Below, piece after piece: positions 1-34,063 of a DNA stretch of 34,063 bases. How positions within the stretch are numbered: position 1 is the first letter of the stretch; every line of letters begins with the position of its first letter. The DNA comes from Planctomycetaceae bacterium (GTDB lineage Bacteria; Planctomycetota; Planctomycetia; Planctomycetales; Planctomycetaceae). Location of the stretch: the NCBI GenBank assembly GCA_020426395.1, contig JAGQQC010000003.1:1-34063 (forward strand), read 5' to 3'. The position numbers and the translations under genes were made by a program. The notes below the pieces were generated by a model. It made no database searches. It saw only the letters and a list, made by a program, of their open reading frames with translations, and was not told where the DNA came from.

Positions 1-747
1 GGCCAGAAACTGACTTCGGTCGTTCTGGAAGTGAACCCCAAAAAACGAAACCTGGTGGTCAGCCACCGCCAGTATCTGCAAACCCAGCGCGAAGAAGAAC
101 AAGGTAAAGTCTGGGAAACTCTCGCTGTCGGTCAGCAGTACCCGGGCAAAGTCAAAACAATCAAGAACTACGGGGCATTCATCGACCTCGGTTCCATCGA
201 TGGCTTCCTGCATGTCGGCGAAATTAGCTGGATGCGAATTAACCATCCCGGAGATGTCCTGAAAGAAGGACAGGAAGTCGAAGTACAGATCATCTCACTC
301 GACCCGGAGAAAAAACGGATCGGCCTCGGTATGAAGCAACTCGTGCAGAACCCGTGGAAAACGGCCGAGACCCGCTACGAAAAAGGAAAGACGGTTTCCG
401 GCAAGGTCACTCGCGTCACCGACTTCGGTGCGTTTGTCGAACTGGAGCAAGGAGTCGAAGGACTGATCCATATCAGCGAACTCGACCACAAACGAGTAAA
501 CCGGGTGAGCGACGTGCTCAAAGAAGGCCAGCAGGTGGACGTACAGGTGCTGGAAGTCGACCAGAAGAAACACCGCATCGGCCTCTCACTCAAAGCCCTC
601 ATCGCCAAACCGGAAGCCCTTGCTAAAGAGGAACCGGAAGAAGAACCAACCCCCGCCTATGTCCGCAAACGGAAAGAACCCCTCCAGGGAGGGACCGGCA
701 ATACCGGCGGCGGAGGCCTGTTCGGAAATCCCAAGGATTTCTCGTAA
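1..747 (+). CDS. rpsA: 30S ribosomal protein S1, C-terminal part (5' end outside window)
   Basis: The reading frame is open from base 1, so the gene begins upstream of the window. The visible part holds the tail of one S1 RNA-binding domain followed by two complete S1 (OB-fold) domains. Each complete domain carries the typical G-x-V-x3-x-YGAF/DFGAF strand, a GFLHVGEIS or GLIHISEL segment and a closing RIGLG/RIGLS strand. They are followed by a basic and glycine-rich tail. S1 binds mRNA on the small ribosomal subunit and helps initiate translation. The tandem, evenly spaced S1 repeats favour RpsA over single-domain S1 proteins, although a shorter multi-S1 RNA-binding protein cannot be excluded without the N-terminus. 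The gene converges on the minus-strand gene that ends at 862, and no clear intrinsic terminator is visible in the 114 bp between them. Confidence 0.85.
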   Translation, partial: GQKLTSVVLEVNPKKRNLVVSHRQYLQTQREEEQGKVWETLAVGQQYPGKVKTIKNYGAFIDLGSIDGFLHVGEISWMRINHPGDVLKEGQEVEVQIISLDPEKKRIGLGMKQLVQNPWKTAETRYEKGKTVSGKVTRVTDFGAFVELEQGVEGLIHISELDHKRVNRVSDVLKEGQQVDVQVLEVDQKKHRIGLSLKALIAKPEALAKEEPEEEPTPAYVRKRKEPLQGGTGNTGGGGLFGNPKDFS

Positions 748-861
748 ACTGGACTCTTAACGGGTGTTGATTGGAGTTGTGCCTACTATTTGACCTGGGA
801 CAACCTGCGCGCAAGGTGACTCCTGGCAGTCAGATAGAAAATTTCCAATCTTGCTCTGTTA

Positions 862-2628
862 TCAGAACATCTGGCTGAGCGTGTCGATCAACAGGCCGCC
901 CGGGCTGGAGTTGGTGGAGGGCAAGGGTGCCCAGAGAGCTCGGATCAGGTCGATGGCCACGAAAGTGCAAAGCAGCATGATCAGTGCGGATCCGATGGAA
1001 AGCCCTACGGAGAGGCCATCCCACTCGGCGGGTGCAGCAACCATGGCCTGCCCCCCCATACCGGCTGGCATGGGTTGACCAAAATCGGCGGCGCTTTCGC
1101 CTGTTTCGAATCCTTCGTCATCGAAGACATCGTCATCCGCATCGAAGACATCGAATTCATCCAGTGTGGAAACGGATCCATCGTCGTCTTCGAAATCGAA
1201 ATCTTCACCTTCGAATTCATTGAATTCATCAAGCGATTCTTCGAGTTCGAATTCTTCGCTGTCCATGTCTTCGAATTCCGAGTCGGCCATTTCAAAGACG
1301 TCAGCAGAATCGCCTCCCGCCAATGTGGCCGCCTGATCTTCGTCGTCATCCATGAACAGCATTTCGGTATCGTCAGTCGTATCGTCGTCGAGTCCGAATG
1401 CATCGAGATTGTCGGTATCAGGACCACGGCCACCTGGAGTGGCCATCATAGGAATGGTTCCCTTCAGTTCATCGTCCATGCTGATGCCACTGTCATCTTC
1501 CAGAGAGATGCCACTGTCATCCGCCAGATCAAGGGCGATGCCGCTATCATCATCGGGCAACAGTGAAATCGTGCTGTCATCATCGGGTTCGAGGGCGAGA
1601 CCACTGTCGTCCGATTCCAGAGAGATTCCACTATCGACGGGATCATTCAAAGAGATACCACTTTCACCCGCAATACGAATATCCGAGTCTTCACTTTCCG
1701 CCAGCGAAATTCCGCTTTCGTCAACCAGGTCTTCTTCAGAGACCAGGGCAACATCGCTGTCGCTGCCTTCCAATTGGGGCTCCCTGTCACCGACGAGTCG
1801 TACGTCGCTGTCACTGCCAAAATCGAAGGCGGGTTCCGGTTCGTCATCGGCCAGTTTCACATCCGAATCGCTGTCAGCCCCCATTTCTTCCAGTTCAGGT
1901 TCGAGCTGGACATGGCTGTCGCTTTCTTCTGCCGAAAGTGGTACTTCCGGATCGGTTCCGAGAGAGGCGTCGTACGTTTGTTCGACATCGTTATCGGTAT
2001 CGACGATTTTTACATCGCTGTCTGATTTCTTGTTTCTGGTGGTCGGAATTTCCATGTGAGTATCTTCACCGGCCAGTTTCACATCGCTATCGGAATCGTC
2101 CTGAACCAGGCCGACGTCACTATCCGAATCCGCACCGACCAATTTCACATCCGAATCGGTTCCACTCAAGGCTCCTTCCGCAACGGGAACTTCCGAACCA
2201 CTATCGGAGGAAACGATCTTCACGTCACTGTCCGATTGCTTATCGACATTCTGGTCAACCAGACGAACATCACTATCGGAATCGCCAATGGAATCAAACG
2301 AAATTTCCGGCTCGCTGTCTTCGCCGACCAGGTTATCGTCGAGAACCAGTCGTACATCGCTATCGGAAGAACTTTCGGCGAGTGAAGCTGTGTCTTCCGC
2401 GGAGAAGGTCTGCTCAGGAGTTTCTTGCGGCTGATAGAGTGGGACATCCGGATCGGAGTCGGGTCGCTGGCTGCGCAGGTATTCCTGTACCTGATCTTCC
2501 CGAAACTTCCAGGAGCCTCGATCCTGATATCCTCGAATTTCATTACGTACACAGAGCTGTTTCAATTCGTCGGGGGAAATGCCAAGCAGTTCGGCTGCTT
2601 CTTCCAGACTGATGTACCGGTTAGCCAT
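862..2628 (-). CDS. HTH (excisionase/MerR-like) protein with acidic SDSDV/DSGIS repeats and C-terminal membrane anchor
   Basis: The start at 2628 is chosen because GGAG lies upstream of this ATG and the protein then opens with the helix-turn-helix (YISLEEAAELLGISPDELKQL, split here as YISLEEAAELLG + ISPDELKQL). The longer frame from 2664 has no ribosome site. Residues about 1-55 resemble the excisionase-type winged HTH, with the GSWKFREDQVQEYL wing. The middle about 400 residues are strongly acidic and repetitive: roughly a dozen SDSDV(K/R)(L/I) units, then about eight DDSGISL units, then Glu/Asp-rich linkers. Near the C-terminus a hydrophobic segment (GLSIGSALIMLLCTFVAIDL) can span the membrane, leaving a short tail. 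The architecture implies a DNA- or protein-binding head tethered to the membrane through a long flexible acidic stalk. The function is unknown. Serine-rich repeats could be phosphorylation sites, which is inference only. Confidence 0.85.
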   Translation of the reverse strand: MANRYISLEEAAELLGISPDELKQLCVRNEIRGYQDRGSWKFREDQVQEYLRSQRPDSDPDVPLYQPQETPEQTFSAEDTASLAESSSDSDVRLVLDDNLVGEDSEPEISFDSIGDSDSDVRLVDQNVDKQSDSDVKIVSSDSGSEVPVAEGALSGTDSDVKLVGADSDSDVGLVQDDSDSDVKLAGEDTHMEIPTTRNKKSDSDVKIVDTDNDVEQTYDASLGTDPEVPLSAEESDSHVQLEPELEEMGADSDSDVKLADDEPEPAFDFGSDSDVRLVGDREPQLEGSDSDVALVSEEDLVDESGISLAESEDSDIRIAGESGISLNDPVDSGISLESDDSGLALEPDDDSTISLLPDDDSGIALDLADDSGISLEDDSGISMDDELKGTIPMMATPGGRGPDTDNLDAFGLDDDTTDDTEMLFMDDDEDQAATLAGGDSADVFEMADSEFEDMDSEEFELEESLDEFNEFEGEDFDFEDDDGSVSTLDEFDVFDADDDVFDDEGFETGESAADFGQPMPAGMGGQAMVAAPAEWDGLSVGLSIGSALIMLLCTFVAIDLIRALWAPLPSTNSSPGGLLIDTLSQMF

Positions 2629-2850
2629 GTTCTTAGAAACTCCAGGTGTTTGATCGGCTCGCATGAACGCGAGTAAGACAGGATTGCAGATTGAACTGCA
2701 GGAAAGGTTGGTGGCCCAGATTCAATTTACGGGAAGACTTTCGATTCATCCGGCTTTCAGAAAGTTCATTGATGGAACAGTTCTCGAAAGATGGTATGAA
2801 AGAAAAGCTCCCTGCCTTCGGGACCTTCTCTCAATTATAGGGGGATCAAT

Positions 2851-2873
2851 CAGGGGGAAACCCCCTGTTTTTT
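2851..2873 (+). terminator. Intrinsic terminator with no plus-strand gene before it
   Basis: A perfect 7-bp stem, CAGGGGG/CCCCCTG, closes a three-base AAA loop and is followed at once by six T residues on the plus strand. On the minus strand the bases after the hairpin are ATTGATC, so it is oriented for plus-strand transcripts. No plus-strand gene ends upstream, because the preceding gene is on the minus strand. It may stop antisense transcription or end an unannotated small RNA. Confidence 0.75.
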
Positions 2874-3128
2874 ATCGGTAAGCAGCGATCTCGGATCTTA
2901 TTCAACGACAGAATCGTTCTACGAATACTCTACTGTTTCACACCTTCGGCCCGGTGACAATCAGGAGTTCGGTGTAGAACGCAAAAGTGTCACAAACGTT
3001 GGGATGTGCTCTGGGGTTTCATTCCAAATCCGGGAATTCGCTACAGTCGTTAGTATCCCTACCCAGGCTGGCCGTATAAGAAGCTCCTCTCCACCTGTTC
3101 TCCCCTATTCTAAGCCCCCGAGGAGGCA

Positions 3129-3230
3129 ATGCAAGTAGTTTGGGTAGAACAGTTAACGTTTCTGGAAGCTATCGGCTGGGAAACTATGGGGGCCGAATTG
3201 GCTCCGGTCCGATTCTCCCAATCTGGCTGA
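3129..3230 (+). CDS. Possible 33-residue leader peptide or small protein
   Basis: A short open frame begins with ATG just after GAGGAGGCA, a strong Shine-Dalgarno-like string. The spacing is about five bases if GAGG is counted, but only two for the last AGG. The product starts MQVVWVEQLTFLEAIGWE and has no recognised family. It sits about 170 bp before the MFS start and could be a leader ORF or chance. The ribosome-site match is the only positive evidence. Confidence 0.2.
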   Translation: MQVVWVEQLTFLEAIGWETMGAELAPVRFSQSG

Positions 3231-3398
3231 CAGACAGCAGGCCCTCCGCCTCTGCATTGACCTGACGTGTAAAAATGTGAATGATGTGAATACCATCTTT
3301 CGGCTTGTGATGTCCTAAATCCCCTGCCACTTAATAGTTTGGAACAATTCTTCCGGGTGAAACTTCGCCCCGGGAGAACCGACAATCAGGGAGCCACT

Positions 3399-4796
3399 TT
3401 GAGCGATCCGCCCCCCTCAGATACGAGCTTTCAAAAGCGGCTGGAACTCAAGGTCGCCCAGAATCAGGCTCTGTGGTCCTTGGGGCATGTCATCACCAGC
3501 GGGTCGTTCCTCCATTATTTCATTTATGATCTGGACGTCGATTTCCGCGCGATCAGCGTCGTGATCGCTCTTCCGGAACTGGTCGGCTCGCTCGCTCTGT
3601 TTACCCGCCTGCTGCTTCAACTCCAAATCGGGTTAAAAAAAGTCTGGGCAGGGACCCTCATCGCTTCCCGGTTGGTCGCCCTCGGTATCCCGTTTTGTCT
3701 GCTCCTTGATGATAACACCCATCATAGTCGGCATCTGGTGCTGCTTTTGATTGCGCTGTTAGGTGTCTCCGAGATCCTGCAAGCTTTTTCTTACACGGCG
3801 TATGTCTCTTGGCTGTCGGTGCTTTCTCCGCGCTCTCGCTGGGGTGAATTGTTCGCGTTCAGAAACATTGCCAAGCTTGGCGTGTTAATCATCTGGGCCA
3901 CTGCGGTTGGATTTATTCGCGATGCCCTGAACGACCATTATTCGCAAGATAAACTGGAGCTGTTTTATGGTGGCTGCTTTGTGACGGGCTGCCTGCTGCA
4001 ACTCGCTTCCTGGTGGCCACTCAGGAAGATCCATGATCCGGAAACCCACATTGATGTTCATCGGGTTGATTGGAGCGCACTTGTTTTTTCGGTTTTCAAG
4101 CAACGCTCGCTTCGCTGGCTGCTATTACATAGTTGGACACTCGCCTTCTTCAACGGTTTGACACAGTCGGTCTTTTTTTTCTACTCGCGCAATGTGCTGC
4201 ATATCAGTCTGACTTATTCTTTTGTGTTGTTGGGACTGATGCGGTTTGTCAAACTTCCGGTCAGTTACGCAGCCGGCAAGGCGTGCGACTGCGGTTACGA
4301 TAAGCAAATGCTCTGGGGAGGACTATTGCTCGCTAATGCGGGGCTGTTTTTCTGGTTCCCCGCGTCGGCAGAACAGACTTGGTGGCTAGTATTCTGTTAT
4401 TTTCTCTGGGGATTCTACGCCTCCGCGAATATTGGTGGATTGAACTTACTGCTCAAGCATGTCCCTTCGGGGGATAACACCGTTCAACTGGCTCTGTTCC
4501 ATAACATGGCCGGCATGCTGGCCGGGTTGTCCGGCCTGTTGGGAGGGTATCTGCTCAGCGAAGAATTTGCCGCCGGGGATTTCATTCTTCACTCGTTTGA
4601 CTTCGAAATTTTCGGACTCAGCCTCCACCTGGGAGGAGACTCGAACAATCCCGCTAAGTATCACACCATCATCCTCATCTCCCTGATTGGTCGCTACCTG
4701 GCCCTCCTCTTTTTGCTGAAGGTCGATCCGCGACCAGATCGGACAGCGCCCGGGGTGGACGAAACGGTAAGAACCCTCAATTTGGGCTCGGATTGA
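3399..4796 (+). CDS. MFS-type multi-spanning membrane transporter
   Basis: The protein is about 465 residues from the TTG at 3399, which has GGGAG five bases upstream. The frame also runs back to a TTG at 3339 that lacks a ribosome site. The sequence alternates hydrophobic spans with short charged loops, about ten to twelve spans, as in the major facilitator superfamily. A loop with SPRSRWGELFAFRN follows the fifth or sixth span, and a C-terminal half shows similar helix spacing. The substrate cannot be told from sequence. Near the C-terminus a polar insertion (HLGGDSNNPAKYH) lies between the last spans. The stop codon falls within the -35 box of the promoter for the next gene, so this gene and kdsD need not share a transcript. 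Confidence 0.8.
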   Translation: MSDPPPSDTSFQKRLELKVAQNQALWSLGHVITSGSFLHYFIYDLDVDFRAISVVIALPELVGSLALFTRLLLQLQIGLKKVWAGTLIASRLVALGIPFCLLLDDNTHHSRHLVLLLIALLGVSEILQAFSYTAYVSWLSVLSPRSRWGELFAFRNIAKLGVLIIWATAVGFIRDALNDHYSQDKLELFYGGCFVTGCLLQLASWWPLRKIHDPETHIDVHRVDWSALVFSVFKQRSLRWLLLHSWTLAFFNGLTQSVFFFYSRNVLHISLTYSFVLLGLMRFVKLPVSYAAGKACDCGYDKQMLWGGLLLANAGLFFWFPASAEQTWWLVFCYFLWGFYASANIGGLNLLLKHVPSGDNTVQLALFHNMAGMLAGLSGLLGGYLLSEEFAAGDFILHSFDFEIFGLSLHLGGDSNNPAKYHTIILISLIGRYLALLFLLKVDPRPDRTAPGVDETVRTLNLGSD

Positions 4797-4821
4797 CCCT
4801 CTTTTCAGCCGGCGATATAAT
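4793..4821 (+). promoter_or_regulatory. Near-consensus housekeeping sigma promoter for kdsD
   Basis: TTGACC at 4793-4798 and TATAAT at 4816-4821 are separated by exactly 17 bp, an almost perfect sigma-70 arrangement. The TGA stop of the MFS gene is embedded in the -35 box. The expected start near 4828 gives a leader of about 160 nt before kdsD. The -10 box lies in the loop of a small inverted repeat, CCGGCG/CGCCGG (4809-4830), which might modulate access. Confidence 0.65.
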
Positions 4822-4987
4822 CTCCCGCCGGGAGGCACCCCCCTGTTTTCCGGCCCGAAACCGGCGTTTGAATCCGCTTGAGACTGGTCTCTGACGGACG
4901 AACATAAACCCTTACGCCGCAAACCGTTGGGATGGATCCTGGCGGACTTGTTCTGTTCACCGCAATTCTCGTCAGGGATGATGATCG

Positions 4988-6055
4988 ATGAATCGCGCGG
5001 CTACCCGAAAAACGGCCTCCGCTCTGCTCCCCCAAACTGAGAACGACTCAATCTTGCAGGAGGCGATGGATGTTCTGCAAACCGAGGGAGCCGCTCTCAT
5101 CAAACTGGCCCAACGCCTGGATCGCGATTTCTGCCGCGCCGTACAGCTTCTGACGGAATGTCGGGGAACCGTTATCCTGACAGGGATTGGCAAAGCAGGT
5201 CTGATCGCGCAAAAAATCGCAGCCACACTTTCCTCCACCGGAACGCGTTCTCTGTTCCTGCATCCGGTTGAAGCTGTTCATGGCGACCTGGGATTCATGC
5301 GGCAAGGGGATACCCTGCTGGCACTCTCCAATAGTGGCGAGACAGAAGAACTGCTTCGATTGCTCCCGTTCGTCAACAGTCTGGACATCCCGATTATCGC
5401 CATCACGGCGCGTAAAGAGAGTTCGCTAGCCTTCGCAGCCGAAGTCGTGGTGACGCTCGGTCAGCAAACGGAAGTCGGACCTCATGGTTTGGCTCCTTCC
5501 ACGAGCACCACCTCTATGCTGGGACTGGGAGATGCTCTCGCGCTGGTCACCGCCCGGCGCCGGGGATTCAAACCGGAACAATTCGCCACCTGGCATCCAG
5601 GAGGCAGTCTGGGACTCAAGTTCAAAACCGTACGGGATCTGATGCGAGTCGGTTCCCGGGTGAGAATTGCTTCCGAAGAGCAATCTGTGCGAGTGGTTCT
5701 GGCAACTTCGCATATCGACGGACGCCGAACAGGAGCCATTATCCTGATCGATACTCAAGGTTTTCTCACCGGAATTTTTACCGACTCGGATCTCGCCCGG
5801 TTACTGGAAACACGACACGAATCACAACTGGATGCTCCGATCAAAAATGTCATGACTCACAATCCAGTCACCGTAACTGGCGATCTGTTGATTTCGGATG
5901 CTGTAGAACTGTTATCGACGCGAAAGCTGAGCGAACTGCCTGTGATCGATGCACAACAACGACCAATCGGGATGCTCGACATCACCGATGTCATCAGCTT
6001 ACTTCCCGCCGGCAATCAGTCGGTGACAGTTGACGGTTCCGCAAAAGCGGCCTGA
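4988..6055 (+). CDS. kdsD: Arabinose-5-phosphate isomerase, KpsF/GutQ/KdsD family
   Basis: This 355-residue cytoplasmic enzyme interconverts ribulose 5-phosphate and arabinose 5-phosphate, the first step to KDO of the LPS inner core. Residues about 45-180 form the SIS domain, with the family signatures GIGKAGLIAQKIAATLSSTG and HPVEAVHGDLG and the phosphosugar loop NSGETEELL at about 115-123. Residues about 210-340 carry two CBS domains, seen as the SDLARLLE segment, MTHNPVTV, and LSELPVID followed by GMLDITD. Length and domain order match KdsD. The ATG at 4988 is the first in the frame. The LptC/LptA-like gene follows 55 bp downstream, so the pair reads as an LPS-building and LPS-export unit, comparable to kdsD-kdsC-lptC-lptA in proteobacteria but without kdsC. 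Confidence 0.92.
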   Translation: MNRAATRKTASALLPQTENDSILQEAMDVLQTEGAALIKLAQRLDRDFCRAVQLLTECRGTVILTGIGKAGLIAQKIAATLSSTGTRSLFLHPVEAVHGDLGFMRQGDTLLALSNSGETEELLRLLPFVNSLDIPIIAITARKESSLAFAAEVVVTLGQQTEVGPHGLAPSTSTTSMLGLGDALALVTARRRGFKPEQFATWHPGGSLGLKFKTVRDLMRVGSRVRIASEEQSVRVVLATSHIDGRRTGAIILIDTQGFLTGIFTDSDLARLLETRHESQLDAPIKNVMTHNPVTVTGDLLISDAVELLSTRKLSELPVIDAQQRPIGMLDITDVISLLPAGNQSVTVDGSAKAA

Positions 6056-6110
6056 GAAGTTTTCCTTAACCTTTACGTAAATCCCCATCCTCCACACGGA
6101 AACAAACCGA

Positions 6111-9104
6111 ATGCCACGGCAACTGGTCATTACAGCGATCACAACGTGCCTGCTCGCAGGTATCGGCTGGCTGTATCACCAGTACGTCAATCCATTGCTT
6201 CTTCCTCCAACACTGACCCTCGAAAATCGCATTCCAGAAACACCCCTCGAACATCAACTGGGGCCAATTGAAAACCGGGAACTGGCCGTTCGGTATTTGG
6301 AAGAAGTCGAGTGGGTTCAGCAGAACCCCGGTTACCAATTCCGGCTGGGCGATCAGGCTTTTGTCTTTGCCAACAGCTTGACCCGAAGTGGAAAAACCGT
6401 CCGCCTGGAACCCTTCGCCATGATCTGGGTTCCGAAACAAAAACCGGGAGACTCGAAGCCAACAGAACCCTTCACAGTCACTTGTGAATCGGGCAGTATC
6501 GAATTTAATGACGAATACAGCTTTGAAAATGTGGAAAAAAAACTTCGCGTGGTCAAAGGACAACTGCGGGGAGATGTGAAAATCAAAGGAGCGGATGGGC
6601 TTTCTCTCCGGGGAAGTAGTTTTGTCTATTCGGAAGAAGCGATGAGCATCGTCTGCGACGATAAGCGTATCGAGTTTCAGTACAAAGGAACCGAAGGGGT
6701 CGCAGACGGCCTTGTCGTGAACCTCCAGATAGATGAGGCGCTCAAGCGGGAGGGAGAAATTCCCATCAGTGGCGTCCGTAGCTTGCGACTGCGAGAGAAC
6801 ATCAGCTTGATCTATCAAGAGCCTTTCGAAGAATCGACTTCACCGGAAAAATCGGCTTCCAAAGGCCCTGTGATGATCTCCTCACAGGGAAGCCTGATTT
6901 ATGATCTGGAATCTAACATCGCGCAGTTACTGCAAAACGTGCAGATTCATCGACAGGTCAAACCGGGTGAATCCGAGCATCTGTATGCTCCCGAGAAACT
7001 GACTATCGAATTGATGGAGGAAGAAGATCCGGACTCTTCCGAAATGACCGCCGCTACACGAACTCCTGCTTCCAACGAAGAAGAGGAGGACGACCTCAGC
7101 CAGATCCGTCGACTTAGTGCTACCGGCAATCCGGTTCGGTTAATTGTGGAAAAACAGGAACTGGTCGTCGAGACGGTCAACCTGGTCTACGACTACCAAA
7201 CTCGGACAGCCTTGCTGAATGGTTCCGGAGGAGTCTCGGCGCAGATGGAAGAAAACCATCTGGAGTGTCCTGAACTTCAATTGATTCATAACGAAGAAGA
7301 TGACATCGAATCGGTCATCGGTCTCGGGCGGGGAAAGCTGGTGCAACTTGATCGAGAAACGAATGAACTGAAATTTCAGGCCTCGTGGTTGAAGAAGATG
7401 CAGTTTCTGCATGACTTTGAAACCGATCATGACATCGTGCGACTGGATGAACAGGCTTTCTTCCGAGTGCCTGAACAAAACTTCGCCGCTTCTGCCAATC
7501 ATCTACTCGTCCGCCTGGAGGAGTGGATCCCCCCTGCCCCCCCGGGTAGCACCGCCAAACCCGATGGCAAACGCCAACCGGTCTACGTCCTTGCGGAAAA
7601 CAACGTGCATATGCAAATGCAGCAACTTGAAGCGCGCAACGAGTTAACACAGGTCTGGATTCGAGACTTAACACATTCACAGGCAGAGCAATTAGAACAG
7701 AAAATAACGCCTCCTGAGAACGAGACTCCGGGCGGAATTGTTGAACGGCACGATCAGCCGGAAAAAGAATCATCCGACTCCGATCCGTATGAAGATCCGA
7801 CCTCGGTTTCGTCCGAAAAAATGGAAGTGCTGGTCAACCGAATTCACCCACAGGAACCTGTAGGCGATGCCAATCCAGAAGAAGAGAAGCCGAAACCAAA
7901 GATGGTTGTGCATCAGGCTGATATTCTGGAAAACGTGATGGTGAAACGGACCAGCGCCGAAGCGAACCGGAATCTGGCGATTGCCGGGGACCAGGTCCGT
8001 TTTTGGAAGAACGAACAAGGGAAAGAAACGATCACCGTTTTCGGAGCCCCCGCCGAAGTTCAGGGACAACAAGCCTACCTGACCGGCAATCAGCTGCAAG
8101 TTTACACGGAATCGGAACAAGCTGAAGTTCTCGGCCCGGGACAACTGCGCCTGGAAGTCCGCAAAGACTTTGAAGGAAAAGATCTCGAATCACCCGATGT
8201 CCTGACCATTGCCTGGAAAGAAAAAATGGCCTTCAGTGAAAAAACGGCCTCGTTCTTCGGGCAAGTTGTCGCCACCTCAAAAGTCAACCAAAGCCGAATC
8301 CATTGCCAGACGATGCACGTGCACTTCACCGATACGATTGCCTTCTCAGAGGAAAAAGAAGGCGAACGACCAGACATCAAGTTGATCGAATGTCTGGAAC
8401 AAGTTCGGCTTTTCAACAAGGAATTCAAAGGAGAAACCTTAACGGAAATCCGAACGGGGCAAGTGTGGGAATTGCGGATTTATCCCGAATCAGGAGATAC
8501 CGAATCAGTCGGGCCAGGACACTTCGAAATCTGGTCCCAGGATAAAGATAAGAACGACCTTGCTTCGTTATCAACTCAATCATCAGTCATGTCGAACAAG
8601 TCGCTGACGGTTTCAGGTGCGGATTGGGATTACATCCGGGTCGATTTTCATCGCAATTCCAAAGGAAATCTGCGCTCTCGAACGAACACCTTCGAAGGAG
8701 GTGTGGAAATGATCTACGGCCCCGTTCAGCATCCCCAACAAGTGGTGCAACGAAGCCAACTCTCGAAAGGTTCGGGAACGATGTCGGCTCAGCAACTGGA
8801 CATCCACCAGATCAAGAAAGTCGAAAACAATTCAGAGGAAGAAACCGCTTACGTCGAGCTATTGGCAAGTGGAAATGTCCGCCTGGAAAGTGACACATTC
8901 CACGCCCGGGCCGACCGTGTTTCTTACGAACAATCGAAGAAGCGATATCACTTGCGTTCCCTTGGACGGGAACTCGTTTACTTCTGGCAACAGGAACAGC
9001 CAGGAGCCGAACCCGTTCAAACGACAGCCAAAGCCATGACCTACTATCCCGAAAAAGGGCAGATCGATATCGAGAAAGTGCAATCGCTGCAAGGCTCTCA
9101 GTAA
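6111..9104 (+). CDS. Very large LptC/LptA (OstA)-like envelope protein
   Basis: The 997-residue product has one N-terminal membrane span (about residues 4-20, LVITAITTCLLAGIGWL) and no cleavage motif that I can see, as in LptC. The remainder is almost entirely beta-type sequence with recurring blocks of the kind 'V..G.V.I...D....L.G....Y.....' (for example around residues 125-185, 340-400 and 600-680). These recall the stacked jellyroll strands of LptA/OstA. Two acidic linkers (around 300-330 and 545-615) break the protein into segments. LptC and LptA form the periplasmic bridge for LPS, and the place directly after kdsD supports that role. At about 1000 residues it is roughly five times the usual LptC or LptA size, so one chain may build the whole bridge. 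The family assignment is by pattern and context and is moderate. Confidence 0.7.
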   Translation: MPRQLVITAITTCLLAGIGWLYHQYVNPLLLPPTLTLENRIPETPLEHQLGPIENRELAVRYLEEVEWVQQNPGYQFRLGDQAFVFANSLTRSGKTVRLEPFAMIWVPKQKPGDSKPTEPFTVTCESGSIEFNDEYSFENVEKKLRVVKGQLRGDVKIKGADGLSLRGSSFVYSEEAMSIVCDDKRIEFQYKGTEGVADGLVVNLQIDEALKREGEIPISGVRSLRLRENISLIYQEPFEESTSPEKSASKGPVMISSQGSLIYDLESNIAQLLQNVQIHRQVKPGESEHLYAPEKLTIELMEEEDPDSSEMTAATRTPASNEEEEDDLSQIRRLSATGNPVRLIVEKQELVVETVNLVYDYQTRTALLNGSGGVSAQMEENHLECPELQLIHNEEDDIESVIGLGRGKLVQLDRETNELKFQASWLKKMQFLHDFETDHDIVRLDEQAFFRVPEQNFAASANHLLVRLEEWIPPAPPGSTAKPDGKRQPVYVLAENNVHMQMQQLEARNELTQVWIRDLTHSQAEQLEQKITPPENETPGGIVERHDQPEKESSDSDPYEDPTSVSSEKMEVLVNRIHPQEPVGDANPEEEKPKPKMVVHQADILENVMVKRTSAEANRNLAIAGDQVRFWKNEQGKETITVFGAPAEVQGQQAYLTGNQLQVYTESEQAEVLGPGQLRLEVRKDFEGKDLESPDVLTIAWKEKMAFSEKTASFFGQVVATSKVNQSRIHCQTMHVHFTDTIAFSEEKEGERPDIKLIECLEQVRLFNKEFKGETLTEIRTGQVWELRIYPESGDTESVGPGHFEIWSQDKDKNDLASLSTQSSVMSNKSLTVSGADWDYIRVDFHRNSKGNLRSRTNTFEGGVEMIYGPVQHPQQVVQRSQLSKGSGTMSAQQLDIHQIKKVENNSEEETAYVELLASGNVRLESDTFHARADRVSYEQSKKRYHLRSLGRELVYFWQQEQPGAEPVQTTAKAMTYYPEKGQIDIEKVQSLQGSQ

Positions 9105-9158
9105 CCGGGAAGCTGCGAGGTTAACCGACTGCATAAAGGCCTGGTTTCCAGGAAGGGC

Positions 9159-10025
9159 TTACATCCCGCAGTAGTCGATTATGCGGGAAATCTCGCTTCG
9201 CATATTTTCGCGGGAGACAATGCGATCGATGAAACCATGCTCGAGAAGAAACTCGGAGGTTTGGAAATCGTCGGGGAGCTCCATCTTGCAGGTTGCCTGA
9301 ACCACGCGCGGACCAGCGAAGCCAACTAATGCTTTCGGTTCAGCGATGGTGATATCGCCCAGCGAAGCAAAGCTTGCGGCAACTCCCCCCATCGTCGGGT
9401 TCGTCAACACACTGATGTAAAGTCCCCCTGCTTCATGAAATCGAGCGAGCGCGGCGGAGACTTTTCCCATTTGCATCAAAGAGAAAATTCCCTCGTGCAT
9501 ACGGGCACCTCCACCAGAACCGCTAACGATCACCAATGGCAGTTTGAGTTCCGTTGCCTGTTCAATGGCGCGGGTCAGTTTCTCACCCACAACCGATCCC
9601 ATACTTCCCATAATGAAAGAGGAGTCGGTAATGCAAAGCACCAGCGGACGACCACGCATGTAACCTCGGCCAACAGTACAGGCTTCTTTGAGGCCAGTAC
9701 GTTGTTGTTCTTCCTGAAGTCGTTGCGGGTAAGGTTTGCGGTCAGAAAAGCCGAGCGGGTCAACCGACTTCAACTCGGTGAACCATTCTTCGAAACTATC
9801 TTCGTCGATCAACTGTTTGATCCGCGTCGCCGTCGAAATATTGAAGTGAAAACCACATTCCGGGCAGGTTCCCAGTTTTTTCTCGACCGAATTACGAAAG
9901 ACAGTCTCATTGCAACCGTCACAACGCAGCCATAAACCTTCGGGAACTCCCCGTTTCGGGCGCCCGGCCTGCTGGCGAGGATCGGTACTATTAGATGTTT
10001 CACTGGGAGAAGTGGCCATATGCAT
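9159..10025 (-). CDS. accD: Acetyl-CoA carboxylase carboxyltransferase subunit beta
   Basis: At 288 residues this is the normal length for AccD, which with AccA transfers the carboxyl group from biotin to acetyl-CoA to give malonyl-CoA for fatty acid synthesis. The N-terminal zinc ribbon is complete: C35-x2-C38 and C54-x2-C57 ([16 protein letters not shown]). The crotonase-fold core shows [16 protein letters not shown], the oxyanion-type [13 protein letters not shown], and the [14 protein letters not shown] segment. The start at 10025 is followed two codons later by a second ATG, and neither has a clear Shine-Dalgarno. It converges on the LptC/LptA-like gene with 54 bp between them. A 300-bp region upstream separates it from the next minus-strand gene, so it probably has its own promoter. 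Confidence 0.95.
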
Positions 10026-10324
10026 TCATACTCGACAGTCAAAACAGGAAATGATTCCCGTAAAGGTAAGTTCAGGTTGCTCTTATAGTATCGATTTCCC
10101 GGAGGATCTGTCTCAGAGATTCTGCGACGCTGGACGATGTTTACCCGGTTTTTGTCTGTGAAACAAGAGAGAGTTCCCCGTCAGCGGCCCATTCACTGGT
10201 CGCAAGTACAGGGCATTTCGGTGAAAAGTTGGTTCAGTTTACATGAATCCGGAATGAATGTCACTTATCGGTCCCCTCTCCGCCCCGGGCTCATTTCCCG
10301 GCCCGAACGGAGAAGGCCTTCGCT

Positions 10325-10933
10325 TTATTTCGATGAAGTCCGTGTGCTGCAGAATTCTTTGCCTTCAAAGACAGCCTCATCATCCCGGAGGACCTCAACC
10401 AGATCTCGACATTGGTTCGCCTTATTGAGCAGGGCAAATTCAAGCCGTTTTGATTGAAGCGAACAGGCAATTAACGACGCGAGTGGTTCCGGCACAATAA
10501 TCGCGCAGGGGGATTTCCCTTTCAGGATCTTGTTGACACTTTTCTGAATCCGCTTTTGGGCATCGGCTGCCAGTTCCCCTTCGGGAGGGCAAATTGATTC
10601 CGGTGTTTCCTGGTATTGTTTGAAGATGTGTGGGTTTTTGCGCTGAAGATCATCCAGCTTCATTCCCTGCCACAAACCTTGATCGACATTGCATAGACCG
10701 CTCAATTCAACAACCGGTATATCCAGCCGATCCGCAATTCGATCGGCAGTTGAACGGGCCGATTCACACGGGCCGCAATAGATGACTTCCAGCGGAGCTC
10801 CGGAGAGCAGTTCCGCGAGATCATCTACTTGATGTTCCCCTTTATCACTCAGTGGGAGATCAAGTCGCCCCTGGATACGACCTTGTTCGTCGTATTCTGT
10901 GTAACCGGGATGGATGAGAAGGATCGAAGCCAT
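10325..10933 (-). CDS. Histidine-phosphatase-fold protein lacking the catalytic histidines
   Basis: From the ATG at 10933 (AGGA upstream) the product is 202 residues and opens MASILLIHPGYTEYDEQGRIQG, printed here in parts: MASILLIHPG then YTEYDEQGRIQG. This aligns with the phosphoglycerate-mutase/histidine-phosphatase start L-V-R-H-G-x-T-E-x, with GRIQGRLDLPLSDKG intact. However the RHG triad reads H8-P9-G10, so the phospho-accepting histidine is proline. The second conserved region (CGPCESARSTADRI) keeps the arginine. The third, normally SHG, reads VPE, so the second histidine is lost as well. The protein keeps the fold signature but not the catalytic pair, suggesting a pseudo-enzyme with a binding or regulatory role. 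It lies 93 bp downstream of rpe on the same strand and is probably cotranscribed with it. The longer frame back to 11017 is not supported. Confidence 0.8.
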   Translation of the reverse strand: MASILLIHPGYTEYDEQGRIQGRLDLPLSDKGEHQVDDLAELLSGAPLEVIYCGPCESARSTADRIADRLDIPVVELSGLCNVDQGLWQGMKLDDLQRKNPHIFKQYQETPESICPPEGELAADAQKRIQKSVNKILKGKSPCAIIVPEPLASLIACSLQSKRLEFALLNKANQCRDLVEVLRDDEAVFEGKEFCSTRTSSK

Positions 10934-11026
10934 TTTTGCTTTTATCCTGGAGTAGGAAAGTAATAAATAGAAAGAATGAATTAAACACTCTGGAACAATC
11001 TCTGTTCCTGTAACCATTGGGGACGA

Positions 11027-11734
11027 TCAATTCGAATACGCTGGTCCGTGTTCACGTGCGAGTTGTTCCATCTCTTTAAGGGCTGCTCCATAATCCTCCT
11101 GATCAAAAACAGAGCTTCCCGCAACATACAGATCCGCTCCCGCAGATGCCGGCCCAACAATCGTATCGGGGCCGATTCCCCCATCGATGGAAAGGATGAC
11201 ATCGGGACCGGCAGCATCGCGTAGTTGACGCATTTTTTCCACGGAAGACTCGATAAACGATTGTCCGCCAAAACCAGGTTCGACACTCATCAACAGGACG
11301 AGATCCGTTTCCTTCAGAAATGGGGCAATTGTCGAAACGGGGGTTTGGGGATTGAAGGACAACCCGGCCAACACACCCGCTTCTTTAATCCGTTTCAGCA
11401 AGGACGTGGGTTCTGGCACCGCCTCAATGTGAAAAGTAATCGCATCACACCCAGCCGCGAGATAATCGTCGAGATATTTCGCGGGGTCGCTGATCATTAA
11501 ATGCGCGTCGTAAAATAAATCCGTCCGATTGCGTAAAGATTTCAGCAACAGAGCTCCATAGGAGAGATTCGGCACAAAGTGGCCATCCATCACGTCCCAG
11601 TGTAGCACCTGCGCCCCTGCCATCGTTAATTGTTCGATTTGACTCTGCAGATTTCCATAGTCACACTTCAGCATCGACGGCGCGATGGCAGGCAGAGAGG
11701 CCAGCAGTTTTTGTTTTCGGGTAGAATGATCCAT
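11027..11734 (-). CDS. rpe: Ribulose-phosphate 3-epimerase
   Basis: This 235-residue cytoplasmic TIM-barrel enzyme interconverts ribulose 5-phosphate and xylulose 5-phosphate in the pentose phosphate pathway. The family motifs are clear: the N-terminal APSMLKCDYGNL, the metal-binding LHWDVMDGHFVPN (H45, D47), YDAHLMI (H78), MSVEPGFGGQSF, SIDGGI with its catalytic aspartate, and the phosphate-binding AGADLYVAGSSVF. The length is only slightly above the family norm because of about ten extra residues at the N-terminus (MDHSTRKQKLL). The enzyme shares its substrate ribulose 5-phosphate with KdsD encoded nearby. The histidine-phosphatase-like gene follows on the same strand. Confidence 0.95.
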   Translation of the reverse strand: MDHSTRKQKLLASLPAIAPSMLKCDYGNLQSQIEQLTMAGAQVLHWDVMDGHFVPNLSYGALLLKSLRNRTDLFYDAHLMISDPAKYLDDYLAAGCDAITFHIEAVPEPTSLLKRIKEAGVLAGLSFNPQTPVSTIAPFLKETDLVLLMSVEPGFGGQSFIESSVEKMRQLRDAAGPDVILSIDGGIGPDTIVGPASAGADLYVAGSSVFDQEDYGAALKEMEQLAREHGPAYSN

Positions 11735-12473
11735 ACGACTTTACTTGAGTTCTTATCGACGCAAACGTACCAGGTCAGTCCCGTACGGGAAGTGGACGTA
11801 GAATAAGCTGTAGATTGGAAAAGAAAGATGGGGAGGCAGAGAACCGTTGAACTTCAGAATCGCTCCAGCATTGAGACCGGCTGGATGAGGGTTTCTCTGA
11901 AAGCAAAGCTGCTGATTAAAGCAATCGTTTGGCGTAGAAAATTTCGACGGGGAAGCGACGAGTGAGACAGGGCTTGAGTGTCGTAACGATCATTACATTT
12001 TACTCAAAAGAGGACGAGTGCGATCAGCTCGGATTAAGTACCGTCTTCATGAGTAACAGAAAACGGAGGGCAGATGAGGAATGTTCGCAATCGAAATGTT
12101 CCTGCTCCTGCGACCTCCCATTGAGATCGACCCGCAGAACAGAAACGGCTACCGAAATGGAATCCGGATTTAGAATCTATTTTGACGTGGTGGAATTCAG
12201 GAGTCCAGTCGAATTAGACCTTCAACCGAATTTTGAACAGCAACAAACCCTATCCTGTTGCTAACCATAAACTTAGAGCACAAAGTCGGTTTCCGTCAGC
12301 CCTATCAGTTTTCGGCCCGAGGGACCAGTGAGCTTGAGATTGATTTTCTGGACGTTCTCATCAAACGAACAGGGGTACTGTCATAACTCAGTCTGGTATT
12401 CACGACTTAGGAATGTCCATATTCTTTTACGGAAAACCACTTCAGGTAATCCCGCTGAGCCATTCATACCAAA
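11735..12473. other. 740-bp intergenic region without a convincing gene
   Basis: Frames open here on the plus strand (11962-12264 from GTG, and 12328-12525) but they show no domain, no hydrophobic pattern and biased, unlikely compositions. The minus strand has nothing long. It should hold the rpe promoter. I saw no strong hairpin, repeat array or RNA signature. Confidence 0.5.
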
Positions 12474-13004
12474 TCAATTGTGCTCCGGGTGGTCCGTTTC
12501 CGCAATGAGTTTGTCCCACTCCTGACGTACCCGTTGTAAGCCATAGGAACACAACTCGAACTCGTCGCTGAGCCAGCGCAGGATGGTGGCTTCTTCGTGG
12601 TACGGTGCTTCGTCGTACCGACTGGCTAGATAGTAGGACCGTTTTCCCTGCTGGAAGTAATCGACCAGGTGGTCACGACGGTTGGATTTCTGCTTCTGCT
12701 TGAGAGCCTCGGGATACAGGCCCGTCCAGAACAAAGAGTAATCCCCGATATGGCGATAAACCTCGCGCCGGGGAAGATCGGTTCGCTCTTCCGCTTCTTC
12801 CAGCATGTCAGTCACTTCATAGAGCCGCTGACCGGTTGCATTTCGCACTTTGTGCAGAGAATCGTACCGCAGAAATCGCATCAGCAAATCAACCAGGTAG
12901 TCGGTAAAGCGAGGATTGGCCACGCCCAGCTCCCCCTGGAAGGTTTGCTCGGTAGTGGCTGCGAACAGATTTCGCAAGGCATTGATATCACGCACAATTT
13001 GCAT
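12474..13004 (-). CDS. Conserved-looking small helical protein of unknown function
   Basis: The start at 13004 is fixed by an excellent ribosome site, GAGGAGG six to seven bases before the ATG. The frame that continues upstream to 13103 would bypass it. The product has 176 residues, is charged and largely helical, and contains YLVDLLMRFLRYDSLH, a DMLEEAEERTDLPRREVYRHIGDYSLFWTGLYPE segment (given as DMLEEAEERTDLPRREVY plus RHIGDYSLFWTGLYPE) and a YFQQGKRSYYLAS stretch. There is no signal peptide and no membrane span. I do not recognise the family. The clean codon use and strong start make it a real gene. It is divergent from the metallo-hydrolase gene, with a shared 264-bp promoter region. Confidence 0.8.
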   Translation of the reverse strand: MQIVRDINALRNLFAATTEQTFQGELGVANPRFTDYLVDLLMRFLRYDSLHKVRNATGQRLYEVTDMLEEAEERTDLPRREVYRHIGDYSLFWTGLYPEALKQKQKSNRRDHLVDYFQQGKRSYYLASRYDEAPYHEEATILRWLSDEFELCSYGLQRVRQEWDKLIAETDHPEHN

Positions 13005-13119
13005 GTGTTCCTCCTCATGGCATTCGGGGCAAGTGTTCGTTGCGCTTCTGAACATCAGGTGAAACAACCCGCTTACCTCTGGACCGATAGGTGCTTGAGG
13101 CAAACAGACTCACTTTATA

Positions 13120-13149
13120 AGTTTAGGGTGCTTTTTAACCCACGGTCAA
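13120..13149 (-). promoter_or_regulatory. Candidate promoter for the 12474-13004 gene
   Basis: On the minus strand TTGACC (13149-13144) and TAAACT (13125-13120) are separated by 18 bp. The predicted start near 13113 leaves a leader of about 110 nt before the ATG at 13004. The -10 box matches the consensus in four of six positions. Confidence 0.35.
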
Positions 13150-13268
13150 TTTCTGATCAATGCGGTTTTCCTGGATTGAGTCCTTCCTTATCATAGAACC
13201 AGAAAAAAGACTGGACTTTGCTGAATTTGTATTTCTCATCTTCCCCCCGGGTCTGAATTGTTGAACTT

Positions 13269-14663
13269 ATGAAAATCACCTTTTATGGTGCCGCTGGTGA
13301 AGTCACTGGCAGCCAACATCTCGTGGAAACTGAGCGGCATCGTTTTCTGCTCGATTGTGGATTCTTTCAAGGACATCGAGCGGAATCTCGCAAGAAGAAC
13401 GAAGAATTCCTCTGCAAGCCAAAAGATCTCGACGCGATTTTTCTTTCGCATGCGCATATCGACCACTGTGGAAATCTTCCCGGTATTTATAAAGCCGGTT
13501 TCCGAGGCCCCATTTTCTGTACTCCGGCCACGGCAGAGGTCGCCGAGATTATGCTGCTCGACAGCGCCCGTATTCAGGCAGAAGATGCACGGTTTCTTTC
13601 CAAACACATTCGGGGAGACCACCCTCCCTTCGAACCGTTATACAACGAGGATGATGTTTACAAAGTCGTCAAACGTTTCGAAACCATCGACTATCGGGAA
13701 ACGCATGAACTCGCCGACGGATTCAATGTCACGATGTACGAGGCGGGCCACATTCTCGGTTCGGCAGTGACCCGATTTGAAATTGAAGACGAAGGTGAGC
13801 TGAAGCGGCTCGTCTTTACTGGTGACCTGGGCCGTCGCGACATGCCACTGCTGCATGACCCGTATCCGCTGCAGGGATGTGATATTTTGATTGGGGAATC
13901 GACCTATGGTAACCGGGTACACCCCCCTGCGCCGGATGTGAAATACCACCTCAAAAAAATTATTCACGATGCGTACGAGGAAGGGGGCAAGGTCATCATC
14001 CCTGCCTTCAGTCTCGGACGAACACAACAGGTCGTGTATTACCTTAATGAATTGATCCACCATGATGAGCTACCGAATGTGCCGGTCTATGTGGACAGCC
14101 CACTCGCCAATCGGTTAACGAAAGTGTACGAGCGATATCAGGATCTGCTCGACATGGATGCACAACGGATGCTGAAAAAAGACGACAACCTGTTCCATTT
14201 CCCCGGTATCCGATATGTGCAAACTCGTGATGAAAGCAAACAGATTAATCGGGCAGAGGGAACGGCCGTCATTATCGCTGCCAGCGGCATGTGCGAGTCG
14301 GGCCGTGTGCGACATCATTTGGCGCATCATGTGGACGACGAGCGAACCATCATTCTGATCATCGGCTTCCAGGCGCAGAACACCCTCGGTCGCAAGCTGG
14401 TTGAGGGACACCGCTATGTCAAAATCTTTGATCGCGATTTTCCCCTGAGAGCGCAAGTGAAGAAAATCAACGGTCTGTCAGGTCATGCCGATATCGAAGA
14501 TATGAAATGGTGGTATGAGCACCTGGCCGGAGACGAGGGAATTAATCACACGTTCCTCGTTCATGGTGAACCTGAATCAGCCCGGGCTCTCGCTGGTACA
14601 ATCAGAGACATCTGCAACGAAGACCCGATCATCCCGCAACGGGGTGAGAGCTTTGAAGTGTGA
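13269..14663 (+). CDS. MBL-fold beta-CASP RNA metallo-hydrolase
   Basis: The 464-residue protein has the complete metallo-beta-lactamase signature: HAHIDHCG at 61-68 (H61, H63, D65, H66), the AGHILGS histidine at 161, and the GDLGR aspartate at 186. The beta-CASP insertion follows, including ESTYGNR (210-216), VIIPAFSLGRTQQVVYYLNEL, VDSPLA, and the AASGMCESGR loop. A C-terminal LSGHADIEDM and VHGE complete the metal site. This is the CPSF-73/YSH1-like bacterial group of zinc-dependent endo- or exoribonucleases. The ribonuclease role is inferred from the family. The ATG at 13269 starts directly with the first beta strand (MKITFYGAAGEVTGS), so the start is secure although its Shine-Dalgarno is weak. 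It stands alone on the plus strand. Confidence 0.92.
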   Translation: MKITFYGAAGEVTGSQHLVETERHRFLLDCGFFQGHRAESRKKNEEFLCKPKDLDAIFLSHAHIDHCGNLPGIYKAGFRGPIFCTPATAEVAEIMLLDSARIQAEDARFLSKHIRGDHPPFEPLYNEDDVYKVVKRFETIDYRETHELADGFNVTMYEAGHILGSAVTRFEIEDEGELKRLVFTGDLGRRDMPLLHDPYPLQGCDILIGESTYGNRVHPPAPDVKYHLKKIIHDAYEEGGKVIIPAFSLGRTQQVVYYLNELIHHDELPNVPVYVDSPLANRLTKVYERYQDLLDMDAQRMLKKDDNLFHFPGIRYVQTRDESKQINRAEGTAVIIAASGMCESGRVRHHLAHHVDDERTIILIIGFQAQNTLGRKLVEGHRYVKIFDRDFPLRAQVKKINGLSGHADIEDMKWWYEHLAGDEGINHTFLVHGEPESARALAGTIRDICNEDPIIPQRGESFEV

Positions 14664-14760
14664 ATAGAAACCTTCCTGAAATCCGGTTGTGGTTTTTCTT
14701 CAGGCTGCAAACCCAGGGGCCATATAATCCATCAGAGGGTTTCAGGAAAACTTGAGAAGG

Positions 14761-15273
14761 TCAGCCCAGGAAGAATCCATCGTCTTCCAGTAAGTCTTTC
14801 TCGGTGATCAAGGTCAGACCACCCCGCTTGAGGGCCCGGATCCCTTCATCAATGTCATCCGTATGCAGGGCGATGCCTCCCATTCCCTGGCGGCGGTACA
14901 TCAGGGGATAGGTGTAATTGATATTCACTTCGGCTTGTAACAGTGCATTGCAGATGTGGACATAAGGTTGATCTTCATCGGGCAGCTCGACACCAATAAT
15001 GTCGTTCTCGAAAATCGTGAAGCTGGAAAGCTCGAGCAATTCCTGACTCCGTTCATATTCACTCATAATAATGCGAGCCAGGGCAAAATCGACCGAATCC
15101 GCAATACTGAGGGCCATCACCTTCAGGTCATGCTTCTCCAAGTGACGGAGCAGGTCGTTCAATAATCCGACCTTGTTCTCCAGAAAAACGCAAAATTGCC
15201 GCAGGCAGGGCCAGTCCCGGCCCCGCATCGTCAGGGGATCGCTCGGAATCTGTTCGCCGTAATTGGTCGACAT
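14761..15273 (-). CDS. Tandem ACT-domain protein, probable amino-acid-sensing regulator
   Basis: The product is 170 residues and consists of two ACT-like modules. The first, at about 25-95, opens LRQFCVFLENKVGLLNDLLRHLEKHDLKVMALSIADS (given as FCVFLENKVGLLNDLLRHL and EKHDLKVMALSIADS) and shows the G-L-L ligand-loop pattern. The second, at about 97-160, includes GVELPDEDQPYVHICNALL, NINYTYPLMYRRQG and a closing VALHT-like strand. It has no catalytic domain. ACT pairs bind small molecules, often amino acids, and regulate enzymes such as acetolactate synthase. Which partner is served here is not visible. AAGG lies 11 bases before the ATG, and another ATG at residue 16 could also start it. Confidence 0.8.
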   Translation of the reverse strand: MSTNYGEQIPSDPLTMRGRDWPCLRQFCVFLENKVGLLNDLLRHLEKHDLKVMALSIADSVDFALARIIMSEYERSQELLELSSFTIFENDIIGVELPDEDQPYVHICNALLQAEVNINYTYPLMYRRQGMGGIALHTDDIDEGIRALKRGGLTLITEKDLLEDDGFFLG

Positions 15274-15368
15274 GGTTTGAAACCTTCCAGGGAAGAAAGC
15301 TGGCTGCTGTTTTACTCCGGGAATCCGTCCGGAGACAGCACAACCTGCTCAACAGGTTGCCACGTTAG

Positions 15369-15385
15369 GTAATCTTAGAGATTAC
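15369..15385. promoter_or_regulatory. Perfect 7-bp inverted repeat, possible operator
   Basis: GTAATCT and AGATTAC flank TAG, forming an exact dyad in the 288-bp region between the divergent ACT and DUF4129 genes. The flanks continue partly palindromic (GTTAG/GTCAAC). It lies in the right place for a regulator site, but there is no known protein to match. Confidence 0.25.
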
Positions 15386-15561
15386 GTCAACAAAAGTCAG
15401 CGGAGGAAACCCTCTCGGTCGACTCCGCTTTCCTCATCAGGTCTGGAAATTGAAAACCAGACTGGGCTTGTCTCAACCGCATTCGCCCTGCATACTGGTG
15501 ACAGACGCCCTTACTATACGCTCGAACCGCATTGATTCCCCTCCTGACAGGGTCACTTTGA

Positions 15562-16386
15562 TTGACGTCGTCGATGAAGCATTTTCTTTTTCTCCTCTTC
15601 ACCAGTAGCTGGCTTCTTGCGGGAGGTATTCTCCCCCTGACTCCACTCACTGCGCAGGTTGAAAAGAATGTCTCCCCCGATAGCATTCGGAAATCGAGCC
15701 AGAAAATTCTGGATAGCGACCAGTTCAAGCATTTGAAGTCCTATAAGAACCCGTTCGATCTGGACAACTTGCTGGACGAACTTGAAACGAAATCAAAATC
15801 AAGTTCGTCGCGGTCCTCCTCATCCAGTCGGCGGGCCTCTTCAGGTTGGTTCGACTGGCTCCCCAGTTTTAATTTTGGATCAATGGGGGCCGCTTTCGGC
15901 ATGCTGTTCCAGCTCCTGTTCTGGGGACTCCTGGTCGGTGTGGCATTAGTGCTCATCTATTTTATTGGCAAGGCGATTGTCGCTTACGAACGACGGGGGC
16001 AGGCAACCACTGAAGTTCTGGCCGATCAAACAGACCAACAGATTATCGTGGCCCCAGGTGAAACCGCCGTAAACCAATACTGGGCTCGCGCTCGTGAATT
16101 AGCTGCCCGAGGCGAATATGCCCAGGCGATCATGCTCCTGGTGCAAGGCGCGATGAGTGACATCGAACGCCGCAACCAGATCAAGTTTCGGCGCGGATTG
16201 ACCTCCTACGATTACTTACGAGCGGTACGCGGCGAACCACCACGACATCAGGCCTTACAACAAATTTTACGGGTTTACGAGCCGATTGGATTCGGACGGC
16301 GACCCGCCACGGCAGACAATTTCGAAACCAGTTTGAACCAGTTTGAGGCGCAATTCCTTGCGGCGAATTCACCATCGGACAGCTAA
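15562..16386 (+). CDS. DUF4129-domain membrane protein with signal peptide
   Basis: The frame opens at TTG 15562, four codons before an ATG at 15574. The N-terminus has a hydrophobic signal or anchor (HFLFLLFTSSWLLAGGIL). A serine-rich low-complexity linker lies at residues 78-94, and a strong membrane span at about 108-136 (GMLFQLLFWGLLVGVALVLI). The C-terminal cytoplasmic part carries the DUF4129 pattern: YWARARELAARGEYAQAIMLL, RGLTSYDYLRAVRG, then YEPIGFGRRPAT and FETSLNQFEAQF. DUF4129 proteins usually sit with DUF4350, MoxR-type ATPase and DUF58 genes in a membrane-associated cluster of unclear role. The next gene starts before this one ends, so the two are translationally coupled. Confidence 0.8.
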   Translation: MTSSMKHFLFLLFTSSWLLAGGILPLTPLTAQVEKNVSPDSIRKSSQKILDSDQFKHLKSYKNPFDLDNLLDELETKSKSSSSRSSSSSRRASSGWFDWLPSFNFGSMGAAFGMLFQLLFWGLLVGVALVLIYFIGKAIVAYERRGQATTEVLADQTDQQIIVAPGETAVNQYWARARELAARGEYAQAIMLLVQGAMSDIERRNQIKFRRGLTSYDYLRAVRGEPPRHQALQQILRVYEPIGFGRRPATADNFETSLNQFEAQFLAANSPSDS

Positions 16387-17614
16387 TTTGATTTTCGGCA
16401 TCGGCCTGTTGTTGCTGATTCTGATGCAGTTCTGGTTCCCGATCCTTGATCCGGGAAACAATAACGATACGCGCAGCACGTCCATTTCCGGAAAAAAAGC
16501 ATTCTACCTGTTGATGGAGTCTCAAGGATTCTCCATCTATCGCAGTGACGACATGCTGGTTTCAACCATTGATCAGTTGGATTACAACGAAACCCTCGTC
16601 ATGCTTGGCCCGGCCCGCTTACCCAAATCCTACCATTGGGAAAGCATTCTGGACTGGGTTCGATCAGGGGGAACATTACTCGTGGCTGCCTCTTATGATG
16701 ACCCGAATTTAACGATCCCTGAAGTGGGCATCTCCGTTGTCGCCGATGATTCACCCAAAGAAAAAGACAAGGAAGATAATTCCTCCGACGAGGAATCATC
16801 AACCAGTGGAACATCGGCAGAAGAGGAAGAAGATAAAAAGCCGGTAAAGAAAGTCATTCGGTTTTGTAAATCGTTCGATTCTCCGATCTATAAGTCAGAC
16901 AAAATCGCCTGGGCCCGGGGAGCCTCACTGCAACTGGAAGGACACGCCGCCAATTACGGAACCACACTTGCCCGTTCTGAAACAGGAATACAGGCAACCG
17001 AAGTTCGTCTCAACCGTGGTCGCGTGATTGTGCTCGCTAACGATGCCCTGTTTACCAATCAATCGATGATGAACCAAGAGAATGCAATCCTCGCGGTCAA
17101 ACTGTTAAAACACAGCACTAATGAAAACAATTACTATGGAACGATCTGTGTCGAAGAATGGCTGAGCACGACTGCCGTTCCGAAAGTGGTGGGCCTGCTG
17201 CTGACCCCCCCCTTCCGAAATTTAACCTTGCTGACCCTGGCTCTGTTGTGGATTTTCGCCTGGTGGAAGTGGTTCCGCTTTGGCCCTTATCTTCCCGAGG
17301 AAGAAAGCCATCGCCTGAATATCGTTTCTCACACCGATACCGTCGGTACGCTTTACTTTCAGGAGCGATTAGGACGACATGCGTTAGAGGCGTACTGGAA
17401 ACAATTGCAGAAAGACTTGAACTGGACTGCTCATAAACAGCATCGCACCCGCGTCATCAGTCGCCTTGCTCGGCGCACCGGCTGGTCGGAAGAAGACATC
17501 AGCAAATTAATCTATCAAGCGCTGGATAGCATCGAGAACCCCAACCTGATGCGCACCGACGCCGCCCACCTCATCCGCGAACTCGCCAAATTACGCGCCG
17601 CAGTCTCCGCGTAG
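16358..17614 (+). CDS. DUF4350-domain membrane protein
   Basis: The gene overlaps the DUF4129 gene. I place the start at the TTG at 16358 because GAGGCG lies seven bases upstream. The frame is also open to a TTG at 16343 and a later TTG at 16388. A basic N-terminus (MRRIHHRTAN) precedes a membrane span (LIFGIGLLLLILMQFWF). The outer domain resembles the DUF4350 / glutamine-amidotransferase-like fold: SGKKAFYLLMESQGFSIYR, then VMLGPARL, WVRSGGTLLVAAS, RGRVIVLANDALFTNQSM. An acidic, lysine-rich insertion lies in its middle. A second span (NLTLLTLALLWIFAWWKW) leads to a helical cytoplasmic tail. With DUF4129 it probably forms a membrane complex. The MoxR and DUF58 partners often seen with this pair are not downstream here. 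Confidence 0.8.
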   Translation: MRRIHHRTANLIFGIGLLLLILMQFWFPILDPGNNNDTRSTSISGKKAFYLLMESQGFSIYRSDDMLVSTIDQLDYNETLVMLGPARLPKSYHWESILDWVRSGGTLLVAASYDDPNLTIPEVGISVVADDSPKEKDKEDNSSDEESSTSGTSAEEEEDKKPVKKVIRFCKSFDSPIYKSDKIAWARGASLQLEGHAANYGTTLARSETGIQATEVRLNRGRVIVLANDALFTNQSMMNQENAILAVKLLKHSTNENNYYGTICVEEWLSTTAVPKVVGLLLTPPFRNLTLLTLALLWIFAWWKWFRFGPYLPEEESHRLNIVSHTDTVGTLYFQERLGRHALEAYWKQLQKDLNWTAHKQHRTRVISRLARRTGWSEEDISKLIYQALDSIENPNLMRTDAAHLIRELAKLRAAVSA

Positions 17615-17658
17615 TATTGGTGCAAAAAAGCAGTTTTGGTGTCATAAACAAGAAAATT

Positions 17659-17688
17659 GGGTGGCACTGCTGGCTTGCCCAGCAGTGA
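17659..17688 (+). repeat. REP-like hairpin, family 1, left copy
   Basis: It reads GGGTGG, then the stem CACTGCTGG, loop CTTGC and stem CCAGCAGTG (the leading GGC overlaps the stem start by one base), then A. It is the exact inverse of the copy at 18309-18338, and the same stem occurs at 21763-21791. Confidence 0.8.
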
Positions 17689-17709
17689 TTTCTAGAGTAT
17701 GAATTCATC

Positions 17710-18297
17710 ATGAATGCTAATGACTATAAAACCATAAAGCATTTTGACAAAACCGGCGATGTACATGAATTAACCTTCTCCTATTATCATCAAATGGCAT
17801 TATTAATTAACGATGATTGGAGAAAAATGCTCGCAGAAAGCATTACGAGAGCAACAATAAGACACCGGTATAAGTTGATCGCTTTTGTCTTTATGCCCGA
17901 TCACGAACATCTGTTAGTATGCCCGGAAATGGAATGCAGCCCCATTTCCAATCTTTTGAAAGCAATCAAGCGTCCTTTTTCATACCGTGTGAAGGAGTAC
18001 TTGAAAAAGGGGCATAATTCGTTATTAAATCGCTTAACCATCCAGCAGCGTCCCGGCGTTAACACCTTCCGATTCTGGCAGGAAGGGCCAGGGTATGACC
18101 GAAATATTACGGATGAGAAAACGCTTCTGGCAGCAATTCAATATATTCACGAAAATCCGGTAAAACGAAACTTATGTCGTCAGGCAATTGATTGGAAATG
18201 GTCTAGCGCGAAGCAGTACCTGGTTCCAAATGCTCCCGCGGATAAGGGACTACCCAAACTTGATCGACTTCCACTCAATTTGAGTGTTCCAGAATAA
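17710..18297 (+). CDS. REP-associated tyrosine transposase (RAYT, IS200-like Y1 family)
   Basis: The 195-residue protein has the Y1 transposase core: the metal-binding pair in FVFMPDHEHLLV (H65-E-H67, where most relatives have MPNHxHLL), the basic helix SNLLKAIKRPFSYRVKEYL, FWQEGPGYDRNI, and the catalytic tyrosine Y145 in AAIQYIHENPVKRNL. It ends with WKWSSAKQY, typical of the family. RAYTs are single-copy relatives of IS200/IS605 transposases thought to spread REP hairpins. The flanking exact inverted hairpins agree. All catalytic residues are present, so it may be active. The codon use is AT-richer than in neighbouring genes, consistent with acquisition. Confidence 0.88.
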   Translation: MNANDYKTIKHFDKTGDVHELTFSYYHQMALLINDDWRKMLAESITRATIRHRYKLIAFVFMPDHEHLLVCPEMECSPISNLLKAIKRPFSYRVKEYLKKGHNSLLNRLTIQQRPGVNTFRFWQEGPGYDRNITDEKTLLAAIQYIHENPVKRNLCRQAIDWKWSSAKQYLVPNAPADKGLPKLDRLPLNLSVPE

Positions 18298-18308
18298 AGC
18301 TTGAAGTC

Positions 18309-18339
<31 letters not shown>

Positions 18340-18396
18340 CATTAATGACTCGTTCTATAAATGACGCTCTAGGCGACCCACAACCTTAGTCCACCC

Positions 18397-19134
18397 TCAG
18401 CAAGGTTGGATCACCGCTGCGACTTCTGCGAGTTGTTCCTGGGTGTTGACGCCCATGGCTTCCTGGATGGTGAACAGGCAACTGGCAAGAACTGTCTCTC
18501 CATGCGTTTGCATAATGCCCGGGCAGTCCGTCAAATAATATTCAGACTGAGAATTTTCCGGCTTCAGTTGATCCAGGGCTTTCAACAGCGATTGGGAATC
18601 GAAGGCGTAACAACCCGTGTTGATTTCTGTAATGAGCTGTTCGCTTTCACTCGCATCTTTCTGTTCGACGATACGTTCGAAATCACCTGCTGCATTACGC
18701 ACGATGCGTCCCAACCCAAAATTATTTTCCGTATCAGCCGTTCCGATCACCGCACTGGCCTGGTTGTCGAGCAATTGAGAAATCAAGCCTTCCAGAGAAC
18801 TGGCTTGTAACAGTGGAGTATCTCCGGCAAGTACTAGCACAGGGCCGGTATGCGCCGCCAGTTGTTCGCGACAACTCATCACGGCATGCCCGGTTCCAAG
18901 CTGCTCAGTTTGCAGAGCGAATTCCAGATCAGCATGTTGATCCAGAGCCTCTTTGACTCGTTCCGCCTGATGTCCGACGACCACTACAATTTTCGTGACC
19001 CCAGCCCCGCGGACGGCATCGAGCACATATTCAATCATCGGTTTCCCATGAATTTCATGCAGAACCTTCGGCAGGTCCGACTTCATTCGAGTACTTTTGC
19101 CCGCCGCCAGAATAATGGCCAGTCGTTCGCTCAC
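18397..19134 (-). CDS. GlmU-like nucleotidyltransferase lacking the acetyltransferase domain
   Basis: The 245-residue cytoplasmic enzyme shows the GlmU pyrophosphorylase fold: LAAGKSTRMKSDLPKVLHEI with the nucleotide-binding G-x-G-T-R-M-type loop (residues 10-16), VVVVGHQAERV, QTEQLGTGHAVMSC, LAGDTPLL with the metal aspartate, GLGRIVRN, ERIVEQKDA and the substrate loop EINTGCY, and finally the YYLTD segment. It stops shortly after GVNTQEQLAEV, where full-length GlmU continues into a left-handed beta-helix acetyltransferase of about 200 residues. It probably forms UDP-N-acetylglucosamine or a related UDP-sugar from sugar 1-phosphate and UTP, while acetylation must be done elsewhere. The beta-rich exported protein gene lies 57 bp upstream on the same strand. 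Confidence 0.88.
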   Translation of the reverse strand: MSERLAIILAAGKSTRMKSDLPKVLHEIHGKPMIEYVLDAVRGAGVTKIVVVVGHQAERVKEALDQHADLEFALQTEQLGTGHAVMSCREQLAAHTGPVLVLAGDTPLLQASSLEGLISQLLDNQASAVIGTADTENNFGLGRIVRNAAGDFERIVEQKDASESEQLITEINTGCYAFDSQSLLKALDQLKPENSQSEYYLTDCPGIMQTHGETVLASCLFTIQEAMGVNTQEQLAEVAAVIQPC

Positions 19135-19191
19135 GATGTTGTGTTCCTCAAAGTTTGAAATCGCAATTCATGGACGTTCTGGTTCCCCGCC

Positions 19192-20328
19192 TTAGAAGCG
19201 GAATCCACCCCGCAGGATGAATCCGTCACCCACATCGAATCCAGTTGTGCCGTTGTTGAAACTGACGTCCCGATTGAAGACCCAACCTGCTTCGATGAAT
19301 TTCTGATAAACCCCACGATCAAAGTAAACCCCGAGCAACGCTCGCCAATCTTCGACTTGAACTTTTTCGCGGACGCCTTCCGGTTCCAAATTCACTTCAT
19401 ACGCCTCGACGTGGTATTCCCCTTTTCCGTAGAACCAGGTTTTGTAACCCATAAAGTGACCGAGGAAATAACTGATTCGTGATTCGGGCGACATAATTCG
19501 GAATTCCCAGCGAGGACTGGGAGTCCAGATGAAACCGGCATACGGAATCCATTGATCATCCACCCGGTCCCAGAACCCAACCCCTAAGGCATAAGTCCAA
19601 ACAGGTGAAGCATGGTAGAACAAAATTCCGCGACCATCCCAATTATACCCGTCCGAGGTCAGGTTATCCTGCATATCGGTCACAATCGAAGGAGTAAAAC
19701 CGAGCTGCATGCTCCACGGACCATTGGCTGGGGTTTCCAGTTCCAGATCCCATCCAAAGCGGTAAACTTCTTCAGGCAATGTACGGGTCGCAATCGGAGT
19801 ACTGTTCGGACCATCCCACCAACGCACACCAAACTGGGGTGTCGAAGAGAGAATCCAGTATTGAGCAAATGGAGTCGAATATTCCCACTCTGCATCAAAT
19901 TCGAGAATTTCAAAATCGCCCAGGTTCGGATTCGCCGATTCACCCGGCAACCAACCGAGGTCGTAACGCTGTTTCCAACCAAACTGATACGGTTGTGCTC
20001 CGGTCAATCCTTGAGAAGGAACGGGGCCCGGTGTAATGGGTTGATACGGATTAAATTGCTGCGACGGCGCGAGAAACGGATCGTTCTGCGGAACCGTAAA
20101 AGCAGGATCTGGTGTAGGAGAAGGGGCATTCAGCGGGGCCGAAAAGTCCTGACCGTTGCCCAATCCGTTATTCGATGGATCGGGCAAGTTGAAATCCCCA
20201 CTCGGATCTCCCAGATTCCCGAACGGATCATTCTGCATTGCCAAGGTGATTGGCGGAAAGAAATCATCGGCCAAAACAACAGGGCTGATCAGCAGTGTCA
20301 CAATCAAAGCGCACAGTCTTGTCTTCAC
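19192..20328 (-). CDS. Exported beta-rich protein, possible outer-membrane protein
   Basis: The start is GTG at 20328, with AGG eight bases upstream. Residues 1-20 form a signal peptide (MKTRLCALIVTLLISPVVLA, cleavage after VLA). Residues 30-110 are proline-, asparagine- and glutamine-rich and probably disordered. From about 115 on, the protein alternates aromatic and polar residues in short strands ending in aromatic residues (WKQRYDLGWLPG, EWEYSTPFAQYWIL, YALGVGFWDRVDDQWIPYAG, and the final FILRGGFRF). A C-terminal phenylalanine is typical of outer-membrane barrels. No named family is recognised. An outer-membrane porin-like role is inference. GlmU-like coding follows 57 bp downstream. Confidence 0.75.
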   Translation of the reverse strand: MKTRLCALIVTLLISPVVLADDFFPPITLAMQNDPFGNLGDPSGDFNLPDPSNNGLGNGQDFSAPLNAPSPTPDPAFTVPQNDPFLAPSQQFNPYQPITPGPVPSQGLTGAQPYQFGWKQRYDLGWLPGESANPNLGDFEILEFDAEWEYSTPFAQYWILSSTPQFGVRWWDGPNSTPIATRTLPEEVYRFGWDLELETPANGPWSMQLGFTPSIVTDMQDNLTSDGYNWDGRGILFYHASPVWTYALGVGFWDRVDDQWIPYAGFIWTPSPRWEFRIMSPESRISYFLGHFMGYKTWFYGKGEYHVEAYEVNLEPEGVREKVQVEDWRALLGVYFDRGVYQKFIEAGWVFNRDVSFNNGTTGFDVGDGFILRGGFRF

Positions 20329-20411
20329 AGTGCTACCTATCCAGTACAGGGTCGAGATCGAGAGAGGAGACCGGCCACAGGCCCACCGATTTCCTGGAGA
20401 AAAGTGCGCGG

Positions 20412-20440
20412 ATTGTCAAAAAAGATTCAAGTTAGGTCAA
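20412..20440 (-). promoter_or_regulatory. Candidate promoter for the exported beta-rich protein
   Basis: On the minus strand TTGACC (20440-20435) and GACAAT (20417-20412) are 17 bp apart. This would start transcription near 20405, about 77 nt before the GTG start. The -10 box matches four of six positions. The whole divergent region 20329-20671 holds no other feature that I can support. Confidence 0.35.
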
Positions 20441-20671
20441 CACCAATGTCGAGAGACTCGGTCCGCAAACAGGTCTAATTCTTTAAGTTCCTGATTTACA
20501 ATGCTTTAAGCCAAGAGAAACGAAACCGGAACCCTCTCCTTTTCTGAATTTCAATCTCCTCTGCGCGCGGATTCGGGAAGAAAAACGAGTCTGGTGAACC
20601 TGGGCGTGATCGAATACAGTTATTCCGCGATAGAAAAACTCCTTTTTCTTTACTGTTGAAAAGTGTGTCTG

Positions 20672-21688
20672 ATGAGCTTACTGAAGCGTCTGGAATGGAA
20701 GCTGTCCCAGTCCCTGAAACACACCGTCATCGGCTTTCACAAGAAGTCGGGAAAAGTGATGCTCAGCGATACGACCTTGCGCGACGGGGAACAGATGCCA
20801 GGGGCCACCCTCGAACCGGATGAAAAAGTCCGCATCGCTCAGCTTCTCGAAAAGACGGGCGTGCATTCCCTCGACGCCGGGTTTCCCGCATCTTCGCAGG
20901 CTGACATCGACGCCATCCGCAAGATGGTCGGGGTCATTAAAAAACCGGTTCTCACCGCCCTTTGCAGAACCGTAAAGGGAGACATCGATGCCGCCGAAAT
21001 CGCGCTGGAAGGACAACCGCTCGCCAAACGGGGAGTCAGTCTCTTCTGTGGAACGAGTCCCCTGCACCGGGAACATAAACTGAATAAATCGAAATCGGAA
21101 ATTCTGGATCTGATCAGCGAAACGGTCGCCTACGCGGCGGAAAAATTTCTGATCGTCGCCTTCAGTCCAGAAGATGCCAGCCGGACCGAAAAAGATTTTC
21201 TGTGTGAATGTTACACGACGGCTATCAACGCCGGAGCCACAACCATTGGATTTCCCGATACGGTCGGTTTCCTCACCCCTCCACAAGCCCGCGACTTTAT
21301 TAAAGAGATCCAGGACAACGTTCCCAATCTGAACAAGGCACTACTCGCCGTTCATTTTCATAACGACCTCGGACTGGCCGTCGCCAATTCACTCGCCTGT
21401 ATCGCGGAAGGAGCCAACGTCGTGCAGTGCACAGTCAACGGCATCGGTGAGCGGGCCGGCAATGCGGCACTCGAAGAAGTCGCCGTAGCTCTCAAACTGC
21501 ACGAAGTGGAATTCGGTCGCAAAGTGAAAGTCGACCTCACGCAACTTGGCCCCTTAAGTCAAACCGTTGCCAAGTTAACCGGCATCCCCTATTCGCCCCT
21601 CAAACCAGTCGCCGGAAAAAACGCATTCACTCCGGATGCCTGGGGATTGGAAACCGCGGCCTACGACGCAAATGTTGTCGGCATGTAA
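20672..21688 (+). CDS. LeuA/homocitrate-synthase-like enzyme, catalytic domain only
   Basis: I prefer the ATG at 20672 over a GTG at 20663, and neither has a strong ribosome site. The 338-residue product is a DRE-TIM metallolyase: the metal and catalytic motif [12 protein letters not shown] at about 33-44, [23 protein letters not shown], the [14 protein letters not shown] metal site at about 228-241, and [17 protein letters not shown]. These match 2-isopropylmalate synthase, citramalate synthase and homocitrate synthase, which condense acetyl-CoA with a 2-oxoacid. The C-terminal regulatory LeuA dimer domain is missing; the protein ends soon after [10 protein letters not shown]. Which oxoacid it uses cannot be decided from sequence alone. 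No leucine-pathway gene lies nearby. Confidence 0.85.
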
Positions 21689-21762
21689 TCAGCTATGATT
21701 TGGGGGTCTCAATCGCAGAGTTGATCTAGCCGAGTAGCATTCGATGATGTGAACTGTGCGCA

Positions 21763-21791
21763 CACTGCTGGACGAGCCAGCAGTGCCACCC
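21763..21791 (-). repeat. REP-like hairpin, family 1, isolated copy
   Basis: The same 9-bp stem as at 17659 and 18309 (CACTGCTGG/CCAGCAGTG) is followed by CCACCC. Its loop is ACGAG instead of GCAAG. The orientation is that of the right-hand transposase copy. It lies between the convergent LeuA-like and epimerase genes. Confidence 0.75.
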
Positions 21792-21830
21792 GTTTTGATG
21801 ACAATCTGAGAATTAAGACGAACAGACTTA

Positions 21831-22718
21831 TTAAGATACCGGCCAGTATTTCGCGATTTTGGTATTCAGAAACCGGACACTGTTTTCCAATTGTTCAAAT
21901 CCGTCGACACCGTCCTCAATGCTGATCCAGCCGTCGAAGCCAACGCTGACCAGTTCGCTGAAGATCGCGTCGTAGTCGTTCATCCCTTTGCCGATCTCGC
22001 CATGACTTAATCGCTTCGCGTAACCAAGACTCCCTTCTTCCTTCCGAAGATCCTCAATGGTTCCTTCCTTGAGATACCGGTCACTGGCGTGCATGGTGAC
22101 GACCCGATGTTTGACGCGTCGCAATAATTCCAACGGATCTTCCCCAGCGAGAATCGTATTACTCGGATCATAGTTCACCCCGAAATGCGGCGACTCAATG
22201 CGATCAACCAGGTCGCAGAAGATATCCATCTCCTGGGCAAACTCCGGGTATTCCCAGTAATTGTCCTTGTAATGATTCTCCAGAATCAAGGTGATCCCCT
22301 TCTCCGCCGCATAAGGGATGCAAGCCTGAATACAATCGGCGGCATATTGCAGACCTTCTTCTCGGCTCAGCTCAGGGCGTCGTTGCCCGGAGAGCACTCG
22401 ACAGTACTGACCGCCGAGGGCGGCTGTCATATCAATCCACCCCCGTTGTAATTGGATTTGATGTTCACGGAACTGAGGATCGGGATGCGTAAAATCAGGC
22501 GAGGCGCACAGCATAGGAATCACTAACCCTTTTTCGTCGGCCATCTCGCGCGCTTCCGACCAGAATTCCGGATCCTTCATCTCCAGAAAACCGCTGTAAA
22601 ACTCCAGTCCGTCCACATCCAGCGTGGCGGCCATGTCGATCCACTCTTTGACAGTCATCGTCCCGTCGATACAAAGTGGATCCAGATAAGCTTTCGGAAA
22701 CGCAGCCAGACGCGGCAT
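21831..22718 (-). CDS. TIM-barrel sugar phosphate isomerase/epimerase
   Basis: The start at 22718 is set by GAGGA about seven bases before the ATG. The longer frame to 22817 reads through a repeat and is rejected. The 295-residue product is a xylose-isomerase-like (AP endonuclease 2 family) barrel: WIDMAATLDVDGLEFYSGF, IPMLCASPDF, the metal-binding ILENHYKDN (glutamate), FGVNYDPSN, VTMHASDRY (histidine), and WISIEDG (final glutamate). Such enzymes isomerise or epimerise sugars and sugar phosphates. The exact substrate is unknown. It is last in a minus-strand run after the HPS/KGPDC-like and dehydrogenase genes, separated from the latter by 209 bp containing a repeat pair, so cotranscription is possible but not certain. 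Confidence 0.88.
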   Translation of the reverse strand: MPRLAAFPKAYLDPLCIDGTMTVKEWIDMAATLDVDGLEFYSGFLEMKDPEFWSEAREMADEKGLVIPMLCASPDFTHPDPQFREHQIQLQRGWIDMTAALGGQYCRVLSGQRRPELSREEGLQYAADCIQACIPYAAEKGITLILENHYKDNYWEYPEFAQEMDIFCDLVDRIESPHFGVNYDPSNTILAGEDPLELLRRVKHRVVTMHASDRYLKEGTIEDLRKEEGSLGYAKRLSHGEIGKGMNDYDAIFSELVSVGFDGWISIEDGVDGFEQLENSVRFLNTKIAKYWPVS

Positions 22719-22764
22719 GATTTTTTCCTCAATCTCTAAGTACGGCAGATATTCAACGTTTCGA

Positions 22765-22916
22765 TTGAACCACGAAGACACCAAGGACGCGCTGTTTCCG
22801 CTACATTCTTGAAACATGCAACGCTTTGATTAAATGAACTTTATTTAGAAGAGCTTGTATCTGTTGGTCAATTTTTCACTTTAATCTCTTTGTGACTTCG
22901 TGCTTTTGTGGTTCAA
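22765..22916. repeat. Inverted pair of AACCACGAAG-type repeats
   Basis: 22765-22788 reads TTGAACCACGAAGACACC then AAGGAC. 22889-22916 in reverse complement reads TTGAACCACAAAAGCACG then AAGTCACAAA. The two arms share the TTGAACCAC-GAAG-CAC pattern seen in dispersed intergenic repeats of many bacteria. They face each other across about 100 bp and could pair in a transcript between the dehydrogenase and epimerase genes. Confidence 0.5.
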
Positions 22917-22927
22917 AATAAATCCTC

Positions 22928-23950
22928 CTACGGAATCAACACCGACTTCGCAATCTTACCGCTGTGCATCGCTTCAAAAGCCTCTTCCCATTCGGTCAAC
23001 GGCCAGGTCCCACCGATGATCGGGCTGACATCGAGCGTCCCCCCCGCCAGCAGTTGAATGACTCGTTCCCAAATCGGCCAGTTATGACTGAAGCTGCCTT
23101 GAAGTTTAATATTTTTTAATACCAGCGGATCGAGAGAGAAACCGAGTGGATCACGACCCCAACCGACTTTGGTGATCCAGCCATTCGGGCGAACAATTTC
23201 GATGGCGGTCTTTAAGGTCGCTGAAACTCCTGCGGCGTCAATAACTCCATCGACACCCAAACCATCTCCCTGGCGTGCCCATTCCTGGACGTCGTCCGTT
23301 AACGTCGCACAACCGTATTTCCGGGCGATTTCAAATCGGGCGGCGTCCCGTTCGAGTCCCGCCACGGCAACGGTCGCGCCCTGCAGTCGGGCAATCGCGG
23401 CGCATAACAGGCCAATCGGTCCCGGGCCGAAAACGACAATCCGGTCCCCTGGTTCAATCGACGAATTTCCAACGACCGTGTTATACGCCACGCAGCAAGG
23501 TTCCGTCAGTGCCGCCTTTTCAAAAGGAAGTTGGTCAGGCACGCGATGCAGACAACGCGCAGGGACACGAACCCGTTTCGTCATCGCTCCATTCACATGG
23601 GCTCCAAATCCTCTCCGGGTTGGATCCAGGTTATATAGACCGACTTTCGACATCGGATTGTTCACATCGATCACAGCCGCCGTTTCACTGGCCACGCGAT
23701 CTCCCTCGCGCCAATTTTTGACGTTGCGACCCACTTGCGCAATCGTTCCGGCAAATTCGTGCCCCAGCACAATCGGATAATTGACGTTCCAGCTATGCAA
23801 CGATTGCCACTGATGCAAATCGCTACCGCAAACGCCTACCGCGCCGACTTCCATCAGGATGTCGTCGTCACCAATTTCAGGAGGCGTAAAGTCACGCAGT
23901 TCGACCGCGCCGGGTTCAGGGCCGTAGTTAATTACCGCAGGTTCTGTCAT
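22928..23950 (-). CDS. Zinc-binding medium-chain dehydrogenase (MDR/alcohol dehydrogenase family)
   Basis: The 340-residue protein has the catalytic zinc residues in GVCGSDLHQW (C41) and LGHEFAGTIAQVG (H64, E65). The Rossmann loop is VVFGPGPIGLLCAAIARL at about 172-189, with GVDGVIDAAG following. The four-cysteine structural zinc lobe common in this family is absent: the stretch ETAAVIDVNNP that should carry it has no cysteines. These enzymes oxidise sugar alcohols or secondary alcohols with NAD(P)+, and the polyol-dehydrogenase branch is most likely given the sugar-phosphate neighbours. GGAGAGG precedes the ATG at a good distance. Its start is only 11 bp after the HPS/KGPDC-like gene, so the two are surely cotranscribed. 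Confidence 0.9.
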   Translation of the reverse strand: MTEPAVINYGPEPGAVELRDFTPPEIGDDDILMEVGAVGVCGSDLHQWQSLHSWNVNYPIVLGHEFAGTIAQVGRNVKNWREGDRVASETAAVIDVNNPMSKVGLYNLDPTRRGFGAHVNGAMTKRVRVPARCLHRVPDQLPFEKAALTEPCCVAYNTVVGNSSIEPGDRIVVFGPGPIGLLCAAIARLQGATVAVAGLERDAARFEIARKYGCATLTDDVQEWARQGDGLGVDGVIDAAGVSATLKTAIEIVRPNGWITKVGWGRDPLGFSLDPLVLKNIKLQGSFSHNWPIWERVIQLLAGGTLDVSPIIGGTWPLTEWEEAFEAMHSGKIAKSVLIP

Positions 23951-23961
23951 AGTCCCTCTCC

Positions 23962-24657
23962 TTATGATTGGTTCCCCACAGGAACGTCGCCGTACGAATG
24001 AACTTTCTCACAGATCGACCGGAGTGTCTGCTCCAATGATTCATCCGGATTGTTAATTGGCAGCGGTGCGCCAAGGACAACCAGCGGTGCCCCATATTCG
24101 GGGGTACTCATGGCCTCTTCGATCGACAACCCACCCACCGCTTGCACCGGAATACTGACAGCTGCCACAACTTCTCGCAACTGATCGAGCGGACTCGGTT
24201 GCCGTTCTCCTCGAGCGGCGATGCCCCGACGTTGATCGTAACCGATGTGATGCACGATGAAATCACAACCGAGATCTTCCAGCCGTTTTGCGGCGGCAAC
24301 CATATCGTCCGCCGCCATCGTATCACCCATCACCTTGATTCCATAATCCCGCCCGCATTCAACGGCGCACTTGATTGTCTCCTCATGTGCCCGCTCCATC
24401 ACCACGACATGTGTCGCCCCCACTTTCGCGACCATCTCCGCCTCGATATAACCTCCATCCATCATCTTGAGGTCCGCCACCAGCGGTGTCTCCGGAAATT
24501 TTTCCCGCAGCGCCCGCACCCCATGCACTCCTTCCGCCAGAATGAGCGGCGTCCCCGCCTCCAACCAGTCGACCCCTGCCCGCAGCGCCACTTCGGCTGT
24601 CTCAAGAGCATCTTCAATACTCGTCAAATCGAGCGAAATCTGAACGATCGGTTGCAT
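23962..24657 (-). CDS. 3-hexulose-6-phosphate synthase / 3-keto-L-gulonate-6-phosphate decarboxylase family protein
   Basis: The 231-residue TIM barrel belongs to the orotidine-monophosphate-decarboxylase superfamily. It carries the hallmark D-x-K-x2-D metal motif (VADLKMMDGG, about residues 61-70), the N-terminal VQISLDLTSIEDAL, DWLEAGTPLI, VMGDTMAADD, and the phosphate-binding AVGGLSIEEA and LVVLGAPL. HPS condenses formaldehyde with ribulose 5-phosphate, whereas KGPDC decarboxylates 3-keto-L-gulonate 6-phosphate. The two are hard to separate by eye. No 6-phospho-3-hexuloisomerase gene is adjacent. A dehydrogenase and an epimerase follow instead, as expected for sugar-acid catabolism, so I lean to a decarboxylase. 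Two extra residues between motifs are not unusual. It is the first gene of its run. Confidence 0.85.
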   Translation of the reverse strand: MQPIVQISLDLTSIEDALETAEVALRAGVDWLEAGTPLILAEGVHGVRALREKFPETPLVADLKMMDGGYIEAEMVAKVGATHVVVMERAHEETIKCAVECGRDYGIKVMGDTMAADDMVAAAKRLEDLGCDFIVHHIGYDQRRGIAARGERQPSPLDQLREVVAAVSIPVQAVGGLSIEEAMSTPEYGAPLVVLGAPLPINNPDESLEQTLRSICEKVHSYGDVPVGNQS

Positions 24658-24745
24658 CGGGCAACTTTCTGGAAAGGGGAGAAGAGAGGGAGAGAATCAA
24701 TCACTCCACAGTCCCAGATTAGGTTGCCGATTGCAAGTTCGCCAT

Positions 24746-24766
24746 GTAGGTCAGGCACTGCCTGAC
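24746..24766 (+). repeat. Palindromic repeat, family 3, left copy
   Basis: GTAG followed by the perfect dyad GTCAGGCA-C-TGCCTGAC (sharing one G). The 21 bases are the exact reverse complement of 24906-24926. A GTAG lead before a palindrome is the classic REP form. Confidence 0.7.
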
Positions 24767-24905
24767 GCACTTTCTGAGCGATGATCAGCACGACTAGCGT
24801 GTGCGACGCCGATCTCCCGGTCTCAACGTTGAATGCATTCCAATGTCGTTACTTGTTGCCACATTCCACAGAATATGGTGTGCTGCAGCTCAATCTCGAT
24901 GATAA

Positions 24906-24926
24906 GTCAGGCAGTGCCTGACCTAC
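24906..24926 (-). repeat. Palindromic repeat, family 3, right copy
   Basis: This is the exact inverse of 24746-24766, with about 140 bp between the two. Together they occupy the 292-bp space between the HPS/KGPDC-like and DUF1501 genes and form a BIME-like pair. The interior shows no open frame of interest. Confidence 0.7.
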
Positions 24927-24949
24927 TTTTTGACTGCCTCATCAATGAA

Positions 24950-26410
24950 CTAAGACAGCAACTCATGAATCACATCCCCGTGCGGGAGGATGTGACGGGG
25001 GCGGCCGAGTTGGTCGGGGATCATCGTTTCGTGGGGATCGATGCCAAGGAGATGGTACATCGTGGCGAGCACATCTTTCGGATCTGTTGGACGACTGGAA
25101 GGGTAGGCGCCTTGGTTATCGGTCGAACCAATAACCTGCCCAGTTTGAATACCGGCACCGAAGAACATTCCCCAGTAGGCCCCGGCCCAATGCTCGCGCC
25201 CCCCGCCCGGGCCATTACTTAATGTCGGCGTTCGGCCATGTTCGCTGATGACCATGACAAGCGTGTCCTCAAGCAAGCCCCGTTCCTCCATGTCATCCAG
25301 AAAAGCGGGCAGAATCTGGTCGAACTTGGGACATAACCCGTCTTTCAATCGAGGATGATGATTATGGTGCGTATCCCACGCTGCATTGTTGTCGGTCCAG
25401 GTATCCCAGAAGACCGTCGTCATCTTGACGCCCGCTTCGACCAACCGCCGCGCCGCGAGAGCCGACTGTCCGAACAACGTCATTCCATACTTCTGCCGCA
25501 CTCGTTCCGGTTCGCGCGTGATGTCGAGCGCCTCCCCGATCCGCGGATGCGCGATCATCGCCATTGCCAAATCCTGATACTCATCGAAGGTCGTTGTCTC
25601 TACCTGTTGCCGCTGAAGTTTATTGAAAAGTGCCTTTCTTTTTTCAAAACGGGCTTCGGTGATCTCTTCACGCAGATGGATCCCTTCAAACTCAAATGTC
25701 GATTCGGGCGTAACGCCGTCCCACGGATCGAACCGGGTGAGGATCGGGGTTGATCCCTGGATCGAAGGGCAACCGACTTCGCGCGACCCTTCCCCACGGA
25801 AGATCGGCATGATCGGGTTATAACTGCGACCCAACCAACCGGCCGTATGCTGCCAGCGTCCCGGCCCCGTTTTCTGATTGACGGCCCACGGCAAGACCAT
25901 GTTGATCGGAATCCCGGTCGACAGCATGCTGATCCCCTGCTGCTTCCACAGGTATTCGAGGACCGACCCGATATAGGGTTGATGCAGGTCACTGCTCCCA
26001 TCCCCTTCGAGCGCAGGCGTTGACTTCGACAACCCGGAAAGCGCGACGGAAACGGCATGATTGTCCGACGTATGCGTCATCGAACGAATGAGCGCTACCC
26101 GATGCAAGTTCCGACCGATATTCGGCAGATGCTCACAGACGTGGACACCGGGCAAACTCGACGCAATCGCCTTGAACTCCCCCCGCACTTCAACCGGCGC
26201 CTCGGGCTTCGGATCGAGCGTATCCATCTGACTCGGCGCCCCATACAGATACAGAATCACCACCGACTTCGCCCGCGGGGCGGTTATCGTTTTCGGAGCG
26301 GCAAACAACGAAGGCCCGGCCCCGAGCGCCGCCACACCCGCTCCCCCAGCCTGAAGAAATCGCCGACGGTTTAGAGAGTGATTGAAAATCTGCGATGAGT
26401 CTTTAAGCAT
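24950..26410 (-). CDS. DUF1501-family Tat-exported protein (sulfatase-like fold)
   Basis: The 486-residue protein starts with a twin-arginine signal: LNRRRFLQAGGAGVAALGAG, then SLFAAP for cleavage. The mature part shows the DUF1501 pattern common in planctomycetes: VVILYLYGAPSQMDTLDPKP, HLPNIGRNLHRVALIRSMTH, DNHAVSVALSG, FGQSALAARRLVEAGVKMTT, WDTHHNHH, FLDDMEERGLLEDTLVMVISEHGRTPT, HWAGAYWGMFFGAG, and the C-terminal VLATMYHLLGIDP. The fold resembles alkaline-phosphatase/sulfatase enzymes, though the substrate is unknown. It is usually paired with a DUF1549/DUF1553 cytochrome-like gene, and none is seen here. The start is ATG 26410. The gene stands alone between two hairpin-repeat regions. Confidence 0.92.
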   Translation of the reverse strand: MLKDSSQIFNHSLNRRRFLQAGGAGVAALGAGPSLFAAPKTITAPRAKSVVILYLYGAPSQMDTLDPKPEAPVEVRGEFKAIASSLPGVHVCEHLPNIGRNLHRVALIRSMTHTSDNHAVSVALSGLSKSTPALEGDGSSDLHQPYIGSVLEYLWKQQGISMLSTGIPINMVLPWAVNQKTGPGRWQHTAGWLGRSYNPIMPIFRGEGSREVGCPSIQGSTPILTRFDPWDGVTPESTFEFEGIHLREEITEARFEKRKALFNKLQRQQVETTTFDEYQDLAMAMIAHPRIGEALDITREPERVRQKYGMTLFGQSALAARRLVEAGVKMTTVFWDTWTDNNAAWDTHHNHHPRLKDGLCPKFDQILPAFLDDMEERGLLEDTLVMVISEHGRTPTLSNGPGGGREHWAGAYWGMFFGAGIQTGQVIGSTDNQGAYPSSRPTDPKDVLATMYHLLGIDPHETMIPDQLGRPRHILPHGDVIHELLS

Positions 26411-26538
26411 GGTCTAGACTCCAATAGCAGGAAGGGAATTGTTATATCCGTGGGATTTGATTCGTTCAGAGTAAACGGGATTGAGGATAGGTTCAATGGG
26501 ATTCGTTAAGATTTGGAAGACGACCACATGGATTTCAT

Positions 26539-26569
26539 GGGTGCCACGGCTAGACTCGCTAGCCGTGCC
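26539..26569 (+). repeat. REP-like hairpin, family 2, left copy
   Basis: GGGTGC, then stem CACGGCTAG, loop ACTCG and stem CTAGCCGTG, then CC. It is the exact inverse of 26673-26703. Aligned to family 1 it keeps the GGGTG lead and nine stem pairs, and it differs at two stem positions that both change as compensating pairs. Confidence 0.75.
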
Positions 26570-26672
26570 GCTAAGTAACTGAACCAGAAATAAACTCACA
26601 ATGGGTCACCCTCAGTATTTCTAAAGTAGACAGGCTTTCCATTGGAAAGTTCTTGGTCTTTGCACCCACATT

Positions 26673-26703
26673 GGCACGGCTAGCGAGTCTAGCCGTGGCA
26701 CCC
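26673..26703 (-). repeat. REP-like hairpin, family 2, right copy
   Basis: The exact reverse complement of 26539-26569 over 31 bases, forming a tail-to-tail pair of hairpins. No transposase lies between them. Confidence 0.75.
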
Positions 26704-26767
26704 AAAGTCTGGATTTCCTGACATTAATAGGAAGATGGAACAGCAGGGTCACTTCGAGCCGCTGTTT

Positions 26768-27517
26768 CTAAAAAGCGGGTTCGGCTTCGTATTCTCCGCC
26801 AACCGGTTCGCCACACATGGGGCACTCTCCTGAACTCGCATCGGTGATCGTCTCACCGCAACCAGCACATCGCACTACGAGCGAATCAAGCTTTTCGTGC
26901 TTTTCTTCCTGATATGCCTGAATCGTGTTGATGACCTTCATCCAGTAGATCGTCATCATCACATCCAAAACCAATGCCGCCATACCGAGAGTGCGTTGCG
27001 TGGAAAGCTCAAAGAAATCATTGGAAGATATCTGATCAACTATCTTGTTGATGACCCAAAGCTTCCACCACATACCAACTACGCTATTTTGCGTTTTCTC
27101 TCCTTCCAGGTTCGTATCGGGATTACTATGGTTCCAGATCGCACTGATCACCCGGGCGGGCATAAAGAGATTCGCTATCGGAATCAAAAACCAACCCACC
27201 GACCATCCCGATGTGTAAGGCATTTCATGATGCACCGAAAGAGCATGGGCATTCTTGCAAGCCCGGTTTACCCAGACAAGGAACAGAATAAAGGCCGTTA
27301 AACTGATCAGTCCCGTGGGCAACATGAGAATCAAAATCAGGCTTTGGATCATTTTAACTTTATCATCAAATACACCATTCACCTCAAGGAGAATCAGGAA
27401 ATAGATAGACGCCGCCGACAGACAAAGCGTTACCAGCATTCGGATCACGATGAAGACTTTCAGAACCTTAGTTTGGCCTGACATATCGACATAAGTATGT
27501 TGAGTGGAACCTGCCAT
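26768..27517 (-). CDS. DUF4328-domain membrane protein with C-terminal zinc ribbon
   Basis: The 249-residue protein has about four membrane spans (roughly 20-45, 57-84, 105-128 and 175-198). The DUF4328 signature lies at 78-130: LFLVWVNRACKNAHAL, then YTSGWSVGWFLIPIANLFMP and ARVISAIW. After the last span a cytoplasmic zinc ribbon has C217-x2-C220 and C232-x2-C235 (CAGCGE, CPMCGE), followed by an acidic tail. The function of DUF4328 proteins is not known. The zinc ribbon is an addition seen in some members and suggests a binding partner or a sensory role. AAGGA lies about eight bases before the ATG, supporting the start. No clear operon partner. Confidence 0.88.
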   Translation of the reverse strand: MAGSTQHTYVDMSGQTKVLKVFIVIRMLVTLCLSAASIYFLILLEVNGVFDDKVKMIQSLILILMLPTGLISLTAFILFLVWVNRACKNAHALSVHHEMPYTSGWSVGWFLIPIANLFMPARVISAIWNHSNPDTNLEGEKTQNSVVGMWWKLWVINKIVDQISSNDFFELSTQRTLGMAALVLDVMMTIYWMKVINTIQAYQEEKHEKLDSLVVRCAGCGETITDASSGECPMCGEPVGGEYEAEPAF

Positions 27518-27928
27518 CTGTTAATCCTTGATTGACTTTGCACCTGTTCTGACAGGGGGGAGGAAGCCTGGCCCGGGCTCACAGCATTTCACCATATTCA
27601 GACGGACATCTGCAATCGCTTCAGCCCTGATTTGAAGAACTTTTTAGCATCGAAGGTGGCTCACGAAAGCACGGAATAACCACTCCATTCCAATTCTTCC
27701 ATATGAATGAAAACTGACTATTTTTAGAGTCCATTGTGGAAGTGCATGAACCTTTTGAACATGGGGCAATATGACCCATCAGAGGGATTTTAGTTGAGCT
27801 CGAATGTTCTTTTATCGAAAACGCCCCAGAAGTCTCCATAAAAACTGGCAATCTGTCCCCGGAACCGAAAGACGACTCTTGCTCAGGTTATTCAGGCCGA
27901 TCTATAATCCCGGCATAGAGCTGTCGTT

Positions 27929-27945
27929 GCCGGTTTGAAACCGGC
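27929..27945. repeat. Perfect palindrome GCCGGTTT-G-AAACCGGC
   Basis: An exact 8-bp inverted repeat around one base, with TTGCC before and TTCC after. It could be a single copy of another dispersed palindrome family or a regulator site. No second copy was noticed in the window. Confidence 0.4.
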
Positions 27946-28007
27946 TTCCAGAGCATCAGCTCGCTTTAGTGGTTTGGGCTCCCACCTTGCCGCATGCCTG
28001 CTCCATT

Positions 28008-28409
28008 TTGATTTCAACAGACCGCTACGATATTCGCCGGTTCTTTCCGAGCCTCGCTGTTGTCTGTTTTCTTATCTGTCTAGGGTATTGGACTGCTTTT
28101 CCTGCCTGCCCTCTTCTCAAAGACAATTGTGACACACAGGTTTCACAACACCTTCTCAGTTCTGACTCTCATGCGGTCCGTCCTCAACTGAGCAATCCTG
28201 ATCTGCAAACACAACCTGCCGGTGAAAGCGAACCCTTTCGTCTGAACAACGTCGTGCTGCAGATTGATACGCTCCCGCGCACATGCTCCTTCTTTGCATT
28301 GCTCTTGTTCAGACAGTCCCCAAACTGGCAACGTGGCTTTGGTCCGCACCGTTTGCCAATTTCTTTCAGCCCGACCTTGCTTCAGCTACATATGCTGTTA
28401 CAGCGATGA
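28008..28409 (+). CDS. Possible small exported protein
   Basis: From a TTG at 28008 the frame gives about 133 residues. It opens with a basic stretch (MISTDRYDIRRF) and then a hydrophobic one ending in small residues (FPSLAVVCFLICLGYWTAFPA), which looks like a signal peptide or anchor. A further hydrophobic stretch (SFFALLLF) lies later, and several cysteines follow the first. No family is recognised, there is no ribosome site before the TTG, and an alternative GTG lies at 27969. It may be a real secreted protein, a decayed gene or chance. Confidence 0.27.
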   Translation: MISTDRYDIRRFFPSLAVVCFLICLGYWTAFPACPLLKDNCDTQVSQHLLSSDSHAVRPQLSNPDLQTQPAGESEPFRLNNVVLQIDTLPRTCSFFALLLFRQSPNWQRGFGPHRLPISFSPTLLQLHMLLQR

Positions 28410-28531
28410 ACCGCTCAGAATGACCTGTTGCTTATAGAGTCCGTGTCGTTCTTCCATTCATCGTTAGATCTAGAGAGAGCTCCTATCTGAATCAGGCTGA
28501 CCTCTCTCCCTGCATAAAAGCGAGCAAATCC

Positions 28532-29098
28532 ATGAAACATCACCCTTTCTCCATCGATTCAACCCGGTTTGTCATTCAAGATCGAATCCAACGAGTCGCC
28601 TCTCTGGTTGATTCCGGCCATTACCAGGATGCCCTGCACATGCTGAGCTCAGGCAATACAACACTTCCGGAAATTCGCAACGCCCGGGGGGTCTGTCTGA
28701 TGAGAATGAAACGGTACCGAGAGTCACTCGACTTGTTCAAGTCGTTGGTAATTCCTCTGAATTGCACTTGGATGCGACCCGAATTACCTGTCATTTACCG
28801 TGCAAATTTGGTGACGGCGCTTATTCTCGCTCAGTTACCACAGGGGGCTCATCTCGCCTTACTGGAAATTCAGGAACAAGATCACCCTTCTATCATCCGG
28901 TTACGACAAGTGATGGAGCGTTGGATTTCTCAATTAAGCTGGCCGAAATGGCTGCAATGGAAATATGGCTTTGATATCAACGAACCAATCTCCCTCGATT
29001 TTCCACCCGGCGAAATTATCGACCCATTTGTGAGTGATCTTATTCGACAATTCCCTGGCACAACGGATCCTCCCTTGCCGGCTCATCCCGCGGCGTAA
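28532..29098 (+). CDS. TPR-like protein of unknown function
   Basis: The 188-residue product begins with helical pairs that resemble tetratricopeptide repeats: RVASLVDSGHYQDALHMLSS at about 21-40, then IRNARGVCLMRMKRYRESLDLF at about 48-69, with the G-x-Y and A-L spacing of TPRs. A third weaker pair follows (ANLVTALILAQLPQGAHLALLE). The C-terminus is proline-rich (GTTDPPLPAHPAA). TPRs mediate protein contacts, and no enzyme domain is present. The ATG at 28532 has a GCGAG stretch about eight bases upstream. The MFS gene starts 43 bp later, so these are likely in one transcript. Confidence 0.7.
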   Translation: MKHHPFSIDSTRFVIQDRIQRVASLVDSGHYQDALHMLSSGNTTLPEIRNARGVCLMRMKRYRESLDLFKSLVIPLNCTWMRPELPVIYRANLVTALILAQLPQGAHLALLEIQEQDHPSIIRLRQVMERWISQLSWPKWLQWKYGFDINEPISLDFPPGEIIDPFVSDLIRQFPGTTDPPLPAHPAA

Positions 29099-29141
29099 AG
29101 GATGCGAAATTCTATTCTCTTTTTCATTGAAACGAATCTGC

Positions 29142-30476
29142 ATGAGCACTTCTTCCCGATTCAACCTGACCCGCTGGCTGATCTGTATCATTGCCGCCAT
29201 CGGATTTGCCTTCGACATCTATGAACTTCTGATGTTGCCACTGATTATCAGGCCGGCATTGCAGGATCTAATCGGAGCCAGTCCGGGAACAAGTGAGTTT
29301 GAATTTTGGGTGGGAATGCTCTTCTTTGTTCCTGCCATGGTTGGAGGGATCTTCGGTTTACTGGGAGGTTATCTCACCGACTTGTGGGGACGACGGCGTG
29401 TTCTGGTCGGTAGCATTCTCCTGTATGCGTTCTCCGCTTTTGCCGCCGGGTTCTCCACTTCGATCGAAATGCTGCTAGTTCTCCGTTGTACGACTTTCAT
29501 TGGTGTCTGTGTCGAGTTCGTCGCCGCCGTCGCCTGGCTCGCTGAACTTTTCCCCGACCAGAAACAACGTGAAGGGGTGCTCGGTTTCACACAGGCGTTC
29601 TCCTCCTTCGGTGGGTTGCTGGTCACGGGGGCAAACTGGCTCGCCCTGCATTACGGGGACATGCTCCCCGCCATTCAAGGTGGGCACGAGGCCTGGCGAT
29701 ACACGCTTATCTCGGGGGTGATTCCCGCGCTCCCACTCATTTTGATTCGTCCCTTTCTGCCAGAATCACCCGAGTGGCAATCCAAAAAAGAAGCGGGCAC
29801 ACTCCAGCGTCCCAGTTTGAAAGCGTTGTTTTCCGATCAATACCGACGAACCACCATCGTGACGACCTTAATGTTTGCTTGCAGTTATGGCGCCGCATTC
29901 GGAGCTTTGCAACAAACTCCGCGGATGGTCCCTCATCTGCCGGAAGTCAAATCGATGACGGCCGACAAACCCGTGCCCGAACAGAAGAAGATCGAACAGC
30001 AAACTGCCGCGCAAGTCAATTTCTATCAGGAAATGGGAGGGCTCGCTGGCCGTTTTCTGCTGGCGATCCTGGCGATCTACATCATCAGTCGTCGCGCATT
30101 AATCCGGATCTTTCTCTTACCCGGTTTGATCCTGATTCCACTTATCTATTTTTATCCGGCTCGGGATGATCTGGACCTGCTCAAATGGGGCATTTTCTGC
30201 GCCGGACTGGTCACGATTGGACAATTCAGTTTCTGGGGGAATTATTTACCCCGCGTCTACCCCGTCCACTTAAGAGGAACCGGCGAAAGTTTCGCCGCCA
30301 ACATCGGCGGCCGTATGCTGGGCACTTCCGCCGCCCTCGTGACGACGAATCTTGTCCCCTACATGCCCGCCACTTCCCTCGCTCTCGCCGCCTGTCTTGT
30401 AGGAGGAACCGTTTACCTGATTGGATTCATCGCCAGTTTCTGGTTGCCCGAACCAGGAGAGGAATTGGAAACCTAG
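29142..30476 (+). CDS. MFS transporter (sugar- or acid-transporter type)
   Basis: I place the start at ATG 29142, just before the first span. The frame also runs back to 29034, overlapping the previous gene in an unlikely way. The 444-residue protein has about twelve spans. The MFS signature loop between spans 2 and 3 is present (GGYLTDLWGRRRVLVG, with D and the RRR run). An A-type loop follows span 4 (AELFPDQKQREGVLGF). A central charged loop is extended (PEQKKIEQQTAAQVNFYQE). The second half contains NYLPRVYPVHLRGTGESFAANIGGR, printed here as NYLPRVYPVHLRGTG and ESFAANIGGR, typical of sugar- or acid-porter relatives. The substrate is unknown. Its stop codon directly abuts the ATG of the next gene. 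Confidence 0.88.
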   Translation: MSTSSRFNLTRWLICIIAAIGFAFDIYELLMLPLIIRPALQDLIGASPGTSEFEFWVGMLFFVPAMVGGIFGLLGGYLTDLWGRRRVLVGSILLYAFSAFAAGFSTSIEMLLVLRCTTFIGVCVEFVAAVAWLAELFPDQKQREGVLGFTQAFSSFGGLLVTGANWLALHYGDMLPAIQGGHEAWRYTLISGVIPALPLILIRPFLPESPEWQSKKEAGTLQRPSLKALFSDQYRRTTIVTTLMFACSYGAAFGALQQTPRMVPHLPEVKSMTADKPVPEQKKIEQQTAAQVNFYQEMGGLAGRFLLAILAIYIISRRALIRIFLLPGLILIPLIYFYPARDDLDLLKWGIFCAGLVTIGQFSFWGNYLPRVYPVHLRGTGESFAANIGGRMLGTSAALVTTNLVPYMPATSLALAACLVGGTVYLIGFIASFWLPEPGEELET

Positions 30477-31484
30477 ATGAACTCATTCTTCCTGTTGGTC
30501 GCAGGTCTGATTGCACTCGTCATCGGAGCAGAAGCCCTCGTTCGAGGGGCTTCAAAACTGGCCGGTGCGCTTGGTGTCTCGTCACTGGTGATCGGCTTGA
30601 CTGTTGTCGCATTTGGAACCAGTGCCCCAGAGATGGCGGTTTCCGTTTCCTCGTCTCTCTCCGGGCAAGGTGATATCGCCCTGGGCAACGTGGTCGGAAG
30701 CAACATCTTCAATCTGCTGTTTATCCTGGGCGCTTCCGCTTTGGTTGTCCCTCTGGTTGTCGATCGAAAGTTGATCCGTGTTGACATTCCATTGATGGTA
30801 CTCGCATCTTTGATCGCCTGGATTTTCAGCAACGGAGGAACCATTAACCGCATTGAAGGAAGCCTGCTGTTTATCAGTTTACTGATCTATACCGCACAAT
30901 GTATCTGGTTGGGGCGCCGGTCTTCTCCGGAACTTCAGCAGGAATATCAAGAGGCTTTCCCCACCTCGAAAGCTGATCCAGGAAACGATCCTCACCGCCA
31001 CAGCCCCCGTCTGTTAACGATCTCGATTCAAATCATTTTCGTGAGTTTGGGCCTGGTTCTTCTCGTACTGGGTGCTAACTGGCTCGTCACTGGGGCAACG
31101 ACCATTGCCCGCCATTGGGGAATTAGTGAGCTGGTCATCGGTTTGACCATCGTCGCTGCGGGAACTTCGCTACCGGAAGTAGCCACATCACTCGTCGCCG
31201 CGTTCAAAGGGGAGCGGGATATCGCTGTGGGAAATGTGGTAGGGAGCAATCTGTTTAATCTCCTGGGAGTTCTTGGACTATCCGCGGCAGTCGCTCCGGG
31301 GGGATCATCCGTCTCTCCGGAAGCAATCTATTACGACATCCCTGTAATGATCTTCACCTCTCTGATCGTGGCAATACACTTCCGCGTAACGTCAAAGATC
31401 CAACGTTGGCATGGCCTTCTGCTTGTTTCGCTCTATGTCGGATATACGGTTTTCTTGATCCTGCGATCAAAGGAATTGGTTTAA
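30477..31484 (+). CDS. yrbG: Calcium/sodium antiporter, YrbG family
   Basis: The 335-residue membrane protein has about ten spans in two inverted halves. Each half carries an alpha repeat. The first has SSLVIGLTVVAFGTSAPEMA and GDIALGNVVGSNIFNLLFI. The second has SELVIGLTIVAAGTSLPEVA and RDIAVGNVVGSNLFNLLGV. The two glutamates in GTSAPE and GTSLPE bind the cations. The family exchanges Ca2+ for Na+ across the inner membrane. The ATG follows the MFS stop with no gap, and GAGG lies within the end of the MFS gene, so translation is probably coupled. In Escherichia coli yrbG heads the kdsD-lpt operon. Here it is about 25 kb from kdsD. Confidence 0.93.
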   Translation: MNSFFLLVAGLIALVIGAEALVRGASKLAGALGVSSLVIGLTVVAFGTSAPEMAVSVSSSLSGQGDIALGNVVGSNIFNLLFILGASALVVPLVVDRKLIRVDIPLMVLASLIAWIFSNGGTINRIEGSLLFISLLIYTAQCIWLGRRSSPELQQEYQEAFPTSKADPGNDPHRHSPRLLTISIQIIFVSLGLVLLVLGANWLVTGATTIARHWGISELVIGLTIVAAGTSLPEVATSLVAAFKGERDIAVGNVVGSNLFNLLGVLGLSAAVAPGGSSVSPEAIYYDIPVMIFTSLIVAIHFRVTSKIQRWHGLLLVSLYVGYTVFLILRSKELV

Positions 31485-31591
31485 CCGAATACCATGCGAT
31501 TCAACGGTTTTTTCAAAAAAGGGAAGACCTACTGCCAACGTAGAATCAGAATTTGCCCAGCCGGCCTATTCTGAGTGAATAATTAATGAAG

Positions 31592-31663
31592 TACCTCGCC
31601 AGGGAGTCGAACCCCGTCCGACGGTGTCGAAAACCGTCATGCAATCCCTCACACACGCAAGGC
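31592..31663 (-). tRNA. tRNA-like cloverleaf with TCG anticodon (tRNA-Arg)
   Basis: On the minus strand the 72 bases fold as a cloverleaf. The acceptor is GCCTTGC/GCGAGGT (seven pairs, two of them G-U). The D stem is GTGT/GCAT with an eight-base loop. The anticodon stem is ACGGT/ACCGT with loop TTTCGAC, giving anticodon TCG (CGA codon, arginine), T33 and A37. The variable loop is CGGA. The T stem CGGGG/CCCTG closes TTCGACT. The discriminator is A, and no CCA is encoded. Weak points are the G1-U72 pair, G instead of T at position 8, and a D loop without A14. It is either a divergent functional tRNA or a pseudo-tRNA. Confidence 0.5.
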
Positions 31664-31668
31664 ATAAA

Positions 31669-31692
31669 GCTGACCTGCGCAAACAGGTCAGC
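31669..31692 (-). terminator. Hairpin terminator after the small minus-strand frame
   Basis: A perfect 9-bp stem, GCTGACCTG/CAGGTCAGC, closes a six-base loop. On the minus strand it starts 8 bases after the TAA at 31703-31701 and is followed by TTTAT. Its position right behind that frame suggests that a genuine gene once ended there. The T-tract is short. Confidence 0.55.
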
Positions 31693-31700
31693 GGTTCTAC

Positions 31701-32003
31701 TTAATCAGTCGGTTTTTCGTCGGAATCGAAATCGATTCCGCTCTGGTCGATATTGAAATACAGTCGGGCGTTCGCGTTCTTCGCGAGATCCCGCAGCATC
31801 TCGTTACGGCTAGCATCACGGAAAACATTGTAATTCACAGAGGATCAGAGTTTTTGTAACCCGCTGAAAAGCGCACAAGCTACCGCCTCATTCCAAGCCT
31901 GCCCACGTGGGCGGATTTCGCATTTCAGACAGCCACCGTAGTCATGTTTCGCCCGGTAAATGACCCGCACAGGCTGCCCAGATGAATCGCATGTCGCTCG
32001 CGA
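31701..32003 (-). pseudogene. Unrecognised minus-strand gene, possibly broken by one in-frame TGA
   Basis: One frame is open for 52 codons (32003 to 31848), is interrupted by a single TGA at 31847-31845, then continues for 47 more to a TAA at 31703-31701. The translation looks protein-like on both sides: GQPVRVIYRAKHDYGGCLKC and RPRGQAWNEAVACALFSGLQ before the stop, and NYNVFRDASRNEMLRDLAKN then ARLYFNIDQSGIDFDSDEK after it. It is followed closely by a hairpin terminator. There is no clear start: an in-frame TGA stands at 32006-32004, and a GTG lies at 31970. I do not recognise the family. A decayed gene or two tiny genes are both possible. Confidence 0.35.
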
Positions 32004-32034
32004 TCATGTCGCCTTGCCAGAACTGAGCCGCATT

Positions 32035-34063
32035 TCATTCCAAGTCGAGCCCCTCACTAAACATCTCTCGCAAAGCTCGTTTTGAAACTGGCGCATCGGG
32101 ATGGAACCCCATGATCCTCGGGTTGCTCGAAGCCTTACCTTTACGCTCTGCCTTTGACGCATTTGGATCAAAGCCGAGGCGTTTCGTATTGATCGCATGC
32201 GATGGAAAAGTGCGGGCGAGCTGTTCCCACTCGGTCCACTTTGCCAGAACCTGGGTGTAGATGGCGTCGCGCTGCCTGGGATTGTCCTCGGCCCGTTGCA
32301 TTAGTGCGCGGATTGCGACGAAGGCTCGGGTGTGATCAAGCCCTGATTTGGTGAAGGCGATGCGCTGAGCATATTTCGGATCGGCATCGGCAACCGCGGA
32401 GACAGCCTGGGCGATAAGAGCGTCGGCACGTTGAAAGACTTCGGGCGTAAAGAAACTCGGTGAGCGCAGCAGGCTGACGCGCGGTAGGGCGACAGTATCG
32501 ACCATCGTCTGCCGGGTCTGCGCCATGAGTTCCCAGTATGCTTTCATGGGCTCGGCGGCAGGGCCGTAGCAGCGATGATAATAGTCATCGAGGATGGCAT
32601 CGCCATCGGCATAGGGGTTCCAGGCGAGCTGACTGAGCAGGTAGTAGAAGGGAGCGTTGGGGGCCCAGTGCTCGAAAAGAGCGTCGAAATAGATGCCCAT
32701 CACGCCGTGCTCGGCGGCGTAGCGAACGTCCTCGATCGCCTGCTGGAAAGGTACATCGGGATAGCCGGTTTGGGTTCCGCCCTGGTTGCCGAGGTTGGGT
32801 CGCCAATAGATCTGATTACAGATCTTCGCCCACTCGGCGAACTGCTGCTTCTCCGACGTTCGCATTGCTTTGTGACGCAGGAAAAAATTGTGCACGGAGA
32901 CGACGAGGATGTCGTCTCGCGGCCTGGCTTTGACGGGAACGGGTTTACCGACCTCACCGTAGGCGTTCATCATGATAAGGCAGTTGTGATTGGGGAACCG
33001 CTCGCTGGCCAGTTCTGACAGCTTGTTGGCGAAGTGAACATAACGATCAGAGAGGGGTGGCCACTCTTCGGAGCCGGCGCTTCCCCAGGAAATGCGGACC
33101 CGGAGGTCGGTCTCGGACGGATCGGGGTCCCAGGCACGGGAGCGGGGATCAGTGCAATGGCCGTCGAAGTAGCCATCGTTGGGCATGGTATAGAGCACAT
33201 CGTGGTAGGGATAGGCGTCAAGGAGCGCGGCCTGCTCGACGAGCCAGGTCTGCCAGACGAGAGGTTCACCTTCGCAGAGCTTCTTCTTTTGAGGATCTTT
33301 CGGATGCGTGCCGCGGGTACCGTCGGGCTGAAGGGCGAACAGCTCGGGGCGGGTCTCGCCGTACTTCTCCCACCAGTGCTTGAAATAATGACCGCCCTCG
33401 AAGCTGAAGGAATCGAGCAGAAGTCGCTGATGTTTCGTCCAATCCTGCTCAGGGTTGGCTTTGATATAACCGCGTTCGAGCTGGTTGAAGACGCCAGATC
33501 GGTCCCGGATCTGCGGATGATAGCGCAGCGTGAACGGGGTAATGTTCAGTGACTCCGATCCTGGGTAGTCGGTACCAGTCTCGCCCGGGTAAAGCCAGCG
33601 GATCCCGACCCGCTCCTGGAGGAAGGTGAACACGGCGTTGGCAGTGCCGTATTCCTGCTGCGCATCAGTGATGAGTCGGCGGCGGCCTTCGACGGTGGAG
33701 AACTTCGGGTCCCACTTGTCGCGACCGGTGAGGGCGACATGGTTTTCGTTGGCGGCGAGGACGATTTCCTCCGGATGATGGAAGGTGAAATCGACGCCGG
33801 GAAACGCGGCGGCGAGGGCGGGCTGGTAACCGACCCAGATCGCTTTGGCGGGGAGGGGATCGGGCAGGGTTTCGTGGATCTCCGGACGCACCCCACCGAT
33901 GCGCTCAAGGCAATCGGCCAGAGTGACGGCGGCGGCTTTCGTGTGCGGCGGCGCGCCCTCGGCCAAGAGGATCGGCAAAGCCGTGCCATCGGCGGCGATC
34001 AGCGGCAGGACCGCGCGGTCGGCGAGGACTTCGAGTTTCCGTGAGGGCTGTCCGAGGCGCGAG
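32035..34063 (-). CDS. DUF4838-domain protein, glycosidase-like (5' end outside window)
   Basis: The frame is open to the last base, so the N-terminus is missing. At least 675 residues are visible. The N-terminal part resembles the alpha-glucuronidase-type accessory domain (AAAVTLADCLERIGG, AIWVGYQPALA, NHVALTGRDKWDP, TANAVFTFLQERVGIRWLYPGE). The middle is the DUF4838 barrel (HYFKHWWEKYGETRPELFAL, YTMPNDGYFDGHC, NKLSELASERFPNH, ICNQIYWRPNL, GVMGIYFDALFEHWAPNAP). It ends with a helical region. The family is thought to act on polysaccharides, with unproven activity. The codons are visibly richer in G+C, especially GCG, GCC and CGG, than those of the genes to its left, hinting at transfer. It ends 31 bp before the broken frame on the same strand. 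Confidence 0.85.
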   Translation of the reverse strand, partial: SRLGQPSRKLEVLADRAVLPLIAADGTALPILLAEGAPPHTKAAAVTLADCLERIGGVRPEIHETLPDPLPAKAIWVGYQPALAAAFPGVDFTFHHPEEIVLAANENHVALTGRDKWDPKFSTVEGRRRLITDAQQEYGTANAVFTFLQERVGIRWLYPGETGTDYPGSESLNITPFTLRYHPQIRDRSGVFNQLERGYIKANPEQDWTKHQRLLLDSFSFEGGHYFKHWWEKYGETRPELFALQPDGTRGTHPKDPQKKKLCEGEPLVWQTWLVEQAALLDAYPYHDVLYTMPNDGYFDGHCTDPRSRAWDPDPSETDLRVRISWGSAGSEEWPPLSDRYVHFANKLSELASERFPNHNCLIMMNAYGEVGKPVPVKARPRDDILVVSVHNFFLRHKAMRTSEKQQFAEWAKICNQIYWRPNLGNQGGTQTGYPDVPFQQAIEDVRYAAEHGVMGIYFDALFEHWAPNAPFYYLLSQLAWNPYADGDAILDDYYHRCYGPAAEPMKAYWELMAQTRQTMVDTVALPRVSLLRSPSFFTPEVFQRADALIAQAVSAVADADPKYAQRIAFTKSGLDHTRAFVAIRALMQRAEDNPRQRDAIYTQVLAKWTEWEQLARTFPSHAINTKRLGFDPNASKAERKGKASSNPRIMGFHPDAPVSKRALREMFSEGLDLE

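Follow-up and report, generated by a model that had tools for sequence, protein, structure and literature searches.

A near-universal Planctomycetia protein with a winged helix-turn-helix head, an acidic motif stalk and a predicted membrane tail as a candidate scaffold of the cell envelope

The gene at positions 862-2628 on the minus strand of the window, the whole stretch of 34,063 nucleotides analyzed here, encodes a 588-residue protein in which a winged helix-turn-helix (wHTH) domain is joined by a long acidic stalk to a predicted C-terminal membrane helix. This architecture is not a one-off: the family is near-universal in the class Planctomycetia and previously undescribed, and a literature search recovered no paper describing the 588-residue protein. 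Our tentative interpretation is a tail-anchored scaffold of the inner membrane whose wHTH binds protein, whose motif-bearing stalk is multivalent, and which serves the cell envelope; we assign this reading a probability of roughly 0.45. Planctomycetes divide without FtsZ, and none is present in P. limnophila (PMC12283558), a species in which 108 phylum-specific proteins are essential and have no known function (PMC10632474). A near-universal protein that is predicted to link cytoplasm and inner membrane, and whose gene recurrently has a cell-wall-type lipoprotein gene as its neighbor, is a concrete candidate for the missing planctomycete cell biology, and more specifically a candidate for organizing the envelope of cells whose division does not use the common machinery.

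Architecture of the protein and its wHTH head

The gene is complete, with 588 codons and a stop, as supported by its translation and by a full-length alignment of orthologs, in which the ATG at 2628 is the common start. An in-frame ATG further upstream, at 2664, would add 12 residues, which were found in none of the aligned orthologs. In an AlphaFold2 model built on 33 aligned orthologs, the wHTH was predicted with high confidence (pLDDT ~95), residues 60-530 were disordered (mostly below 50), and helices were placed at residues 538-566 and 578-587. The HTH head, acidic repeat stalk and C-terminal membrane span of the original prediction are all real and conserved, as seen from profiles, motif counts, hydropathy and the AlphaFold2 model.

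The wHTH domain covers residues 5-55 (2464-2616, minus strand) and was recognized by PF12728, TIGR01764, AlphaFold2 and Foldseek. What had been described as an excisionase-like HTH matches both families above their curated cut-offs, namely HTH_17 (PF12728, residues 5-55, E 8.7e-10, 39.2 bits against a cut-off of 27) and "excise" (TIGR01764, E 9.8e-9, 35.4 bits against 28.8). HTH_17 was the only family present in all 33 orthologs scanned, and no other recurrent named domain was found in them. The fold is thus that of the HTH_17 and excisionase-type wHTH proteins, such as BldC and Xis, but these are basic or polar at the recognition-helix positions, whereas the planctomycete protein is acidic there and is fused to a stalk and a membrane helix. 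Excisionases of the Xis/RDF type are furthermore small proteins of mobile elements, unlike this 588-residue product of a near-universal chromosomal gene.

The recognition helix comprises residues 19-27 (2548-2574, minus strand) with acidic positions 20 and 21. Among 60 orthologs, 83% have an acidic residue at the first of these positions and 77% at the second, as compared to 0% and 20% in a set of 20 other HTH_17 proteins drawn from Planctomycetia genomes, a comparison whose nominal p-values ignore relatedness. The other HTH_17 proteins favor Arg or Ser at position 20 and Thr at position 21. Separate planctomycete HTH_17 proteins of ~240-280 residues, perhaps HTH-PTS EIIA fusions, served for comparison only. 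In 46 proteins of other classes, the frequency of acidic residues is 93% at position 20, 83% at position 21 and 96% at wing position 36, and acidic residues at all three positions (D36 here) recur phylum-wide. The domain as a whole is near neutral, with a mean net charge of -0.05, and its conserved basic residues R32, K41 and R/K43 could contact nucleic acid. Foldseek matched the wHTH to BldC, NmlR, RacA, CbpM (3ucs) and Xis, all of them weakly (every E above 0.01) and with DNA complexes of BldC, NmlR and RacA at the top. A PDB match to 8vd6, a "CAP REPEAT" repeat protein, was judged to be a designed protein and discarded.

Judged by its residues, the wHTH probably does not bind DNA in the normal way. 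We favor protein binding because the acidic helix resembles that of CbpM, a MerR-like protein without the DNA-binding residues of MerR regulators, whose Glu22 belongs to its interface with the CbpA J-domain (PMC4063869). Position 20 of the planctomycete protein corresponds to Glu22 by sequence register, as checked against the CbpM sequence, and the MerR-like wHTH domains carry comparable acidic helices (SEEEL in CbpM, S-x-[DE]-[DE]-L here). CbpM differs in having only ~100 residues and a C-terminal coiled coil, with neither stalk nor membrane helix, and the AlphaFold2 model contains no C-terminal coiled-coil dimer helix of the CbpM type. Besides CbpM, the protein may offer another example from nature of a wHTH that has been converted to protein binding.

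A different role for the head would follow if the wHTH bound DNA and the stalk and membrane helix held this DNA at the membrane, as in RocS, RacA or Noc. The best fold matches, which include the RacA-DNA (5i44) and BldC-DNA (6ama) complexes, and the conserved R32, K41 and R43 point in this direction, as does the precedent of RocS, which combines a DNA-binding domain at its N-terminus with a membrane-binding helix at its C-terminus and is under the control of phosphorylation (PMC11500499). Both RocS (Streptococcus) and RacA (Bacillus) share with the planctomycete protein an N-terminal HTH and a C-terminal part that gives membrane or pole association, but they bind DNA, use coiled coils and lack an acidic motif stalk, and RocS has an amphipathic helix rather than a span. 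No coiled coil of the RocS/RacA type was predicted between HTH and anchor, where the modeled stalk is disordered and helix-free. Against a chromosome-membrane tether also stand the phylum-wide acidic residues at positions 20 and 21 and in the wing, the near-neutral charge of the domain and the identity of the recurrent neighbor, an envelope lipoprotein, and we consider such a tether unlikely. The idea that the protein tethers the chromosome or a promoter to the membrane thus retains its HTH fold and its membrane span, and is weakened in its DNA-binding part by the acidic positions. RodZ, another membrane-anchored HTH protein, which binds MreB, is also similar to the planctomycete protein, but its span is central, and it has a periplasmic domain and is not known to have an acidic stalk.

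The acidic stalk and the membrane tail

The stalk begins with two repeat blocks. Block 1 (residues 88-295; 1744-2367, minus strand) is built of SDSDV[RK]L-type repeats, as shown by motif counts against shuffles and by within-genus identity, and block 2 (residues 302-386; 1471-1725, minus strand) of DSGISL-type repeats, as shown by motif counts and by its position after block 1 in orthologs. We counted nine copies of SDSDV and six of the DSGIxL type, each against a shuffle mean of 0.03. Both variants have the same core, [DE][ST]-x-phi-x-phi, and differ chiefly in x, which is D in block 1 and G in block 2; this core occurs 22 times, with 1.3 copies expected and no more than 6 in any of 2000 shuffles. 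In 39 orthologs, the motifs of block 1 lie ahead of those of block 2 (mean 0.99 of motif pairs). The original prediction of two distinct repeat units in ordered blocks was therefore right about the order, but the units are variants of one core, and the repeats, which are far above chance, extend over ~300 residues (residues ~88-386) rather than about 400.

Across orthologs, the number of motifs tracks the length of the stalk (r = 0.90). Core residues are ~98% identical between congeners, as compared to 68-73% for the spacers, and the motif itself, beyond composition, is therefore under selection. The remainder of the stalk (residues 387-530; 1039-1470, minus strand) is a non-repetitive, acidic and disordered zone (AlphaFold2 mostly pLDDT <55), in which amino-acid change within the genus is well below synonymous change, with dN/dS values that are rough because synonymous sites are nearly saturated.

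A similar combination of a cytoplasmic domain, an acidic disordered region and membrane helices is found in SpmX of Caulobacter, which forms condensates and recruits a kinase (PMC8849385). The N-terminal domain of SpmX is unrelated, no domain of its type being present in the 33 orthologs, and SpmX has two membrane helices. It is not known to have an array of one linear motif.

The near-invariant Ser in the acidic core, repeated 22 times, would also suit a phosphorylation-controlled hub, in which acidophilic Ser/Thr kinases modify the repeated serines and thereby switch client binding. Such a hub would be compatible with a scaffold, but repeats of serine and aspartate can owe their conservation to other causes, and we rate the hub as improbable.

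The predicted membrane-spanning helix (residues 538-566; 931-1017, minus strand) was identified from hydropathy, AlphaFold2 and the C-terminal alignment. It corresponds to a single hydrophobic segment (Kyte-Doolittle 2.36) that begins ~48 residues before the C-terminus, as it does in all complete orthologs examined, and it ends in a (D/E)L(V)R.MW-type motif that is kept in the alignment. The C-terminal span that had been proposed is thus borne out, as a prediction, by hydropathy, the modeled helix and ortholog conservation, and a single hydrophobic span near the C-terminus is the arrangement of a tail-anchored protein. A short amphipathic C-terminal helix follows (residues 578-587; 868-897, minus strand), as indicated by AlphaFold2 and by the hydrophobic moment of the last 13 residues, which lies at the mean 92nd percentile of shuffles in 46 orthologs. 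The N-terminus is probably on the cytoplasmic side of the inner membrane, because the N-terminal HTH is not preceded by a signal; the charges on either side of the span do not decide the orientation.

Distribution, gene neighborhood and candidate function

The N-terminal domain was present in 56 of 59 relatives. Relatives with named records are labeled Planctomycetaceae, Gimesia, Schlesneria and Fuerstiella. When the C-terminal membrane segment was used as a profile, 293 of the 298 genomes of the class Planctomycetia were recovered, a shortfall of five that is no larger than expected from incomplete assemblies. In a sample of the phylum, this profile matched 37 of 292 genomes, every one in this class, and none of the ~255 sampled genomes of other classes. 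A second profile, restricted to the wHTH subtype, matched 164 of 195 genomes of the phylum (E <= 1e-6), usually with one copy. In nearly all inspected open reading frames outside the class, the wHTH is followed by an acidic linker and a membrane span, with 0-2 core motifs per protein, as compared to 3-31 in the class, and with no repeat array. The predicted wHTH-linker-anchor plan is accordingly phylum-wide, and the repeat stalk, which members of other classes lack, and the conserved tail belong to Planctomycetia. The C-terminal segment occurs once in the source genome; some genomes of the same family contain a second, diverged copy of the protein, whose repeats are of the DSGL type and whose membrane tail is a version of its own. 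A TEPT[IV][IV]LP motif was observed just after the wHTH in ~14 of the 46 proteins from outside the class, and a GEQPT[IV]IR motif somewhat further past the wHTH in some Planctomycetia members; both are possible phospho-Thr sites.

The location beside rpsA, which had been singled out as worth checking, is not conserved. The two genes are directly adjacent in the source genome only; other open reading frames stand between them in a sister genome, and rpsA was not found in the remaining neighborhoods examined. A different gene recurs: in 24 of 71 neighborhoods, not all independent because some genomes are related, a gene for a lipoprotein with an OmpA domain (PF00691, E 1.9e-16) lies directly downstream on the same strand. 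Loci of other classes account for 11 of these cases (of 20 examined), and two Planctomycetia sets for 5 (of 20) and 8 (of 31). The lipoprotein signal was recognized by visual inspection of the N-termini, and the protein probably binds peptidoglycan. The OmpA-lipoprotein gene was found nowhere else in the 71 neighborhoods, and since the seven genomes checked have only 1-4 OmpA-family genes each, chance adjacency is very unlikely. The original prediction had missed that the protein is near-universal in the class, that a wHTH-linker-membrane family runs through the phylum, and that an OmpA-lipoprotein gene recurs as a neighbor.

We infer a scaffold from the computed fold, disorder, constrained motif array, distribution and neighboring gene. 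The C-terminal helix would anchor the protein in the inner membrane, with the wHTH and the ~470-residue acidic stalk in the cytoplasm, and the acidic helix of the wHTH would grip a partner protein, as in CbpM, instead of the major groove of DNA. The stalk would display ~22 copies of [DE][ST]-x-phi-x-phi and may therefore be able to hold many copies of a client or to self-associate at the membrane. The recurrent linkage to the OmpA lipoprotein suggests a role in envelope organization, growth or division. Arguing against a scaffold are the weak Foldseek matches led by DNA complexes, the basic residues of the wHTH, and the genus of the window, in which the OmpA gene is not adjacent to the wHTH gene.

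A bolder version, which we regard as decidedly speculative, is a phylum-wide trans-envelope module, in which an anchored, protein-binding wHTH would have a genetic and perhaps also a physical link to an OmpA/Pal-like lipoprotein, and in which Planctomycetia would have gained a multivalent stalk that organizes the membrane for FtsZ-free budding. A membrane-sequestered transcription regulator, freed by cutting of the disordered stalk, would account for a wHTH and a membrane helix at opposite ends of a long disordered linker, but it has little probability given the acidic DNA face, a strictness of motif constraint that a spacer does not need, and the lack, in the neighborhoods examined, of any constant target operon other than the OmpA gene.

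Further genes were observed near the family and in the window. At five loci of other classes, gspE/gspF-, ksgA-, dnaG- and rpoD-like genes were seen by eye near the wHTH gene. In three genomes from two families, the conserved flanks consist of a protein of 112-130 residues upstream, which had no Pfam match, and two proteins of ~730-1050 residues downstream. An Rfam search of the window gave zero matches. A terminator-like hairpin, CAGGGGGAAACCCCCTG, followed by six T, is located at 2851-2874 (plus strand), upstream of the minus-strand gene, in a region where the count of such sites is not above that of shuffles. The gene at 13269-14663 (plus strand) encodes a beta-CASP metallo-beta-lactamase protein that resembles archaeal aCPSF1 and the NCBIfam type VII Cas14 model, with scores below the curated cut-offs. 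Finally, the gene at 6111-9104 (plus strand), which adjoins a KdsD-like gene, encodes a protein of 997 residues with a C-terminal LptA-like domain.
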